A stretch of 64,000 nucleotides of DNA, taken from Armatimonadota bacterium (GTDB taxonomy: Bacteria > Sysuimicrobiota > Sysuimicrobiia > Sysuimicrobiales > Sysuimicrobiaceae). The translations under genes were made by a program, and so were the position numbers. The stretch is taken from contig JANXCW010000004.1 of the NCBI GenBank assembly GCA_025059775.1, positions 124,001 through 188,000 on the forward strand. The letters are read 5' to 3'. The notes beneath the pieces were generated by a model, which was given only the letters and a program-made list of their open reading frames with translations, did not search any database and was not told the DNA's origin. This document shows, one piece after another, positions 1 to 64,000 of the stretch. Position 1 is the stretch's first letter; each line of letters starts with the position of its first letter.

Positions 1-729
1 CCCGAGCGGAAAGTGGAGGTTGTAGGGGAGCTGCGGGTGGACGCGCTCGCAGCCGGGTTCCGTCCTGCAGGGGAGGATGGGGCCGCGGAGCGGGATCGCC
101 TGCTGCTCCTGCTCCCCGGGTCCCGCCCTCCCCTCGTCCGGGATCTGGCCCCCCTCATGGCACGGATCGGGGAGCTGGTGCGCCGGGCACACCGGGATGT
201 GGAGGTGGCCATGGTAGCCTCCCCGTTCCTGCCCCCTGGGCTTTTGGAGAGTGCTGTCCTGAACCACCGCATCCACGTCCTCACGGAGGAGGAAGAACGC
301 CTGCGGGCTTACCGTCGGGCTACTCTGGCTCTCACTATCCCCGGAACCGGCACCCTGGAGCTGGCATACCTGCACACCCCCATGGTGGTGTGGCTGCCCC
401 TCTACGACCCTGCCCGGTTGCCCCTGGAGGGCCTCTGGGAGTGGGTGGGACGAATACCGCTCGGGGGTCGGGCCCTCAAGGCTGCCGCGGTGCGCCGGTA
501 TTTCCGCACGCCCAGGCCCGTGGCGCTCCCCAACCGCCTGGCGGGCGAGCGGGTCGTGGAGGAGGTGGTGGGGGACGAGCCCGTGGAGGCGGTGGCGCGC
601 AGGGTGGTGGAGCTGCTCGATGACGAAGCCCGCCGGGCCCGGATGCAGCGGGCTCTGCAGCTCCGTTTCCCCTGGGCTCCCGGCGCCGCGGACCGCCTTG
701 TGCGCCGGATCGCGGAGGGAGGCGCATGA
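1..729 (+). CDS. LpxB-like (GT19-type) glycosyltransferase, C-terminal part
   Basis: The reading frame is open at the left edge, so this is the C-terminal part (about 242 codons) of a longer protein; an internal GTG at position 13 is not needed as a start. It resembles the C-terminal half of lipid-A-disaccharide synthase: an LLLLLPGSR stretch, followed after about 85 residues by PGTGTLELAYLHTPMVV, matching the SGT-TLE nucleotide-sugar-binding region of LpxB. That family transfers UDP-activated amino sugars to a membrane lipid. The stop overlaps the start of the ABC exporter (ATGA), so the two are translationally coupled. Actual acceptor and sugar are unknown, and no lpxA/C/D is in the window, so true lipid A synthesis is not implied. 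Confidence 0.7.
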   Translation, partial: PERKVEVVGELRVDALAAGFRPAGEDGAAERDRLLLLLPGSRPPLVRDLAPLMARIGELVRRAHRDVEVAMVASPFLPPGLLESAVLNHRIHVLTEEEERLRAYRRATLALTIPGTGTLELAYLHTPMVVWLPLYDPARLPLEGLWEWVGRIPLGGRALKAAAVRRYFRTPRPVALPNRLAGERVVEEVVGDEPVEAVARRVVELLDDEARRARMQRALQLRFPWAPGAADRLVRRIAEGGA

Positions 730-2462
730 AGTTCTCCCCTCTCCTCCGGGACACCATCCGACCCCAGCTGGGCTTGCTGGCGCTGGCGGCGGGGTGCGTG
801 CTGGTGGTGACGGCCCTGGGCTTAGCTGTGCCCTACGTGTTCGGCCGGACCATCGACGAGCTGGTAGCCCGCGCGGAAGTCCACCTCATCGAGCGGGCGG
901 GCCTGGGGGTGCTGGGGGTGCTGGCCCTGCGCACCCTGTTCCTCTACGGTTCCATCTACGCCAACTTCGCCTTCGCGCATCGGGCCACCGCGGCCCTGCG
1001 CGGCCGCATCTTCTCCTCCCTGTTGCGATGGCCCGTGGAGCGGATCGGAGCCTGGCACAGCGGGGAGGTGCTGAGCCGCTCCCTGTCGGACACCCAGCTG
1101 GTGCACACCCATCTGTTGGTGGGACTTGTGGACCTCCTCGGCACCTTGGCCGCGTTGGCGGGAACCGTGGTCATGCTGTTCGTGCTGGAGTGGCGGCTTG
1201 CGCTCCTTACCCTCGTCATCCTCCCTGGAGTGGCGATCCTGGCCCGCCACTTCGGAGGGCAGATCCAGCGTGCGAGCGCCCAGGCCCAGCAGCAGGTGGC
1301 GGAACTTGCGACCCGCGTGCGGGACGTGGTGGCGGGCGCCAGGGTGGTACGGGCCTTCGTGCAGGAGGCCCGGGAGGAGGCCCGCTTTTCGGAAGAGAAC
1401 GCACGGCTCGTGCGGCAGCAGCTGCGGATGAGCCGCCTTGTGGCGCGCGAGGTGTGCGCCGTCACCCTGGCCACGGCCCTGGGGCTTGTGGGGTTCCTGT
1501 GGATCGGAGCCCGGCTCGTGGCCTCCGGGTGGATGACGCCCGGGAGGCTCGTGGCCTTCGTGGCCTACGTGGCCCTGGCCATCGAGCCGGGTGTGAACCT
1601 CACCCGCATGTACACGAACCTTCGACAGGCCCAGGCAGCCCTGGAGCGCATCGAGGAGGTGCTGCGCTTGCCCCTCCACACCGACCCCCCCGGTGCCCGG
1701 GACCTCCCACGCCCCCTGGGGGACATCGCCTACGAGGACGTATGGTTCGCGTACGAGCCCGGGAAATGGGCCCTGCGCGGGGTGAGCTTCCGGATCCGGC
1801 GGGGAGAACGGGTGGCCCTGGTGGGACCGAGCGGTGCGGGCAAGACCTCCATCGTCAACCTCCTCCTGCGGTTCTACGACCCCACCCGGGGACGGGTCAC
1901 CATCGGGGGGGTGGACCTGCGGGAGGTGTGTACCGCTGCCCTGCGCAGCCGGATCGGGTACGTACCGCAGGATCCCATGCTGTTCGCGGGCACGATCCGC
2001 GACAACATCGCCTACGGCCGCCCCGAGGCCTCCCTGGAGGAGGTGGTCCAGGCGGCGCGGGCGGCCCACGCGGACGAGTTCATCCGGGCCCTCCCCCGAG
2101 GCTATGAGACGTCCCTTGCGGAGGCAGGCCTGAATCTCTCCGGGGGGCAGCGACAGCGCATCGCCATCGCGCGGGCCCTCCTTCTGGACCCCGAGATCAT
2201 CGTCCTGGACGAAGCCACGAGCCACCTCGACGCGGAGTCGGAGGCCGCAGTCCAGCAGGCCCTGGAGCGGCTGTTCCGGGGGCGGACGGTCCTTGTGATC
2301 GCCCACCGCCTGAGCACGGTCCGGGAGGTGGACCGCATCCTGGTGCTGCAAGAAGGACGCCTCGTGGAGGAGGGGACCTACGAGGAGCTCCTGCGGGCCG
2401 GAGGACTCTTCCGGATCCTCGCGGAAGGACAGCTCCTCCCCGTCCCGGTTCCGGGTTCCTAG
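726..2462 (+). CDS. MsbA-like ABC exporter, fused permease and ATPase
   Basis: A 578-residue half-transporter with six-helix export domain first (about residues 15-300) and ATPase domain second (about 335-570). Walker A GPSGAGKT lies near residue 368, the signature LSGGQRQR near 470, and Walker B IIVLDEAT just after it; the H-loop sits in AHRLS. Such homodimeric type-IV exporters flip lipids, glycolipids or drugs outward across the inner membrane. Its place between an LpxB-like transferase and two GT2 transferases suggests glycolipid export, which is inference. The ATG overlaps the upstream stop by 4 nt, and the next gene begins 2 nt after its TAG. Length is normal for the family. Confidence 0.88.
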   Translation: MKFSPLLRDTIRPQLGLLALAAGCVLVVTALGLAVPYVFGRTIDELVARAEVHLIERAGLGVLGVLALRTLFLYGSIYANFAFAHRATAALRGRIFSSLLRWPVERIGAWHSGEVLSRSLSDTQLVHTHLLVGLVDLLGTLAALAGTVVMLFVLEWRLALLTLVILPGVAILARHFGGQIQRASAQAQQQVAELATRVRDVVAGARVVRAFVQEAREEARFSEENARLVRQQLRMSRLVAREVCAVTLATALGLVGFLWIGARLVASGWMTPGRLVAFVAYVALAIEPGVNLTRMYTNLRQAQAALERIEEVLRLPLHTDPPGARDLPRPLGDIAYEDVWFAYEPGKWALRGVSFRIRRGERVALVGPSGAGKTSIVNLLLRFYDPTRGRVTIGGVDLREVCTAALRSRIGYVPQDPMLFAGTIRDNIAYGRPEASLEEVVQAARAAHADEFIRALPRGYETSLAEAGLNLSGGQRQRIAIARALLLDPEIIVLDEATSHLDAESEAAVQQALERLFRGRTVLVIAHRLSTVREVDRILVLQEGRLVEEGTYEELLRAGGLFRILAEGQLLPVPVPGS

Positions 2463-2464
2463 CG

Positions 2465-3376
2465 ATGGAGCTCTCCGTAGTGATCCCCGCCTACAACCGA
2501 CCCCGGGTGCTGGAAGTGTGCCTGCGCTGCCTGAGTCGGCAAACCCTTCCACGGAACTGCTATGAGGTGGTCGTGGTGGATGACGGGTCAGAGGAGGATC
2601 TCCGCCCCTCGGTGGAGTCGTTCCGGGAAGCCCTGCAGGTACGGTTCTGCCGGCTGCCGCGGAATCTCGGCCGCGCGGCGGCCCGCAACCGGGGGATCGC
2701 CGAAGCACGGGGGGAGGTGGTGGTGTTCGTGGACAGCGACGTCTTCGTGGTGCCCCGGTTCCTAGCGGTACACCGAGAGATCCACGAGCGCCACCGGAAC
2801 GCGGTGGGGCGAGGACCGATCCTGCTCACGGAGCACCTGGATGATCCCCTGGAACGCCCTCCCTACCTGCGGGATCCCTCCCCCGCCTTCCTGGACACCG
2901 CGAACGCCTCCGTGCGCAGACGGCACCTGCTGGAGGCGGGCGGCTTCGACGAGGACTTTCGGGAGTACGGCTGGGAAGACTTTGAGCTGGGGATGCGGTT
3001 AATCCGAATGGGACTGCGCCGGGTCTACCGTCACGGGGCCTTGGCGTACCACTACCAGCCTCTCCCGGATCCTGAAGCGCTCGGGCTCCTCTTCCGGAAG
3101 GAGGAGGAGCGGGCCCGGATGGCGGTGCGGCTGCTGCGCAAGCAGCCCGGGTGGCGCACCCGGTGGATGGTCCAGCATACCCTCCTACACCAGGCCCTCG
3201 CCTTTCTCATGACCCTGGGCGGACGCGTGGACCGAGAGCGCCTGCGCCGGATCCTCCAGGACCGCCACCTCCCGCCCGCGCGGAAGTACCTGCTCCTCCG
3301 GGGGGCCTTGAACCGTCACTATCTCGCGATCCTGAGCCGGGAGTGGACATGGGATCGGTCCGCATCAGCGTGGTGA
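2465..3376 (+). CDS. Glycosyltransferase family 2 (first copy)
   Basis: A 303-residue GT-A fold enzyme starting [13 protein letters not shown], the usual GT2 N-terminus. Nucleotide-binding DDGS is near residue 41, and the metal-binding DxD is DSD in FVDSDVFV near residue 95. A GWEDFELGMRL motif (acidic ED pair) in the middle resembles the catalytic region of chondroitin-polymerase-like GT2 enzymes. It probably transfers a sugar from a nucleotide donor to the lipid or glycan handled by the neighbouring ABC exporter. It starts 2 nt after the exporter stop and overlaps the next GT2 gene by 28 nt. Substrate cannot be read from sequence. Confidence 0.85.
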   Translation: MELSVVIPAYNRPRVLEVCLRCLSRQTLPRNCYEVVVVDDGSEEDLRPSVESFREALQVRFCRLPRNLGRAAARNRGIAEARGEVVVFVDSDVFVVPRFLAVHREIHERHRNAVGRGPILLTEHLDDPLERPPYLRDPSPAFLDTANASVRRRHLLEAGGFDEDFREYGWEDFELGMRLIRMGLRRVYRHGALAYHYQPLPDPEALGLLFRKEEERARMAVRLLRKQPGWRTRWMVQHTLLHQALAFLMTLGGRVDRERLRRILQDRHLPPARKYLLLRGALNRHYLAILSREWTWDRSASAW

Positions 3377-4338
3377 TCCCCGCCTACAACTGCGCGCATG
3401 TGTTGGGAACCACCCTGGAGCACCTAAGCCGCCAGGAATACCCCCGGGACGCCTACGAGGTGGTGGTGGTGGACGACGGGAGCACGGACGGGACTCCGGA
3501 GGTGGTCGCCCGCTGGGCGGATTCGCTTCCGCTCCGCTACCTCCGGCAGCCGAACGCCGGACGGGCTGCCGCCCGCAACCGGGGCGCCCGGGAGGCCCGC
3601 TACGAAGTCCTCCTATTCCTGGACGCGGATGTGTGGGCGGAAGCGAAGCTCCTCACGGCCCACGCCGCCCACTACCGGCAAGGTGGCCGCGTGGCGGTGC
3701 AGGGTCCAAGCCGTACGCACCCCCGCAGCAAGGTGAACCCCTTCATGGAAGTCAAGGAGCTGTTCCCTGACCTCACCCCGCGACGCCCTCACGACCTCTC
3801 TCCCTATCACGTCATCACCCGGAATTTCTCCGTCCGGGCGGAGGACTTCTGGCGGGTGGGGGGCTTCGATGAGGCCTTCTCGGGGTACGGGTGGGAGGAC
3901 ATCGAGCTGGGGGTGCGCCTGCGGCGAAGCGGGGTACGCATCCACTGGGAGTCCCGGGCGGTGACCTGGCACTACCATGTGGAGGACCTGGAGGGCGCAC
4001 GCCGTAAGCTGGTAGAGGCGGGTCGGGGAGCCGTGTACTTCTGGAACAAGCACCGCCGCCCCCTCGGGCTTGGCCTCTTCCTGGAGCTGCATCCCCTCCT
4101 GTTGCCTTTGAAGTGGCTTGTGTACCGGAGCGGCGTCTTCACCCCGTGGATCCGCAGGGTCCTGGAGCATACGGAACGGAGGCTACTCTCCGCCACCGGG
4201 CCCTCGCGGAAGCTGTGGCTCGCGGTAGCCAACGAGTGCTACGCACACCTCCTCTGGCACGCCTACTACGAGGGAGTCTGGCAGGTCCTCCAGGAAGGCT
4301 CCCACCCCAGCATCCCTGTTGGCCGATGCGCGTCCTGA
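3349..4338 (+). CDS. Glycosyltransferase family 2 (second copy)
   Basis: A 329-residue GT2 enzyme with the same plan as its upstream neighbour: VVIPAYNCA at the N-terminus, DDGSTDG, DxD as DAD in LFLDADVW, and [11 protein letters not shown]. The two are clearly related and probably a tandem duplication that diverged. The chosen ATG (MGSVRISVV) lies inside the 3' end of the first copy; the frame is open further upstream, but those residues do not look like a GT2 N-terminus. The C-terminal 90 residues are hydrophobic and basic and may contact the membrane. Overlap with the next gene is 13 nt. Role in surface glycan synthesis is inferred from context. Confidence 0.85.
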
Positions 4339-5489
4339 TCGTCTCCAACGGATACGGGGAGGACGCCATGGGGGCCGCCCTCGGGCGTGCCCTGCGGCGG
4401 CAAGGAGCCGAGGTGCGAGCCTATCCTCTCGTGGGCCTGGGGAGCGCTTACCAGGCGGCGGGGATCTCCGTGCTGGATCCCCGCCGCACGCTGCCCACCG
4501 AGGGGTTCGGGTTCCGTACCGGCTGGCGGGAGGCGTGGGAGGATCTGCGGGCCGGATGGATCTCCCTCACCCTGGCCCAGCGCCGCACCCTGCGGGAGCA
4601 GCGGGAGGAGAGGGATGAGGTGGTGGCCATTGGGGATCTGTTCTGCCTGTGGATGGCCGCAGCCACTGGGACCCGACCGGTGTACCTCCCCACGGCCAAA
4701 TCCGAGTACAACGAGCCCCACCAGCCCTGGGAGCTTCTCCTGATCCGGCGCCTGGCCCGTGTCTCCTTCCCCCGGGATTCCCTCACCACAGACCGATTCC
4801 GAAAGGCCGGCATCCCCGCGGAGTACGTGGGCAACCTCATGATGGACTGCCTGGAGTTCTCGGGGGAGGATTTCGGGTTTGCTGCGGACGAACCCGTAGT
4901 GCTGCTGCTTCCAGGAAGCCGGCGGGATGCTCCCGCCAATTTCCGCCTGCTTCTCCGGGCCGTGGAGCGGGTGGCCGCCGCGCGTCCGGAGGTTCGGTGG
5001 CTGTGCGCCCTCTCACCCACCGTGGACCCCCTGGCTTTGGCCCGCGCCACGGGTGCGCGGATCGCCCAAGACCACCTCCTCTGGAGAGGCCTCCGGATCC
5101 GGATAACCCGGTCCTTCGCCGATGCGGTGGCGCAGGCCATGATGGTGCTGGGGATGAGTGGGACAGCGAACGAGCAGGCGGCAGGGCTCCGTAAGCCCGT
5201 GGTGGCCCTGCCGGGTCCCGGCCCTCAGTTCACCCGCAAGTTCCTGGAGCTCCAGGCCAGACTCCTGGGGGAAGCCCTGGTGCCCACGGAAGGGCCGGAG
5301 GAGGCGGCGCAGACCGTGCTGCGGTTGCTGGCGGATCCTGAGGAGCGTACCCGGCGGGGGGAAGTGGGGCGGGCCCGGATGGGTCCCCCGGGGGCCGCGG
5401 ACCGCTTGGCCCACTGGCTTGTGGGCAGGAGAGGACAGACGGAGAGGAGAATCTCACTTCCCAGAGCACGCGGGGAAAGGGGGAGGTGT
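4326..5489 (+). CDS. Lipid-A-disaccharide synthase-related protein; frame runs into acs without a stop
   Basis: Begins [16 protein letters not shown], typical of the LpxB-related family found in cyanobacteria and Deinococcus. A second nucleotide-sugar-binding half carries [11 protein letters not shown] and, after about 100 residues, [14 protein letters not shown] with an invariant-type SGT-N-E. Total is about 388 codons up to the next ATG. Homology to the first gene of the window ends at [13 protein letters not shown]; the following 22 residues look like read-through of a leader. No stop codon separates this gene from acetyl-CoA synthetase, so a single large polypeptide is formally possible. 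I set the end just before the acs ATG, which has its own strong ribosome site. See findings. Confidence 0.7.
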
Positions 5490-7466
5490 ATGGACTGGAC
5501 GGGCGTGCAGACCCAAGCCACCATCCAGGCCCTACTCCAGGAGACCCGCAGGTTTCCGCCCTCGCCGGAGTTCGCGGCCCGGGCCAATGTACGTGACCCC
5601 CGGATCTATGAGGAGGCGGAGCGGGATCCGGAAGGATTCTGGGCGAAATATGCGGAGCAGGAGCTGCGGTGGCTCCGGAAGTGGGACCGGGTCCTGGAGT
5701 GGAACGCGCCGTGGGCCAAGTGGTTCGTGGGGGGGCAATTGAACGCCTGCGACAACTGCGTGGATCGCCACGTGGAGACGTGGCGGCGCACCAAGGCCGC
5801 CCTCGTGTGGGAGGGCGAGCCGGGCGATAGCCGGGTCCTCACCTACCAGGACCTGCACCGGGAAGTCCAGCGGTTCAGCAACGTCCTCAAGAACTTAGGC
5901 GTTCAAAGAGGGGATCGGGTCACCATCTACCTGGGGATGGTCCCGGAACTGCCCATCGCCATGTTGGCCTGCGCCCGCATCGGCGCGGTGCACAGTGTGG
6001 TGTTTGGCGGATTCAGCGCGGAGGCCCTGGCGGGCCGCATCCAGGATGCAAGCGCCAAGGTCCTCGTCACCCAGGATGGAGCATGGCGGCGGGGGCAGAT
6101 TGTCCCCCTCAAGCAGTACGCGGACGAGGCCTTACAGACCTGTCCCTCGGTGGAGAAGGTGGTGGTGCTCCGGCGGGCCGGAAACCCGGTGCCGATGCGG
6201 CCGGGAAGGGACTACTGGTGGCACGAGCTCCTGGAGCAGGCCGCACCGACCTGTCCCGCAGAACCCCTCGACAGCGAGCACCCGCTCTTTATCCTGTACA
6301 CCTCCGGAACGACGGGGAAACCGAAGGGGGTGCTGCACACCACGGGCGGGTACCTGCTGGGTGTCCACCTCACCACCAAGTGGGTGTTCGATCTGAAGGA
6401 GGAGGACTACTACTGGTGCACCGCGGACATCGGGTGGGTCACGGGCCACAGCTACATCGTGTACGGGCCGCTGAGCAACGGCGCCACCTCCGTGATGTAC
6501 GAGGGGGCTCCCGACTGGCCGGACCGGGATCGGTACTGGCGCATCGTGGAGAAGTACCGGGTGAACATCCTGTACACCTCGCCCACCTTCATCCGCACCG
6601 CCATGAAATGGGGGCTGGAGTACCCGCGGCGGTGCGACCTCACAAGCCTCCGCCTGTTGGGCACCGTAGGGGAGCCCATCAACCCGGAGGCCTGGATGTG
6701 GTATCACGAGCACATCGGGGGGGGCCGCTGCCCCATCGTGGACACCTGGTGGCAGACGGAGACGGGGATGATCCTGATCACCCCGCTTCCCGGCATTACC
6801 ACCACCAAGCCCGGATCCGCCACCCTTCCCTTCCCGGGCATCGCCGCGGACATCGTGGACGAGCACGGAAACTCGCTGCCGCCCAACGTAGGGGGGTACC
6901 TCGTCCTCACCCGCCCCTGGCCGGCCATGCTGCGCACCTTCTGGGGGGATCCGGAGCGGTACGTCCAGGTCTACTGGAGCCGGTTCCCGGGTAAGTACTT
7001 CACGGGAGACGGAGCCCGGCGGGACGAAGATGGGTACTACTGGATCCAGGGCCGGGTGGACGACGTGGTGAACGTAGCAGGCCACCGGCTCAGCAACATC
7101 GAGATCGAAAGCGCCCTCGTCTCCCACCCCGCGGTGGCGGAGGCCGCCACCATCGGGCGCAGTCACCCCGAGAAAGGACAGGCCATCGCGGCCTTCGTGG
7201 TGCTCCGGAGCGGATACGAGCCCAGCGAGACGTTGCGGAAGGAGCTGCGGGAGTGGGTGGCCCAGAAGATCAGCCCCATCGCGCGGCCCGACGACGTCTT
7301 CTTCTGTGCGGACCTGCCCAAGACCCGCTCCGCCAAGATCATGCGGAGGCTGCTGCGGGACATCGCGGAAGGGAGGGCCCTGGGGGATACCACCACCCTC
7401 ACGGATCCCAAGGTGATCGAGGAGATCAAGCAGCGGTACGTGGAGGAGGGAACGGAGGAGGCGTAA
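5490..7466 (+). CDS. acs: Acetyl-CoA synthetase, AMP-forming
   Basis: Activates acetate with ATP and CoA through acetyl-AMP. The 658 residues match the family length. Visible motifs are the ANL phosphate loop [12 protein letters not shown], the acetate-pocket region TWWQTETG, the hinge [13 protein letters not shown], and [13 protein letters not shown]. The C-terminal TRSAKIMRR carries the lysine used in adenylation and regulated by acetylation in other bacteria. The start ATG (MDWTGVQ) is set by a strong AGGGGGAGG site 4 nt upstream, although the frame is open back into the LpxB-related gene. It is the last gene of the plus-strand cluster and converges on recA with a hairpin between them. Confidence 0.93.
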
Positions 7467-7486
7467 ACGGGCCCTCCGTTCCCTCC
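7445..7486. terminator. Perfect 14-bp inverted repeat between convergent acs and recA
   Basis: The arms at 7445-7458 and 7473-7486 are perfectly complementary (GGAGGGAACGGAGG and its complement) around a 14-nt loop holding the acs stop codon. It lies between the converging 3' ends of acs and recA, so it can fold in both transcripts. There is no U-tract on either side, so it would be a non-canonical or Rho-assisted bidirectional terminator, or a 3'-end stabiliser. Confidence 0.6.
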
Positions 7487-7490
7487 CTGG

Positions 7491-8564
7491 CTACCGTGTC
7501 CGAAGGGGGACGTCCTTGTGGTTCCGGCTTGGCAGCTCCGGCACCACGGGTGTCTCCGGGACCTGGCTGCGGCTCCGGTTCCACCCCATCTTCTCCCGCA
7601 GTTTGGCCTCCAGCTCTGCCGCGAGCTCCGGGTTGTTCTCCAGAAACTCCCGGGCGTTGTCCCGGCCCTGGCCCAGGCGCAGTTCCCCATAGCTGTACCA
7701 CGTTCCCACCTTCTGCACGAGACCCTGCGCGGTGGCGAGGTCCAACAGGCTCCCGGCCTTGCTGATCCCCTTCCCGTAGAGGATCTCCACCTCACACTCC
7801 CGGAAGGGCGGAGCCACCTTGTTCTTCACCACCTTCACCCGGGCCCGCATGCCCGTGATGTCCTCGCCGTTCTTGATGTTCTCCGTCCGCCGGATCTCCA
7901 TGCGAACGGAGGCGTAGAACTTCAGGGCCCGGCCACCCGTGGTGGTCTCCGGGTTACCGAACATCACGCCGACCTTCTCCCGGATCTGGTTGATGAACAC
8001 CACCACGCACCGGGACCGGCTGATGGCGCCCACGAGCTTGCGCAGGGCCTGGCTCATGAGCCGCGCCTGCAGCCCCACGAACGCATCCCCCATCTCTCCC
8101 TCCAGCTCCGCCCTCGGCACCAGGGCCGCCACGGAGTCGATCACGATCACGTCCACGGCCCCGGAGCGCACCAGGGTCTCCGCGATCTCCAGAGCCTGCT
8201 CGCCACTATCGGGTTGGGAGACCAGCAGCTCGTCTACGTTCACGCCTACTGCCCGCGCGTAGTTGGGGTCCAAGGCGTGCTCCGCATCGATGAAAGCGGC
8301 CACCCCCCCCTCCCGCTGGGCCTCCGCAATGATGTGGTAGGCCAGGGTGGTCTTTCCACTCGCCTCAGGGCCGTAGATCTCCACCACCCGTCCCCGGGGC
8401 ACCCCTCCCACCCCCAGGGCTGTATCCAGCCCGATGGCCCCCGTGGGGATCACCTCCACCGTGAGCCGCTGGTTCGCCTCCCCCAGCTTCATGATGGAGC
8501 CCTTGCCGAACTGCTTCTCGATCTGGGCCACGGCTAAATCCAACGCCTTCTGCCGGTCACTCAT
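7491..8564 (-). CDS. recA: Recombinase RecA
   Basis: DNA strand-exchange protein and co-protease for LexA in the SOS response. The 357 residues fit the family. Walker [10 protein letters not shown] is at 65-73. The L1/L2 regions and the MAW-like polymerisation site follow, with [10 protein letters not shown] and [10 protein letters not shown] clearly seen. The C-terminal tail is short and basic rather than acidic. The ATG has a GGGAGG site and a short leader of about 23 nt behind a near-consensus promoter. As in Bacillota, it follows cinA, here with thpR between. The gene ends 24 nt from convergent acs. Confidence 0.97.
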
Positions 8565-8593
8565 GGCCTCCCTCCTCCCGTGGCTTTCCCAAA

Positions 8594-8622
8594 GCTATAG
8601 CAAACATTTGTTTGCATGTCAA
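8594..8622 (-). promoter_or_regulatory. recA promoter (TTGACA, 17 nt, TATAGC)
   Basis: On the minus strand a perfect -35 TTGACA (8622-8617) is followed by exactly 17 nt and TATAGC (8599-8594), giving a start near 8587. The -35 overlaps the thpR stop codon TGA, so recA can be transcribed independently of the cinA-thpR mRNA. The spacer is filled by the LexA-like palindrome described separately. Confidence 0.8.
8600..8615. promoter_or_regulatory. LexA/SOS-box-like operator in the recA promoter spacer
   Basis: GCAAACATTTGTTTGC is an inverted repeat with 7-nt arms. Its central 14 nt (8601-8614) match the Bacillus-type SOS box CGAACATATGTTCG at 11 of 14 positions. It sits exactly between the -35 and -10 of recA, where a bound repressor would block RNA polymerase. 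No lexA gene is in the window, so the regulator is inferred. Confidence 0.7.
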
Positions 8623-9188
8623 CCGCCGAGTCGTACGGACTCCCGGATCACGTACGTGGGTCCCTTCGGGCTCAGTCGGCTCTCCATGACCACCACCCAT
8701 TCAACGCGCTGTCGGCCGATTTTCGCGTTTCCAGACCGTTCCAGGGCCTTCGCGAGGTCTGCTCCTCCTTCTCCCTGCCGGATACGGCCGATGGTGAGGT
8801 GGGGCTCGAAGGGACGGGCTTCCCGGGGAAACCGGATACGGAACAGGGCATCCTCCACACGCCGGGCCAGGGCCACGAGCTCTGTCGCTCCCTCCGTGAC
8901 TCCTACCCAGAGCACCCGGGGGGACCGCAGGTGGGGGAAGGCTCCGAGGCCCTCGATGGTGATCTCGAACGGATTTGTCCCCGCGACTTCCCGCACCGCG
9001 CCCGCCACATCCTGCACCCGTACCTCCGGGACCTCGCCCAGAAATTTCAGGGTGAAGTGGAGGAGATCCGGTTCCACCCACTTCACCCGCACCTCCGGCC
9101 AGGCCCGGGCGATGGCCCGCTGCAGATCCCGCACCTGAGGGCGAAGGGCCTCCGCGAGGGGGACCGCCACAAAGAGGCGCACCCTCAC
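8619..9188 (-). CDS. thpR: RNA 2',3'-cyclic phosphodiesterase (2H superfamily)
   Basis: A 189-residue 2H phosphoesterase with the two diagnostic His-x-Thr motifs: LHFT at residues 43-46 and PHLT at 129-132. Family members open 2',3'-cyclic phosphates on RNA ends to 2'-phosphates; the physiological RNA is usually unknown. It starts with GTG overlapping the cinA stop (GTGA), so it is coupled to cinA. Its stop codon is inside the recA -35 box. Insertion between cinA and recA differs from Bacillus. Confidence 0.9.
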   Translation of the reverse strand: MRVRLFVAVPLAEALRPQVRDLQRAIARAWPEVRVKWVEPDLLHFTLKFLGEVPEVRVQDVAGAVREVAGTNPFEITIEGLGAFPHLRSPRVLWVGVTEGATELVALARRVEDALFRIRFPREARPFEPHLTIGRIRQGEGGADLAKALERSGNAKIGRQRVEWVVVMESRLSPKGPTYVIRESVRLGG

Positions 9189-10447
9189 TCCCTTTTAGAC
9201 GGACTCCCCAGGAGGTGGCGCCGCAGGAGGTCGAGCGCGGCCTGGGTGGCGAGGTGCTTGACCCCCTCCCGGCCGAATTGAGGTCCGAAGTCAAACCGCC
9301 GGACCTGGACCCCCCCCTCCTCCGCCAGGGCCACGTACATCCTTCCCACGGGCTTTTCCGGCGTGGCTCCGGATGGTCCCGCGATCCCCGTGATGGCCAC
9401 TCCCAGGTCCGCGGCGAACACCTCCCGCACGCCCCGGGCCATGGCCTCCGCTACCCCCTCCGAGACCGCTCCACGAGCCTGCAGGACCTCCGGAGGAACC
9501 CCCACAAGGGAGCTCTTCGGTTCGTTCGCGTACGCCACCACCCCGCCCCGGAAGTACGCGGAGCTCCCGGGCACGTTGGTAAGCCGGTGGCCCAAAAGCC
9601 CCCCCGTACACGACTCCGCCACCGCCACCGTACGGCGGGAAGCCACGAGCAACCTCGCCACCGCCTCCTCCAGGGTCTCCTGGTCCGTGCCATACACGTA
9701 CCGGTCAATCCGTTCCCGCAGGGCCGCCTCCGCCTCGGAGAGCATGCGATCGACCTCCCCGACCCGTCCCCGGGCGGTAATCCGCAGGTGCACCTCGCCC
9801 AGATGTGCGAGGGGGGCGATGGTGGGGTTGGAGGACCGGAGGAGGTCTTTGATGAGGTCCTCCAGGGCACCCTCTCCGATGCCCACCACCCGCAGAACCC
9901 GGGATCGGATCACCTCCTCCCCCGCCCATCCCCGTTCCTGAAGGTAAGGGACCACCGTCTCCTCGAACATCCCCCGCATCTCCCGGGGAACCCCGGGGAG
10001 CATCACGAGGACCTGATGGTCTCGCTCCCAGAGCACCCCGGGTGCGGTCCCCCACCGGTTCGGGATGGCCTTCGCGCCCCGGGGGAGCAGGGCCTGCCGC
10101 TTTTGGTTCGGGGTGAGGGGACGGTTCCGGCTACGCAACAGGTCCTGGATGTGGGCCCACGAGGCCTCATGGAGCACCAGCTCCACACCCAAAGCCTCCG
10201 CCACCGCCTCCTTGGTGAGGTCGTCCTCCGTGGGACCTAGCCCGCCCGTGAACACGAGGAGCTCCGCGCGGCTAGCCGCGAGCCGGAAGGCCTGCTGAAT
10301 CCGCTCCCGGTTATCCCCCACCGTCTGCCGGAAGTACACGGGGATCCCCAGCTCCGCCAGCCGCTGGCAGAGGTACGTGGCGTTCGTATCCGTGATCTGC
10401 CCCAGCAGGAGCTCGGTGCCCACGGAAAGGATCTCAGCGCGCACCAT
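9185..10447 (-). CDS. cinA: CinA-like nicotinamide-nucleotide amidase / competence-damage protein
   Basis: Two domains: an N-terminal MoCF-like domain (MVRAEILSVGTELLLGQ, later FTGGLGPTEDDLT) acting as an ADP-ribose/NMN-related pyrophosphatase in the family, and a C-terminal PncC amidase domain with VAVAESCTGGLLG and TGIAGPSG. The latter deamidates NMN for NAD recycling. The 420 residues match full-length CinA. I chose the ATG at MVRAEIL because the frame upstream is low-complexity and overlaps the rodZ-like gene. It overlaps that gene by 14 nt and thpR by 4 nt, forming a tight operon. Confidence 0.93.
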   Translation of the reverse strand: MVRAEILSVGTELLLGQITDTNATYLCQRLAELGIPVYFRQTVGDNRERIQQAFRLAASRAELLVFTGGLGPTEDDLTKEAVAEALGVELVLHEASWAHIQDLLRSRNRPLTPNQKRQALLPRGAKAIPNRWGTAPGVLWERDHQVLVMLPGVPREMRGMFEETVVPYLQERGWAGEEVIRSRVLRVVGIGEGALEDLIKDLLRSSNPTIAPLAHLGEVHLRITARGRVGEVDRMLSEAEAALRERIDRYVYGTDQETLEEAVARLLVASRRTVAVAESCTGGLLGHRLTNVPGSSAYFRGGVVAYANEPKSSLVGVPPEVLQARGAVSEGVAEAMARGVREVFAADLGVAITGIAGPSGATPEKPVGRMYVALAEEGGVQVRRFDFGPQFGREGVKHLATQAALDLLRRHLLGSPSKRE

Positions 10448-11192
10448 CCTGTACCCCAAACGTCCGACGCACCACCTCTCCCGGTCCTCCCAGGCGCCCC
10501 AGTTCTTTTCCGTTGACCTCCACCCGTACCCCTCCCGCGTTCCCCAGCACCACGTGGATTCTGCGACGGGCGGTCCATTCCCTCCGCTCCCCCCTCCGCA
10601 GGAATCCCTCGAAGGCCCGACGGTCGTCGGCAAGAACCCGGATCCAGCTCACCTCCTCCCCCACGAGGGCTACCCGCACCCCGAGGGTGGGCTGGAGGGG
10701 TAAGGGGAGATCCGGGGCCAATGGCGGGGAAGGCGACGGGACGGCCACCGGGTGGGCCTGGGGTTGCTGGGTGGAGGAGGAATCCAGGAAGGCCCGCACC
10801 TCCCGGTAGACCGCGTACCCCAGCACCACGAGCCCCGCCGCGAGCGTCAGGAGGAGCCACCGCAGGAAGCGGTGCCACCGGGCCTCCCGCCGCACGGGAT
10901 GGATGGGCACCCTCCCCTGGGCGGTCAGGGCATGGGGACGAGGCAACATGGGAGGAGGACACCGGGGCAACAGGGGTTCGGGATCCAGGCCGAGGAACGT
11001 GGCGTAACTCCGAAGGAATCCCCGGGCGTAGTGGGGCGCGGGGAAGAGATCAAACCGATCCTCCTCCAGGGCCAGCAGGTACCGAACAGGGATTCGCAGC
11101 TCCGCATGCACCTGGTCCAGACTCAGACCAAGGGCTTCCCGGCGTCTGCGCAGGAGCTCCCCGATCCCCGCAGGCGGAGCTGGGCGGTCCAT
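10434..11192 (-). CDS. rodZ: RodZ-like helix-turn-helix membrane protein
   Basis: 252 residues: an N-terminal HTH (about 8-75, ELLRRRREALGLSLDQV), a single membrane segment at about 135-155 (FLRWLLLTLAAGLVVLGYAV), a Pro/Ser-rich linker, then a C-terminal beta-rich DUF4115-type domain (about 185-250). RodZ links MreB to the wall-synthesis machinery and helps rod shape; the gene matches ymfM of Bacillus by position between ftsK/spoIIIE and cinA. The ATG of MDRPAPPAG is preferred over an upstream in-frame ATG because the HTH begins directly after it. Confidence 0.85.
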   Translation of the reverse strand: MDRPAPPAGIGELLRRRREALGLSLDQVHAELRIPVRYLLALEEDRFDLFPAPHYARGFLRSYATFLGLDPEPLLPRCPPPMLPRPHALTAQGRVPIHPVRREARWHRFLRWLLLTLAAGLVVLGYAVYREVRAFLDSSSTQQPQAHPVAVPSPSPPLAPDLPLPLQPTLGVRVALVGEEVSWIRVLADDRRAFEGFLRRGERREWTARRRIHVVLGNAGGVRVEVNGKELGRLGGPGEVVRRTFGVQDGAR

Positions 11193-11237
11193 CCGTCTTC
11201 CATGGTAACAGGGTCCTCGCACCGGGTGCGGTGAGCT

Positions 11238-13466
11238 TCATGGCCCGGTCCGGGGGAACAGGCGCTCCAGCTCCTCCGGTCCCACCAGCACCTCCCGGGG
11301 GTTGGCTCCCTGCGCTGGTCCCACGATCCCCCGGGCCTCCAGCTGGTCCACCAAGCGGGCGGCGCGCACGTAGCCGATCCGCATTTTCCGCTGCAGCAGG
11401 GAAACCGATCCGTAGCCCGCCTGCACCACGATCCGTGCCGCCTGGGCCAGCAACTCGTCCCCCTCCCCCTCCTCCTCCGCGCCCTGCGCCTGGAGCAGCC
11501 CGGCGTCGTAGGCGGGCCGTCCCTGGTCCTTCCAGAAGTCCACGAGCTGTTCAATCTCCGGGTCCGACACGAAGACCCCCTGCACGCGGGTAGGACGGCT
11601 CGCGCCGATGGGGAGGTAGAGCATGTCGCCCCGTCCTAGGAGCTTCTCCGCACCGGGAGCATCGAGGATGGTACGGGAGTCCGCCATGGAGGAGACCGCG
11701 AAGGCGATGCGGGAGGGAATGTTGGCCTTGATGAGACCGGTGATCACGTCCACGGAGGGACGCTGGGTCGCCACCACTAGGTGGATGCCCGTGGCCCTGC
11801 TCAACTGCGCGAGCCGCACGATGCAGTCCTCGAACTCCGCGGGCGCCACCATCATGAGATCCGCCAGTTCGTCGATGATCACCACCACGTACGGCAGGGC
11901 CCCATCTTCCCCCTCCCCCAGCTTCTCCCCCGGGATCTCCCGGAGGGCGCGTTCCCGTTCCTCCGGAGGTAAGCCGTTGAAGGCCTGAAGGTTCCGGACT
12001 CCGGCCCGAGCGAAGACCTCGTACCGCCGCTCCACGCCCTCCAGGATGCGCCGCAGCTTCGCCGCAGCCTCCTTCGGGGTGCGCACCACGGGCACGAGGA
12101 GGTGCGGAACGTCCTCATAGTGCACCAGTTCCACCCGTTTGGGATCGATGAGCACCAACCGCACCTGGTCCGGCGTGGCCCGCATGAGCAGGCACGCGAT
12201 GATGGCGTTCAGCATCACGCTCTTCCCCGATCCCGTGGCCCCCGCGATCAGCAGGTGTGGCATCTCCGCCAGGTTCGCCACCACCGAATATCCCGCGATG
12301 TCCTTGCCGAGGGCCACCAGCAAGGGATCCGGGCGCTCGAAGGGGGAAGCGTCTAAGAGTTCCCGCAGGGTCACCAGGACCGCCTGCTCGTTGGGGAGTT
12401 CGATGCCCACCGCGGATTTCCCGGGAATAGGGGCCTCGATGCGCACGGACTGGGCAGCGAGAGCCAGGGCGATGTCGTTCGCGAGGCTCGTGATGCGTTG
12501 CACCTTGACCCCCGGGGCTGGCTGGAGCTCGTAGCGGGTTACCACCGGTCCCTGCTCCCACCCCACACATCGGGCCTCCACCCCGAACGAGCGGAGGGTC
12601 GCCTCCAGGGTACGGGCTACCTCCTGGGGCTGCAGCTTCTGGCGCGTGCGGGGGTCGGGAGGCGGGTGGAGAAGATCCAGGGGCGGAAGGATCCACCGGC
12701 CCGCGGGGGGAGCTTCCACCATGAGGAGGGGTTCAGGGTGTCCGCCGGGATCCTGTGCATCGGGTGGTGGCAAGTCCACGGGTGTAGGAGGTGGAAGCGG
12801 CCGGGAAGCCCGCCTGGGGCTCAGGGGGATCACCCGCAACCTGTGGGGCAGGGGCGTATCCGGCATCCGGTTCGCGGAGATCCCGCGGCCCTCCGGCGAC
12901 CGCCTCCGCTCCCGGATCCGGGCCCTTATCCGCGCCCCAAGCACCTGTACCCCGTCTGCTACGGCCTCTAGGCCCCGCAGGGGACTGCGCTGGATCAGCA
13001 GGGACAAGGCGCACAGGCCGGTCATGGCCACGCCCACCCAGGCTCCGAAAGCTCCCATGAGGCGCCGCCACCCCCACGCCTGCACCCCTCCCACTACCCC
13101 GCCTCCCCCTCCGGCCACGCCGGTTGCGATCTCCCGCCCCGGAGGAACCGAGGCATGAGACCAGAGCACGAGTCCCGCGAAGGCCAGTAGGAGGCCCCCT
13201 AGACGGGGGGTGAGCCGGGGGCGTTGCAGCGTGAGGAGCAGGAAGCCCAGAAGGGCGAGGAAGGCGGGAAGGCCCCACGCATGGATCCCAAACAGCCACC
13301 GGGCACTGGACCGGAGGACGCCGCTGAGGGCACCGTCCGCACCAGGCAGCAGGCTCAGCGCCCACGCGGAGGCGGCCACCAGCAAAACCACACTGAGGGT
13401 CCTGCGGGCTGGACTGCGGCGCCTCGGGCGGCGGGTGGCGGAACGGGGGCGGGCTGGGCGGCTCAT
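11238..13466 (-). CDS. ftsK: DNA translocase FtsK/SpoIIIE
   Basis: 742 residues. An Arg-rich start is followed by four N-terminal membrane segments (about residues 20-165), a Pro-rich linker, and the RecA-like motor with Walker A AGATGSGKS and Walker B VVIIDELADL. A C-terminal winged-helix gamma domain (about 670-740) reads polar DNA sequences. The protein pumps chromosome ends through the closing septum and activates XerCD. The start overlaps the uppP stop (ATGA); an ATG 15 nt upstream (MEVRR) is an alternative. Placement next to rodZ and recA follows the Bacillota order. Confidence 0.95.
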   Translation of the reverse strand: MSRPARPRSATRRPRRRSPARRTLSVVLLVAASAWALSLLPGADGALSGVLRSSARWLFGIHAWGLPAFLALLGFLLLTLQRPRLTPRLGGLLLAFAGLVLWSHASVPPGREIATGVAGGGGGVVGGVQAWGWRRLMGAFGAWVGVAMTGLCALSLLIQRSPLRGLEAVADGVQVLGARIRARIRERRRSPEGRGISANRMPDTPLPHRLRVIPLSPRRASRPLPPPTPVDLPPPDAQDPGGHPEPLLMVEAPPAGRWILPPLDLLHPPPDPRTRQKLQPQEVARTLEATLRSFGVEARCVGWEQGPVVTRYELQPAPGVKVQRITSLANDIALALAAQSVRIEAPIPGKSAVGIELPNEQAVLVTLRELLDASPFERPDPLLVALGKDIAGYSVVANLAEMPHLLIAGATGSGKSVMLNAIIACLLMRATPDQVRLVLIDPKRVELVHYEDVPHLLVPVVRTPKEAAAKLRRILEGVERRYEVFARAGVRNLQAFNGLPPEERERALREIPGEKLGEGEDGALPYVVVIIDELADLMMVAPAEFEDCIVRLAQLSRATGIHLVVATQRPSVDVITGLIKANIPSRIAFAVSSMADSRTILDAPGAEKLLGRGDMLYLPIGASRPTRVQGVFVSDPEIEQLVDFWKDQGRPAYDAGLLQAQGAEEEGEGDELLAQAARIVVQAGYGSVSLLQRKMRIGYVRAARLVDQLEARGIVGPAQGANPREVLVGPEELERLFPRTGP

Positions 13467-14281
13467 ACGCCGCACCTCCATGCGTACGCCAGGACCCCCA
13501 GCCCCACGATCCAGCAGTACCAGGAGAAGGTCCTCAGGCGGCCGTGCTGGAGGATGCGAACCAGCCCCAGGATGGCCACCATCCCGAACCCCAGAGCACT
13601 CGTGAACCCCACCAGGAGTTCCGCTGGGGAGTATCCCAGGAAGACCGCTGCCTGCCAATCCCGGGCCAGGGAGAAAGCCGCAGCCCCGAGGATCGCGGGA
13701 ACCGCGGACAGGAAGGAATAGCGGGCCGCCTCTTCCCGCCCGATCCCCCGCCACAGGGCCGTGACGATGGTGATCCCGGACCGGGAGATCCCCGGGACGA
13801 TGGAGACCGCCTGTGCGAGCCCCACCCACCCTGCGTCCGCCCACGTCATGTGGGGCAGAGTTCGGTTGCCGCTACGGGGTGCCCACCAGAGGAGGAGACC
13901 CGTGAGCACCAGCTGGATCGCGGTCCACCGGATCGAGGCGAACAGGGCCCCAAGCGGCTCCGCGAAGGCCAGCCCCACAAGGCCCGTGATGGCGGTGGTG
14001 CAGAGCAACAGCCACACTACCCGACCGGGCTGTCCTGGGGTGAGATCGAGGGGGGAACGCCTCCAGACCTGCAGGAGGCGGGCCAGATCCCTCCCGTAGA
14101 GGACCAACACCGCGCCCACGGTTCCCAGGTGCAGCACGGCCTCCAGGGCAAGCCCCGGCCTGGGAAGTCCTAGGAGGAACTCCGCGAAGACCAGGTGCGC
14201 GGAGCTGCTCACCGGGAGGAACTCCGTAAGACCCTGGACCGCACCCAGGACCACCATCTGCCACAGGTAGGGGGTCCCCAT
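13463..14281 (-). CDS. uppP: Undecaprenyl-diphosphatase UppP/BacA
   Basis: An integral membrane phosphatase of 272 residues with about eight hydrophobic segments. It recycles undecaprenyl pyrophosphate to the monophosphate used for peptidoglycan and surface glycans. Both active-site blocks are visible: QGLTEFLPVSSSAHL near residue 15 and PGISRSG in the second half, with the catalytic Glu and Ser/Arg retained. It starts 6 nt downstream of the RNase J stop and overlaps ftsK by 4 nt. Family members confer bacitracin tolerance. Confidence 0.95.
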   Translation of the reverse strand: MGTPYLWQMVVLGAVQGLTEFLPVSSSAHLVFAEFLLGLPRPGLALEAVLHLGTVGAVLVLYGRDLARLLQVWRRSPLDLTPGQPGRVVWLLLCTTAITGLVGLAFAEPLGALFASIRWTAIQLVLTGLLLWWAPRSGNRTLPHMTWADAGWVGLAQAVSIVPGISRSGITIVTALWRGIGREEAARYSFLSAVPAILGAAAFSLARDWQAAVFLGYSPAELLVGFTSALGFGMVAILGLVRILQHGRLRTFSWYCWIVGLGVLAYAWRCGV

Positions 14282-14287
14282 GGTCCG

Positions 14288-15958
14288 CTAGAGTTCTACG
14301 ACGAGGGGGAGGATCATAGGTTGCCGCCCCGTTTTCCGGTGCAGGAACCGGAAGAGGGCATCGCGGATTTCTCCCCGCACCACCCCGAGCTCCGTCTGCC
14401 CCCGCCGCCAGCACCGCATCACCACCTCGGTGACCCGCTGGCGGCTTTCCTGGAGGAGTCCGCTCGCCTCCGGTGCGTGCACGAACCCCCGGGTCACGAG
14501 CTCCGGTCCATGCACGATCCGGCCGCTCTCCCGGTCAATCCCCACCACCGCGACCACGATCCCGTCCCGGGCGAGGTGCTGACGGTCCCGGAGCACGGCC
14601 TCCCCCACATCCCCCACGCCCAGCCCGTCCACGAGCACGTTGGAGACCTCCTCCCGGCCCGCCACACGGCCTTCCGCGGTGGTGAAGGCAAAGACGGTCC
14701 CGTTGGTGCCCACTAGGACCCGCTCCGGCGGGAGCCCCACGCTTTGCGCGAGGCGCGCGTTGAGCACCAGGTGCCGGTACTCCCCGTGTACGGGCACCAC
14801 GTACCGGGGGCGGAGGAGGTTGATCATCAGCCGGAGCTCCTCCTGGGAGGCGTGTCCGGAGACGTGCATCTCCGAGGCAGTCCCATAGATGACCTCCGCA
14901 CCGGCCCGGAACAGGGCATCCACGGTCCGCGCCACCAGGACTTCGTTGCCGGGGATGGGGGAAGCGGAGAAGACCACGGTGTCCCCGGGTCGGAGGGAGA
15001 TCTGTCGGTGGGATCCTACAGAGATACGGGCCAAGGCGGAGAAGGGCTCTCCCTGGGACCCCGTCACCAGGACCAGGACCTGGGAAGCTGCCATACGGTT
15101 GGCCTCTTCCACAGAGACAAGAAGCCCGCTAGGGACCCGGAGGTAGCCGAGGGAGCGGGCGGTCCGGACTACCTCCTCCATACTGCGCCCCACCACCGCC
15201 ACCTTCCGGCGCACCCGTGCCGCGGCCTCTATAGCCTGCTGGATCCGGTGCACGTTCGTGGCGAACGTGGTGAGCAGGATGCGGCCGGAGATTCGAGGGA
15301 AGCGCTCCTGGAAGGCCTCCCCTACCACCCGTTCCGAAGGCGTCACGCCGGGCCGCTCCACGTTCGTGCTGTCGAGGAACAGGGCCAGCACCCCTTCCTC
15401 CCCCAGCTCCGCGAGCCGAGCGAGGTCCGGGGGTTGTCCATCGATGGGAGTCTGATCGAACTTGAAGTCCCCGCTGAAGACCAAGGTGCCCACGGGGGTG
15501 CGCAGTGCGAGGGCGCAGCTGTCCGGGATGCTGTGGCTCACCCGGATCCACTCCGCCTCGAAGGGCCCCAACCGGATCCGCGTCCGGGGCTGGGTGGTGT
15601 GGAAGGTAGCCTGCGGAGGCGCCTTGGCCCGGGCGAGGCCTACGGTAAGTCGGGTCCCGTAGACGGGCACGGGCAGGGTGCGCAGGAGGAACGGCAGAGC
15701 TCCCACGTGGTCCTCATGCCCGTGGGTCAGCAGCACCCCCAGCACCCGGCGCCCGTCCCGGCGGAGCACGGAGAAGTCCGGGATCACGAGATCTACGCCA
15801 AAGAGCTCCTCCTCCGGGAACTGGACCCCTGCATCCACCAGCACCGCCTCGTGGCGCCACTGGACAAGGGTGGCGTTCTTGCCGATCTCTCCGAGCCCGC
15901 CCAGGGGGATCACCCGGAGGGCTCCATCCGCGTGAGGAAGCCCACGGCCCCGAGCCAT
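14288..15958 (-). CDS. rnj: Ribonuclease J
   Basis: A metallo-beta-lactamase/beta-CASP ribonuclease of 556 residues with 5'-3' exonuclease and endonuclease roles in mRNA decay and rRNA maturation. THGHEDHVGALP (from residue 78) supplies the dinuclear zinc ligands. Later motifs GDFKFD, SGHAS and VPVHGEYRH are typical of RNase J, followed by the C-terminal domain. It begins directly after the dapA TAG with no gap. The order dapA then RNase J equals dapA-rnjB in Bacillus. Confidence 0.94.
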   Translation of the reverse strand: MARGRGLPHADGALRVIPLGGLGEIGKNATLVQWRHEAVLVDAGVQFPEEELFGVDLVIPDFSVLRRDGRRVLGVLLTHGHEDHVGALPFLLRTLPVPVYGTRLTVGLARAKAPPQATFHTTQPRTRIRLGPFEAEWIRVSHSIPDSCALALRTPVGTLVFSGDFKFDQTPIDGQPPDLARLAELGEEGVLALFLDSTNVERPGVTPSERVVGEAFQERFPRISGRILLTTFATNVHRIQQAIEAAARVRRKVAVVGRSMEEVVRTARSLGYLRVPSGLLVSVEEANRMAASQVLVLVTGSQGEPFSALARISVGSHRQISLRPGDTVVFSASPIPGNEVLVARTVDALFRAGAEVIYGTASEMHVSGHASQEELRLMINLLRPRYVVPVHGEYRHLVLNARLAQSVGLPPERVLVGTNGTVFAFTTAEGRVAGREEVSNVLVDGLGVGDVGEAVLRDRQHLARDGIVVAVVGIDRESGRIVHGPELVTRGFVHAPEASGLLQESRQRVTEVVMRCWRRGQTELGVVRGEIRDALFRFLHRKTGRQPMILPLVVEL

Positions 15959-16852
15959 CTACGCCACGGCGGCCACCGCCAGCTCCTGCAGGACCGCAGC
16001 GATCTGCTCCCGTTCCTTCTCCGTGGCCGCCACGAGGGGCAGCCGGGGGGCTCCTATGGGAAAGCCCACCAGGCTGAGGGCGGCTTTGAGGGGCACGGGG
16101 TTGGGCGCGATGAAGAGCACCCGGAAGAGCGGATACAGACGCAGGTGCAGCCGCCGGGCCTCCGCCACCCGGCCCGCGAAGAAGAGATCGATCATCTCCC
16201 CGATCTGGCGGCCCACCAGGTGCGAGGCTACGCTCACCACACCCACCGCCCCCACGCTCAGGTAGGGCAGGGTAAGGCTGTCGTCCCCGCTGTAGATGAG
16301 GAAATCCTCGGACGTGCGGCGCCGGATCTCGGAGACCTGGTCCGGGCTTCCCGAGGCGTCCTTGACGCCCACGATGTTGGGGATCTCGCTCAACCGGGCC
16401 ACGGTTTCCGGCAGCATGTTGGTGCCCGTGCGGGCCGGGATGTTGTAGAGGAGGATGGGCAGATCCACCCGTTCCGCGATGGCCCGGAAGTGGCGGTAGA
16501 TCCCCTCCTGCGAGGGACGGTTGTAGTACGGGACCACGAGCAAGAGCCCGTCCGCACCCGCCCGCTTGGCCTCCTCGCTGAGGTGGATGGAGTGGGCGGT
16601 GTCGTAGGTCCCGGTTCCCGCGATCACGGGGACTTGTCCCCCCACCGCCTCTTTCGCCACGCGCACGAGTCGGATCTTCTCCTCGTCGGAGAGGGTAGGA
16701 GCTTCCCCCGTGGTACCGCACACCACGAGGGCATCCGATCCGGTCTCCACCAAGCGCTGGGCAAGCTGTGCGGCCCGTGCCTCGTCGAGCTCGCCATTGG
16801 GACCGAATGGCGTGGCCATGGCCGTGATGACCCGTCCCCAGTTCATCTCCAT
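15959..16852 (-). CDS. dapA: 4-hydroxy-tetrahydrodipicolinate synthase
   Basis: Condenses pyruvate with aspartate semialdehyde, the branch step of lysine and diaminopimelate synthesis. 297 residues in a TIM barrel. The Thr-Thr pair of the catalytic triad is at 47-48 (CGTTGEAPT), the tyrosine in LLYNIPARTG (about 137), and the Schiff-base lysine in VGVKDASGS (about 165). The start is set by GGGAGG ahead of MEMNW; the ATG two codons later is an alternative. It is 52 nt from asd and abuts RNase J. Confidence 0.96.
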   Translation of the reverse strand: MEMNWGRVITAMATPFGPNGELDEARAAQLAQRLVETGSDALVVCGTTGEAPTLSDEEKIRLVRVAKEAVGGQVPVIAGTGTYDTAHSIHLSEEAKRAGADGLLLVVPYYNRPSQEGIYRHFRAIAERVDLPILLYNIPARTGTNMLPETVARLSEIPNIVGVKDASGSPDQVSEIRRRTSEDFLIYSGDDSLTLPYLSVGAVGVVSVASHLVGRQIGEMIDLFFAGRVAEARRLHLRLYPLFRVLFIAPNPVPLKAALSLVGFPIGAPRLPLVAATEKEREQIAAVLQELAVAAVA

Positions 16853-16904
16853 CGCCTCCCCCGATGGTCTTGCCTGGTCAATTCCCCACGCACCCCTCCC
16901 TTCC

Positions 16905-17945
16905 CTACCGGCGGGCCGGGGCCTTGCCCAGGCTGGGGTCCCGGGCGATGAGGGCCTCCGCGATCTGAACCGCGTTGAGGGCAGCTCCCTTCCGGAGGTT
17001 GTCCGCCACCGCGAAGAAGGCCAGGTTTCCCATTCCGTCCCGCCGGAGGCGTCCCACGTATACCGGGTCACGGCTGGCGGCGCAGAGCGGGGTGGGATAC
17101 CGGTGGCGGAGGGGGTCGTCCACCACCTCGATCCCCAGAGCCCGGGCAAGGACCTTCCGGGCCTCCTCCGGGGTAGGAGTGCGCGCGAAGGCCGCGTGCA
17201 CCGCCACCCCGTGGCCCACCAAGGTAGGCACCCGCACGCAGGTGACGGCCACCTCCAGGTCTGGGAGTTCCAGGATCTTGCGGCTTTCCAGCAGCGCCTT
17301 GCGCTCCTCACTGGTCCACCCATCCTCCTTCACGGATCCGATGGCGGGGAGGAGGTTCAGGGCGATGGGGTGCGGGAACGCATCCCCCAAGGGCTCCGTG
17401 AGGGGTTCTCCCCGCTCCACCACGGCCCGCAGCTCCAGCCACAGCTGTTCCGTCCCCCGCTGCCCCGCACCGGAGACGGACTGGTAGGAGCAGACCACCA
17501 CCCGCCGCAGCCCGAACGCCTGGTGGAGGGGAGCGAGGGGCATGAGGAAGGTGGCGGTGGTGCAGTTGGGGTTGGCGATGATGTTGCGGGGTCGGTCCAG
17601 AATCCGGTGGCCGTTGATCTCGGGGATCACGAGCGGCACGTCCGGCTCCAGCCGGAACGCCGCGGAGTTGTCGATCACCACGCATCCGCGGGCCGCAGCC
17701 CGGGGCACCCACTCCCGGGCCACCTCATCCGGGGTATCGAAGAGGGCAAGATCGCACCCCTCGAACGCCTCCTCGCACACGGCCTCCACGGGGTGCCCGT
17801 CCACCCGCTTCCCCGCGGAGCGCGGGCTTGCCAGCAGCCGCAGCTCCCGGAGCGGGAAGTCCCGGGTCTCCAGAATGTTCACCACCTGGCGCCCCACCGC
17901 GCCCGTGGCACCCACTACAGCGACCACGTATCCCCTGGACACCAT
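16905..17945 (-). CDS. asd: Aspartate-semialdehyde dehydrogenase
   Basis: NADPH-dependent reduction of aspartyl phosphate to the semialdehyde, feeding DapA and threonine/methionine synthesis. The 346 residues carry the Rossmann motif VGATGAVG (11-18), the nucleophilic cysteine in ANPNCTTA (about 128), and the catalytic histidine region near RVPTLVGHG. The gene sits between dapB and dapA on one strand, so three diaminopimelate steps are co-transcribed; in Bacillus asd also precedes the dap genes. Confidence 0.96.
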   Translation of the reverse strand: MVSRGYVVAVVGATGAVGRQVVNILETRDFPLRELRLLASPRSAGKRVDGHPVEAVCEEAFEGCDLALFDTPDEVAREWVPRAAARGCVVIDNSAAFRLEPDVPLVIPEINGHRILDRPRNIIANPNCTTATFLMPLAPLHQAFGLRRVVVCSYQSVSGAGQRGTEQLWLELRAVVERGEPLTEPLGDAFPHPIALNLLPAIGSVKEDGWTSEERKALLESRKILELPDLEVAVTCVRVPTLVGHGVAVHAAFARTPTPEEARKVLARALGIEVVDDPLRHRYPTPLCAASRDPVYVGRLRRDGMGNLAFFAVADNLRKGAALNAVQIAEALIARDPSLGKAPARR

Positions 17946-17967
17946 TTCACCTCCGCAACCCCGATGG

Positions 17968-18789
17968 TTACCCCTCCAGGGTCAGCAGGTTCTCCAGGCC
18001 CACCACGAGGTGGTCCAGCTCCACCACCCGCCGAATGGCCAGCAGCACTCCCGGAAGGTACGCCTCATCCCCCATGGCATCGTGGCGGATGCGGAGAACC
18101 TGCCCGGGCCCGCCGAAGACCACCTCCTGGTGGGCCATCAGCCCCGGAAGCCGCACGCTGTGTACCCGGATCCCCTCATATACCCCGCCGCGGACCCCCG
18201 GCACCGTCTCCGTCTCCTGGACCTTAGATTCCGGGAGGGCGGAGCGGGCGGAGGCGATGAGCTGAGCGGTCCGGAGTGCGGTGCCGCTCGGTGCATCCTT
18301 TTTCCGGTCGTGGTGGAGCTCCACGATCTCCACGTGCGGAAAGTGACGGGCCGCGAGTTCCGCGAACCGCATCATGAGGGCGGCCCCCAGGGCGAAGTTG
18401 GGAGCCACCACCCCCCCAAGGCCTCGCTCCCCGCACGCCCGCTCGAGGACCCCGATCGCGGCGGGATCGTACCCCGTTCCCCCCACCACGGGCCGCACGC
18501 CCCGATGGACCGCGCGGAGGGCGTTGGTCACCGTGGCCGCACCCACGGCAAAGTCCACGAGCACATCCGCCATCAGCCCCTCGATCTCCTCCGCGGGCCG
18601 GATGGGGACCCCGACTGGCCCCACTCCCGCCACCTCTCCCGCGTCCTCTCCGAGGGCGCGCGTGTGGCCGAAGGCCGCCACGAGAAGGAGATCCGGCTCC
18701 CGGACCACGGCTCGGACCACCGCGCGGCCCATCCGGCCCGCAGCCCCAGAGACCGCTACCCGTAGGACGGACGGAGCGAACGGTCTCAC
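17968..18789 (-). CDS. dapB: 4-hydroxy-tetrahydrodipicolinate reductase
   Basis: Reduces the DapA product on the way to diaminopimelate and lysine. It has the N-terminal nucleotide-binding GAAGRMGRA, the middle GGTGYD region and the catalytic IVELHHDRKKDAPSGTA with His-His and Lys, all family-typical. 273 residues. It starts with GTG overlapping the stop of the M16 peptidase (GTGA). In Bacillus this position holds the dipicolinate synthase genes spoVFAB, which are absent here. Confidence 0.95.
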   Translation of the reverse strand: MRPFAPSVLRVAVSGAAGRMGRAVVRAVVREPDLLLVAAFGHTRALGEDAGEVAGVGPVGVPIRPAEEIEGLMADVLVDFAVGAATVTNALRAVHRGVRPVVGGTGYDPAAIGVLERACGERGLGGVVAPNFALGAALMMRFAELAARHFPHVEIVELHHDRKKDAPSGTALRTAQLIASARSALPESKVQETETVPGVRGGVYEGIRVHSVRLPGLMAHQEVVFGGPGQVLRIRHDAMGDEAYLPGVLLAIRRVVELDHLVVGLENLLTLEG

Positions 18790-20063
18790 CTTCCCACCTC
18801 CACGGATTCGAACCAGCCCCGGAGCAGCCGCTCTGCTCCCTCCGGTCCCACCGCGGCCAGGGCCGGGGGGCCGCTCAGGAGCTGCTGGGCGAGAAGCTGC
18901 ACCCGCTCCGCGGTCACCGCCTCGATCTCCGCCAGGATCTCATCCGGCGATACGTAGCGGCCCAGGTACAGCTCGCTGCGGGCCAGATAGAACATGCGCG
19001 GCGCCGTGCCCTCCAGGGAGAGCATGAGGTTCCCCTTCAGGGACTCCTTCGCCCGTTGCAGCTCCTCCGCCGGCACCGGTTCCGTCCGCAGTCGCTCCAG
19101 CTCCCGGAGGGCCACCTCCAGCACCTCACCCACCCGCTCGGGGCTGGTCCCCGCGTAGACGGCGAAGGCCCCCGCCTCCCGGTACATGGTGGAGAAAGTA
19201 CCGATACTGTACACCAACCCTCGCTTCTCCCGGACCTCCTGGAAGAGGCGGCTGCTCATCCCACCGCCCGCGATGGTCTCCAGGACCGCCTGGACGTACC
19301 GATCCGGATGCGCCTGCGGGAGCCCCGGATAGCCGAAGCAGAGGTGAACCTGCTCCGTGTCCTTTTCCCGCACGCGCACCTCCCGGCGCACCTCCGGAGC
19401 CCGCAGGATCCGCGGCGAGGCCGCCCCGTCGAGGGGAGCGAGCAGCTCCTGCACCAGGTCCACCATGGCCTCGTGACGCACGGCTCCGCTGGCGGCCACC
19501 ATGGTGCGATCGGGCACGTACTCCCGTGCTAGGTACTCCAGGAATGCCTCCCGGTGGAGGCGGCGCACCGTGTGTGCGGTGCCGATCACGGGCCATCCGA
19601 GGGGGTCCCCCGCCCACAGGGTCTCCAGGAACAGATCCTGCACGAGGTCATCCGGGCTGTCCTCGTACATCTTGATCTCTTCCAGGATCACCTGGCGCTC
19701 CCTCTCGATGGCCTCCGGATCGAAGAGGGAGGCTACCAGCATGTCCGCGAGGATGTCGGTAGCCCGGGGCAGATGATCCGCCAGCACGCGTACGTAGTAA
19801 CAGGTGAGTTCCCGATCCGTAAACGCGTTGAGCTGGCCTCCTAGGGCATCCACCTCCTCTGCAATCTGCTGCGCACTGCGGCGGCGGGTCCCCTTGAACA
19901 GCATGTGCTCCACGAAGTGGGAAATCCCCACCCACTCGGGTGGTTCGAAGCGGGTCCCGGTCTCCACCCAGATGCCGAGGGTGACGGTGCGGGCGCCCGG
20001 GATGTCCTCCGTGACCACCCGGATCCCGCTCGGAAGCCGGGTCCTGTGCACCTCCGCGTCCAC
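18786..20063 (-). CDS. M16 family zinc metallopeptidase (MlpA/processing-peptidase-like)
   Basis: 425 residues with the inverted zinc motif HFVEH (49-53) and the distal glutamate helix around RQVILEEIKMYED (about 118-131), then the inactive second M16 half. The homologue in Bacillus (mlpA) sits at the same position after pnp. Substrates are uncertain; family members cleave small peptides or regulate exoproteases. Starts with GTG 9 nt after the pnp stop and overlaps dapB. No signal peptide is visible, so it is probably cytoplasmic. Confidence 0.92.
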   Translation of the reverse strand: MDAEVHRTRLPSGIRVVTEDIPGARTVTLGIWVETGTRFEPPEWVGISHFVEHMLFKGTRRRSAQQIAEEVDALGGQLNAFTDRELTCYYVRVLADHLPRATDILADMLVASLFDPEAIERERQVILEEIKMYEDSPDDLVQDLFLETLWAGDPLGWPVIGTAHTVRRLHREAFLEYLAREYVPDRTMVAASGAVRHEAMVDLVQELLAPLDGAASPRILRAPEVRREVRVREKDTEQVHLCFGYPGLPQAHPDRYVQAVLETIAGGGMSSRLFQEVREKRGLVYSIGTFSTMYREAGAFAVYAGTSPERVGEVLEVALRELERLRTEPVPAEELQRAKESLKGNLMLSLEGTAPRMFYLARSELYLGRYVSPDEILAEIEAVTAERVQLLAQQLLSGPPALAAVGPEGAERLLRGWFESVEVGR

Positions 20064-20072
20064 GGCCGCTTC

Positions 20073-22316
20073 CTACCGTCGGGGCTCCGTCCTACGGGGC
20101 CGCGCATCCGGCCGAACCGGTCGCCCTCCCTCAGGCCGCCGGTCCTCACGCCCCCCCGGCCCCCGGGCAGGGGCCACGGAGGCAGGTGCTCCCCCACTCC
20201 CCCCCTCCGACGTCAGCCCGCGACGTGTGAGGTTCACCCGGCCCAGGGCGTCGATTTCCTTCACCCGCACGAGGATCTGGTCGCCCACCTTCACCACGTC
20301 CTCCACCCGGTTCACCCGTCGGTCGCTGAGTTCGGAGATGTGCACCAAGCCCTCTTTACCGGGCAGCACCTCCACGAAGGCGCCGAAGCTGGTGAGCCGG
20401 GTGACCCGGCCGAGATAGGTCTGCCCCACCTCCACCTCCTGTACGATCTCCCGGATCCTCTGCATCGCCCGCTGGGCCGCCTCCTCGCTGGTGCTGGCGA
20501 TAATCACCCGGCCATCCTGCTCCACCTCGATCCGGGTACCGGTCTCCGCGGTAATCCGGTTGATGACCTTACCGCCCGGCCCGATCACCTCCCGGATCTT
20601 CTCGGGCGGGATCTGCAGGGTCACCAAGCGTGGGGCGTACTTGGAGAGCTCGCTGCGGGGAGCGGGGAGCACCTGGAGCATGGCGTCCAGGATGGCGAGC
20701 CGCGCCTCCCGGGCCCGGCTCAGGGCCTCGGCGATGAGGTCCCGCGGAAGCCCCCGCAGCTTGATGTCCAGCTGGATGGCGGTGATCCCCTCCCGGGTGC
20801 CCGCTACCTTGAAGTCCATGTCCCCGTGGGCATCCTCGATTCCCTGGATGTCCGTGAGGAGTACCGCGCGGCCGTCCTCGCCCGTCATGAGCCCGATGGA
20901 GATGCCCGCTACAGGAGCCCGAATGGGGACACCGGCGTCCATGAGGGCCAGGGTGCTCCCGCACACGGAGGCCATGGAGGTGGAGCCGTTTGACTCCAGG
21001 ACCTCGCTCACGAGCCGGATGGTGTAGGGGAACGCCTCCTCCGGCGGGATCATGCGGGCCAGAGCCCGCTCCGCCAGGGCTCCGTGCCCGATCTCCCGCC
21101 GGCTCGGACCCCGCAGGGGCCGTACCTCTCCCGTGCTGTAGGGCGGGAAGACGTAGTGGTGCATGAAGCGCTTCCGCTCCAGAATCCCCAGATCATCCAG
21201 GATCTGCTCGTCCTCCCCCGTGCCCAGGGTGCACAGGGTGAGCACCTGCGTCTGACCCCGCTGGAAGAGGGCACTCCCGTGGGTGCGGGGCATGAGGCCG
21301 ACTTCGATGTAAAGAGGGCGGATCTCCGTGGGTGTCCGACCGTCCGTGCGCACGCCTTCCTCCAGGATCATGCGGCGCACGAGGTCCTTCTGGACGGACT
21401 CCAGGACGGCTCGGATCTCCAGGGCCCGATCCGGGTACTGCTCCAACAGGCGGGCACCCACCTCCTGCGCCGCCTGCGCCACCGCGGCCTCCCTGGCTTG
21501 CTTATCGGCGTTGCGCAGGGCGGCATCCAGCGCCGGGACGGAGGCTTCCCGCACCACCCGTTCCAGCTCCGGGTCTACGGCGAAGAGGGGTACCTGGCGC
21601 TTGGGTTTGCCCGCCTTTTCCACCAGCTCCCGGATAGCGGCGATGATCCTGCGGCATTCCGCGTGGGCGAGGTCGATGGCTTCCAGGACCACCTCCTCCG
21701 GGACCTGGTCTGCACCCGCCTCTAGCATCACCACCGCCTCGTCCGTGGCCGCCACCACCAGGTCCAGCCGGCTCGGTCCCTCGATCTGCTGGAGGGTGGG
21801 ATTCAGGACCAATCGCCCGTCCACCCACCCCACCCGCACGCAGCCGATGGGTCCCTCCCAGGGGATGTCGGAGATGGCGAGGGCCGCGCTCGCCCCTACC
21901 ACCGCGGCCACGTCCGGCGGGTGGATCTTGTCCGCGGACAGGGTGGTGGCGATCACCTGGACCTCATTCCGGAAGCCCTTGGGGAAGAGTGGGCGGAGGG
22001 GCCGATCCATGAGCCGGGCGCTGAGGATGGCCCGCTCTCCAGGCCGGCCTTCCCGGCGGAAGAAGCTTCCTGGAATCTTGCCCGCGGCGTAGAGGCGCTC
22101 CTCGAACTCGCACGTGAGGGGCAGGAAGTCAATCCCCTCCCGCGGGTTCTCGGAGGCGGTGGCCGTGACGAGCACCACCGTCTCTCCGTACCGGACCGTC
22201 ACCGCACCGTTCGCCTGGCGCGCCAGTTTCCCGGTCTCGATCACCCACTCCTCATCCCCCACCGGAAAGACGACACGGTACACTTCCGGGGTCGCATACG
22301 AGATGGCAACGGTCAT
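20073..22316 (-). CDS. pnp: Polyribonucleotide nucleotidyltransferase (PNPase)
   Basis: A phosphorolytic 3'-5' exoribonuclease of 747 residues. Two RNase PH domains (about 15-145 and 315-455) flank an alpha-helical linker; a KH domain (about 560-615, with IGPGGKVI) and an S1 domain (about 625-695) follow. The last 50 residues are a Gly/Pro/Arg-rich tail. [16 protein letters not shown] and the DxxGxEDxxGDMD catalytic region are seen. It lies downstream of rpsO as in most bacteria, with a 186-nt spacer holding hairpins. Confidence 0.97.
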
Positions 22317-22336
22317 ACGATCCTCCTCCGTGTTCC

Positions 22337-22402
22337 GGCACTCCGGGTGCCCGGTCAGTGGGAGGCCGGAGAGGAGGGCCCGATCACCGGGAGCTTTGCT
22401 CC
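22337..22402 (-). promoter_or_regulatory. Hairpins in the rpsO-pnp spacer
   Basis: The 186-nt gap between rpsO and pnp contains no gene. On the mRNA strand I see a GGAGC-AAA-GCTCC hairpin (22402-22390) and GGCAC-CCGGA-GTGCC (22351-22337) close to the pnp ribosome site. In other bacteria the pnp leader is an RNase III/PNPase autoregulatory target; by position these stems could play that part. Stems are only 5 bp, so the evidence is weak. Confidence 0.3.
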
Positions 22403-22502
22403 AGGTCAGCAGGGACCCGAAGCAGAGGTCGCGATGATCGTCCTCCCTCCATCCCCGGACCTCCCCACCCCCTACTACGTCCGCCCGAAACGGTCCATTC
22501 CC

Positions 22503-22772
22503 CTACCTGCGGAGGCCCAGACGCTCGATGAGCTGCCGGTACCGTTCTGGATCCTCCCGCTGGAGGTATCGCAACAGCCGCCGACGCTTGCTAACCATTT
22601 GGACAAGCCCTCGCCGGGAGTGGAGATCCTTGCGGTGGACCTTCAGGTGCTCCGCGAGGAGCCGGATGCGCTCCGTGAGGAGCGCCACCTGGACCTCTGG
22701 GGAGCCCGTGTCCGCTTCCGACCGGCGGAACTGCTCGATGAGGGTCTGTTTTTCCTCCTTCAGTAGGGCCAT
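22503..22772 (-). CDS. rpsO: 30S ribosomal protein S15
   Basis: 89 residues from [11 protein letters not shown], the exact family length. The S15 signature [24 protein letters not shown] and the 16S rRNA-binding segment [11 protein letters not shown] are both present. The ATG after a GGAGGAGGGAGG site is chosen; the frame is open upstream but without family similarity. It has its own promoter candidate overlapping the ribF stop codon. Confidence 0.97.
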
Positions 22773-22800
22773 CCTCCTCCCTCCTCCGGAAACCGGGTCC

Positions 22801-22829
22801 ATCTTATCACGCCCCCCCTGGGGGGGCAA
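22801..22829 (-). promoter_or_regulatory. rpsO promoter candidate (TTGCCC, 17 nt, TAAGAT)
   Basis: TTGCCC (22829-22824) and TAAGAT (22806-22801) are separated by 17 nt. The same two hexamers with the same spacing occur in front of the MTHFR gene at 46,200. The spacer is almost entirely a 7C/7G palindrome (22811-22827), and the -10 overlaps the ribF stop. The predicted leader is about 22 nt. Confidence 0.5.
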
Positions 22830-23625
22830 ACACGGGCTCCGGGGCGAGGCGGCGGACAAACCGGAGGGTGGCGAGGCCGGGGAGGGCTTGAGGGACCATG
22901 ACCACCAGCTCCTGGGATCCTACTTGAGCCACTCCGTCTACCTCCTCCTCTGCCTCCACCCGTATCCCGTAGGCTCCTGGGGCGGGTACCAGCTTCCTGG
23001 GGGGGGTCTCGCACCAGCACACGAACCCGCCGGTCCCCCGCACCTGGCGTCGGAGCCGGACGCGGACCTCGTACGGATCGCCCAGCAACACCGCGGCCTC
23101 CTCCACCTGGCCCTCCCGGAGCAGAGCCCGGATGCGGCTGCTGCTCACCGGAGCTCCCCCGAGCTCCACCGGCGGGCACACCCGGACCCCGAATCCCATC
23201 CGGGCTCCCAGGTGCTCCAGCAATTGCACGTTTCCCGTCCGATTCCGCCCAAAGGCGAATCCCGAACCGCACACCACGCCCCGAACGCCCAGTCGGTGAA
23301 CGAGCATCTCCACGAAGGTTTGGGGTTCCGTGTTCCGCAGGGTCTCGTCAAACCTCAGCACCAGCACGGCCTCTAGGCCCGTGGCCGCAAACCGGTGGAT
23401 CCGCTCCTCCAGGGTGGTGAGCAGGAAGGGCTCCCGAGGAGGGGCGAGGAGCTCCAGGGGATGCGGATGGAAGGTGAGGGCCATGCTCCGCCACCCCTGC
23501 TCCCGGGCCCACGCCACGGTCGCTTCCAGGACCGCCCGATGGCCGAGGTGGACGCCGTCGAAGGTTCCCAAGGCGATGCCGGTGGAGGCAGGGGGAACCT
23601 CCTCCGGCGCGTGGAAGACCTGCAT
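22807..23625 (-). CDS. ribF: RibF-type FAD synthetase with degenerate riboflavin kinase domain
   Basis: The N-terminal FMN adenylyltransferase domain is intact: [10 protein letters not shown] near residue 20, [12 protein letters not shown] in the middle and the SSSRIRALL motif near 165. The following domain should be riboflavin kinase, whose hallmark is a G-x-PTAN loop. Here it is short, ends at residue 272 (usual RibF is about 300-315), and shows only a [10 protein letters not shown] block with no PTAN motif. Adenylylation of FMN is therefore supported but flavin phosphorylation is doubtful. The start overlaps the truB stop (ATGA). Position between truB and rpsO equals ribC in Bacillus. Confidence 0.88.
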
Positions 23626-24527
23626 CAGCGTCCCGAGGCCACGAGGAGCACCTTGTAGGGCCGCAGCTGTCCCCCAACCGCCCGGCCGATAGCCAGCAGG
23701 TTCCCCTCCACATCCAGGACCTTCACGAGGGTACCCTGGGGGAGGGTAAGATGAGGAGCCACCTTCCAGAGGGGCAGGGGCTGCCCGTGGAGGACGGCGG
23801 CCCGCATACGGCCCTCCACCTCCACCTCCGGGAGATCCGGGAGGGCCTGGGCGGGGGGAATCAGGAGGCGGCGGAACTCCCCGTTCCGCACTGCTTCCTC
23901 GACCTCCTCGAAGGTGTAGCTCTCCTCGAGACGGTGCGGGCCGACCCGGGTCCGGATCATGAAGCCCGCATGCGCCCCGCACCCGAGGGCTTCCCCGATA
24001 TCGTGCGCCAGCTGGCGCACGTAGGTGCCCTTGGAGCACGTGATGTCCAGGAGAGCCCGGGGGGGATCGAACCGGAGGAGACGGATCTCGTGGACGGTGA
24101 CGGTGCGGGGCGCGCGCTCCACCTCGATCCCCCTCCGCGCGAGCTCGTACAGCCGCCGGCCCTCGTGGTGCACCGCGGAGACCATGGGGGGCACCTGCTG
24201 GATGGTCCCCAAAAACCGCCGCAGGACCCGTTCCAGGTCCTCCCCGCGCACGGATACCCCCCTGCGCATGAGGACCTCTCCCAGGGCATCGCCAGTAGTG
24301 GTGGAAACTCCCAGGACCAGCTCCACCCGGTACGCCTTGTCCTGCTCCATGAGGAACTCGCTGAGCCGGGTGGTGCGGCCGATACAGCACACCAAAACCC
24401 CCGCGGCACCGGGATCCAGGGTTCCCGTGTGCCCGATGCGCCGCATGCCCACCAGACGCCGCAGCTCCTCCACGCAGTCGTGGCTGGTCATGCCGGGAGG
24501 TTTCAGGAGGTTCAGAAGTCCATCCAT
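23625..24527 (-). CDS. truB: tRNA pseudouridine-55 synthase
   Basis: Makes pseudouridine 55 in the T-loop of tRNAs. 300 residues with KPPGMTSHD and the catalytic aspartate D38 in HTGTLDPGAAGVL; a C-terminal PUA-like region follows (about 235-300). The ATG of MDGLLNLLKPPG is the conserved start. It overlaps the upstream nrnA stop by 16 nt and ribF by 4 nt, so translation of the three is probably coupled. Confidence 0.96.
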   Translation of the reverse strand: MDGLLNLLKPPGMTSHDCVEELRRLVGMRRIGHTGTLDPGAAGVLVCCIGRTTRLSEFLMEQDKAYRVELVLGVSTTTGDALGEVLMRRGVSVRGEDLERVLRRFLGTIQQVPPMVSAVHHEGRRLYELARRGIEVERAPRTVTVHEIRLLRFDPPRALLDITCSKGTYVRQLAHDIGEALGCGAHAGFMIRTRVGPHRLEESYTFEEVEEAVRNGEFRRLLIPPAQALPDLPEVEVEGRMRAAVLHGQPLPLWKVAPHLTLPQGTLVKVLDVEGNLLAIGRAVGGQLRPYKVLLVASGR

Positions 24528-25531
24528 GGCCCGCACCCTAAGAAGGACCCATGCATTCCGGACGCGGGAGCCGCACCGAGCAGCTCTCCCGCCGCGTGGA
24601 GGGTTTCCCGGATCACCTTCTCCGGGGGATCGGTGGAGGTGAACCCCGCGGCCTGCGCGTGCCCCCCGCCTCCGAACCGGGCCGCCAGCTCGTTCACCCG
24701 CACCCCGCCCCGGGAACGCAGGCTCACCCGGACCTCCCCCGCATCCACCCGGAACAGCACCGCCACGCGGACGCCCGCCATGCCCCGCAGGTGGGAGACG
24801 ATGTTCTCCGTGTCCTCCCAGCTCGCTCCCGCTTCCTGCAACATCGCCTCGTCCACCACGGTCCACACCAGGCCCCCCCCCAGCGCGAGCCGCATGCGCA
24901 CGAGGCTCCAGCCGAGCAGCCGCATGCTGGCGGGGGAGCGGGATTCGTAAACCCGCTCGTAGATCTCATGGGGCCGGGCGCCGCCCCGCACCAGCTCCGC
25001 GGCCAGCAGGAAGCTCTCGGGCCGTACGGAGGCGTACCGGAAGGATCCCGTATCCGTGAGGAGTCCCGCCATCAGGCAGGTCGCGATGGGTCCTTCCAAA
25101 GGCACCTGAAGCTCCCGGATGAGCTCCGCCACGAGCTCCGCTACCGCACTCGCCTCCGGCTCCACCCACACGAGATCCCCGTAGCCGCTGTTGTCGAGGT
25201 GGTGGTCCAGGTTGACCACCACCCGGGCCGCACCGAGGGGAGCCGCGAAGCTCCCGGCCCGGGCGAGGTCGCTGCACTCTATCCCCACGGACACATCGAA
25301 GCGATCCTGGGGAGGGATAACGGTTACCCGTTCCCAGGTGGGAAGGAACCGGTACAGCTGCGGAACCCCGTCCTGACTGCCCACCACCACCTCCTTGCCC
25401 AACCGCTCCAGGGCCAACGCCAGGGCCAGGGCGCTTCCCAGGGCGTCCGCGTCCGGCCGCTCGTGGGCTACGAGGAGGACGCGCCGGGCCGACTCAAGTG
25501 CCCGCGCGATCCGCTTCCGCACCGTCTCCAT
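24512..25531 (-). CDS. nrnA: DHH/DHHA1 bifunctional oligoribonuclease / pAp phosphatase (NrnA-like)
   Basis: A 339-residue DHH phosphoesterase that in the NrnA family degrades nano-RNAs and dephosphorylates pAp. Motifs are HERPDADALGSALAL near residue 25 (metal site), NLDHHLDN with the eponymous DHH near 110, LLTDTGSFRYAS, and the DHHA1 end motif FGGGGHAQAAG. The gene order rbfA-nrnA-truB is common outside Bacillus. It overlaps rbfA by 38 nt and truB by 16 nt. Confidence 0.92.
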   Translation of the reverse strand: METVRKRIARALESARRVLLVAHERPDADALGSALALALALERLGKEVVVGSQDGVPQLYRFLPTWERVTVIPPQDRFDVSVGIECSDLARAGSFAAPLGAARVVVNLDHHLDNSGYGDLVWVEPEASAVAELVAELIRELQVPLEGPIATCLMAGLLTDTGSFRYASVRPESFLLAAELVRGGARPHEIYERVYESRSPASMRLLGWSLVRMRLALGGGLVWTVVDEAMLQEAGASWEDTENIVSHLRGMAGVRVAVLFRVDAGEVRVSLRSRGGVRVNELAARFGGGGHAQAAGFTSTDPPEKVIRETLHAAGELLGAAPASGMHGSFLGCGPWMDF

Positions 25532-25901
25532 CTTCCTCGGCCCTCCCGGGCTCCTCGGGAGCGGAGAGGGATCGGAGCAGTTCCATGACCCGGGTGCCCC
25601 GTTCGATGCTGGTGTCCAGCCGGAACTGGATCTCCGGCGTCCGGTAGATCCGGATGCGCCGGCCCAGCTCCGTGCGTACGAATCCCACCGCGTTCTGCAG
25701 GGCCTCCATGGTCCGGCGCCGGTCCTCCTCGCTTCCCAGGACGCTCACGAAGATCTTCGCGTGACGGAGGTCGCTGCTGAGCTCCACATCCGTCACGGAG
25801 GTGAACCCGATGCGGGGATCCTTCAGGACCCGGTGGATGATCTCGCTCACTTCCTCCCGAATGAGCTCCCGGAGCTTTTCCACGCGCTGCGGGGACGCCA
25901 T
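25494..25901 (-). CDS. rbfA: Ribosome-binding factor A
   Basis: 135-residue KH-like 30S maturation factor needed for 16S 5'-end processing and cold growth. RVEKLRELIREEVSEII, the family kink region and a central HAKIFVSVLG strand are seen; the acidic C-terminal tail is extra. MASPQRVEK is taken as start because AGGTGG lies 5 nt ahead; a GTG three codons upstream lacks such a site. The 3' end overlaps nrnA by 38 nt. Confidence 0.94.
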   Translation of the reverse strand: MASPQRVEKLRELIREEVSEIIHRVLKDPRIGFTSVTDVELSSDLRHAKIFVSVLGSEEDRRRTMEALQNAVGFVRTELGRRIRIYRTPEIQFRLDTSIERGTRVMELLRSLSAPEEPGRAEEDGDGAEADRAGT

Positions 25902-25917
25902 AGGGACCACCTCGCTT

Positions 25918-26199
25918 TTACCGGATCTCCACGTCGTAGTCCACGACCACGGCTTCCGGCTGCCGCTCGATGTAGCGCAGGACCCGGGCGAGCACCTGAT
26001 CCGCGTGCTGTCCGTCGTTGGTGACCACCGCGATGCCCAGGGTGGCGCGGCCCCGCAGGTCCTGGTCGTCCACCTCCGCCGCCGCCACCGCGAACTCGTT
26101 GTGCAGGCGCCGGAGGAGGCTGTGCACGATCCGTCGCTTGTCCTTCAGGCTCCGAGGCCCCGGCAAGCTGAGCGCAACGCGCAGCGTCCCCACCACCAT
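25918..26199 (-). CDS. ylxP: DUF503 / YlxP family protein
   Basis: A 93-residue protein of the DUF503 family (YlxP in Bacillus), almost always found between infB and rbfA. SLKDKRRIVHSLLRRLHNEF and the closing VVDYDVEI strand are typical. It has a ferredoxin-like fold in known structures and is suspected to act in ribosome assembly, but its biochemical role is not established. Gaps are 21 nt to infB and 16 nt to rbfA. Confidence 0.92.
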   Translation of the reverse strand: MVVGTLRVALSLPGPRSLKDKRRIVHSLLRRLHNEFAVAAAEVDDQDLRGRATLGIAVVTNDGQHADQVLARVLRYIERQPEAVVVDYDVEIR

Positions 26200-26220
26200 G
26201 GCACCTCACCCTCGTCCTGC

Positions 26221-28662
26221 TCACGACGTCGGGCGCTCCTCGCGCACCTCGAAGGTCTCGATGATGTCCCCTTCCTTGACATCGTTGAAGTTCTCCAGAA
26301 GCACACCGCACTCGAACCCCGCGGCCACCTCCCGCACGTCCTCCTTGAACCGCCGCAGGGAGGCGATACGCCCTTGGTAGACCACGACACCGTCCCGCAC
26401 AAGCCGCGCCTGCGCGCCCCGTACCACCTTCCCCTCCCGCACATAGCAACCAGCCACGGTCCCCACCCGGGAGATGGGAAAGATCTGCCGGACCTCCGCC
26501 CGCCCCAGCACCACCTCGCTCACCACCGGGGCCCGCAGCCCCGCCAGGAGCTGACGGACATCGTCCGCCGCCTCGTAGATGAGGCGGTACAGGCGGATCT
26601 CCACCCCTTCCTGCTCCGCTAGGCGGCGGACCCCCCCATCCGGTCGCACGTTGAACCCGAGGACCACCGCGTCGCTTGCGGAGGCCAACATCACGTCGCT
26701 CTCCGTCACGGCCCCCACGGCCGCGTGCAGGATGTGGACCCGCACCTCCTCCGTGCTCAGCCGCTCCAGGGCCGCGGTGATGGCCTCCAGGGATCCCTGG
26801 ACGTCCGCCTTCACCACGAGCCTGAGCTCGCGGACCATCCCCGCGGCCTCCTCCACGCCTCCGCGTCGGATCTGCACCCGCTCCTGCTCCCGGCGCTGCT
26901 CCCTCCGTTCCTCCGCGATGGCCTTCGCCGTCCGCTCGTCCGGCACCACCTCCAGGATGTCCCCCGCGGTGGGCACCTCCTCCAGACCCACCACCTCTAC
27001 CGGGGTGGAGGGGCCGGCCTCCTGCAGGCGGTTGCCCCGGTCGTCCATCATGGCCCGCACCTTCCCGTAAGTCTCTCCGGCCACCACTGGATCCCCCACC
27101 CGCAGGGTGCCCTCCTGCACGATGACGGTGGCCACAGGGCCTCTGCCCCGATCCAGTTTGGCCTCCAGGATGGTTCCCCGCGCGGGTTTGCGGGGATCCG
27201 CCCGCAGGTCGTTGAGCTCTGCCACCAGGAGGATCATCTCCAGAAGGTCCTGGATCCCCTGACCGGTCCGCGCGGAGACGGGAACCATGATGGTGTCCCC
27301 ACCCCACTCCTCCGGTACGAGTCCCTGCTCCGCGAGCTGCTGCTTGACCCGGTCCGGGTTCGCACCGGGCAGGTCCATTTTGTTGATGGCCACGAGGATG
27401 GGGACCCCGGCCGCCCGCGCATGGTTGAGGGCCTCTATGGTCTGAGGCATGACCCCGTCGTCCGCGGCCACCACCAGGACCGCGATGTCCGTGACCTGGG
27501 CGCCCCGGGCCCGCAGGGTGGTGAAGGCCTCGTGCCCCGGGGTGTCGATGAAGGTGATCCTGCGGCCATCCACGGAGACCTGGTAGGCTCCGATGTGCTG
27601 CGTGATCCCTCCATACTCTCCAGCCGCCACATTGGTCTTGCGGATGGCATCGAGCAAGGTGGTCTTGCCATGGTCCACGTGCCCCATCACCGTCACCACC
27701 GGGGGTCGAGGCTCCCCCTGAGCCTCTACCTGGAGCCGCTTGGCGGCCTGCAGGGCAGGCCGCAGGTCCCGTCTCTCCTCCACCACCGCCACTCCGAAGG
27801 ATTGGGCCACCGCCCGGGCGGTCGTAGGGGGGAGTTGCTGATTGATGCCCGCTAGGATTCCCATGGTGAGCAGCCGCTTCACCACCTCGGAAGCGGGAGC
27901 GCCCATCCGCTGAGCCAGCTCCCCCACCGTGATGGGTCCCTCCAGACGGATCTCCTTGGCCAGGACCGGGACCTCCGGGGGGCTAGGCTCCGCCATCGTC
28001 GGAGGAGAGGTCACATGTGGTCGGGGCGGGGGTGGGGGAGGGGGAGCGGGACGCTTAGAGGGCTTGGGGGGTTGGCGCAGGGGCGGCGGAGGGGGAGGCG
28101 GCACCCGCTTGGCCTCGGGCCTTGGCTGCGTCACCCTCCGGAGTACCTCTGGGGAGATGGTGACCGCGGGTTCCGCATGCCGCTCGGGGAGAGGGACCGG
28201 CTTCGGTTCCTCCGGAGGCGGAGCGGGACGGGGCTCCACGATCACGGGGGGGACGGAGGTAGGCTCCAGCGGGGCCTGCTCTGCAGCCCGGGCGGCCTCC
28301 TCCGCGGCCCGACGGGCCGCCTCTTCCGCGAGCCGCGCTTCCTCCGCAGCCCGGGCTGCCTGCTCCGCCAGGATGCGCTGCTCCTCCCGTTCCCGTTCGA
28401 TCTCCTCCGCCCGCTTGATGATGCGGCGCTTGGGTCCCGCGGGCTCAGGAGGTACGGGGGCGGGTTTCTTCGCCACACGCTTCTGGGGTCCGTCCTTCGG
28501 CGCCGCACCCAGCTGCGGAAACGCTTCCCGCAGCTTCGCCAAGGCCTCCTCCGGGATCGCGGCCTGGGGATTGGGCTTGACCTCAAATCCCAGCTCCGCC
28601 AGCTTCTCCACGGCCTCCCGGAGCGGCAATCCCGTCGCCTTCACAACCTCGTACAGGCGCAT
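26221..28662 (-). CDS. infB: Translation initiation factor IF-2
   Basis: 813-residue GTPase that brings initiator tRNA to the 30S subunit. After a short N-terminal IF2_N domain comes a long Ala/Glu-rich helix and Pro/Arg-rich linker (about residues 85-240), and a second IF2_N element. The G domain has GHVDHGKTT near 325, the DTPGH switch and NKMD; domains II-IV follow with the C-terminal initiator-tRNA-binding domain. The start ATG directly abuts the ylxR stop. Confidence 0.97.
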
Positions 28663-28977
28663 TCACTTCCCCTCCGTTTTCCCCGCGGTCTCCGCCGTCG
28701 TTCGCACGGACGGCCGGATCATGGCCTCCAGCTGCCCGTAGACCTCCTCCGGAACCGGTACCTCCAGGGCTCGCTCGAGCTTCTTCCCCTTACGGGCGGA
28801 GGCCAAGCACTCCCAGTTGGGATCCACGTAGGCCCCCCGACCTGAGAGCTTGCGGCTGCGAGAGGTGTCCACCACCACCTCCCCCGCGGGAGTCCGAACC
28901 ACGCGGATCATCTCCATCTTGGGACGCATCTGCCCGCAGCCTACGCACATGCGGATGGGGACCTTTCGCTGCCGCAT
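28663..28977 (-). CDS. ylxR: YlxR family RNA-binding protein
   Basis: 104 residues. The RMCVGCGQMRPK start with its Cys-x2-Cys pair and the GRGAYVDP motif identify the YlxR/DUF448 family, found between nusA and infB in most bacteria. It is a small RNA-binding protein, reported in Bacillus to affect transcription and RNase P; its role here is inferred from position. The ylxQ ribosomal-like gene that usually follows in Bacillus is missing. Confidence 0.93.
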   Translation of the reverse strand: MRQRKVPIRMCVGCGQMRPKMEMIRVVRTPAGEVVVDTSRSRKLSGRGAYVDPNWECLASARKGKKLERALEVPVPEEVYGQLEAMIRPSVRTTAETAGKTEGK

Positions 28978-28980
28978 CCC

Positions 28981-30096
28981 CTAGGCTCCCTCCTGGACCT
29001 CCGTGGATTCCGCCAGCTCCTCGGGGGTAAGATCCCGGAACAGCTTACGGGCCTCCGCCTCCCGCACCTGTGTTTCGCTCTTGATGTCGATCCGCCATCC
29101 GGTGAGCTTCGCCGCCAGCCGTGCATTCTGCCCTTCCCGGCCGATGGCCAGGGAGAGCTGGTTGTCGGGTACGATCACGGTGGCGGTCCGGGTCTCCTCG
29201 TCGATCTCCACCCGACTCACCTTTGCGGGCTGAAGGGCCGCGGCCACGAACTGGGAAGGATCCGGACTCCAGGGGACGATGTCGATCTTCTCCCCCCGCA
29301 GCTCGTCCACCACCGCCTGTACCCGGCTCCCCTTGGGCCCCACGCAGGCGCCCACGGGATCCACGTTGCGGTCCCGGGAGTACACCGCGATCTTGGTGCG
29401 GGAGCCGGGTTCCCGGGCGATGTTCTCAATGACCACGATCCCCTCCCGCAGCTCCGGCACCTCCTGCTCGAAGAGCTTGCGCACAAGCCCCGGGTGCGCC
29501 CGGGAGACGAAGATCTGGGGACCCCGGGTGGTGGTGCGCACCTCCGTCACGTACACCTTGATCCGCTCCCCCTGACGATAGGTCTCCCGGGGGATCTGCT
29601 CCGTGGGCGGGAGCACGGCCTCCACACGCCCCAGGTCCACATACACGTTCCGCTTCTCGATCCGCTGGACAATTCCCGTGACCACTTCCTTCTCGCGCTT
29701 CTCGAACTCCTTCTGCACCAGCTCCCGCTCCGCTTCCCGGATCCGCTGGACGATGACCTGTTTGGCGGTCTGGGCCGCGATGCGGCCGAAATCCCGGGGC
29801 GTGATCTCCTCCTCCACGAGATCCCCCACCTGTGCGGTAGGATCCTCCCGACGCATCTCGTCCAGGGAGATCTGCGTGGTGGGATCCTCCACCCGTTCCA
29901 CCACGGTCTTGGTGCTATACACCCGCACTTCCCCCGTCCTCGGGTCGAGCTCCACCCGGACGTTCTGGCCCGTGCCCCCAAAGTGCTTCTTGTAGGCAGA
30001 GACCAGGGCGTTCTGCACCGCCTCGATGAGCACCTCCTTGGAGATCCCCCGCTCCTCCTCCAGGAGGTCCAGCGCACGGATCAGCTCTCCATTCAT
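28981..30096 (-). CDS. nusA: Transcription termination/antitermination factor NusA
   Basis: 371 residues: N-terminal RNA polymerase-binding domain (about 1-125), S1 domain (about 135-200), and two KH domains (about 205-345, with [11 protein letters not shown] and [12 protein letters not shown]). It lacks the acidic repeats of enterobacterial NusA, like the Bacillus form. It modulates pausing and termination. It is 46 nt downstream of rimP. If the rimP leader attenuator is real, NusA could control its own operon. Confidence 0.97.
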
Positions 30097-30142
30097 TCCT
30101 CTCCACCACCTCGTTTCTGGATTTCCGGACGGCCCGGGTGCC

Positions 30143-30637
30143 CTAGCGGCGACGCAGATCCCGCCGGATCTCCTCGGGATCCACCCGCAGCCGTGCCTGA
30201 GCGATCTCCCCGAGGGGGATGTGGGCCTCCCGGCCCCTTCCGAGATCCACCACCACCCGTCCCTCCACGATCCCCCGGAGCCGTCCCGTAAAGTGACGCT
30301 GGCCGGAGATCTCGGAGACGGTAGTGACCTCCACCAGCCGACCCGCGAACCGCTCGAAGTCCCCGGCCCGGCGCAGGGGTCGGTCCAGCCCGGGTGAGGC
30401 CACTTCCAAGGTGTAGCGGTGGAGGAAGAGATCCTCCAGGTCCAGCTGACGGGAGACGCGCTCGGACAGGCGGGCGCAGTCCTCTACGGACACCCCTCCC
30501 TCCCGATCCACCAGGATCCGCAGGACCGTGCGGGAGCCCTGTCCTTCTAGCTCCACGTCCACCAGCTCCAGCCCCATCCGATCCGCGATGGGCTGAGCGA
30601 GCTGGCTCACGCGCCGAAGAATCGCCTGCCGCTCCAT
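30143..30637 (-). CDS. rimP: Ribosome maturation factor RimP
   Basis: 164 residues with the LELVDVELEGQGSR start strand, the VASPGLDRPLRRAGDFERF motif and the C-terminal SH3-like domain. It helps assemble the 30S head. First gene of the nusA-infB operon, with an AGAGGAGG site 2 nt before the ATG that lies immediately downstream of a terminator-like hairpin. Confidence 0.95.
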   Translation of the reverse strand: MERQAILRRVSQLAQPIADRMGLELVDVELEGQGSRTVLRILVDREGGVSVEDCARLSERVSRQLDLEDLFLHRYTLEVASPGLDRPLRRAGDFERFAGRLVEVTTVSEISGQRHFTGRLRGIVEGRVVVDLGRGREAHIPLGEIAQARLRVDPEEIRRDLRRR

Positions 30638-30647
30638 AGCCTCCTCT

Positions 30648-30678
30648 AAAACGAAGGAGTGGGCTTCCTACCCACTCC
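30648..30678 (-). terminator. Hairpin plus TTCGTTTT in the rimP leader: attenuator or asnS terminator
   Basis: On the minus strand GGAGTGGG (30678-30671) pairs perfectly with CCCACTCC (30663-30656) around a 7-nt loop, followed at once by TTCGTTTT. This is the only near-canonical intrinsic terminator I found in the window. It lies between the rimP promoter candidate and the rimP ribosome site, so it would interrupt that operon's own transcript as well as end asnS. A segment 17 nt upstream (30706-30695) can pair with its 3' arm. Confidence 0.6.
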
Positions 30679-30728
30679 CGCGTACATGGCACAACCCCTT
30701 CCTTCGCCTGCCTGGCTGCTCTAGGCTC

Positions 30729-30757
30729 AGCATACCACGTCTCCGCCCGGCCGGCAA
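30729..30757 (-). promoter_or_regulatory. rimP-nusA operon promoter candidate (TTGCCG, 17 nt, TATGCT)
   Basis: TTGCCG (30757-30752) and TATGCT (30734-30729) with 17 nt between; each hexamer matches consensus at 4 of 6. The predicted start near 30722 gives an 85-nt leader containing the attenuator-like hairpin. Confidence 0.5.
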
Positions 30758-30818
30758 CCTCCTCGGGCGCCCTTTGCGTACAAAAGTTCGCAGTTTGGGG
30801 ATGGAAAGGCCGCTCCGG

Positions 30819-32117
30819 TCAGGGGCCCAGCCGGTAGAGGAGGCGGGGAAAGGGGATGGCCTCCCGCACATGGTCGAGCCCGCAGATCCAAGCTACCGTC
30901 CGCTCGATCCCCAACCCGAACCCCGCATGGGGGACCGAGCCGTACCGCCGCAGGTCCAGGTACCACGCGTAGGGCTGTGGCGGCAGCCCGTGCTCGGAAA
31001 GTCGCCGTTCCAGCAGGCTCAGATCGTGGATCCGCTGGCCGCCGCCGACGATCTCCCCGTACCCTTCCGGGGCCAGAAGGTCGAAGTTCAGCACCACCTC
31101 CGGGCGTTCCGGATCGGGCTGCATGTAGAAGGCCTTGCAGGCGGCGGGGTAGCGGTGCACGAATACGGGACGGTCGAAGGCACGGCTGAGGATCGTCTCC
31201 TCGTCCCCACCGAAGTCCTCGCCCCACCGCATCCAAAGCCCTGCCTCGTTGACCCGGCGCACCGCCTCGTCGTAGGAGATGCGGGCAAACGGAGGTCGAA
31301 CGCGCTCCAGGGCTTCCGTCTCCCGCCCCAGGACCCCCAGTTCCCGCCTGCACCGGTCCAGCACGGCCTCCACGATGGCCACCACGAGTCCCTCCGCAAG
31401 CGCCATGCACCCATCGAGGTCGAGGTAGGCGGCCTCCGGCTCCAGCATCCAGAACTCCGTGAGGTGGCGCCGCGTTTTCGACTTCTCGGCTCGGAAGGTG
31501 GGGCCCAGACAGTACACCCGGCCGAAGGCCATGGCCGCGGCCTCCATGTACAGCTGCCCGCTCTGGGTGAGATAGGCCTTGCGGTCGAAGTAGTCCACCT
31601 TGAAGAGGGTGGTGGTCCCCTCCACCGCGAGGGGGGTGAGGATGGGCGCGTCCACCCGGAGATATCCGTGAGCCTGCAGGTACTCCTCCGCGGCCCGGAT
31701 CACCTCTGCCCGGATGCGGAGCACCGCGTGTGGCCGGCGGCTGCGCAGCCATAGGTGCCGGTGGTCCAGCAGGAACTCGATCCCGTGCTCCTTCGGGGTA
31801 ATGGGATACCCTTCTGCCCGATGCACCAGCTCGATTTCCCGAACCGCCAGCTCGTACCCGCCCGGTGCCCGGGCGTCCTCCCGCACCATCCCCCGGACGA
31901 TGAGGGCGCTTTCCTGGGTGAGGACATCGTATTGCGCCAGGAGGTCGTCCGAGGCTTCGGGCTTGGCAAGGACCGCCTGCAGGATTCCGGACCCGTCCCG
32001 CACCAGGAGGAACCGGACCTTGCCGCTGCTCCGTTTGTCATAGAGCCATCCCCGCAGCTCCACCTCCTCCCCCACATGCCGGCCCACCTCGCGCACGCGG
32101 ATCCACTTCGCCTCCAT
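30819..32117 (-). CDS. asnS: Asparaginyl-tRNA synthetase (class IIb)
   Basis: 432 residues with an N-terminal OB-fold anticodon-binding domain (about 1-105) and the class II catalytic core. Motif 2 is [32 protein letters not shown] replaces the aspartyl pattern and marks AsnRS-like enzymes. Motif 3 is [13 protein letters not shown]. Charging is probably with asparagine, but an archaeal-type aspartyl relative cannot be fully excluded from reading alone. A GGGAGGTGG site precedes the ATG. It is divergent from the phosphofructokinase gene. Confidence 0.88.
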
Positions 32118-32204
32118 GCGCCACCTCCCGAACCTATCATGCGGGTTGCCCGGAGATGGTGCGAGCCCTCATTCTAAACCCAGACCTGGGAAAGGTGGTG
32201 TGCC

Positions 32205-33506
32205 ATGGAAGGTCGCGGGAAGGACCTGGGCATCCTGGTGGGAGGAGGGCCGGCACCCGGCATCAACGGAGTCATCGGAGCCGTGACCATCGAAGCCCGC
32301 AACCGGGGTCTCCGGGTGTGGGGGATCTACGACGGGTGGCAGTGGCTCATGCAGGAGGACGCCCGGACCCTGCGGGAGCGGGGGCATGTGCGGGAACTTC
32401 AGATCGCGGAGGTCTCCCGGATCCACTTTGACGGGGGATCCCTCCTCCGGACCTCCCGGGCGAACCCCACCCGGCGGGAGGAGGACCTAGAGCGGGTGGT
32501 CTCCAACCTCCGGGAACTCGGCATCGGATATCTGGTCACCGTGGGGGGAGACGACACCGCCTTCGCCGCAGCCCGGGTATGCGAACGGGCCCGGGGCACC
32601 ATCCGGTTCGCCCACGTGCCCAAGACCATCGACAACGACCTCCCGCTCCCGGGTGGAGCCCCCACCTTCGGATTCCACACCGCCAAGCAGGTGGGCTTTG
32701 AACTGGTGCGCAACCTCATGGAGGATTCCCGCACCACGAACCGGTGGTTCTTCGTAAGCGTGATGGGTCGCAGCGCGGGGCACCTGGCCCTGGGCATCGG
32801 AAAGGCTGCGGGAGCCACCCTCACCCTCATTCCAGAGGAGTTCCCCGAGCGTACCTCCTTGGCCCTGGTGGCGGACGTGCTGGAGGCCGCCATGTTGAAG
32901 CGCCGGGTCATGGGCCGGGAGGACGGGGTGGCCATCGTGGCGGAGGGGATCCTGGAGCAGGTCCCGGAGGAGGAGCTCGCGGCGCAGGAGGGTGTCCGGA
33001 TCGTACGGGATCCGTACGGACACATCCGTCTGGCGGAGCTGGATTTGGCGTACATCCTGAAGAGCATGGTGGAGCGGCGATTTGCGGCCCGAGGGGAGCA
33101 ACGCACCATCGTGCACAAGAGCATCGGGTACGAGTTGCGGTGCGCTCCGCCCATCGCCTCGGACTCCGAGTACGTGCGGGACTTGGGCTACGGCGCGGTG
33201 CGCTACCTTCTGGAGGAGGAAGGGTCTGAGGGGGCCATGGTGTGCATGGAGGCCGGGCAGCTGCGCTACGTGGACTTCACGGAGCTCCTGGACCCGCAGA
33301 CGGGCCGGACCAGGGTGCGGCGGGTGGACCTCCGCTCCACCGCCTACCGGGTGGCCCGGAAGTACATGATCCGCCTGGAGCCGGAGGACCTGCAGGACCC
33401 GCAGATGCTGCGGCAGCTGAGCGCGGCCGCCGGGATGACACCGGAGGCCTTCCGGGCCCGATACGAACCCGCAGCACAGCTGGGGGTCCTCACCACAGAT
33501 ACCTGA
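32205..33506 (+). CDS. pfp: 6-phosphofructokinase, pyrophosphate-type signature
   Basis: 433-residue PFK with GGGPAPGIN near residue 13. The phosphoryl-donor positions read GGDDT (114-118) and PKTIDND (139-145). Asp117 and Lys140 are the residues that in this superfamily go with pyrophosphate use; ATP enzymes have glycine at both. The enzyme therefore probably runs the reversible PPi reaction between fructose 6-phosphate and 1,6-bisphosphate. MGRSAGHLA and the substrate-binding region follow. An AAGGTGG site sets the ATG. It overlaps the convergent hypothetical gene by 17 nt. Confidence 0.9.
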   Translation: MEGRGKDLGILVGGGPAPGINGVIGAVTIEARNRGLRVWGIYDGWQWLMQEDARTLRERGHVRELQIAEVSRIHFDGGSLLRTSRANPTRREEDLERVVSNLRELGIGYLVTVGGDDTAFAAARVCERARGTIRFAHVPKTIDNDLPLPGGAPTFGFHTAKQVGFELVRNLMEDSRTTNRWFFVSVMGRSAGHLALGIGKAAGATLTLIPEEFPERTSLALVADVLEAAMLKRRVMGREDGVAIVAEGILEQVPEEELAAQEGVRIVRDPYGHIRLAELDLAYILKSMVERRFAARGEQRTIVHKSIGYELRCAPPIASDSEYVRDLGYGAVRYLLEEEGSEGAMVCMEAGQLRYVDFTELLDPQTGRTRVRRVDLRSTAYRVARKYMIRLEPEDLQDPQMLRQLSAAAGMTPEAFRARYEPAAQLGVLTTDT

Positions 33507-33900
33507 ACTTCGCGGCGAACCGGCGCTCCAGGTCCTCCCGGTGCAGGAAGTAGACGGGACATTGCCGGAGCATGCAGATGTGGAGGGCCTGGTTGCAGTA
33601 GGCCTCCGGGACCTCCCAGCACTTCCGGTTCAGGAAGAACGCAAAGCACACCCCCCGACGGTCGTCGTAGCTCTGCAGCTCCTCCAGATCCACGGAGGGC
33701 TGCGGGGGCGAGGAGGACCCTGGGGGGGGAGAAAGCGGGGTCTGTGGAGGCCCGGATGGGGAAGGCTCCGGGTGCGGAAGGAGCTGCCCGCTACTCGTCC
33801 GCTCCGGGGGGATGGCTGCTTCCAGCTCGCGCAGCTTCTGGCTCGTGTCCTGAATAAGGGCCCGAATTCCGCGCCGGAGTTCCTCCCGCGATCTGCTCAC
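33490..33900 (-). CDS. Hypothetical protein with C-terminal five-cysteine motif
   Basis: 136 residues, function not recognised. The N-terminal 35 residues form a charged helix, then a Pro/Ser-rich linker (about 45-75). A C-terminal block holds five cysteines spaced 8, 7, 6 and 4 residues apart, including KCWE and QCPVYF. The CWE...CP pattern loosely recalls CW-type or two-CW zinc motifs. The GTG start at 33,900 is chosen because AGAGGTGG lies just before it; an upstream ATG overlaps that site. The first 110 nt overlap the ParA 3' end in another frame, and the 3' end overlaps the phosphofructokinase gene. Confidence 0.6.
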   Translation of the reverse strand: MSRSREELRRGIRALIQDTSQKLRELEAAIPPERTSSGQLLPHPEPSPSGPPQTPLSPPPGSSSPPQPSVDLEELQSYDDRRGVCFAFFLNRKCWEVPEAYCNQALHICMLRQCPVYFLHREDLERRFAAKFRYLW

Positions 33901-34720
33901 GTGCCACCACCTCTTTTGCAAGGCTCATGTACTCCTGCGCCCCCCGCGACTGGGGCAGGTGCAGGAAGATGGGAACCCCCGCCATGGAGGACTCCACCAG
34001 TTTGATGCTGAAGTGAATGGTGGTCTGGAAAACCTTCTCCCCGAAGAACTCATGGATCCCCCGCAGGATCTCCCGACTGAGGTTGTTGCGGCCGTCGTAC
34101 ATGGTGGCCAGCACCCCCAGGATCTCCACCCGGTGGCCGATCTCGTCCCGCACCATCTGCAGGGTGCGCAGCAGCTGCCGCATGCCCAGCAGGGCGTAGT
34201 AGTGGGTCTGGATCGGGATGACGACCTGGTCCGCGGCCACCAGCGCGTTCAGGGTCAGCAGCCCTAGGGAAGGGGGGGTGTCGATGACAACGAAATCGTA
34301 CCGATCCCGCACGGGCTCCAGCTTCCGCCGCAGCACGTGCTCCCGCCCGATCCGAGCTACGAGCTCCAGCTCCGCGGCCGCCAGGTCGATGGAGGACGGC
34401 GCCACCACGAGGCCGGGGACCGTGGAGGGCCGCAGGATGTCCTCCAGGGAGACGCCGCCTTCCTCCGATCGGCTCTCCGTGATCACGTGGTAGATGGTGT
34501 GCGGGAGCTCCGCGGGTTCCAATCCCAGGCTCACGGTGGCGTTCGCCTGCGGATCCAGGTCCACCAGCAGCACCCGGAAGCCCAGGGCCGCCAGGCACGC
34601 ACCGAGGTTCACCGCGGTGGTGGTCTTCCCGCAGCCGCCCTTCTGGTTGACGAGGGCCACGATGCGTCCCACGCCGCGCCCCTGCGCCACCTCGCCCGTC
34701 CGCTCCACCCATGGGTTCAC
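33791..34720 (-). CDS. ParA/Soj family ATPase (orphan)
   Basis: 309 residues with the deviant Walker A NQKGGCGKTTTA near residue 26, VLLVDLDPQANAT (A' motif) and VIDTPPSLG (Walker B), typical of Soj/ParA chromosome- or cargo-positioning ATPases. No parB is adjacent, so it may position something other than the origin, possibly with the Cys-rich protein next door. GTG start overlaps the cca stop (GTGA). The last 33 residues are disordered-looking and are encoded over the start of the next gene; the ATPase fold ends before them. Confidence 0.88.
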   Translation of the reverse strand: MNPWVERTGEVAQGRGVGRIVALVNQKGGCGKTTTAVNLGACLAALGFRVLLVDLDPQANATVSLGLEPAELPHTIYHVITESRSEEGGVSLEDILRPSTVPGLVVAPSSIDLAAAELELVARIGREHVLRRKLEPVRDRYDFVVIDTPPSLGLLTLNALVAADQVVIPIQTHYYALLGMRQLLRTLQMVRDEIGHRVEILGVLATMYDGRNNLSREILRGIHEFFGEKVFQTTIHFSIKLVESSMAGVPIFLHLPQSRGAQEYMSLAKEVVAREQIAGGTPARNSGPYSGHEPEAARAGSSHPPGADE

Positions 34721-36087
34721 GGAACCGTCCGGACCTCCCCCGGGGATTCCGGATGCGAGTTCGACTCCCCGTGGGGCTTTTCCTGCGTGCGCAGGAGTTC
34801 GCGGACGAACTCCAGCGCCTCCTCCCGGCTCCGTACCCGCCCCTCCAGCTGGGCGTCCCGCACCGCCTCCAGGATCTTCCGGAAAACGGGGCCGGGCTGC
34901 AGTCCGAGGGCCCTGAGGTCCCACCCCGTCAGGAGCCTCGGCGGGTTGACATCCTCCGGACGGAGTTGTTCGCGGTGGGCGAGGATCCACTCGTACGTGG
35001 AGAGATCCCCGTGGCTCGCCACGCAGTCCGCCCGATACAGTTCCAACAGCTCCTCGAAGTCCGGTCGGGCGAAGAAGGCCCGGCGTTTGGATTCCCGCAT
35101 GCGGGGGAGGTCGCTCAAGCGCATGTGGTCCCGCACCAGGGCTACAATCCGTTCGGTCTCCCTGTGGCTCAACCGGAGGCGCTGGCAGATCTCCCTCGCG
35201 AGCTCCGCGCCCACCCGGTCATGGGCAGGGAACCATACCCGCTCACCTCGTGTGAAGGTGCGGGGCTTGCCGACATCGTGCAGCAGGGTGGCCATGGCCA
35301 GCACCGCGGAAGGATCCCGCAGGGCGTCGAGGCTCAGGATGGTATGCGTGAAGACATCTCCTTCCGGATGGTGCTGAGGCGGCTGCGGGATGCCCTTCAT
35401 CGCCGCCACTTCAGGGAGGATGTGCGGAAGGAGCCCGGTCTCGTCCAAAAGCCGCAGCCCGCGTCCCCGACGGGGACCGGTGAGGAGGCGGAGGAGCTCG
35501 TCCCGGATCCGCTCCCAGCTCGTGGAGCGGATCCGATCCGCGAGCGCTCGGATGGCCGCCAAGGTCTCCGGGTCGATGGCGAAATCCAGCTCGCACGCGA
35601 GCCGCACCGCCCGCAGCATCCGGAGCCGGTCCTCCTGGAAGCGCTCCCAGGGGTCTCCGATGGTGCGCAGCCGCCGCTCCGCTAGATCCCGCTGTCCGGA
35701 AACCCAGTCGAGGAGCGTACCGGTGATGGGATCCAGGAGAAGCCCGTTAATGGTGAAGTCCCGCCGACGGACGTCCTCCAGCGCGGAGGCATAATAAACC
35801 TGTGAGGGATGCCGACCGTCGAGGTAGGGGCCCTCCACCCGGAAGGTGGCCACCTCTATCCAGTGGCCCCCCACCCGCACACGAACCACCCCGAAAGTAG
35901 CCCCTACCAGGAGGGCATCGGGGAATAGACGCAGGACTTCCTCCGGGCGGGCACTAGTGGCCACATCGTAGTCCTTCGGGGTTCGCCCCAAGAGCAGGTC
36001 CCGGACACACCCCCCTGCCCAGTACGCCTCGTACCCAGCTTGCTGGAGGCGCCGGACGACCTCGCGGGCGGCCTCCTCAGGGCTCAG
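34717..36087 (-). CDS. cca: CCA-adding enzyme / poly(A) polymerase family nucleotidyltransferase with HD domain
   Basis: About 456 residues. The nucleotidyltransferase head has GGCVRDLLLGRTPKDYDVAT with the DxD metal pair, RRRDFTINGLLLDP and an RNA-binding region. It is followed by an HD phosphohydrolase domain (HHPEGDVFTHT, LLHDVGKP). It adds or repairs tRNA CCA ends; the tRNA in this window lacks an encoded CCA, consistent with need. No ATG, GTG or TTG lies in frame where the protein should start; a CTG overlapping the ytxH stop (CTGA) behind a GGAGG site fits the expected N-terminus. Confidence 0.87.
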   Translation of the reverse strand: MSPEEAAREVVRRLQQAGYEAYWAGGCVRDLLLGRTPKDYDVATSARPEEVLRLFPDALLVGATFGVVRVRVGGHWIEVATFRVEGPYLDGRHPSQVYYASALEDVRRRDFTINGLLLDPITGTLLDWVSGQRDLAERRLRTIGDPWERFQEDRLRMLRAVRLACELDFAIDPETLAAIRALADRIRSTSWERIRDELLRLLTGPRRGRGLRLLDETGLLPHILPEVAAMKGIPQPPQHHPEGDVFTHTILSLDALRDPSAVLAMATLLHDVGKPRTFTRGERVWFPAHDRVGAELAREICQRLRLSHRETERIVALVRDHMRLSDLPRMRESKRRAFFARPDFEELLELYRADCVASHGDLSTYEWILAHREQLRPEDVNPPRLLTGWDLRALGLQPGPVFRKILEAVRDAQLEGRVRSREEALEFVRELLRTQEKPHGESNSHPESPGEVRTVP

Positions 36088-36413
36088 CGCTCCTCCAGCT
36101 CCTCCAGGCGGCCCAACAGCTCCTCCCGCTGCTCCTGTGCCGCCTCCTTGCCCCGCACGATGGCCTCCCGGATCCGCTCGGCCCCGTGCTCCACCACCTC
36201 CCGGCCGCGCTGGATCACGGTCTCCGCGGTGTCCCGGACGCGCTCCGTGAGGTTCTGGGTTCCCTCCCGCAACCGTCCCGCGAATTCCTCCGTCCGCTCC
36301 TTCAGCCGGTGCCGCACCTGTTCCCCGGATTGGGGCGCCAGCAGCAACCCCAACCCGATCCCCACGAGTGCTCCCACCACGAACCCGCTGAGAAACTCGG
36401 AACGCTCCGCCAT
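36084..36413 (-). CDS. YtxH-like small membrane protein
   Basis: 109 residues: MAERSEFLSG, then a Gly-rich membrane segment (about 9-30, FVVGALVGIGLGLLLAP), then a long charged amphipathic helix. This is the YtxH/DUF948-neighbour plan seen in many Bacillota and Armatimonadota. Function is unclear; a Bacillus homologue is stress-induced. An AAGGAGG site sets the start. It is coupled to the putative CTG start of cca. Confidence 0.75.
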   Translation of the reverse strand: MAERSEFLSGFVVGALVGIGLGLLLAPQSGEQVRHRLKERTEEFAGRLREGTQNLTERVRDTAETVIQRGREVVEHGAERIREAIVRGKEAAQEQREELLGRLEELEER

Positions 36414-36426
36414 CCCGCATCCCTCC

Positions 36427-37551
36427 TTATCCTGTGCATACCGGTACCGCCATGGCCTGCTCGAACCGCTCCCCGCCGAGGGTGCGCACCCGGCGCACCA
36501 CACCGCCGCCTAGGACCTCCTCTCCCCGGTAGAGGCAAGCCACCTGCCCCGCGTTCGTGGCCCCCACGGGATCCCGGAACCGCACCCGGACCCCCTCCGC
36601 CAGGCACTCCACTTCCGCGGGGACGTCTGGAGCCCCGTGACGCAGACGCACCGTGGCCGCAAACCGGCAAGCCGGGGGCTCCCCCTGCACCCAGGACACC
36701 TCCTCCAGCTCCACCTCCGCGACCCGAAGATCCGCCTCCTCCCCGACCACGAGGGCGTTGCGATCCGCCAGGATGGCCACCACGTACAGGGGCCTGCCTG
36801 CGGCAATTCCCAATCCCCGACGCTGCCCCAGGGTGTACCGGGCAATCCCCTGGTGCGTTCCCACGAGTCTACCTTCCGTGTCGTAGATGGGGCCCGGCCG
36901 GAGCGCTTCCGGAACAAACCGGGCCACCACCTGCGTGTAGTGTCCCCGGGGCACGAAGCAGATCTCCTGGCTTTCGGGCTTGTCCGCCACCGCCAGTCCC
37001 AGGCGTCGGGCCATCTCCCGGATCCGGGGCTTGGTGTGCTCCCCCACAGGGAAGAGCAACCGGCTCAGTTCCTGCTGGGTGAGGGCATAGAGGACGTAGG
37101 ACTGGTCCTTGGCCCGGTCCGCGGCCCGCAGGAGCCGGAACCGCCCGCCTTGCCAGCGCACTCGGGCGTAGTGTCCCGTGGCGAGGTACTCCATCCCCAG
37201 GGCAGCCACTTTCTCCAGCAGCAAGGAGAACTTGATGTACCGGTTGCAGGCCACGCACGGGTTGGGAGTGCGGCCCCGGGCATAGGCCTCCGCAAAGGGC
37301 CGGATCACCGCGGCTTCAAAGGCCTCCCGCAGGTTCAGGACGTAGTGGGGAATACCCAGCTGGCGCGCCACGTCCCGGGCGTCCTCCACGGCCCCGATCC
37401 CGCAGCACGTGGGGCCTGTTTCCTCCTCCGTTAGCCAGCTGGGCCACAGGTTCATGGTGAAGCCCACCACTTCGTGCCCAGCCTCCACAAGGAGGGCTGC
37501 GGCCACCGCGCTGTCCACACCGCCGCTCATGGCCACCGCAACCCGCGCCAT
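36427..37551 (-). CDS. mnmA: tRNA-specific 2-thiouridylase MnmA
   Basis: Thiolates U34 of Lys, Glu and Gln tRNAs. 374 residues. The PP-loop [10 protein letters not shown] is at 9-18, the first catalytic cysteine in [14 protein letters not shown] (about 105), and the second in SQEICFV (about 205). A C-terminal beta-barrel follows. The ATG of [11 protein letters not shown] is the conserved start. It is divergent from the Liv transporter operon. Confidence 0.95.
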
Positions 37552-37607
37552 CGTCCTTCTCCCCCCATGATACCACCCCGCGGCGTCTGATCCGAGCCTG
37601 CCGCACC

Positions 37608-37637
37608 TTGCATGGGGGGCGAGATCCACAGTAAAAA
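37608..37637 (+). promoter_or_regulatory. Possible Liv operon promoter in an A-rich patch
   Basis: TTGCAT (37608-37613) and TAAAAA (37632-37637) are 18 nt apart. The segment 37629-37651 is an unusually A-rich run for this GC-rich window, with repeated GTAAAAA elements. It is the only non-coding region between mnmA and livK. Neither hexamer is strong, so this is tentative. Confidence 0.35.
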
Positions 37638-37696
37638 GTAAAAAATAGAAAGGCTCGATGGGCTCAAGAAAACCTCAAGACGGGGGGAGAGAGAAC

Positions 37697-38899
37697 ATGC
37701 GCCGGTGGACGGTGCTTGGGTTGGTGGTGTGCGTTGCTCTCGCGGGGTTCCTGGGAGCAGGCTACGCCCAGGCCCCCCGGGTGATCCGGATCGGCGTGGT
37801 GGTCTCCGCCACAGGCCCCGCGGCGGCGCTGGGGATTCCGGTGCGGAACGCCTTCCTGCTGTATGAGGAGCTATTCCGGGACGCCATCCCGGGCTACCGG
37901 ATCCAGTACATCATCCTCGACGACGCTACCAATCCCACCTTGGCGGTCCAGAATGCCCGCAAGCTCATTGCGGAGGACCGGGTGGTAGCCATCGCAGGGA
38001 GTACGGTCTCTGTGAGCGCGCTCGCCATGGTGGATGTTACGGGGGAGGCAGGCGTCCCGCAGATGGCCATGGGGGCCACCCAGAACATCGTCCACCCCGT
38101 GGACGAGAAGCGCCGGTGGGTGTTCCTCCTGCCGCAGACTGCAGCGAGCGCCATCCAGGCGGTGACCCTGGACATGCGGCTCCGGGGAGTCCGGACCGTG
38201 GGCTACATCGGGTTCAACGACGTCTGGGGCGAGGAGTGGTGGACCTCCCTCTCCCAGGCAGCCCCGAACCTCGGCATCCGGGTTGTGGCGAACGAACGGT
38301 ACGCCCGCGCGGACACCAGCGTGACGGGCCAGGTGCTGCGCCTCCTCGCGGCCAGGCCGGACGCGGTGCTGGTGGGAGCGAGCGGAACCCCTGCGATCCT
38401 GCCACAGCGGACCCTCCGGGAGCGCGGATATCGGGGCATCATCTACCACACGCACGCCGTCGGGGATCCTGATGTCCTGCGGGTCGGAGGCAAGGATCTG
38501 GAGGGGGCCCTCCTCCCTGTAGGCCCCGCGGTGGTGGCAGACCAGCTGCCGGACAACCACCCCAGCAAGCGGCCCGCCCTGGAGCACAAGCGGATCTACG
38601 AGAGCCGGTATGGGCCGGGCAGCGTTTCGCAGTTCGGGGCCCACGTCCACGACTTCTGGCTCATCGTACGCCCAGCCCTGGAGCGGGCCCTGCGGCGGGT
38701 AAGCCCCGATAATCTCCCAGCCTTCCGGACAGCCCTCCGGGACGAGATCGAGGCCACCCGGAACCTCCCGGGAGCCCACGGGGTGTTCAGCTACTCGCCC
38801 ATCGACCACCTGGGCCACCGGTTTGAATACAGCAACGTCTTCGTCCAGGTGCAGGGCGGAAAGCTGAAGCTCCTGCGCACTTTCCTCCCGCGCCAGTAG
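37697..38899 (+). CDS. Branched-chain amino acid-type ABC transporter substrate-binding protein (LivK-like)
   Basis: 400 residues with a signal peptide (MRRWTVLGLVVCVALAGFLG, cleavage near AQA) and a type I periplasmic-binding fold beginning IRIGVVVSATGPAAALG. It captures the solute outside the membrane and delivers it to the permease pair. Liv-type proteins in environmental bacteria bind many ligands besides leucine, including aromatic acids and amides. The start with a GGGGGGAGA site is preferred over a more upstream ATG. First gene of a livK-H-MG-F operon. Confidence 0.87.
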   Translation: MRRWTVLGLVVCVALAGFLGAGYAQAPRVIRIGVVVSATGPAAALGIPVRNAFLLYEELFRDAIPGYRIQYIILDDATNPTLAVQNARKLIAEDRVVAIAGSTVSVSALAMVDVTGEAGVPQMAMGATQNIVHPVDEKRRWVFLLPQTAASAIQAVTLDMRLRGVRTVGYIGFNDVWGEEWWTSLSQAAPNLGIRVVANERYARADTSVTGQVLRLLAARPDAVLVGASGTPAILPQRTLRERGYRGIIYHTHAVGDPDVLRVGGKDLEGALLPVGPAVVADQLPDNHPSKRPALEHKRIYESRYGPGSVSQFGAHVHDFWLIVRPALERALRRVSPDNLPAFRTALRDEIEATRNLPGAHGVFSYSPIDHLGHRFEYSNVFVQVQGGKLKLLRTFLPRQ

Positions 38900-38917
38900 G
38901 GAGGCGGGAAGCCGTCG

Positions 38918-39931
38918 GTGGACGCCACCATCCTGGGGCTTCTGATCGCGGACGGGATCACCAGCGGGGTGATCTACGGGCTTCTGGCCATCACCATCGT
39001 GCTCGTATTCACCGTGACCCGGGTCCTCTTCGTGCCCATGGGGGAGCTCCTCATGTACGCGCCCCTCACATACGCCCTGCTGGTGGACCACAAGCTCCCC
39101 GGCTCCATCTGGCTCGGAACGGTCTTGCTGACCGCCTGGGGGGTACTGGACCTCTTCCGGGGCGCGCGTCGCCTGCCCCTCCTGCTCTTTGGCGGTGCCG
39201 GGGCCCTGCTGGGGATGGGGATGTGGTCCGCCTCCACCGGTTCCCCGATCCTCGCGTGGGTGCTGGCGGTGGGCGTGGTGGTCCTGATGGGGATCGCCAC
39301 CTACCGGGTGTTCTTCGAACCCATCCCGCACGCCTCCGTACTCACCTACCTCATCCTGTCCCTGGGGCTCCACTTCGTGCTGCAGGGACTGGGGCTCGTG
39401 TTCTTCGGGCCGGAGCAGTACCGTCTCCCCCCTCTCTTGCCGGGAGAGGTACAGCTGGGCCCCGTGCCGCTGCCGAAGCAGAACTTCGCGGTCTACGCCT
39501 TGGCCCTGGCCTGGGTCCTGGCCCTCTACGGGTTTTTCTCCCGGAGCCTGTACGGCAAGGCCCTCCTGGCCTGTGCCATCAACCGCCGGGGGGCCCGCCT
39601 CACGGGGATCAGCATCCAGGAGGCGGGCCGCGTGGCCTTCATCCTCGCCTCCCTCATCTCCGCCCTGGGAGGCATGCTGCTCGCACCCCTCACCAACGCC
39701 GCCTACTTCATGGGGTTCATCCCCTCCTTGAAGGGCTTCGTGGCCGCGGTCCTGGGAGGACTCGTGAGCTATCCCCTAGCCGCGGTGGGTGCGCTCCTCG
39801 TGGGCACCCTGGAGGCCTTCAGCGCCTTCTACGCGAGTGCCTACAAGGAGGCGCTGGTGTTTGCCCTCCTGCTGCCCATCCTGTTCGTCCAGAGCCTGCG
39901 CACGCTGGAGATCGGAGGGGTGGAAGAGTGA
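38918..39931 (+). CDS. Branched-chain amino acid-type ABC transporter permease (LivH-like)
   Basis: 337 residues with about eight to nine membrane helices and the LivH start (LLIADGITSGVIYGLLAITIVL, split by polar turns). An insertion of about 60 mostly hydrophobic residues (about 60-120) makes it longer than usual LivH. The conserved EAGRVAFILASLISALGG segment is the ATPase-coupling region. GTG start after an AGGGAGG site; its stop overlaps the next gene (GTGA). Confidence 0.87.
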   Translation: MDATILGLLIADGITSGVIYGLLAITIVLVFTVTRVLFVPMGELLMYAPLTYALLVDHKLPGSIWLGTVLLTAWGVLDLFRGARRLPLLLFGGAGALLGMGMWSASTGSPILAWVLAVGVVVLMGIATYRVFFEPIPHASVLTYLILSLGLHFVLQGLGLVFFGPEQYRLPPLLPGEVQLGPVPLPKQNFAVYALALAWVLALYGFFSRSLYGKALLACAINRRGARLTGISIQEAGRVAFILASLISALGGMLLAPLTNAAYFMGFIPSLKGFVAAVLGGLVSYPLAAVGALLVGTLEAFSAFYASAYKEALVFALLLPILFVQSLRTLEIGGVEE

Positions 39932-41694
39932 TCCGCTGGATCCTCCTCGCGCTGGCCTTCGCCCTGATCCCCTTCCTCCCCCCGTTCTACCTCACCCTGC
40001 TGAACTTCATGGCCATCAGCGCGGTGGTGACCCTGGGCCTGTACCTCCTCACGGGGCTTGCGGGCATGAGCAGCTTCGGGCAGGCCGCCTTCATGGGGCT
40101 TGCCGCATACACCGCCGCCATCACCACCACCCGCTGGGGGTGGTCCCCCTGGGCGGGTCTCCTCCTCGCGCTTGCCCTCTGCGGACTTGCGGCTGTGGTG
40201 CTCGGGAGCGTCACGGTCCGCCTGAAAGGGCACTACCTGCCGCTCGCCACCATCGCATGGCAGATGGCCCTTTCCATCCTCATGGGGAACCTAGTCCCCA
40301 TCACGGGAGGGCACGGAGGCATCAGCGAGATCCCGGCCCTCCGCCTGGGCCCCCTCTCCCTTCGGGATCCCAGGTGGTTCGGGCTATTGAGCCTGGGGTG
40401 CGCGGTGGTGCTCGCCTGGGGCTGCGCGCAGCTGACCTCCAGCCGCATGGGCCGGGCCCTCCGGGCGGCACGGGGCGACGGTGTGGTGGCCGCGAGCTTC
40501 GGCGTGAACCTCCCGTGGATCCGCCTGCAGGTGTTCGTGCTGGCCGCCCTCTTCGCGGGGCTTGGGGGGTGGCTCCACGCCCACTTCCTCCGGTTCGTGA
40601 ACCCGCAGCCCTTCAGCCTTGAGGCCTCCATGCGGTACGTCATCATGGCGGTGGCCGGCGGCGTGGACCGCATCCCGGGAATCTTCCTGGGCACGGGGCT
40701 CTTAACACTCCTCGGGAGCTGGCTGCAGGACATCCTCCCCGTGCTGTTCGGCCGCGCCGCTCAGTACGAGGTGATCGCGTACGGCCTGATCCTGGCGGGC
40801 ATCCTCATCCTGGCGCCGCGGGGGCTGTGGCCCTTCCTGGAGGTCTACCTCCCCCGCCGTCTCCCGCTCCTCTCCCAGGGACGCTCGCTTCCCGCCGCCC
40901 CGGTCCCCCTTCCCCGCTCGGAGGCCCTCCTGGAGGTCCGGGAGCTCACCAAACGCTTCGGAGGGCTCGTAGCGGTGAACGGCATCTCCTTCGCGATCCG
41001 GCGGGGAGAGGTGGTGGGACTTATCGGACCGAACGGGGCAGGCAAGACCACCTGCTTCAACCTGATCACGGGTCTGTATCCGCCCACGCGGGGTGAGGTG
41101 TGGTTCGCGGGGCACCGCATCTCCGGACGTCCCCCCTTCGCCATCCACCCGCTCGGAATCGCCCGGACCTTCCAGCAGCCGCATCTCTTCGGGGACCTGA
41201 CGGTGCTGGAGAACGTCGCCCTGGGCACCTACAGCCGGACCCGCAGCGGGATGCTGGCGTGTCTGTTGGGGTGGGACAAGCTCCGGGGGGAGGAGCAGGC
41301 GGCCACGGCAGAGGCTTACCGGGCCCTAGAACGGGTCGGTCTCGCACACCTCGCCCACGAGAGGGCCGGGAAGCTCCCCCTCGCGCAGCAGCGGCTGCTG
41401 GAGATCGCACGGGCTCTTGCCTCCTCACCGCAGCTCCTTCTGCTGGACGAGCCCGCAGCCGGGCTGCGGGCGCGGGAGAAGCGGGAGCTGGCGCAGCTCC
41501 TCCGGCGCCTCGCGGAAGGCGGAACCAGCATCCTCATCGTGGACCACGATATGGACCTCATCATGGGGCTCGTGGACCGGGTGGTGGTCATGCACTACGG
41601 GGAGAAACTGGCCGAAGCGGCTCCGGATGGAGTCCAGCAGAATCCGCGGGTCCTGGAGGCGTACCTAGGCGTCCCCGTGGAGACCGCGGGATGA
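39928..41694 (+). CDS. Fused permease-ATPase of a Liv-type ABC transporter (LivM-LivG)
   Basis: 588 residues in one frame. The first about 310 are a LivM-type permease (TGLAGMSSFGQAAFMGLAAY is diagnostic). After a short Pro-rich linker the last about 265 form a LivG-type ATPase, with Walker A IGPNGAGKTT near 367, the Q-loop, Walker B LLLLDEPAAG, and a final LivG-like EAYLG. The signature position reads LPLAQQRLLE, where most family members have LSxGQQ-type, so the ABC signature is atypical. Fusion enforces equal stoichiometry. GTG start. Confidence 0.88.
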   Translation: MIRWILLALAFALIPFLPPFYLTLLNFMAISAVVTLGLYLLTGLAGMSSFGQAAFMGLAAYTAAITTTRWGWSPWAGLLLALALCGLAAVVLGSVTVRLKGHYLPLATIAWQMALSILMGNLVPITGGHGGISEIPALRLGPLSLRDPRWFGLLSLGCAVVLAWGCAQLTSSRMGRALRAARGDGVVAASFGVNLPWIRLQVFVLAALFAGLGGWLHAHFLRFVNPQPFSLEASMRYVIMAVAGGVDRIPGIFLGTGLLTLLGSWLQDILPVLFGRAAQYEVIAYGLILAGILILAPRGLWPFLEVYLPRRLPLLSQGRSLPAAPVPLPRSEALLEVRELTKRFGGLVAVNGISFAIRRGEVVGLIGPNGAGKTTCFNLITGLYPPTRGEVWFAGHRISGRPPFAIHPLGIARTFQQPHLFGDLTVLENVALGTYSRTRSGMLACLLGWDKLRGEEQAATAEAYRALERVGLAHLAHERAGKLPLAQQRLLEIARALASSPQLLLLDEPAAGLRAREKRELAQLLRRLAEGGTSILIVDHDMDLIMGLVDRVVVMHYGEKLAEAAPDGVQQNPRVLEAYLGVPVETAG

Positions 41695-42440
41695 AGATCC
41701 TGGAGCTCCGGGACTTCCGGGTGCGGTACGGAGCCGTGGAGGTGGTCCACGGGATCCACGTGGAGGTGAACGCGGGCGAGGCCGTGACCTTGATCGGCCC
41801 CAACGGCGCGGGCAAGACCAGCACGCTGCTGGGTCTCGTGGGCATGGCTCACGCCACGGGGGAAGTGCGGTTTGACGGGAATCCCCTCCCGCACCGCACA
41901 CCGGAACAGCTCCACCGGGAAGGCATCGTCCTGGTCCCCGAGGGACGAGAGCTCTTCCCGACCCTTACGGTGGAGGACCACCTGCGCCTCGGCGCTTTCT
42001 CTCGGATCCAGCGGGGCACCCCCCGGGAGGAGGTAGAGAGGGATCTGGAGTGGGTGTACACCCTCTTTCCCCGGTTGCGGGAACGGCGGCGCCAGCTGGC
42101 CGGAACCCTCTCCGGGGGGGAACAGCAGATGCTGGCCATCGGCCGGGCCCTGATGGGTCGACCGCGGCTGCTGCTGCTGGACGAGCCGAGCCTGGGACTT
42201 GCCCCCCTGGTGGTCCGGGAGATCTTCCGGGTCCTCGGAGAGCTGAGGGCCCACGGCACCACCATGCTCCTGGTGGAGCAGAACGCCCGCATGGCCCTCC
42301 AGCTCGCGGACCGGGCCTACGTGCTGGAAGCGGGCGAGGTGGTCGCCCAGGGCTCCCCGCAGGCCCTCCTCCAGGACCCCCGCGTGGCCGAGGCATACCT
42401 CGGCCTCCGCCGGGTTACCGCCCCCACCACATCCAGTTGA
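41691..42440 (+). CDS. Liv-type ABC transporter ATPase (LivF-like)
   Basis: 249 residues. Walker A IGPNGAGKTST near residue 38, the LivF hallmark LVPEGRELFPTLTVEDHLRLGAF, signature LSGGEQQMLAIGRALM, and Walker B LLLLDEPSLGLAP are all canonical. It would pair with the fused LivM-LivG. Because the LivG part has a weak signature, this subunit may supply the catalytic site in the heterodimer. ATG overlaps the upstream stop (ATGA). It converges on the amidohydrolase gene 10 nt away. Confidence 0.92.
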   Translation: MKILELRDFRVRYGAVEVVHGIHVEVNAGEAVTLIGPNGAGKTSTLLGLVGMAHATGEVRFDGNPLPHRTPEQLHREGIVLVPEGRELFPTLTVEDHLRLGAFSRIQRGTPREEVERDLEWVYTLFPRLRERRRQLAGTLSGGEQQMLAIGRALMGRPRLLLLDEPSLGLAPLVVREIFRVLGELRAHGTTMLLVEQNARMALQLADRAYVLEAGEVVAQGSPQALLQDPRVAEAYLGLRRVTAPTTSS

Positions 42441-42450
42441 GCCCTTCCCC

Positions 42451-43473
42451 CTAGCCAGGCAGACGCAGGCGAAGCAGCCGCCGGGCGTTCTCCTCGAAGA
42501 TCTTTCGCTTGTCCTCGAAAGACGCCGTCATGTTCTCCACGGCCCGGATGGCCTCCCGCACGTACATGGCCCCCTCCTCCGGACCGAAGGGCATGTCGGA
42601 GCCGAAGAGGACGTGGTCTGCACCGAAGAACGCCACCCCGCATTCCACCCCCGGTACGTTCCCGAAGAGGGCCGTGTCCGCGTAGAACATCCGGAAGTAC
42701 TCGTACGGCGAACGCTTGAGCCTCTGCCGGGCCTCCACGTCCTCTGCGGAATCCGTGCGGTGGCCGATGCGGTCCAGCCCCCCCCACCCGAGTCTGCCCT
42801 CCACGTACGGGATGATCCCGCCCAGATGGTGGGTGATGATCTTCAGGTTCGGAAGCCGATCGAAGATGCCGGAGAAGACCATCCGCGTCATGAACACCCC
42901 GGTCTCATAGGGCCAGCCCAGAGCCCACCAGATGTCGTACTTGGAGCGGGTCTCCGTGGGGTAATCCGCCTGCTCCTGCCCCCGGGTGGGATGGACCCAG
43001 ATGGGAAGGTCGTAGGTGGCCATGCGCTCAAACAGGGGCAGGAACTCCGGGCGGTCCAGGGGTTTTCCGAGCACGTTGGTGAAGATCTGGACCCCTGTGG
43101 CTCCCAGCTCCTCTACCGCCCGCTCCGCCTCCCGCACCGCGGCTTCCACGTCGTCGAGGGGCAAAGACGCCACGAATCCCACGAACCGGTCGGGATAGCG
43201 GTCCACGAGTGCGGCCATGCCGTCGTTCGCGATCCTCGCCAGCTCCACCCCCTGCGCTCCCGTGGCCACAGCCTCGATGGGCGGGGCCGCCAGACAGGGG
43301 ACCTGCACGTACGCACCCAGGGTGTCCATGATCCGGAACCGCTTGTCGAGGTCCCAGAGGGTGCTCACACCCCGGACCAGACGCTGGAGATAGGCTCCGG
43401 AGGAGGCCTGCTGGGTCATCCGGTCGTAGAACTCCTTCGGATAGATGTGGCAGAAGGCGTCGACCTTGAGCAT
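42451..43473 (-). CDS. Amidohydrolase-2 / ACMSD-like metal-dependent hydrolase or decarboxylase
   Basis: 340 residues of the amidohydrolase-2 (ACMSD) superfamily. Metal-site features are VDAFCHIYP near the N-terminus, IWVHPTRG (about 183), ITHHLGGIIPY (about 222) and LFGSDMPFG (about 293). In the first motif the usual His-x-His has Phe in place of the first His (F-x-H), a variant seen in some decarboxylase-like relatives. Family reactions include decarboxylation of aromatic or muconate-type acids and hydrolysis. Last gene of a long minus-strand run; 9 nt from the binding-protein gene. Confidence 0.82.
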   Translation of the reverse strand: MLKVDAFCHIYPKEFYDRMTQQASSGAYLQRLVRGVSTLWDLDKRFRIMDTLGAYVQVPCLAAPPIEAVATGAQGVELARIANDGMAALVDRYPDRFVGFVASLPLDDVEAAVREAERAVEELGATGVQIFTNVLGKPLDRPEFLPLFERMATYDLPIWVHPTRGQEQADYPTETRSKYDIWWALGWPYETGVFMTRMVFSGIFDRLPNLKIITHHLGGIIPYVEGRLGWGGLDRIGHRTDSAEDVEARQRLKRSPYEYFRMFYADTALFGNVPGVECGVAFFGADHVLFGSDMPFGPEEGAMYVREAIRAVENMTASFEDKRKIFEENARRLLRLRLPG

Positions 43474-43482
43474 CCTCTCCTC

Positions 43483-44499
43483 CTACCGGATGTTCAGGGT
43501 CCGGGCGGCCTCCCGCACGAAGCGGAAGTCCACCAGCCGCTCCACCGGGAGCGGGGACACAAGCGCGCCCTGAGCTACCATGTGCGCCTGGAGGGCCATC
43601 AGGTGCCGTGCATCGAACACCCCATCCCGCCGCAGCCCCGGCCACACCATCTCCTGGAACAGGGCGTCCTCCCGGAGGGGGGTGTACTTCTTCAGGACCT
43701 CCACCACCTCCCGGCGCACCGCGGGGTTCCGCAATCCGTCGTTGTAGAGCTGCAGCCCCCGCAGGTACGCTCGCATCCACCGTATGGCCACCTCGGATTG
43801 CGCGCGCATCTGCTCCGAGTACACCAGAACCGCGGCGGGAAAGTCCGCCACCACCGCATCCGCGGTCAACAGCGGCACGCCGGACCGTAGCCTCCGGACG
43901 GAGATGGTGGCCGACGGCTCCACCATCATGGCTGCGTCCACGGCTCCGTTGTGTACCGCCACGGGCATGTCCGGGATGGCCATGGGCGCCAGCTGCACCT
44001 CCCTTAGCGTCACCCCGCCCCGGGCCAGCATCCGCTCCAGGAGGTAGGTCTGCACCCCGGCCAGGTTGGTAACCGCAATCCGGCGTCCCCGCAGATCCCG
44101 CACGCTGCGCACGAGGCCTCCGTCGAACAGCTCCCGGCGGATCACCAGCACGTTGAACCCGTGGCCCTTGGAGAAGGAACCCTTGGTGGCCACGATCCGC
44201 ATCCCCGCCCCCTGCTGGACGGCGTTGAGGAAAGCCGGGATGATCTCAATGCCCCCCACATCCAGCAGCCCCGTGGCGAGCGCCGGGATGATCTCCGTGG
44301 ACCGCATGCGGTGGTTGAGCTGGACCTGCAGACCTTCCTCCTGGAAATACCCCCTCTCCAGGCCGAGGAAGATCCCCGCGTCCGACACCGCGCCCGGAGT
44401 GCCCACCCGGATGAGAACCCCGGCCTGTCCCCAGGCGGAGGAGCTCAAGGATGCCACGGCCAGCCACCAGAACACTCCTAGGAGAAGCCACCTTCCCAA
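43483..44499 (-). CDS. NMT1/TauA-like solute-binding protein
   Basis: 338 residues with a signal peptide (about 1-24, ending AWG-QA) and a type II periplasmic-binding fold of the SsuA/TauA/NMT1 class: VRVGTPGAVSDAGIFLGLE-like start, ALATGLLDVGG, and AVHNGAVDAAMMVEPSA. Such proteins bind sulfonates, aromatics, pyrimidine precursors and other small organics. No matching permease or ATPase is adjacent, so it is an orphan receptor here; sharing a transcript with the amidohydrolase suggests it serves that enzyme's substrate. Confidence 0.82.
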   Translation of the reverse strand: MGRWLLLGVFWWLAVASLSSSAWGQAGVLIRVGTPGAVSDAGIFLGLERGYFQEEGLQVQLNHRMRSTEIIPALATGLLDVGGIEIIPAFLNAVQQGAGMRIVATKGSFSKGHGFNVLVIRRELFDGGLVRSVRDLRGRRIAVTNLAGVQTYLLERMLARGGVTLREVQLAPMAIPDMPVAVHNGAVDAAMMVEPSATISVRRLRSGVPLLTADAVVADFPAAVLVYSEQMRAQSEVAIRWMRAYLRGLQLYNDGLRNPAVRREVVEVLKKYTPLREDALFQEMVWPGLRRDGVFDARHLMALQAHMVAQGALVSPLPVERLVDFRFVREAARTLNIR

Positions 44500-44521
44500 C
44501 CTTCCGACCTCCTCCCCTCAA

Positions 44522-46126
44522 TCAATCTTCGGGAAACGGAGCGCTCCCTCCCCGCACCGGGACCGGTGATGCGGGAGCAGGACGCCTCTGCACCTGCGGC
44601 GCCGAAGGCAGGATCTCTGACCGTGGTCCGCTTTCCTGGAAATGTCCGATCCAGGAGCACGTCCCGCGGATCTCCTCGGGAACGGGCGGAACCCATGTCT
44701 GCTCCCACTTTTCCAGCTGGCCTGTGTGTTTCGCGAGCCGGTAGATGCGGGCGTGGATGCACTCCCGATCCCCGAACTCGCAGGTGTTCCCGTCCGTGCC
44801 CCCGCAGGGGCCGTTCGCCAGCCCCTTGGGGCAGGTCTCCGGGCACACGAAGAAGGTGTAGGGGAGCCGACAGAACCCGCACAGCTGGCACCCCACCCAT
44901 GGTCCCTTGATGGCATGCTCCACCCGTGCGAGAACCCGGCCCGCGGCGCTGTGCCGGCCTACGGGGCCCAGCAGCGACGCTCCCAGTCTCGCCACGGGAG
45001 ACGCGGGCTGGAACATCCAGTGGTCGATGGTCTCCAGGATCCGGAAAGCCCGCACCTCCCCAGGGGAGGCCTCCGCGGGCCCCTCTCCCTGATCAAGGTA
45101 GAAGGCCCCCTCAGGAGCCAGCTGCACCGGACGCCCGTCCGGGTGGGTCATCACCTCCTGCCATGCTGTGCGCCACGACTCCAGATCCGGGCAGTCCGCC
45201 TCCAGAGCGGCCACCTGGTCCAGGAGCTGTTCCAGGGTGCGCTCCGCGTGCACCCCGCACAGATGCGCTCCCGCATACCCCAACAGCCGTGCGCCCACCA
45301 CCTGCAGAGCGGCCCGGCGGATGGCACGTGACCTCCCTCCGTCCTCCGCCTTCGCGTCCTCCTCCAGACGCCGCAGGAAGTCCGCAGGGATCGGCACGCC
45401 GGGGAGCTTCACCTCCCGGATCCGTAGGGCCAGGGAGGGGGTGAGGAGCCACACGCTGGCCAGGATCGGCGCGGGGATTCCCCGGGAAGCGAGGAACGCC
45501 CGGAGCTCCTGGAACTTCCGGGGATCCCACCCGATCTGGGTGATGAGGACGTCCGCCCCGGCCCGCAGCTTCTTCATGGCCTTCACGTACTGCCCCAGGA
45601 GCTCCTCCTCCCGGTACTTGAACGGGTTCACCGCCGCGGCCAGGAACGCGGCAGGAAGCGTTCTGCGGGCAATCCAGAGGGACTGCACGGAGTCCAGGTA
45701 CCGGGCGGGTCTGTCCGGAGGGGGTTCCCGGAGCGCATCCCCCGTGATGAACAAAAACGCCTCCATGCCCTCCTGCCGGGCTCGCTCGAGATCCCGCTCC
45801 AGATCGGGGAGGACGCGTCCCTTTCCGGCCCAGTGGACCACGGGCAGGATCCCGGTGGCCTCCGCCACCATGCGGCCTACCAGCAGCGCGTCATGGTCGT
45901 GATCCGTGCGCACCCGATCCGAGATGGTGAGGGCCGCGACCCGCCCGTCCTGCTGGATCCACCGCCCCATGCGGATCACGGATTCCACCACCTCCTCAAA
46001 CGGTTTGGAGCCGCTCAGGGGTGGGGACTCCAAGGTGAGGACGAACGCTCCTGCCTGCAAGCGCTGCTGGATCCGGTTCTCGTACCTCGGGCGGACCGTT
46101 TCCACGGGCGGATTTAGGTTGGCCAT
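44522..46126 (-). CDS. metF: Methylenetetrahydrofolate reductase fused to a MetV-type cysteine-rich domain
   Basis: 534 residues. The N-terminal about 300 are an MTHFR-type TIM barrel (LESPPLSGSKPFEEV; TISDRVRTDHDHDALLVG; ITGDALREPP), which reduces methylene-THF to methyl-THF. From about 400 a MetV/MTHFR_C domain follows with CQLCGFCRLPYTFFVCPETC and NGPCGGT plus further cysteines, a likely zinc or iron-sulfur element. In acetogens MetV is a separate subunit linking MetF to other redox partners. The start is set by GAGGGAAGG; its own promoter lies upstream. Confidence 0.85.
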   Translation of the reverse strand: MANLNPPVETVRPRYENRIQQRLQAGAFVLTLESPPLSGSKPFEEVVESVIRMGRWIQQDGRVAALTISDRVRTDHDHDALLVGRMVAEATGILPVVHWAGKGRVLPDLERDLERARQEGMEAFLFITGDALREPPPDRPARYLDSVQSLWIARRTLPAAFLAAAVNPFKYREEELLGQYVKAMKKLRAGADVLITQIGWDPRKFQELRAFLASRGIPAPILASVWLLTPSLALRIREVKLPGVPIPADFLRRLEEDAKAEDGGRSRAIRRAALQVVGARLLGYAGAHLCGVHAERTLEQLLDQVAALEADCPDLESWRTAWQEVMTHPDGRPVQLAPEGAFYLDQGEGPAEASPGEVRAFRILETIDHWMFQPASPVARLGASLLGPVGRHSAAGRVLARVEHAIKGPWVGCQLCGFCRLPYTFFVCPETCPKGLANGPCGGTDGNTCEFGDRECIHARIYRLAKHTGQLEKWEQTWVPPVPEEIRGTCSWIGHFQESGPRSEILPSAPQVQRRPAPASPVPVRGGSAPFPED

Positions 46127-46171
46127 GCCTTCCCTCGGTTGCACCAAGATGCCTTCCTCCGCTGCGTTCCC

Positions 46172-46200
46172 ATCTTACCGGGGCCCACCCGCACGGGCAA
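46172..46200 (-). promoter_or_regulatory. Promoter of the MTHFR gene (TTGCCC, 17 nt, TAAGAT)
   Basis: TTGCCC (46200-46195), 17 nt, TAAGAT (46177-46172), identical in both hexamers and spacing to the rpsO candidate. It lies in the 114-nt gap after the ketopantoate-reductase-like gene and gives a leader of about 40 nt. It lets MTHFR, the binding protein and the amidohydrolase be expressed separately from the upstream operon. Confidence 0.6.
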
Positions 46201-46240
46201 CCTCCACCGACTTCACGGCGTCCCGCCAGATGGAATTCGG

Positions 46241-47197
46241 TCACACCCTTGGATCCAGGAGCAGGATCTGCTGAGGGTACGTGCGCTCCAGGATCTCTAT
46301 GATCCGGGTGAGGAGGGTGTTGTAGGGGACGGGGATGCCGTAACGCTCCGCGCGCCGGACGATCTCACCGTTGAGGAACCCGATCTCCGTGGGGCGTTGG
46401 CGCAGTACGTCCTGGAGCGTGGAGGGAAGGTGCGTGCGCTCCTGTGGGGACTGGTGGCGCCGGAGGAGTGTATCGAGGACCCGTTGGGGATCCAGGGAGA
46501 TCCCCTCCGCGGCGGCCACCGCCGCTACCTCTTCCACCAGCCGCTCGAAGATCTCCCGCGCAGCGGGCTGCGCCACGAGCGGCCCCACGGGAAGCCGGGT
46601 GACGGCCGCCAGCGCGTTTGCGGCCGCGTTGAAGGCCACCTTGTACCAGATGGCTTCCCAGGGATCGGGGAGGGCCTGCGCGGGCAGGCCGGCGGCGGTG
46701 AGCACGGTGGCGAGCTGTTGGGCGCCGCCGAAGCCGGAGGGGTCCACGGGGCCCAGGTGGATCTCCACGGGGTGCGGGGTCCACCGGATCCGCCCGGGGG
46801 CCACCAGGTCGCTCCACAGGAAGCACACGCCCGCCAGGATCCGCTCCGCGCGGAACACCTCCGCAAGGGCCTCCACGTTTCCCAGCCCGTTCTGGAGCGT
46901 CACCACCCAGGTGCGGGGACCCGCCATGGGTACGGCGCTTTGGGCTGCCTGTCGGGTGTGGTGGGACTTGGTAAAGACCAGCAGGTAATCCACGGTTCCC
47001 ACCTCCGCGGGGTCCAGGGTGGCCTGGACCCGCACGGACCGCGGGCGCACCCCGTCGTCCACCCACACCCCGTGCCGGCGGAGGGCAGCCACCTGCTCCT
47101 CCCACACGTCCACGAGCCACACCTCATGCCCGGCCTCTGCCAGGTGCACGCCAAAACGGCACCCCATGGCCCCTGCGCCCATCACGCCGAACCGCAC
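46241..47197 (-). CDS. 2-dehydropantoate 2-reductase family oxidoreductase
   Basis: 318 residues with the Rossmann start MRFGVMGAGAMGCRFG, the substrate-domain lysine in IWYKVAFNAAANALAA and the conserved GFLNGEIVRRAERYGI. KPR reduces ketopantoate for pantothenate, but large families of KPR-like enzymes act on other 2-keto acids. No panB/C/D is nearby and it sits in a metabolic cluster, so a non-pantothenate role is possible. 21 nt from the alcohol dehydrogenase gene. Confidence 0.82.
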   Translation of the reverse strand: MRFGVMGAGAMGCRFGVHLAEAGHEVWLVDVWEEQVAALRRHGVWVDDGVRPRSVRVQATLDPAEVGTVDYLLVFTKSHHTRQAAQSAVPMAGPRTWVVTLQNGLGNVEALAEVFRAERILAGVCFLWSDLVAPGRIRWTPHPVEIHLGPVDPSGFGGAQQLATVLTAAGLPAQALPDPWEAIWYKVAFNAAANALAAVTRLPVGPLVAQPAAREIFERLVEEVAAVAAAEGISLDPQRVLDTLLRRHQSPQERTHLPSTLQDVLRQRPTEIGFLNGEIVRRAERYGIPVPYNTLLTRIIEILERTYPQQILLLDPRV

Positions 47198-47218
47198 CGT
47201 CGTCTCCTTCCGGACCTC

Positions 47219-48262
47219 TCAGGGAACCAGCACCGCCCGGCCGCGGACGTTTCCCCGGTGCAGGTCTATGAGGGCCTGGTTCGCTTCCTGCAGGGGGTAG
47301 TGCACCGTCCTCGCGCGTACCTTCCCCTCCGCGGCCAGGTGCACGAGTTCTACCAGCTCCGCGTACGTCCCCACGAGGTTTCCCACGATGGCCTTCTCCA
47401 TGGCCACCAGCTCCATGGTGGGCACCGTGAGGGAATCCCCGTACCCCACCACGAAGTAGGTTCCCCGACGCCCCAACAACGACCATCCGAGGGCAGGAGC
47501 GCCTCCCTCCCCCACGAAGTCCAGGACCACCTGAGCGCCTCGTCCCTGGCTCCACTCCATGAACTGGGCGGGGATCTCCGGACCTGTGGGGAACACCGCG
47601 TCCGCCCCGAGCTCCCGAGCCCAGCTCCGGGCCTCCTCCGACCGGTCCACCACCGCGATGCGGGCAGGGCACAGGGCCCGGAGCATCTGGTACGCTAGGT
47701 GCCCCAGCCCTCCGAAGCCGAGGAGCACGGCCAGATTTCCAGGTCCCAAGAGTGGGACTGCCCGCTTCACCGCGTGGTAGGCCGCCAGTCCTGCGTCCGC
47801 AAAGGGTGCGGCTTCCTCCGGGGGCAACCCCTCCGGCAGCCGGATGCAGTTGCGCTCCTTCACGAGAAGATACTCCGCGAACCCGCCGTCCCGATCCAGC
47901 CCCACGAAGGCACCGTTCTCGCAGTGCATCTCCTGCCCCTGCCGACACGCCAGGCAGACGCCATCCGAGACCATGGGGTACACGAGGACGGGATCCCCCT
48001 TGCGCACGGACCGGACCGCAGGCCCTACCTCCTCCACCCACCCTGCGTTCTCGTGTCCCGGGATGTAGGGAAGGCGCGCCCGCATGATCCCCTGGAACAT
48101 GCCCTCCAGGATGTGCAGATCCGTCCGGCACACGCCCGCCCCGGCCACCCGGAGGACCACATCATCTGGGGCTTGCACCCTAGGCTCCGGAACCTCCTCC
48201 AGCACCAGGGCTGAGCTGTGATCGTCCAGGCTTCCGTACCTATGGAGTCGCGCCGCCCTCAT
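47219..48262 (-). CDS. Zinc-dependent alcohol dehydrogenase (MDR family)
   Basis: 347 residues. Catalytic-zinc motif VCRTDLHILEG and PGHENAGWVEEVG; NAD site GFGGLGHLAYQ. The structural-zinc lobe has DGVCLACRQGQEMHC, where the first of four expected cysteines is Asp; an acidic residue at this position also occurs in Sulfolobus ADH and may mark a heat-stable variant. It oxidises alcohols or reduces aldehydes with NAD(P). Its substrate in this cluster is unknown. Confidence 0.87.
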   Translation of the reverse strand: MRAARLHRYGSLDDHSSALVLEEVPEPRVQAPDDVVLRVAGAGVCRTDLHILEGMFQGIMRARLPYIPGHENAGWVEEVGPAVRSVRKGDPVLVYPMVSDGVCLACRQGQEMHCENGAFVGLDRDGGFAEYLLVKERNCIRLPEGLPPEEAAPFADAGLAAYHAVKRAVPLLGPGNLAVLLGFGGLGHLAYQMLRALCPARIAVVDRSEEARSWARELGADAVFPTGPEIPAQFMEWSQGRGAQVVLDFVGEGGAPALGWSLLGRRGTYFVVGYGDSLTVPTMELVAMEKAIVGNLVGTYAELVELVHLAAEGKVRARTVHYPLQEANQALIDLHRGNVRGRAVLVP

Positions 48263-48278
48263 GGTCTGCTCCGATACC

Positions 48279-49094
48279 CTACAGGTAGGTCAGCAGGTCC
48301 TGGATCCCGTGGAGCACCAGATCTGGCCGCTCCTGCGGAGGGAGCTTCCGCACCTCTTCGCTCAGGGTCACACCGGTGAGCACCAGGACGGTCCGCGCCC
48401 CGGCCTCCTTCCCCATCCGGGAATCCAGCTCCACGTCGTCCCCCACCACCACCACTTCCTCTACCGGCACCCCCAGTCGGGCCGCCGCCACCCGTAGCGC
48501 ATCCTGGGAGGGCTTGCCCACGAGCCGGGCGGGCTTTTGCGTGATGTAGGTGATGGCCGCGGCGAGGGCCGCGGAAAGCCCCGGAGTCCGGCCGTGCTTG
48601 GTGGCGTACCAGGGGGAAAGCGAGGTCACCAGGAACGCGGCACCGTTCCAGATGGCGCGGCAGGCTGCCGCCAGCTTCTCATAGGTCCAGACCGGATCCC
48701 AGCCCACTAGGACCACCCCCGCCCGCTCCCCTCCCTCCACTCCCACACACGGGATTCCCCGTTGCTCCAGAGGCACCCGCAACCCCCGCTGGCCCAACAC
48801 GAGAACCGGGCGGCCCGGATACTCGCAGGCGATGATCTCCGCGGCGATGGCGCCCGGGGTGATGACCTCATGATCCTCGACGGGCAGCGCGCTCGCCCGG
48901 AGGACCTCCGTGTACTCTTCCGGCGGAAGGGCGCTGCCGTTGGTCAGGAAGACGAACCGTCCTCCGGTTTGGCGAATGGCCTCGAGGACCTCCCGGGCTC
49001 CCGGGAGGACCTGCGGGTTGCGCCACTCCGCGGACTCCGCCACAATACAGGTCCCGTCCACGTCCAGGACGAAGCACCGACCCCGCAGGTTCAT
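48279..49094 (-). CDS. HAD-IIA phosphatase (NagD/phosphoglycolate phosphatase-like)
   Basis: 271 residues with motif I VLDVDGT, motif II FLTNGSA, C2A cap, the GKPSQDALR lysine region and motif IV VVGDDVELD. Family members dephosphorylate small phosphates such as phosphoglycolate, nitrophenyl phosphate or nucleotides. Its gene overlaps the carboxyltransferase-like gene by 4 nt (ATGA), so it may remove a phosphate installed by the phosphotransferase encoded two genes upstream. That link is inference. Confidence 0.87.
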   Translation of the reverse strand: MNLRGRCFVLDVDGTCIVAESAEWRNPQVLPGAREVLEAIRQTGGRFVFLTNGSALPPEEYTEVLRASALPVEDHEVITPGAIAAEIIACEYPGRPVLVLGQRGLRVPLEQRGIPCVGVEGGERAGVVLVGWDPVWTYEKLAAACRAIWNGAAFLVTSLSPWYATKHGRTPGLSAALAAAITYITQKPARLVGKPSQDALRVAAARLGVPVEEVVVVGDDVELDSRMGKEAGARTVLVLTGVTLSEEVRKLPPQERPDLVLHGIQDLLTYL

Positions 49095-50584
49095 GAGACC
49101 TGCCCCCGCTTCAGGGTAAGCCCCAGGCCCTTCCGCTCCAGCCGGACGTAGGTCACCTTCCGGGAATCCGAGGAAAGGGCTTCCACGAGGCGCTTCAAAC
49201 TTTCCCCACTCCCCTTTCCGTCCAGGACCAGGGGAGCCGACTTACCCCGCTGGATCGCGAGGACCTCCTCCTCCGGTAGCCCATACCGGAGCAGCAGCTC
49301 CTCGTCCGAGCGGCCCCCGTAGATCCTGCGCAGCTCCGCGATGGAGAGGTCTGGCCGTTCCGAGGGGATCTCCCTGGCCCGCGGGAGGGAGAGGACCCGA
49401 TCCCGAACCTCGGGATCGATGGGGCCCGGAGGCTGCCCGTACTGTCCCAGGACGTACCGGATGGTTTCGTCCGCCACGAGGTGGTAGCGTTCCGGGCCGA
49501 TGAGGTTCAACAGCGCCTGCGTGGCCACAAACTGGCTGAAGGGCGTCATCATGATGGGATATCCTAGCTCCGCCCGCACCCGGACGATCTCGTCCAGCAC
49601 CGCCTCGAACTTGTCCTCCTGTCCGATCTCCCGCAGGTTCCGCTTCAGAGTGGTGACCATGCCGCCCGGGACCTGATGCCGGTAGTAGGCTAGGTCATAC
49701 TCCGAGGGTCGGCCGATGGGCAGGTTTCGCCGCCGTGCCACCTGGAAGAAGTACCGGGAGACCCTCTCCGCGGCCTGGAGATCCACCTCCACCTCGAATC
49801 CCAGCTCCCGGAGGTTCGCTACGGTCCGGAAGAAGTTCGGGAGGCTGGTTCCCTCCGCCAGGGGAGGGATGGCGGTGTGGAAGGTTCGCACCCCCAGTTC
49901 CGCGGCCCGGACGTAGCACACGGGGGCGAGCCCCATGTTGCAGTGGGAGTGCACCTCCAGTGGGGTATCCCCCAGGGCTTCCTGGAGGGCCGGCACCAGG
50001 GTGCTCACCCGGTCGGGGGTCAACAGACCCGCGGGGTCCTTGATGTACACCGCGTCCACCACGCCCCGGGCCTTCTCTCCCAGTTCCCGGACCCGACGGG
50101 TGTAGAACGCATCCGTGTGCACCGGGCTGACGCTGTACACCAGGGCCACCACCACCTCCTCGGCCCCCTCTTCCCGGGCCATCCGGGCCCCCTCCACCAT
50201 CTCCGCCACGTTGTTCATGGGATCCACCACCTGGATCCGGCGGACGCCGTGGCGGACCACGGTGCGCATGGCGAGCCGGATGAGCTCCCGCGGACACGGC
50301 TCCCACCGGATGAACCGGAGCCCCGTGGTCATGAAGGTGAGCGGCGTGCGGGGCATTCGCTCCCGGGCGAGCCGGATCCGCTCGAAGGGATCCTCCCGGT
50401 GCCACCGCACGGACACGGCCATGTGGGTGCTGGTGGTGAAGTCCAGGGCCTTGAAGCCCACCCGATCCATGTCCTCTGCCACAGCCAGGATCATGGGGGT
50501 GGTGATCCCCGTGGCGCTCCACAGGCTTTGGTTCCCGTCGCGGAAGGTGACGTCAATCAGCTGGATCCGTCTCCCCATGGCCAA
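49091..50584 (-). CDS. HMGL-type carboxyltransferase-like enzyme (pyruvate carboxylase B / OadA family)
   Basis: 497 residues starting IQLIDVTFRDGNQSL, the metal-binding start of the DRE-TIM/HMGL fold. Later come YIKDPAGLLTP with the carbamylatable lysine, and HSHCNMGLAP with the two metal histidines where OadA has HTHDTSG. The C-terminal PYC_OADA domain is present but there is no biotinyl-lysine domain. No biotin carboxylase or carrier is nearby. It could be a split-system carboxyltransferase or an aldolase-like relative. Gap to the phosphotransferase subunit is 6 nt, to the HAD gene an overlap. Confidence 0.8.
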   Translation of the reverse strand: MAMGRRIQLIDVTFRDGNQSLWSATGITTPMILAVAEDMDRVGFKALDFTTSTHMAVSVRWHREDPFERIRLARERMPRTPLTFMTTGLRFIRWEPCPRELIRLAMRTVVRHGVRRIQVVDPMNNVAEMVEGARMAREEGAEEVVVALVYSVSPVHTDAFYTRRVRELGEKARGVVDAVYIKDPAGLLTPDRVSTLVPALQEALGDTPLEVHSHCNMGLAPVCYVRAAELGVRTFHTAIPPLAEGTSLPNFFRTVANLRELGFEVEVDLQAAERVSRYFFQVARRRNLPIGRPSEYDLAYYRHQVPGGMVTTLKRNLREIGQEDKFEAVLDEIVRVRAELGYPIMMTPFSQFVATQALLNLIGPERYHLVADETIRYVLGQYGQPPGPIDPEVRDRVLSLPRAREIPSERPDLSIAELRRIYGGRSDEELLLRYGLPEEEVLAIQRGKSAPLVLDGKGSGESLKRLVEALSSDSRKVTYVRLERKGLGLTLKRGQVS

Positions 50585-50590
50585 CCGGAC

Positions 50591-51682
50591 TCACCGGGAC
50601 AGCGCCTTGCCCGCCAGGGTCTGCACCACATAGCTGAGCGGGTCCTTGAAGTTGGCCGCGATGGAGCTCCTGGGACGCCGGCTCCACACCGTCTCGGGCC
50701 GGGACTGGAGCAGGTAGAGGTTATGGGGAAATTCCTCATTCTCCGCCACCGCCCACTCGATGTCCAGGGGGAACCCGTAGACCTGCTCCAGGTGGCGAGC
50801 GAGCCGAGCCAGCTCCACGGCCTCCGCATCGGAGAGGCACGGTTTCGTCTGCAGATCCTCGGGAACGGGCACCTTCACCAGCAGCCCCTCATGACCCGAG
50901 GGCGCGAACTGCACGGTCTTGGGCGAAATCTTACGGTGCACGATCTCCAGGGTCACCTTGTTGATGGTGAACTCGTCCGGGGTCACCTCCCCGCTCACCA
51001 CCGCCACGCCCGGCCCCCAGCTGCCCTCCACCACGATCAGGGAACGGTCCCCGGTCCGGGGGCTCAGGGTGAACAGCACCCCCGCGGCCCTGGGATGAAC
51101 CATCTGCTGAACCCCCACCGCCACCCCGTCGTCCAGGGACACCCCCTGGGTGAGCCGGTAGCTGAGCGCCCGGGGGGTGAAGGCACTTGCCCAGCACCGA
51201 CGGACGGAGTCCAACACCTGCTCGGTCCCCCGGACCCACAGGTATGTCTCCTGCTGCCCCGCGAAGCTCGCCTGCTCACTGTCCTCCGCGAGGGCGCTGG
51301 AGCGCACGGCCACGGGCGGATCTGACTGCCCCGTCCGGATGCCCAGATCCTCGTACCCCCGTTCGATGGCGCCCTGCACCTCCGGTGGGATCCGGCTCTC
51401 CAGGAACATGCCTGTAATCTGTTGGCTCGCCCGCTCGATGCTCTCCAGGTCGTGGGGCACCACGGAAGCGAGGGCCTGCCGCAGCCGATCCTCCAGGCCG
51501 TTGGCCTCGAGGAAGCGCCGGTACCCGAGGCTGGTGACCGCAAATCCGGGCGGGACCCGGCATCCGTGTCGGAGGAGCTCCCCCAGGCTCGCCACCTTCC
51601 CGCCCACGAGGGACCGCTCCGCAAGTCCTACCCGCGAGAACTCTAGGGTAATGGGGATCTCTCCCATCATTCGAACCTCCAT
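50591..51682 (-). CDS. PEP/pyruvate-binding (PPDK-N) domain protein, phenylphosphate-synthase beta-like
   Basis: 363 residues comprising only the ATP-grasp nucleotide-binding domain of PEP synthase: LVGGKVASLGELLRHG, VAVRSSALAEDSEQASFAG, and the C-terminal LDIEWAVAENEEFPHNLYLLQSRPE-type block. It lacks the phosphohistidine and PEP-binding domains, which the upstream gene partly supplies. Stand-alone N-terminal (about 40 kDa) plus His-domain (about 70 kDa) subunits are the arrangement of phenylphosphate synthase. Its start region has a duplicated ribosome-site/start unit; ATGs at 51,682 and 51,670 are both served. Confidence 0.85.
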   Translation of the reverse strand: MEVRMMGEIPITLEFSRVGLAERSLVGGKVASLGELLRHGCRVPPGFAVTSLGYRRFLEANGLEDRLRQALASVVPHDLESIERASQQITGMFLESRIPPEVQGAIERGYEDLGIRTGQSDPPVAVRSSALAEDSEQASFAGQQETYLWVRGTEQVLDSVRRCWASAFTPRALSYRLTQGVSLDDGVAVGVQQMVHPRAAGVLFTLSPRTGDRSLIVVEGSWGPGVAVVSGEVTPDEFTINKVTLEIVHRKISPKTVQFAPSGHEGLLVKVPVPEDLQTKPCLSDAEAVELARLARHLEQVYGFPLDIEWAVAENEEFPHNLYLLQSRPETVWSRRPRSSIAANFKDPLSYVVQTLAGKALSR

Positions 51683-51691
51683 TCGAACCTC
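51668..51691 (-). repeat. Perfect 12-bp tandem duplication of ribosome site plus ATG
   Basis: GAGGTTCGAATG occurs twice in immediate succession on the minus strand. Each copy carries a GAGG site and an ATG in the same frame, so the downstream gene has two equivalent starts 4 codons apart. Confidence 0.85.
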
Positions 51692-51700
51692 GCCCCCCTT

Positions 51701-53527
51701 CTAGTCCTCCAGCAGGGTCACGGTTCCCGCGTCGCCGTCCACCCGGATCCGCTGACCCGTCCGGATGCGCTTGGTTGCGGATCCGGTCCCCAGCACCGCG
51801 GGGATCCCGTACTCCCGGGCCACGATGGCCGCGTGGGACATCATGCCGCCGATGTCGGAGACCGTGGCCCGGATCCGGGAGAAGACCGGGGCCCAGCTGG
51901 GCTCTGTCACGGAGCACACCAGGATTTCGCCTTCCTGGACCTCATGCAGCTGGTCCACGCTGAGGACCACCCGCGCGGGCCCCTCCACCACACCGGGCGA
52001 GGCCGCGAATCCCCGGAGGACCTTTTCCTCCGCCTTCTCGGGCTCCAGCCACGCCCGCAGGCGCTCCGGGGTGATCCCCCAGAGCATTACCACCGCGGGA
52101 TCCACCACGGCCTCTGGAACGGTCCCCAGGGCCGGAGGCGGGTTCCACTCCCGCAGCCTCTGCAGCAGCTCCCGCCGTCGGGCGATGATGGGGGGCCAGT
52201 ATACGGGTCCCCGGGCCGGCGACCCGATGGTCCAGGAAAGCAGGAGGTCCATAAGGGCCTGGTGGACCTCGCTCCAGTGCAGGTAGAAAATGTCCTCCAC
52301 GTCCTGGAAGAACCCCTGTCGGACGAACAGGGCTCCCAGCTCCCGCACCTTGTTCCAGAACACGCTCTGGTACCAGTGCTCCACGTAGAACTTGTGGTCC
52401 TCGATGGAGTAGTACACGTTGCGGACAAGTCCCAGCAGTTGGTCGAACGCCTTTCGGTCCTCCTCCGTCTGCAGCAAAGCGCGATAGCCCTCCGTGATCT
52501 GGTCCCGATCCCGCCGGCGACCTTCGATGTCCCGCTCCAGGGACTCCCCGCGCTTCACCTTCGCCACGTAGTCGCACAGGATGCCGAAGACGGCCCCCGG
52601 ATCGTCCACCCACGCCCGGTGGTGATGGTGGAACCCGTCCCCGGTGTTCATGTAGAACCAGGGGTCGGAACTCCGCCGCCACTCCTCGAGCCACGTCCGT
52701 CCGGCCTCGCTCCCCGCGAGGGCCTCGAACACCTCCTTCACATTCGCGCCGGCCTGGAAGAGGGAATCCACCCCTAGCTCTACCGCGCGCTTCGCCAGTC
52801 GCTTCAGCTCGTCGTTGGGGCGGAACATGCTTACGTCAATGGCGCCCACCATGCGGGTGATGGCCTGATCCGAGATCTCGGGAAACGCTTTCTTGCAGAA
52901 CTCGTAGAAGGTGAAGTAGGCGGCGAAACCGATCATCACGATCTCCATATGGATCTGCCAGATCCGGAAGATACTCTCCAGCAGCCGGTGGTATGCCTCG
53001 AACACCTCCTGTGAGGTGCCGTATCCCTTCCGCTCAAACACCAGCCGCTCGTCCTCCACCTCCGGGAGCTCCGGGAACCGGATGGCCTTCAGCTGCTCGA
53101 TCTCCCGCTTGACCTTCTCCCGCCACTCCTCGTAGAACCGCGGCCAGTTCTCGAAGTAGTACCCCGCCCGGCGTTCGAAGAGCTTGGCCCGCTCCTCGAT
53201 CTTCTTGGGATCCGCCACCGCGGTGGGACTGATGTACAGCCGGCCGTTCAGGAACCGGAAGTCAATTCCCATGGCGGGCGGGATGGCGAACATGCGGCTG
53301 CTCATCTCCCCGATGCCGAGGTAACCCGCCTCGAATCCGATGGTGTCAAACGGGTGCACGGCCTCCGGGGCGTGCATGCCATTGTAGAACCACAGTTTGT
53401 TCTCCTCCTCCGATTTCCGGTCCTCGCTGAACAGGAGGTAGTACGGATACATCTCCGCCCAGCCCTCGCAGCCGGGGGGCGTCTCGATCTCGAACGGGCT
53501 CTGGAACCGCAAAGCGTCCGACATCAT
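51701..53527 (-). CDS. PEP-utilising phosphohistidine protein, phenylphosphate-synthase alpha-like
   Basis: 608 residues. The C-terminal 80 are a PEP-utilising mobile domain with the phosphohistidine in GGMMSHAAIVAREYGIPAV (about 565). The N-terminal 480 residues lack the PEP/pyruvate TIM barrel and are instead a mostly helical domain rich in Trp, Tyr and Phe (EGWAEMYPYYLLFSED, FDTIGFEAGYLG). This matches the 70-kDa subunit of phenylphosphate synthase, where the helical part binds the phosphoryl acceptor. With the next gene it should phosphorylate a hydroxylated compound at ATP expense. A GGGGGAGGGG site sets the ATG. First gene of the operon. Confidence 0.82.
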   Translation of the reverse strand: MMSDALRFQSPFEIETPPGCEGWAEMYPYYLLFSEDRKSEEENKLWFYNGMHAPEAVHPFDTIGFEAGYLGIGEMSSRMFAIPPAMGIDFRFLNGRLYISPTAVADPKKIEERAKLFERRAGYYFENWPRFYEEWREKVKREIEQLKAIRFPELPEVEDERLVFERKGYGTSQEVFEAYHRLLESIFRIWQIHMEIVMIGFAAYFTFYEFCKKAFPEISDQAITRMVGAIDVSMFRPNDELKRLAKRAVELGVDSLFQAGANVKEVFEALAGSEAGRTWLEEWRRSSDPWFYMNTGDGFHHHHRAWVDDPGAVFGILCDYVAKVKRGESLERDIEGRRRDRDQITEGYRALLQTEEDRKAFDQLLGLVRNVYYSIEDHKFYVEHWYQSVFWNKVRELGALFVRQGFFQDVEDIFYLHWSEVHQALMDLLLSWTIGSPARGPVYWPPIIARRRELLQRLREWNPPPALGTVPEAVVDPAVVMLWGITPERLRAWLEPEKAEEKVLRGFAASPGVVEGPARVVLSVDQLHEVQEGEILVCSVTEPSWAPVFSRIRATVSDIGGMMSHAAIVAREYGIPAVLGTGSATKRIRTGQRIRVDGDAGTVTLLED

Positions 53528-53671
53528 CTCCCCTCCCCCGTAGGTGTCCGATATGGGCTTCGGATGTGCTGAAGGGCCTTCCGCGAGAAGGTGGCAGATG
53601 GAGTCTGCCCTTCCCCACCCCCGTGGCTCCCGAGACGAGCCCAACTCACCCGCGGCGTCCCCCGATGGAGC

Positions 53672-53728
53672 GGATTAATCCTATCGATAGCCCAACCAAA
53701 TCCTAGGGACGTCGATAGCGGCTGTCAA
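53672..53728 (-). promoter_or_regulatory. Promoter and operator-like repeats of the phosphotransferase operon
   Basis: TTGACA (53728-53723), 17 nt, TAGGAT (53705-53700); start near 53,693 and a 166-nt leader. Overlapping it are two adjoining perfect 10-bp palindromes, GGATTAATCC (53672-53681) and CTATCGATAG (53681-53690), just downstream of the start. The elements AATCCTA and TCGATAG recur as a second pair at 53699-53705 and 53712-53718 with 6 nt inserted. This looks like a regulated promoter with a repressor operator. Confidence 0.6.
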
Positions 53729-53758
53729 GCAAGGCACCCCGTCTGCAGGCGCCTTCGC

Positions 53759-53777
53759 GCACCCGCTCCGCGGGTGC
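53759..53777 (-). terminator. 8-bp GC hairpin after nuoC
   Basis: GCACCCGC and GCGGGTGC flank a 3-nt loop, 3 nt past the nuoC stop on its strand. No T-tract follows. It could end the nuo transcript with Rho or protect its 3' end, and it separates nuo from the next promoter. Confidence 0.45.
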
Positions 53778-53780
53778 TCC

Positions 53781-54473
53781 TTAAGCCCGCTCCCCCAGGG
53801 GAGGCTCCGTGCCCACGATCTCGCTCTGGCGGATCCTCGCGAGCTCCACCAGCCAGTCGGGGTCCTCGTAGACGTAGTCCTTCCGGAGGGGATGCCCCTT
53901 CCAGTCCTCCGTCATGAGGATCCGGCGCAGATCCGGATGTCCCTCGTACACCACGCCGAAGAGGTCGTAGGTCTCCCGCTCGTGCCAGTTGGCTCCTACC
54001 CACAGATCGCTCACCGTAGGGATCCGGGGGTTCGTCCGATCCACGGGCACCTTCACCAAGAGCTCGTGGTTGTGCACGGTGGACCACAGGTGGTAGGTGC
54101 ACTCCAGGCGATCCCCCCAGTCGATGGCGCTGCAGAAGGAGAGGTAGTCCAGCCGGAACTCTGGGTCGTCCCGCAAGAACCGCATCACCTCCCGGAAGCG
54201 CGAAGGCGGCACCCGGACAGCGGGGGTGAGGTACCGGTGGACCGCGGGTTCCTCCCGGCGGGGGGGCCGGGGCGGGGCCTTTCCTTCCGCCCTGGCCCGC
54301 TCCACCTCCTCCTGGTAGGCGCGCAGCCGCTCCTGCTGCTCCCGCTCGAACCGATCCAATTCCTGTCGGGCTGCCTCCACCAGGTCTTCCACCTCGGGGA
54401 AGTGCTCCCGCAGCCTCTGGAGGAGGGCTTCCGGGAAATGGCCGCCCGCGGGTCGGGGGCTGGGGAAGGTCAT
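53781..54473 (-). CDS. nuoC: NADH-quinone oxidoreductase subunit C
   Basis: 230 residues. The C-terminal 30-kDa subunit signature is present: HNHELLVKVPVDR, then WHERETYDLFGVVYEGHPDLRRILM and the GHPLRKDY end. The N-terminal part holds an unusual highly charged helix (about residues 40-75, rich in Glu, Arg and Gln) followed by a Pro/Arg linker not seen in typical NuoC. The start overlaps the nuoI stop (ATGA). It is last in the order B-D-I-C, while canonical operons run B-C-D. Confidence 0.92.
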   Translation of the reverse strand: MTFPSPRPAGGHFPEALLQRLREHFPEVEDLVEAARQELDRFEREQQERLRAYQEEVERARAEGKAPPRPPRREEPAVHRYLTPAVRVPPSRFREVMRFLRDDPEFRLDYLSFCSAIDWGDRLECTYHLWSTVHNHELLVKVPVDRTNPRIPTVSDLWVGANWHERETYDLFGVVYEGHPDLRRILMTEDWKGHPLRKDYVYEDPDWLVELARIRQSEIVGTEPPLGERA

Positions 54474-54934
54474 CGCAGGATCCCTCGGGCGATGGGCTCC
54501 TTGGGGGCGGCCCGGTGGAGGTCTTCGAGGGTGTAGAGGAGGTTGGCGCGGTTGTAGGTGCTGGCCTCGTAGTGTGGTGTGAAGACGATGGCCTCCGTGG
54601 GGCAGACCTCCACGCACAATCCGCAGTACTGGCATTTGTCCATCTCGATGTCAAATCGGGTGAGAACCCGCTCCTTGCCCCGACCCGTGGCTTCGATGTG
54701 GATGCAGCGGCTGGGACAGATGCGCTCACACTGGAAGCAGATGATGCACTTGTCGTTGCCGATCTCGCTGTCCACGGGGAGGGCCAGGAGTCCATGCCAG
54801 CGGGGGGAGACGTTGGACTTCTCGAGCGGGTACAGCAGGGTGGCCTTGGGTCGGGCCGCGGTGCGCAACGTCTCCCGCAGCCCCGTCACCAGCCCTCGGA
54901 CCGCCGCACTGGCTTTCTCCAGGACCGCCGGCAT
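54470..54934 (-). CDS. nuoI: NADH-quinone oxidoreductase subunit I
   Basis: 154 residues, a 2x[4Fe-4S] ferredoxin-like subunit of the complex I peripheral arm. Cluster motifs CIICFQCERICP and CQYCGLCVEVCP are complete. The N-terminal amphipathic region (about 1-35) should lie along the membrane as in other NuoI. It passes electrons towards cluster N2 in NuoB. Coupled to nuoC; 9 nt from nuoD. Confidence 0.94.
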   Translation of the reverse strand: MPAVLEKASAAVRGLVTGLRETLRTAARPKATLLYPLEKSNVSPRWHGLLALPVDSEIGNDKCIICFQCERICPSRCIHIEATGRGKERVLTRFDIEMDKCQYCGLCVEVCPTEAIVFTPHYEASTYNRANLLYTLEDLHRAAPKEPIARGILR

Positions 54935-54943
54935 TCCTCCCTC

Positions 54944-56056
54944 CTACCGATCCACGTCCGCGAGCACGATGTCGATGCTACCCAGAATGGCGATCACATC
55001 CGCCACCTTCCACCCCTTCATCATTTGGGTAAGGGCGAACAGATTCGAGAACGACGGCGCCCGGATCTTCACCCGCCACGGCGTCTCGGCGCCGTGGCTG
55101 ACGAGGTGAATCCCCAAATCCCCCCTCGGGCTTTCCACCCGGGTATACACCTCGCCCGGGGGAAGGCGTGGGGTGAGGGAGACCCGGGGTGCCCGAACCT
55201 CCCCGTCCGGCATCTGGTCGAGACACTGGAGGATGATTTTCGCGGACTCCCGCATCTCATCCATGCGCACCAGATACCGGGCAAAGCAGTCGCCCTCCGT
55301 GTACACGGGTACCTGGAACTCCACCCGGTCGTAGGCCTCGTAGGGATGGCTCTTGCGTACGTCCCAGGAGAGGCCGGAGGCCCGGGCCACGGGCCCGGAA
55401 GCTCCGAAGGCGATGGCCTGCTCCCGGGTGAGTACTCCGATCCCTTGCGTCCGGGCCTGCCAGATGGGGTTCCCGGTGAGCAATCGGTGGTACTCCTGGA
55501 GCCGGTTCAGGAAGTAGTGGCAGAACTCCCGACACCGATCGGTCCAGCCCGGAGGCAGATCCTCGTTCACCCCGCCGATCCGGAAGTAGACGTGGTGGAG
55601 CCGCCCCCCCGTGACGGACTCGAAGAGGTCCATGATGAGCTCCCGCTCCCGCATACACCACAGGAACGCGGTGGTGGCGCCAAGATCGATGCCGTAGGTC
55701 CCCAGCCACAGGAGGTGGCTGGCGATGCGCTGCAGCTCCATGAAGATGGTGCGGATGTACCGGGCCCGCTCGGGCACCGGGATCCCACCGAGGGTCTCCA
55801 CGGCCCGACAGACGGCCATCTCGTTGATGAGGGCCGCGAGGTAGTCCATTCCCCGGTCCGCGAGGGCGATGCACTGGGTGTAGTTGCGGTGCTCCATCAT
55901 CTTCTCCACGGAGGAGTGGAGGTAGCCGATGTCCGGCTGGACCTCCACGATGTTCTCCCCGTCCAGGGTGACCACCAGCCGCAACACCCCGTGCGTACTG
56001 GGGTGCTGCGGTCCCATGTTCAGGATGAGCTCCTCCGTGCGTAGGGCCTTTGCCAT
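54944..56056 (-). CDS. nuoD: NADH-quinone oxidoreductase subunit D
   Basis: 370 residues of the 49-kDa subunit, which with NuoB forms the quinone pocket. LNMGPQHPSTHGVLR, the HRNYTQCIALADRGMDY region and GGVNEDLPPGW are typical. The terminal cysteine pairs of [NiFe]-hydrogenase large subunits are absent, so this is complex I rather than a group 4 hydrogenase. It starts 2 nt after the nuoB stop. Confidence 0.95.
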   Translation of the reverse strand: MAKALRTEELILNMGPQHPSTHGVLRLVVTLDGENIVEVQPDIGYLHSSVEKMMEHRNYTQCIALADRGMDYLAALINEMAVCRAVETLGGIPVPERARYIRTIFMELQRIASHLLWLGTYGIDLGATTAFLWCMRERELIMDLFESVTGGRLHHVYFRIGGVNEDLPPGWTDRCREFCHYFLNRLQEYHRLLTGNPIWQARTQGIGVLTREQAIAFGASGPVARASGLSWDVRKSHPYEAYDRVEFQVPVYTEGDCFARYLVRMDEMRESAKIILQCLDQMPDGEVRAPRVSLTPRLPPGEVYTRVESPRGDLGIHLVSHGAETPWRVKIRAPSFSNLFALTQMMKGWKVADVIAILGSIDIVLADVDR

Positions 56057-56058
56057 TC

Positions 56059-56646
56059 CTAGGCTCCTCGGCGGGTCAGGCGCCGTTCGCGCCGGATCTT
56101 CTCCTGCAGCTTCAGCACACCCTCGATGAGGGCCTCCGGACGCGGGGGACAGCCGGGCACGTATACATCCACGGGGATGACGGTGTCGATGCCCTTGAGG
56201 ATGGAGTAGTTGTCGTAGAAGAAGGGGCCGCCGCAGGTGGCGCAGCTCCCCATGCTGATCACGTACTTGGGCTCTGGCATCTGCTCCCACAGACGCCGAA
56301 CCACGGGCGCCATCTTGATGGTGCACCGGCCGGAGACGATGATGAGGTCCGCCTGACGGGGTGTGGCCCGGGGAATGACCCCGAACCGGTCCAGGTCGAA
56401 CCGGGTGGCGAAGGCCTGCATCATCTCCATGGCGCAGCACGCGAGCCCGAAGGTCAGGGGCCAGAGGCTACTGGCCCGGGCCCAGTTCAGGACGTTCTCG
56501 ATGGTCGTCAGGAGCAGCGCCCCACCCGGCAGCTTGTACAGCACGTCCGCCAGCTGCTCGATGGGAGCCACCTGCGAGCCCTCCACGGGGATCCGCGCGA
56601 TGGAGGTCACCTCCGGGCCACCGGAAGGGATCGGGCCGTCTCTCAT
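56059..56646 (-). CDS. nuoB: NADH-quinone oxidoreductase subunit B
   Basis: 195 residues holding cluster N2. Ligands are the tandem cysteines in [10 protein letters not shown], then [10 protein letters not shown] and PGCPPRPE. The start at [10 protein letters not shown] is chosen because GGAG lies 6 nt ahead; an ATG 30 nt upstream and a TTG further out are weaker. nuoA is not upstream, which is unusual; murA is there instead, with a hairpin between. Confidence 0.93.
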
Positions 56647-56705
56647 GCTCGTCTCCGCGGAACCGTCCTGGGGCATACCCACTGCTAGATTCTGGCACAA
56701 GAAGC

Positions 56706-56724
56706 GCCTGCCCTCAAGGCAGGC
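56706..56724 (-). terminator. 7-bp hairpin spanning the murA stop codon
   Basis: GCCTGCC and GGCAGGC around a 5-nt loop that contains the murA TGA. CTTCTTGT follows, a weak T-rich tail. It lies between murA and nuoB and may partly uncouple the two units. Confidence 0.4.
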
Positions 56725-58015
56725 TGGATCCCGTGGTGAGCACGGGGGACTCCACCACCTTCACCCGCCGTACGTCCGCACCGAGCCCCCGCAGCTTCTC
56801 GTCCAACCCCTCGTATTTCCGGTCGATGTGCTCCACCCCGTGGATCTCCGTCACCCCTTCAGCCACCAGCCCGGCCACCACCATGGCAGCCCCTCCCCGG
56901 ATGTCCAGGGCCTGGACGGCCGCCCCCGTCAACCGTTCCACCCCTCGCAGATACGCGGTGTTGCCCTCCACCCGGATATCCGCCCCCAGCTTCAGGAGCT
57001 CGTAAGCGTAGCCCATGCGGCCGTCGTAGATGGTCTCCCGGATCACCGCCTCGCCCTCCGCGGTGGCCAGCATGGCCACGAAGGGGGGGTGGAGGTCCGT
57101 GGCGAAGCCGGGGAAGGGTGCGGTGTCGATGTCCACGGCCCGCAGGCGCCGCTGGGCCCGCACCCGTACCCGGTCCGTGTTCGCCTCGATCTCACACCCG
57201 GCCTCCGCGAGCTTCGTGAGCAGGGCGGTGACGTGCTCTGGGATGAGCCCGTCCACCTCCACATCTCCCCGGGTGGCGGCGCCCGCGATGAGGTACGTAC
57301 CCGCCTCAATGCGGTCCGGGATGACCGCAGTGCGGGCCCCGTGGAGCTCCCGGACGCCCTCGATGAGGATGGTGGGCGTGCCTGCACCGCGGATGCGGGC
57401 CCCCATGAGGTTCAGGAACACCGCGGTGTCCGTGACCTCCGGTTCCAGGGCCGCGTTGTGGAGCACGGTGGTGCCCCGGGCCAGGGTGGCGGCCAGCATG
57501 AGGTTGATGGTGGTGCCCACGCTGCGGCGCGGCACGTAGAACTCCGTCCCCCTGACCTCCCCCGCCCACCCGACCATGTACCCCCGCCCCGTCGTGACCT
57601 CCGCGCCCAGGGCCTGGAACCCTCGGATGTGGAAGTCCACGGGCCGACCGCCGATGCTATCCCCGCCGGGGAGCCCCACCTCGAACCGTCGGAACCGCGC
57701 GAGCAACACACCCGCGGCGTAGTAGGAGCCCCGGATGCGGCCACACAGATCCGCGGGGGCGTGGATCCTCTCAAGCCCGCGGGCGTCGATGGTGCAGATC
57801 CCCCCTGCCACCTCCACCTCGCAGCCCAGGGCCCGCAGGATGTCCGCCATCACCAGGACGTCGCGGCAATGTGGGACGTTCTCGATCACGGAGACGTCCG
57901 CGGCCAGGGCCGCGGCGGCCATGATGGGAAGCACGGTGTTCACCGCACCGGCCACCCGGACCGTCCCCTGCAGCTTCCCTCCCCCCCGCACGACCAGGAG
58001 CTCGGTGGCGCTCAT
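56714..58015 (-). CDS. murA: MurA-like UDP-GlcNAc 1-carboxyvinyltransferase with altered active site
   Basis: 433 residues, two inverse alpha-beta barrel halves, aligned to MurA along the whole length. Retained positions include Arg95 (RGS, E. coli R91), Arg124 (R120), the [10 protein letters not shown] aspartate (D305) and the DIRGGAAM arginine (R397). Two key positions differ. The loop cysteine that fosfomycin alkylates (E. coli C115) is Asp119 in [11 protein letters not shown], and the PEP-contacting lysine (E. coli K22 in GAKN) is Val25 in GAVN. Asp at 115 is known in fosfomycin-resistant MurA; loss of K22 is not expected in an active enzyme. Coupled to ireB by ATGA overlap. Confidence 0.87.
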
Positions 58016-58281
58016 GCCGACCTCAACGCGGGCTCGATCCGCTGCTCCACGTAAAAGCGCACCAGCTCATCGAGGATCCGGTCCCGGCTCACCCTGCGGA
58101 TAAGGGAGCGGGCCCTCCGGTGGCTGGTGATGTAGGTGGGATCCCCGCTGAGGAGGTAGCCCACCAGCTGGTCCCGGGGGCTGTAGCCCCGCTCCCGCAA
58201 AGCCCGGTACACCTCCAGCAGGATGCGGAAGACATCCTCCTCTCCTTCCCCCACCCGGTAGATCCCCGTCTGCTCCGTCAC
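58012..58281 (-). CDS. ireB: IreB/ReoM family regulator (UPF0297)
   Basis: 89 residues, the exact family size. [21 protein letters not shown] and the [12 protein letters not shown] end match UPF0297. In Enterococcus IreB and Listeria ReoM are phosphorylated on N-terminal threonines by a PASTA kinase; ReoM then controls ClpCP degradation of MurA. Thr2 and Thr5 here sit where those threonines lie. In Bacillota the gene is next to ruvX; here it directly precedes and overlaps murA. GTG start overlaps the menG stop (GTGA). Confidence 0.9.
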
Positions 58282-59024
58282 CCTTCTCCCTCCCCTCGGG
58301 GCTTGCAGGCCACGTACACCGCCACGGCGCCACCTGCCAGGTCGTGCACCTCCACCGGCGCGAATCCCGCGTGCTTGAGGATTTCCGGAAACTCCCGCTG
58401 GTCCGGCCACTCCCGGATGGAGACCGGCAGGTAGAGGTAGGCGTCCGGATGCCGGGAAAGGCAGTGCCCCACCCAAGGGATCACGGTGAAGGAGTAGAGG
58501 TCGTAGAGGGATCGGAACAGAGGGTTCCGGGGCTGGCCGAACTCCAGGATCACCAGCCGTCCACCCGGCCGCAGGACCCGATGGAGCTCCCGCAGGGCCC
58601 GGTCCAGATCTGCCACGTTGCGGATCCCGAACCCCACCGTGGCGGCATGGAAGGCCTCATCCGGGAGCGGGAGGGATTCCGCATCACCCTGCACAAACCA
58701 CAGCCCCTTCCGGCTCCCCGCGCGGGAACGGGCCACCTCCACCATGGGACCCGAGAAGTCCACCCCTACCACCCGGCCGGCTGCCCCCGCCCGCTCCCAG
58801 AGCAACAGGGCGAGGTCCCCGGTCCCGCAGCAGACGTCGAGGGCAGCGTCTCCCGGCGCGATTCCGGTGCACGCCACCGCGAACCGTTTCCACCGACGGT
58901 GCAGTCCGAGGCTCAGCAGGCCGTTCAGGAGGTCGTAACGGCGGGCAATGCGGCTGAACATGGCGCGCACGTACGCCCGCTTCTGCTCCGGAGGGAGGGA
59001 AGAACGGCCCGCCTGGATCGCCAC
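58278..59024 (-). CDS. menG: Demethylmenaquinone/ubiquinone C-methyltransferase
   Basis: 248 residues of the UbiE/MenG family: [20 protein letters not shown] near the N-terminus, SAM-binding [11 protein letters not shown], and [13 protein letters not shown]-type motif. It carries out the last methylation of menaquinone, consistent with quinone-using nuo genes next door. The GTG start has no ribosome site, but a TACAAT -10 ends 7 nt before it, suggesting a leaderless mRNA. Confidence 0.92.
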
Positions 59025-59031
59025 GGGGAGT

Positions 59032-59037
59032 ATTGTA
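59032..59037 (-). promoter_or_regulatory. -10 element TACAAT for leaderless menG
   Basis: TACAAT on the minus strand lies between the tRNA 3' end and menG, with exactly 7 nt before the GTG. The -35 region would fall in the tRNA T-arm and is weak. Transcription would begin at or near the GTG. Confidence 0.45.
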
Positions 59038-59042
59038 CGACA

Positions 59043-59114
59043 TGGGCCCGCCAGGATTCGAACCTGGAACCAACCGGTTATGAGCCGGCCGCTCTGCCGT
59101 TGAGCTACGGGCCC
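59043..59114 (-). tRNA. tRNA with CAT anticodon (Met elongator or Ile2)
   Basis: 72 nt fold as a full cloverleaf: acceptor GGGCCCG/CGGGCCC plus discriminator A, D-stem GCTC/GAGC, anticodon stem GCCGG/CCGGT with loop CTCATAA, T-arm CCAGG-TTCGAAT-CCTGG. The 3' CCA is not encoded. CAT can be methionine or, after lysidine modification, isoleucine AUA; I cannot decide. The first 10 nt overlap the truA coding end. Confidence 0.95.
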
Positions 59115-59860
59115 GTCCGGAATTCAGTATATCCTACCCGCACCAGGTACAACCCGCCCGCCTCCACCACGGGGCCTGCCAGCTGGTTGTTCCGGGCCGC
59201 CAGCAACTCCGGCATGGACTCCGGGAAGCGTCTCCCTGATCCCACCTCCAGCAGGGTTCCCACCATCATCCGTACCATGTGCCGCAGAAACCGGTCCGCC
59301 ACCGCCTCCACTACCACCAGCGGCCCCCGCGGCAGGACGACCAGCCGGTACAGGGTGCAGAGGGTGGTGCGGGGGTTGCTCCCCACCGCGCAGAAGGTGG
59401 CGAAGTCGTGCCGGCCCACGAGATACGAGGCCGCCTGTTGCATGGCCGCTAGATCCAGCCTTCCTTCCCAGAAGAGGGCCCGGTTCAACAGCAGCGGGTT
59501 CCGCCCGGGCCGGTTCCAGACCAGGTAGCGGTAGGCCCGCCAGCGGGCGTCCCGCCGGGCGTGGAACCCCTCCGGAGCTTCCTCCGCGCACCGCACCGCA
59601 ATATCCGGAGGCAGGTGGTGGTTGAGGGCCCCCATGAACCGTTCCGCCGGGAGGGCGGAGGAGGTTCGGAAGTGGGCCACCTGTGCGAGGGCGTGCACCC
59701 CGGCATCCGTGCGGCCCGCTCCTACCACCCGTACGGTCTCGCCCGTCACCCGGGCCACGGCCTTCTCCAGCTCCTCCTGGATGGAAGGGGCCCTGGGCTG
59801 GCGCTGCCAGCCCGCATAACGGGTTCCGTCGTAGGCCACCAGGAGTCTGATGGTGCGCAC
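59105..59860 (-). CDS. truA: tRNA pseudouridine-38/39/40 synthase
   Basis: 251 residues from GTG: RTIRLLVAYDGTRYAGWQ start, catalytic Asp52 in GAGRTDAGVHA, and RFLRHMVRMMVG in the second half. It isomerises uridines in the anticodon arm. GTG at 59,860 with GAGG ahead is preferred; a GTG two codons upstream is possible. Its last codons and TAG are nucleotides 1-10 of the downstream tRNA, so the two genes share sequence. Confidence 0.94.
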   Translation of the reverse strand: MRTIRLLVAYDGTRYAGWQRQPRAPSIQEELEKAVARVTGETVRVVGAGRTDAGVHALAQVAHFRTSSALPAERFMGALNHHLPPDIAVRCAEEAPEGFHARRDARWRAYRYLVWNRPGRNPLLLNRALFWEGRLDLAAMQQAASYLVGRHDFATFCAVGSNPRTTLCTLYRLVVLPRGPLVVVEAVADRFLRHMVRMMVGTLLEVGSGRRFPESMPELLAARNNQLAGPVVEAGGLYLVRVGYTEFRTGP

Positions 59861-59903
59861 GGCCACCTCGCCCGGCAAAATGGTGGGGGGCTGGAGGACT
59901 TCC

Positions 59904-60395
59904 GTGCAACCGAAACCCCTCATCCGCACCCAGGATCCGCGGCCTCTCCTTCCCCGCCTCGTGGCCGTTTACCGGAGAGCCTACCGGGGGCTTGAGGCGT
60001 ACGCGTACCGTACGGACCGGGAGGTGACGGAATACCTCCGGTGGCTGTACAAGCGGGACCCGGAGGGATTTCTGGTGGCCTCCCTGGACGAGGAAGTCGT
60101 AGGGTTCATCGCCACGGACGCTCGCTGGGTAGACTATCAGGGGGAACGTATCGGCGAGATTCACGAGTTGGCGGTGGACGACCGCTACCAAGGGCGGGGT
60201 ATCGGCAGGGCCCTGTGCCTGGCGGGCCTTGGGTACCTGCGGGACCGAGGACACCGGCGGTTCGGACTTTGGGTGGGCGAATCCAACCTGCGGGCCCAGG
60301 CCCTGTACGAGAAGCTGGGGTTCCGGAAAGTGGGGCAGTGGGGAATCTGGATACGGATGATCAAGGACGCCCCACAATCCGGATCAGCGACTTAA
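59904..60395 (+). CDS. GNAT family N-acetyltransferase
   Basis: 163 residues. Acetyl-CoA-binding motif A is RYQGRGIGRAL in the middle, with ELAVDDRY before it and NLRAQALYEKLGFRKVG after it. Such enzymes acetylate amines on small molecules or protein N-termini; the target is unknown. The GTG start is set by GGAGGA 5 nt upstream; an in-frame ATG 24 nt earlier lacks a site. Divergent from truA; its last 35 nt overlap the convergent M20 peptidase gene. Confidence 0.87.
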   Translation: MQPKPLIRTQDPRPLLPRLVAVYRRAYRGLEAYAYRTDREVTEYLRWLYKRDPEGFLVASLDEEVVGFIATDARWVDYQGERIGEIHELAVDDRYQGRGIGRALCLAGLGYLRDRGHRRFGLWVGESNLRAQALYEKLGFRKVGQWGIWIRMIKDAPQSGSAT

Positions 60396-61449
60396 GCACC
60401 CGGGCCGCATCCGCCACCTGCTGGAGCGCCACGTGCTCGAAGGCCGTGTGGGCCACCGCGAGCCGCCCGGGACCGAACACCACCGCGGGGATTCCCACGG
60501 AGACCAGGTTCTCCGCATCGGTCCAGCTCCGGATGGCCCCCAGCCGCGCGGGCTGACCCAGGGCCTGTCCATATGCCTCCCGGAGGAGGGTTACCACGGG
60601 GGCGTCTTCCGGAAGCGCAAAGGGTTGGCTCTCATCGAGGATCTCCGCGGCTCCGCCATGTGCCTCAACCACCCGCAGGACCTCCTGCTTGACGGCCTCC
60701 ATATCCTGCCCCGGGAGGACTCGGAAGTCCACGTGGAGGGTGCACCGGTCCGGAACGAGGAGTGCCGGCCGACCGCCCCGGATCTCCATCACGTTAAACC
60801 CGCCCCGGCCTACCAGGGGATGTTCGGCCCGCACGAACGCCATGGTCTGGAACGCCGCGAGAAGCTGTGCGGCCCGCAGAATGGCGTTCTGCCCCGCCTC
60901 GAACTCCCCGCCGTGAGCGGGGACCCCCGCAAGCTCGATGCGCACCTCCAGGCTCCCGGCCTCTACGGGGCAAATGCGGAGCTCCGTGGGCTCCAGCACC
61001 ACGGCCGCCTCTGGCCGCACCGCCTCGGGCAACACCTTGCTCCCCAGTCCTTCTCGCTCCTCGTCCACGGTGAAGGCTACGGCCACGGGCAGCTCCCGGA
61101 CCTCCGGGGTCTCTTCTAGGGCGAGGAGGATGGCCGCAATCCCGGCCTTGACGTCCGCACTTCCCCGCCCCCACACGCACCCCGCCTCCACCCGGGGGCG
61201 GCTCAGCTCCGGGGGATCTTCCAGGGAAACCGTGTCCGCGTGGGCGGTGAGCAGAAGTTTTGGCCGCTCCGCTCCCTTCCAGATCAAGTTGGCCCGGTCC
61301 TCCACCACGGGCTGCCGGAAAGGCCGCAGCCCCAGGGATTCCAGCCTGGCCTCCAGGTACACCAGGAGGGCCTGCTCCCGACCCGTGGGGCTCGGGATGG
61401 ACACAAGGCGACACAGCTCCCGCCGCGCCCGCTCCAGCAGGGGCTCCAT
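60361..61449 (-). CDS. M20 family metallopeptidase (ArgE/DapE/CPG2-like)
   Basis: 362 residues with the dizinc site: LLTAHADTV (His, Asp), WGRGSADVKAG, VDEEREGLGS (catalytic Glu pair), LEPTELRI, and the closing VAHTAFEHV. A dimerisation lid domain lies between. Family members remove acyl groups from amino acids or succinyl-diaminopimelate. Since dap genes are elsewhere in the window a DapE-like role is possible but unproven. ATG of MEPLLERA is chosen; a TATGAT box ends 7 nt before it and there is no ribosome site. Confidence 0.87.
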   Translation of the reverse strand: MEPLLERARRELCRLVSIPSPTGREQALLVYLEARLESLGLRPFRQPVVEDRANLIWKGAERPKLLLTAHADTVSLEDPPELSRPRVEAGCVWGRGSADVKAGIAAILLALEETPEVRELPVAVAFTVDEEREGLGSKVLPEAVRPEAAVVLEPTELRICPVEAGSLEVRIELAGVPAHGGEFEAGQNAILRAAQLLAAFQTMAFVRAEHPLVGRGGFNVMEIRGGRPALLVPDRCTLHVDFRVLPGQDMEAVKQEVLRVVEAHGGAAEILDESQPFALPEDAPVVTLLREAYGQALGQPARLGAIRSWTDAENLVSVGIPAVVFGPGRLAVAHTAFEHVALQQVADAARVLKSLIRIVGRP

Positions 61450-61456
61450 CGAGCCG

Positions 61457-61462
61457 ATCATA
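61457..61462 (-). promoter_or_regulatory. -10 element TATGAT for leaderless M20 peptidase
   Basis: TATGAT on the minus strand ends exactly 7 nt before the ATG, the same spacing as at menG. No strong -35 is seen. If real, the mRNA begins at the start codon. Confidence 0.45.
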
Positions 61463-61512
61463 CCGCACGGGATACAGGAACTCTCCAACCGGGGCGGGAA
61501 ATTTACGGTACC

Positions 61513-62517
61513 GTGATCCTGGACGCGAGCCTCCCTCAGGGTTCCCTGCGGCAGGTACCGGAGGTGGCCCGGCTGGCAGAGCGGTTCGGGATAGGATGTC
61601 TGTGGGCCAACGAGACCCAGCACGATCCCTTCCTCCCCGGGCCACTGGTGTACGCCCACACCCGGCGGCTCCTCTTCGGCACCGCCATCGCGGTGGCCTT
61701 CGTCCGAAGTCCCACCATCCTCGCCCACACCGCCTGGGACCTGGCAGAGCACAGCGGCGGCCGGTTCCTTCTGGGCCTGGGAACCCAGGTACGGGCCCAC
61801 GTGGAGCGGCGGTTCGGCATGCCCTGGCCGCCCTCCCCGATCGCGAAGCTGCGGGAGCAGATCCAGGCCATCCGGGCCCTGTGGCGGTGCTGGCAAGCCG
61901 GGGAGCGACTAGCTCTCCGAGGCCGGTACCACACCCTTACCCTGATGTCGCCCTTCTTCAATCCCGGCCCCATTCCCCACCCGCAAATCCCCATCTACGT
62001 GGCGGGCGTGAACCGGGGGCTAGTGCGCCTGGCGGGAGAGGTGGGAGACGGGCTCCACGTGCACCCCCTGCACTCCGTGAAGTACCTGCGGGAGGTGGTC
62101 CTCCCCGCCCTGGAAGAGGGAGCCCAGCGGAGCGGCCGAAGCCGGCGGGAGATCGTGGTTTCCGCCTCGGTGATGATGGCCACGAACCCGGAGGAGCGGG
62201 AATTCCTGCGGTCTCAGGTGGCCTTCTACGCCAGCACCCCTTCGTACCGGACGGTGCTCGGGGTGCACGGTTGGGAGGAAGTGGGCGAGCGGCTCTCCCG
62301 GCTTGCCCGCGCAGGCCAGTGGCCGGAGATGGCGAGGCTCGTGCCGGACGAGATGCTGGAGACGTTCTGCGTGGTGGCAGAGGCAGAAGAGGTCCCAGAC
62401 GCGCTTCGGGCACGCTACGGGGACGTGGTGGATCGAATTACCCCATACTTCCCGCTGGTTCCTGGAGAGCGGGAGAGGCTGTGGAGGGCTCTTGCGCGGG
62501 CCTTCGGAGGGGGATAG
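61513..62517 (+). CDS. LLM class F420-dependent oxidoreductase
   Basis: 334 residues of the luciferase-like family: LAERFGIGCLWANETQHDP, a LLFGTAIAVAFVRSPTILA strand-helix, GGRFLLGLGTQ, and IPIYVAGVNRG in the second half. The closest pattern is the TIGR03617-type F420-dependent group, which implies coenzyme F420 in this organism; FMN use cannot be excluded. GTG is the only plausible start and has no ribosome site. It ends 2 nt from the convergent sugar transferase. Confidence 0.85.
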   Translation: MILDASLPQGSLRQVPEVARLAERFGIGCLWANETQHDPFLPGPLVYAHTRRLLFGTAIAVAFVRSPTILAHTAWDLAEHSGGRFLLGLGTQVRAHVERRFGMPWPPSPIAKLREQIQAIRALWRCWQAGERLALRGRYHTLTLMSPFFNPGPIPHPQIPIYVAGVNRGLVRLAGEVGDGLHVHPLHSVKYLREVVLPALEEGAQRSGRSRREIVVSASVMMATNPEEREFLRSQVAFYASTPSYRTVLGVHGWEEVGERLSRLARAGQWPEMARLVPDEMLETFCVVAEAEEVPDALRARYGDVVDRITPYFPLVPGERERLWRALARAFGGG

Positions 62518-62519
62518 GA

Positions 62520-63953
62520 TTAAGGACCCGATCCCCTGCCCGTCTCCCCCCGCAGGACCGCGAGCGGAGTCCGGAGGAGGATGAGGAGGTCGAGCCAGGG
62601 GGACCAGTTGCTCACATACCACCGGTCGAGGAGTTGCCGGGTGCGGAAGTCCAGGGCGTTGCGGCCGCTCACCTGCCACAGGCCCGTAATACCGGGCGGT
62701 ACGTCCAGCATCCCGTCTGCGCTCAGGAGCTCCAGCTCTTCCGGAAGGTAGGGACGGGGTCCCACGAGGCTCATCTGCCCCTGCAGCACGTTCCACAGCT
62801 GGGGGAGTTCATCGAGGGACCATCGACGCAGGAAACGCCCTATCTGGGTCACCCGCGGGTCATACCCCCGGAGCTTCCGGTACCGTGCCCACTCCTCCCG
62901 CGCCTGCGGATCCGCGGCGAGGTAGGCCGCGAGGCGCGTGGGGGCATCCATGTACATGGTGCGCAGCTTTACGCAGGAAAAGCGCCGCCCTCCTCGGCCG
63001 ATCCGCGGCTCCACGTGGAAGGCAGGGCCCGGGGAGTCCAGTTTCACGAGGAGCGCGGCTCCCAGGACCACCGGGAGGCTCACGAGCCCCAGAAGGGTGG
63101 CCAGCACGAGGTCCATGGCCCGTTTGAGGAGGAATTTCCCGGGCTGGAGGAGGGTATTGGGCAGCCGGAGCAGGAGCGTGCGGTCCTCAAAAAGCCCCAG
63201 GGCTTCCACGCCCAGCACCGGAACCTCTGAGAGATCCGGGACCAGCAGCACGTTCTCGGCCACGGGGCGCAGGGATTCCACCACCCGCAGGACGTCGGAG
63301 GAACCGAGGCCGCTAGGGAGCACCACCACATCCCCAGCGCCCCATCGGGCGGCGGATTCTAGAGCCCGCTCCCACGTAGGAACGATTCCCACCACCTCGT
63401 AGCCCAGCGAGGGGTCCCGCTCCAGGGCGGACGCAACCGCCAAAGCCGCTTCCCTCTCCCCCACCACGAGGGCCTTCCGACGCCAGGGGCCCAGGGCAAC
63501 CAGCGCGCGCTTGGTGAGTCCCCGGGCGGTGGGAAGGGTCACCAGGAGCCCCAGCCAGGTGAGCCCGAGAACTGGCCGGGAGACCTCCTCCTGGAGCTTT
63601 CCCACGGACACCAGGGCGAAGGCCAGGACCGCCCCCGTGGTGGCCGCGCCCAGGCACCGGCGGATTTCCTCCCACCGGGGCATCCGACGCGTGTACAGCC
63701 CCGTGTACGCGAAGGCTGCCAGGAACACAAGCGGTAGCCACCACAGCTGCAGGTAGTGGGAGACCGGATAGGCAGGCCGTAAGAAGGCCGAGGAAAGCAG
63801 GGGGAGAACTGCGTTCCGCAGCCCTACGGCTCCCCAGAGGGCCACCAGTAGGGCCGCGAGGTCTGCCAGGAGGAGGGCGAAGACGCACACGCCTTCCAGG
63901 GCCGCCTGGGGGAGGGATCGGGAGCGCCTGAGGGGGACCACCCGGCTGGTCAA
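62520..63953 (-). CDS. WbaP-type polyprenyl-phosphate sugar-1-phosphate transferase
   Basis: About 477 residues. Four N-terminal membrane helices (to about 150) and a Rossmann-like CoA-binding domain (about 165-250) precede a membrane-inserted helix and the catalytic domain: [46 protein letters not shown], and [12 protein letters not shown]. It starts surface polysaccharide repeat units on undecaprenyl phosphate. A TTG with a GGGGGAGG site 5 nt ahead is taken as start; a GTG at 63,980 is possible and the frame is open to the window edge. Confidence 0.88.
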
Positions 63954-64000
63954 GCCCGCCTCCCCCCCCACCGTTCCCACATCGCCCGGAGTACCAGGCC

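Follow-up and report, generated by a model that had tools for sequence, protein, structure and literature searches.

A phylum-wide ireB-murA gene pair in CSP1-3/Sysuimicrobiota suggests IreB control of a single MurA with an unusual active site

The window, a stretch of 64,000 nucleotides from a genome assigned to the phylum CSP1-3, now named Sysuimicrobiota (PMC11604079), carries on its minus strand a small ireB/reoM gene whose end overlaps the start of murA. The genes and codons considered here are the following.

58278..59024, minus strand: ubiE/menG methyltransferase gene (profile match), upstream and outside the conserved pair
58012..58281, minus strand: ireB/reoM (UPF0297), 89 aa, GTG at 58281, TGA at 58012
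58267..58269, minus strand: codon of IreB Thr5, which corresponds to the ReoM phosphosite Thr7 in the alignment to 6tif
58141..58143, minus strand: codon of IreB Asp47, which corresponds to Asp50 of E. faecalis IreB, required there for MurAB binding
58012..58015, minus strand: ATGA overlap of 4 nt between the ireB stop and the murA start; a GAGG lies a few nt upstream of the ATG
56714..58015, minus strand: murA, full-length, 433 aa, ATG at 58015, the sole MurA of the genome
57941..57943, minus strand: codon of MurA Val25, at the position of the catalytic Lys22 (K22V)
57659..57661, minus strand: codon of MurA Asp119, at the position of Cys115 (C115D, the known fosfomycin-insensitive type)
56816..56818, minus strand: codon of MurA Lys400, at the position of Gly398 (G398K), next to Arg397 and specific to the family
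56059..56700, minus strand: nuoB (profile match), downstream of murA, an adjacency found only in the window's family

The overlap reads ...GGTCGGCATGAGC..., with the murA ATG and the ireB TGA having four nucleotides in common, and the GAGG upstream of the ATG is likely the ribosome-binding site. At its other end, the GTG of ireB overlaps the stop of ubiE/menG as GTGA (58278-58281). The original prediction had called ireB and murA fused by the ATGA overlap and directly coupled in translation. The overlap itself was seen directly, but "fused" is too strong for what are two overlapping ORFs, and the coupling by ATGA is confined to the window's genus, whose other genome (G001) has the same overlap. 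Outside the genus, the distance between ireB and murA is mostly about -16 to +69 nt and varies with the choice of start codon. Both nuoB and nuoD lie downstream of murA in the window, and positions 53781-56700, right after murA, show a Complex I-like order of nuoB, nuoD, an 8Fe ferredoxin-like ORF and nuoC in the window's family only; nuoB and nuoD were identified by profiles, and the names nuoI and nuoC were given by reading the sequence. A long ORF at 51701-53500, which adjoins the nuo genes, resembles a PEP-synthase or PEP-utilising enzyme on reading of its sequence, its start being uncertain.

The small ORF had been proposed as a UPF0297 protein, and profile searches identify it as a true IreB. 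It matches Pfam PF06135 (E=4e-29, 101.1 bits, cut-off 25) and NCBIfam NF003997, "IreB family regulatory phosphoprotein" (103.6 bits, cut-off 91), its relatives in the PDB are ReoM 6tif (6.5e-23) and IreB 5us5, and its 89 aa agree with the length of about 80-90 aa that accompanies the profile match in IreB/ReoM proteins. In the alignment, the phosphosite threonine is kept across the phylum within the motif E-[RKQ]-T-G. Thr2 and Thr5 had both been put forward as phosphosites; Thr5 is conserved in the phylum and Thr2 is not. The aspartate of the SGDP loop, Asp47 here, is also present and conserved. ReoM Arg62 is retained as Arg58, whereas ReoM Arg57 is replaced by Ser53; both arginines are required in Listeria, and Arg57 is just 57% conserved in the family (PMC7286690).

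The larger ORF matches PF00275 (E=5.7e-92) and the TIGR01072 equivalog model (474.4 bits, cut-off 392.7). The genome has two EPSP-synthase genes, of which this one is MurA; the other, examined as a possible second MurA, was rejected as AroA-like, lying downstream of aroB- and aroQ-like ORFs. The label "MurA-like" was apt in a way that had not been foreseen, as the protein is the genome's only MurA and yet is without Lys22. This Lys22-less MurA is the most surprising part of the locus and was absent from the original prediction. In E. coli numbering (the frame of the Enterobacter reference sequence agrees with PDB alignments), K22V, C115D and G398K occur together in 7/7 distinct MurA sequences from seven genomes of the window's family, namely the window and L031, L034, L035, L176, L177 and L178, while Lys22 and Gly398 are found in all 29 MurA sequences of other families. 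The window's MurA keeps N23, R91, Arg120, Asp305, Arg331, Arg371 and Arg397. The MurAs of the family are monophyletic inside the phylum tree, on the longest family stem branch, and a horizontal gain of the odd MurA is accordingly unsupported. Loss of peptidoglycan as the cause of the Lys22 loss was ruled out by the presence of MurB and the Mur ligases.

Conservation of the gene pair was assessed in 43 genomes of the phylum, all of one order. ireB was present in 37 of them, and in every one of the 37 murA was the next gene downstream, in the same orientation, the edges of the two matches lying 11-108 nt apart; this consistency argues that the adjacency is not due to chance. The six genomes that lacked ireB also lacked a complete murA, consistent with both genes being on missing contigs. 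Loss of the adjacency in relatives had been named in advance as the outcome that would speak against the pair, and the relatives kept it. The pair was found in five families (f1, f2, f4, f5 and f7), and its surroundings differed between them: the order ubiE-ireB-murA-nuoB occurred only in f1, truA was often a few kb upstream of ireB outside f1, and ubiE reappeared near the pair in f7 and a single f5 genome. Since the flanks (truA, ubiE, nuo) vary between families and the pair stays, what is conserved as a unit is the pair. Among named genomes, the ireB locus had close relatives in Bacterium HR32 (79% identity) and in the ANGP1 MAG NP_3. We take Bacterium HR32 and ANGP1 to be members of the phylum CSP1-3.

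Comparisons with named loci outside the phylum gave a different picture. Among 80 named ireB loci, murA was found at four, all of them CSP1-3; in the flanks (up to 5 kb, some contigs being shorter) of the other 76 there was none, and an IreB-MurA adjacency in Firmicutes was rejected on these loci. By contrast, ruvX, the typical neighbour at Firmicutes loci, was detectable within 800 nt downstream of ireB in 52 of the 76, in agreement with the predicted contrast between ruvX and murA neighbours, and in CSP1-3 ruvX is located away from ireB (G000:C2). No earlier published mention of an ireB-murA adjacency was found in the open literature. The adjacency across the phylum is evidence from gene order that IreB and MurA are partners beyond Firmicutes, and the earlier suggestion of independent genomic evidence for the ReoM-MurA partnership is strengthened by it.

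The remaining genes of the pathway are found elsewhere in the genome. A PASTA Ser/Thr kinase (Pkinase 188 bits, at least three PASTA repeats) lies on contig C2, clustered with FHA, FtsW and PBP genes, and PASTA domains were detected in 40/43 genomes of the phylum. A ClpC with a UVR motif is encoded on contig C9, and MurB and the Mur ligases are present. With the kinase on C2 and ClpC on C9, the module is not self-contained, contrary to what had been suggested for regulator and target. A search of the window's genome with two Pfam models (PF13672 and PF00481) found no PP2C phosphatase; in family f7, PP2C matches were located near PASTA repeats on the same contigs. The kinase cluster in G000:C2, L206 and L213 has the order fmt, Zn-protease-like gene, rsmB, rlmN, FHA, FHA, ftsW, pbpA and PASTA kinase. 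In this cluster, other genes fill the slot that prpC holds in Firmicutes.

From the conserved pair and the Firmicutes precedents, we consider it likely that IreB acts on MurA as a kinase-gated brake, as it does in Firmicutes, the two being kept here as an operon pair. Unphosphorylated IreB would bind the single MurA and cut its output, by direct inhibition, by delivery of MurA to ClpCP, or by both, two routes that cannot be separated by sequence. Wall stress sensed by the PASTA kinase would lead to phosphorylation of IreB at Thr5, and the phosphorylated IreB would release MurA, allowing more synthesis of peptidoglycan precursor. The position of ireB directly upstream of murA would tie the amount of the brake to the amount of the enzyme, and such matching may matter more where there is only one MurA. 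We infer the binding of MurA by IreB, the phosphorylation, the direction of control and the co-transcription of the two genes.

Two studied systems in Firmicutes are the closest parallels. ReoM of Listeria monocytogenes (lmo1503, PDB 6TIF), which works with PrkA, ClpCP and MurA, belongs to the same protein family, and the genes for a PASTA kinase, ClpC and MurA are likewise all present here; ReoM controls the degradation of MurA by ClpCP, and phosphorylation of its Thr7 acts as the switch (PMC7286690). Unlike in this system, the pair is in a non-Firmicutes phylum with one MurA, and ireB adjoins murA, which reoM does not in the Firmicutes loci examined. Substitutions N197D and S262L in Listeria MurA abolish ReoM binding (PMC8959180), and the corresponding residues are replaced here by Val199 and Ala264, which counts against a simple transfer of the mechanism, as does Ser53 of IreB in place of ReoM Arg57. 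IreB of E. faecalis (PDB 5US5), which works with IreK, MurAA and MurAB, is of the same family; it binds and inhibits MurAB, and either phosphorylation or D50A abolishes both (PMC12077105). This published direct inhibition is the best model for IreB here, although E. faecalis has two MurA paralogues and a different gene order, and the lack of a PP2C match in the window's genome differs from that system and counts against the reading of IreB as a kinase-gated brake. In Mycobacterium, CwlM is likewise phosphorylated by a PASTA kinase and sets the activity of MurA (PMC8959180), but it is unrelated to IreB, and MurA is activated by phosphorylated CwlM. For structure prediction, loci that have ireB and murA in the same frame were translated across the stops, which gave natural paired fusions. 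Two fused-chain AlphaFold2 runs, a weak test with a single chain and 11-53 sequences, gave pTM values of 0.75 and 0.72, the level expected with IreB undocked; the linker was disordered, and IreB was not confidently placed.

The gene order might also be inherited without direct regulation, with ireB standing before murA by ancestry and acting on other targets. The adjacency may go back to a single ancestral event, since the genomes all come from one order of one phylum. IreB of Firmicutes also acts on additional targets (PMC12077105), and the MurA contact residues of Listeria are not conserved here. Nevertheless, the pair persists while both flanks reshuffle between families, and regulator and target have already been tied experimentally in Firmicutes (PMC7286690, PMC12077105), which makes this explanation unlikely in our judgement. 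A narrower version of the brake on MurA has IreB acting solely through ClpCP proteolysis, without direct inhibition. ReoY is a second adaptor in Listeria. In Listeria and B. subtilis the control works by proteolysis (PMC7286690), and a ClpC with a UVR domain is present here. With a single MurA, however, proteolysis would on its own be a crude means of control, and E. faecalis provides a documented case of direct inhibition (PMC12077105); we lean against the proteolysis-only version while giving it real weight.

The unusual active site raises a further possibility, that the MurA of the window's family is degenerate and catalytically dead and is used by IreB as a scaffold. K22V, C115D and several further family-specific active-site changes would fit this, as would the stem branch of the family, the longest of any family in the MurA tree. 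We regard it as very improbable, because it is the only MurA in seven genomes, MurB and the Mur ligases are present, N23, R91 and the other residues named above are retained, C115D enzymes show activity in vitro, and E. coli remains viable with Lys22 changed to F, I, N or T (PMC9842644). The MurA of the family is taken to be most likely active despite K22V, because these genomes revealed no other gene that could supply the precursor. Deep mutational scanning in E. coli showed that K22F/I/N/T are tolerated and C115D is not, and that G398 tolerates almost nothing (PMC9842644); given this tolerance at Lys22, the residue is not a strict criterion for MurA membership. Lys22, Arg120 and Arg397 jointly hold the phosphonate of fosfomycin (PMC4790336), and a lysine beside Arg397 could thus be placed to replace Lys22. 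Along with the brake on MurA by IreB, we tentatively propose, at less than even confidence, that the family has swapped its active-site set (Lys22 to Val, Cys115 to Asp, with a compensating Lys398) and has a MurA that would be active without Lys22 and under IreB control.

IreB/ReoM control of MurA is known from only a few Firmicutes, and largely through genetics. A fixed ireB-murA pair in a non-Firmicutes phylum suggests that MurA control is the core and old function of the family, and a system with one MurA is a simple setting in which direct inhibition could be told from proteolysis. The Lys22-less MurA is a naturally occurring test case for a disputed question in MurA catalysis, the role of Lys22, which has long been called crucial. 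If the enzyme is indeed active, it argues against Lys22 as an obligatory general acid, and the active-site swap, if true, predicts natural insensitivity to fosfomycin. The Asp115-type MurAs of Mycobacterium, Chlamydia and Borrelia have the same Cys115 to Asp change and are of the fosfomycin-insensitive type (PMC4790336); unlike these, the MurA described here has also lost Lys22 and has a new lysine at 398. An Asp115 was also observed within the phylum in genus g14 of family f7 (L026, L027 and L028), whose MurA has GGDDFG versus GGCxIG with Lys22 intact, a probable second and independent origin of this type.
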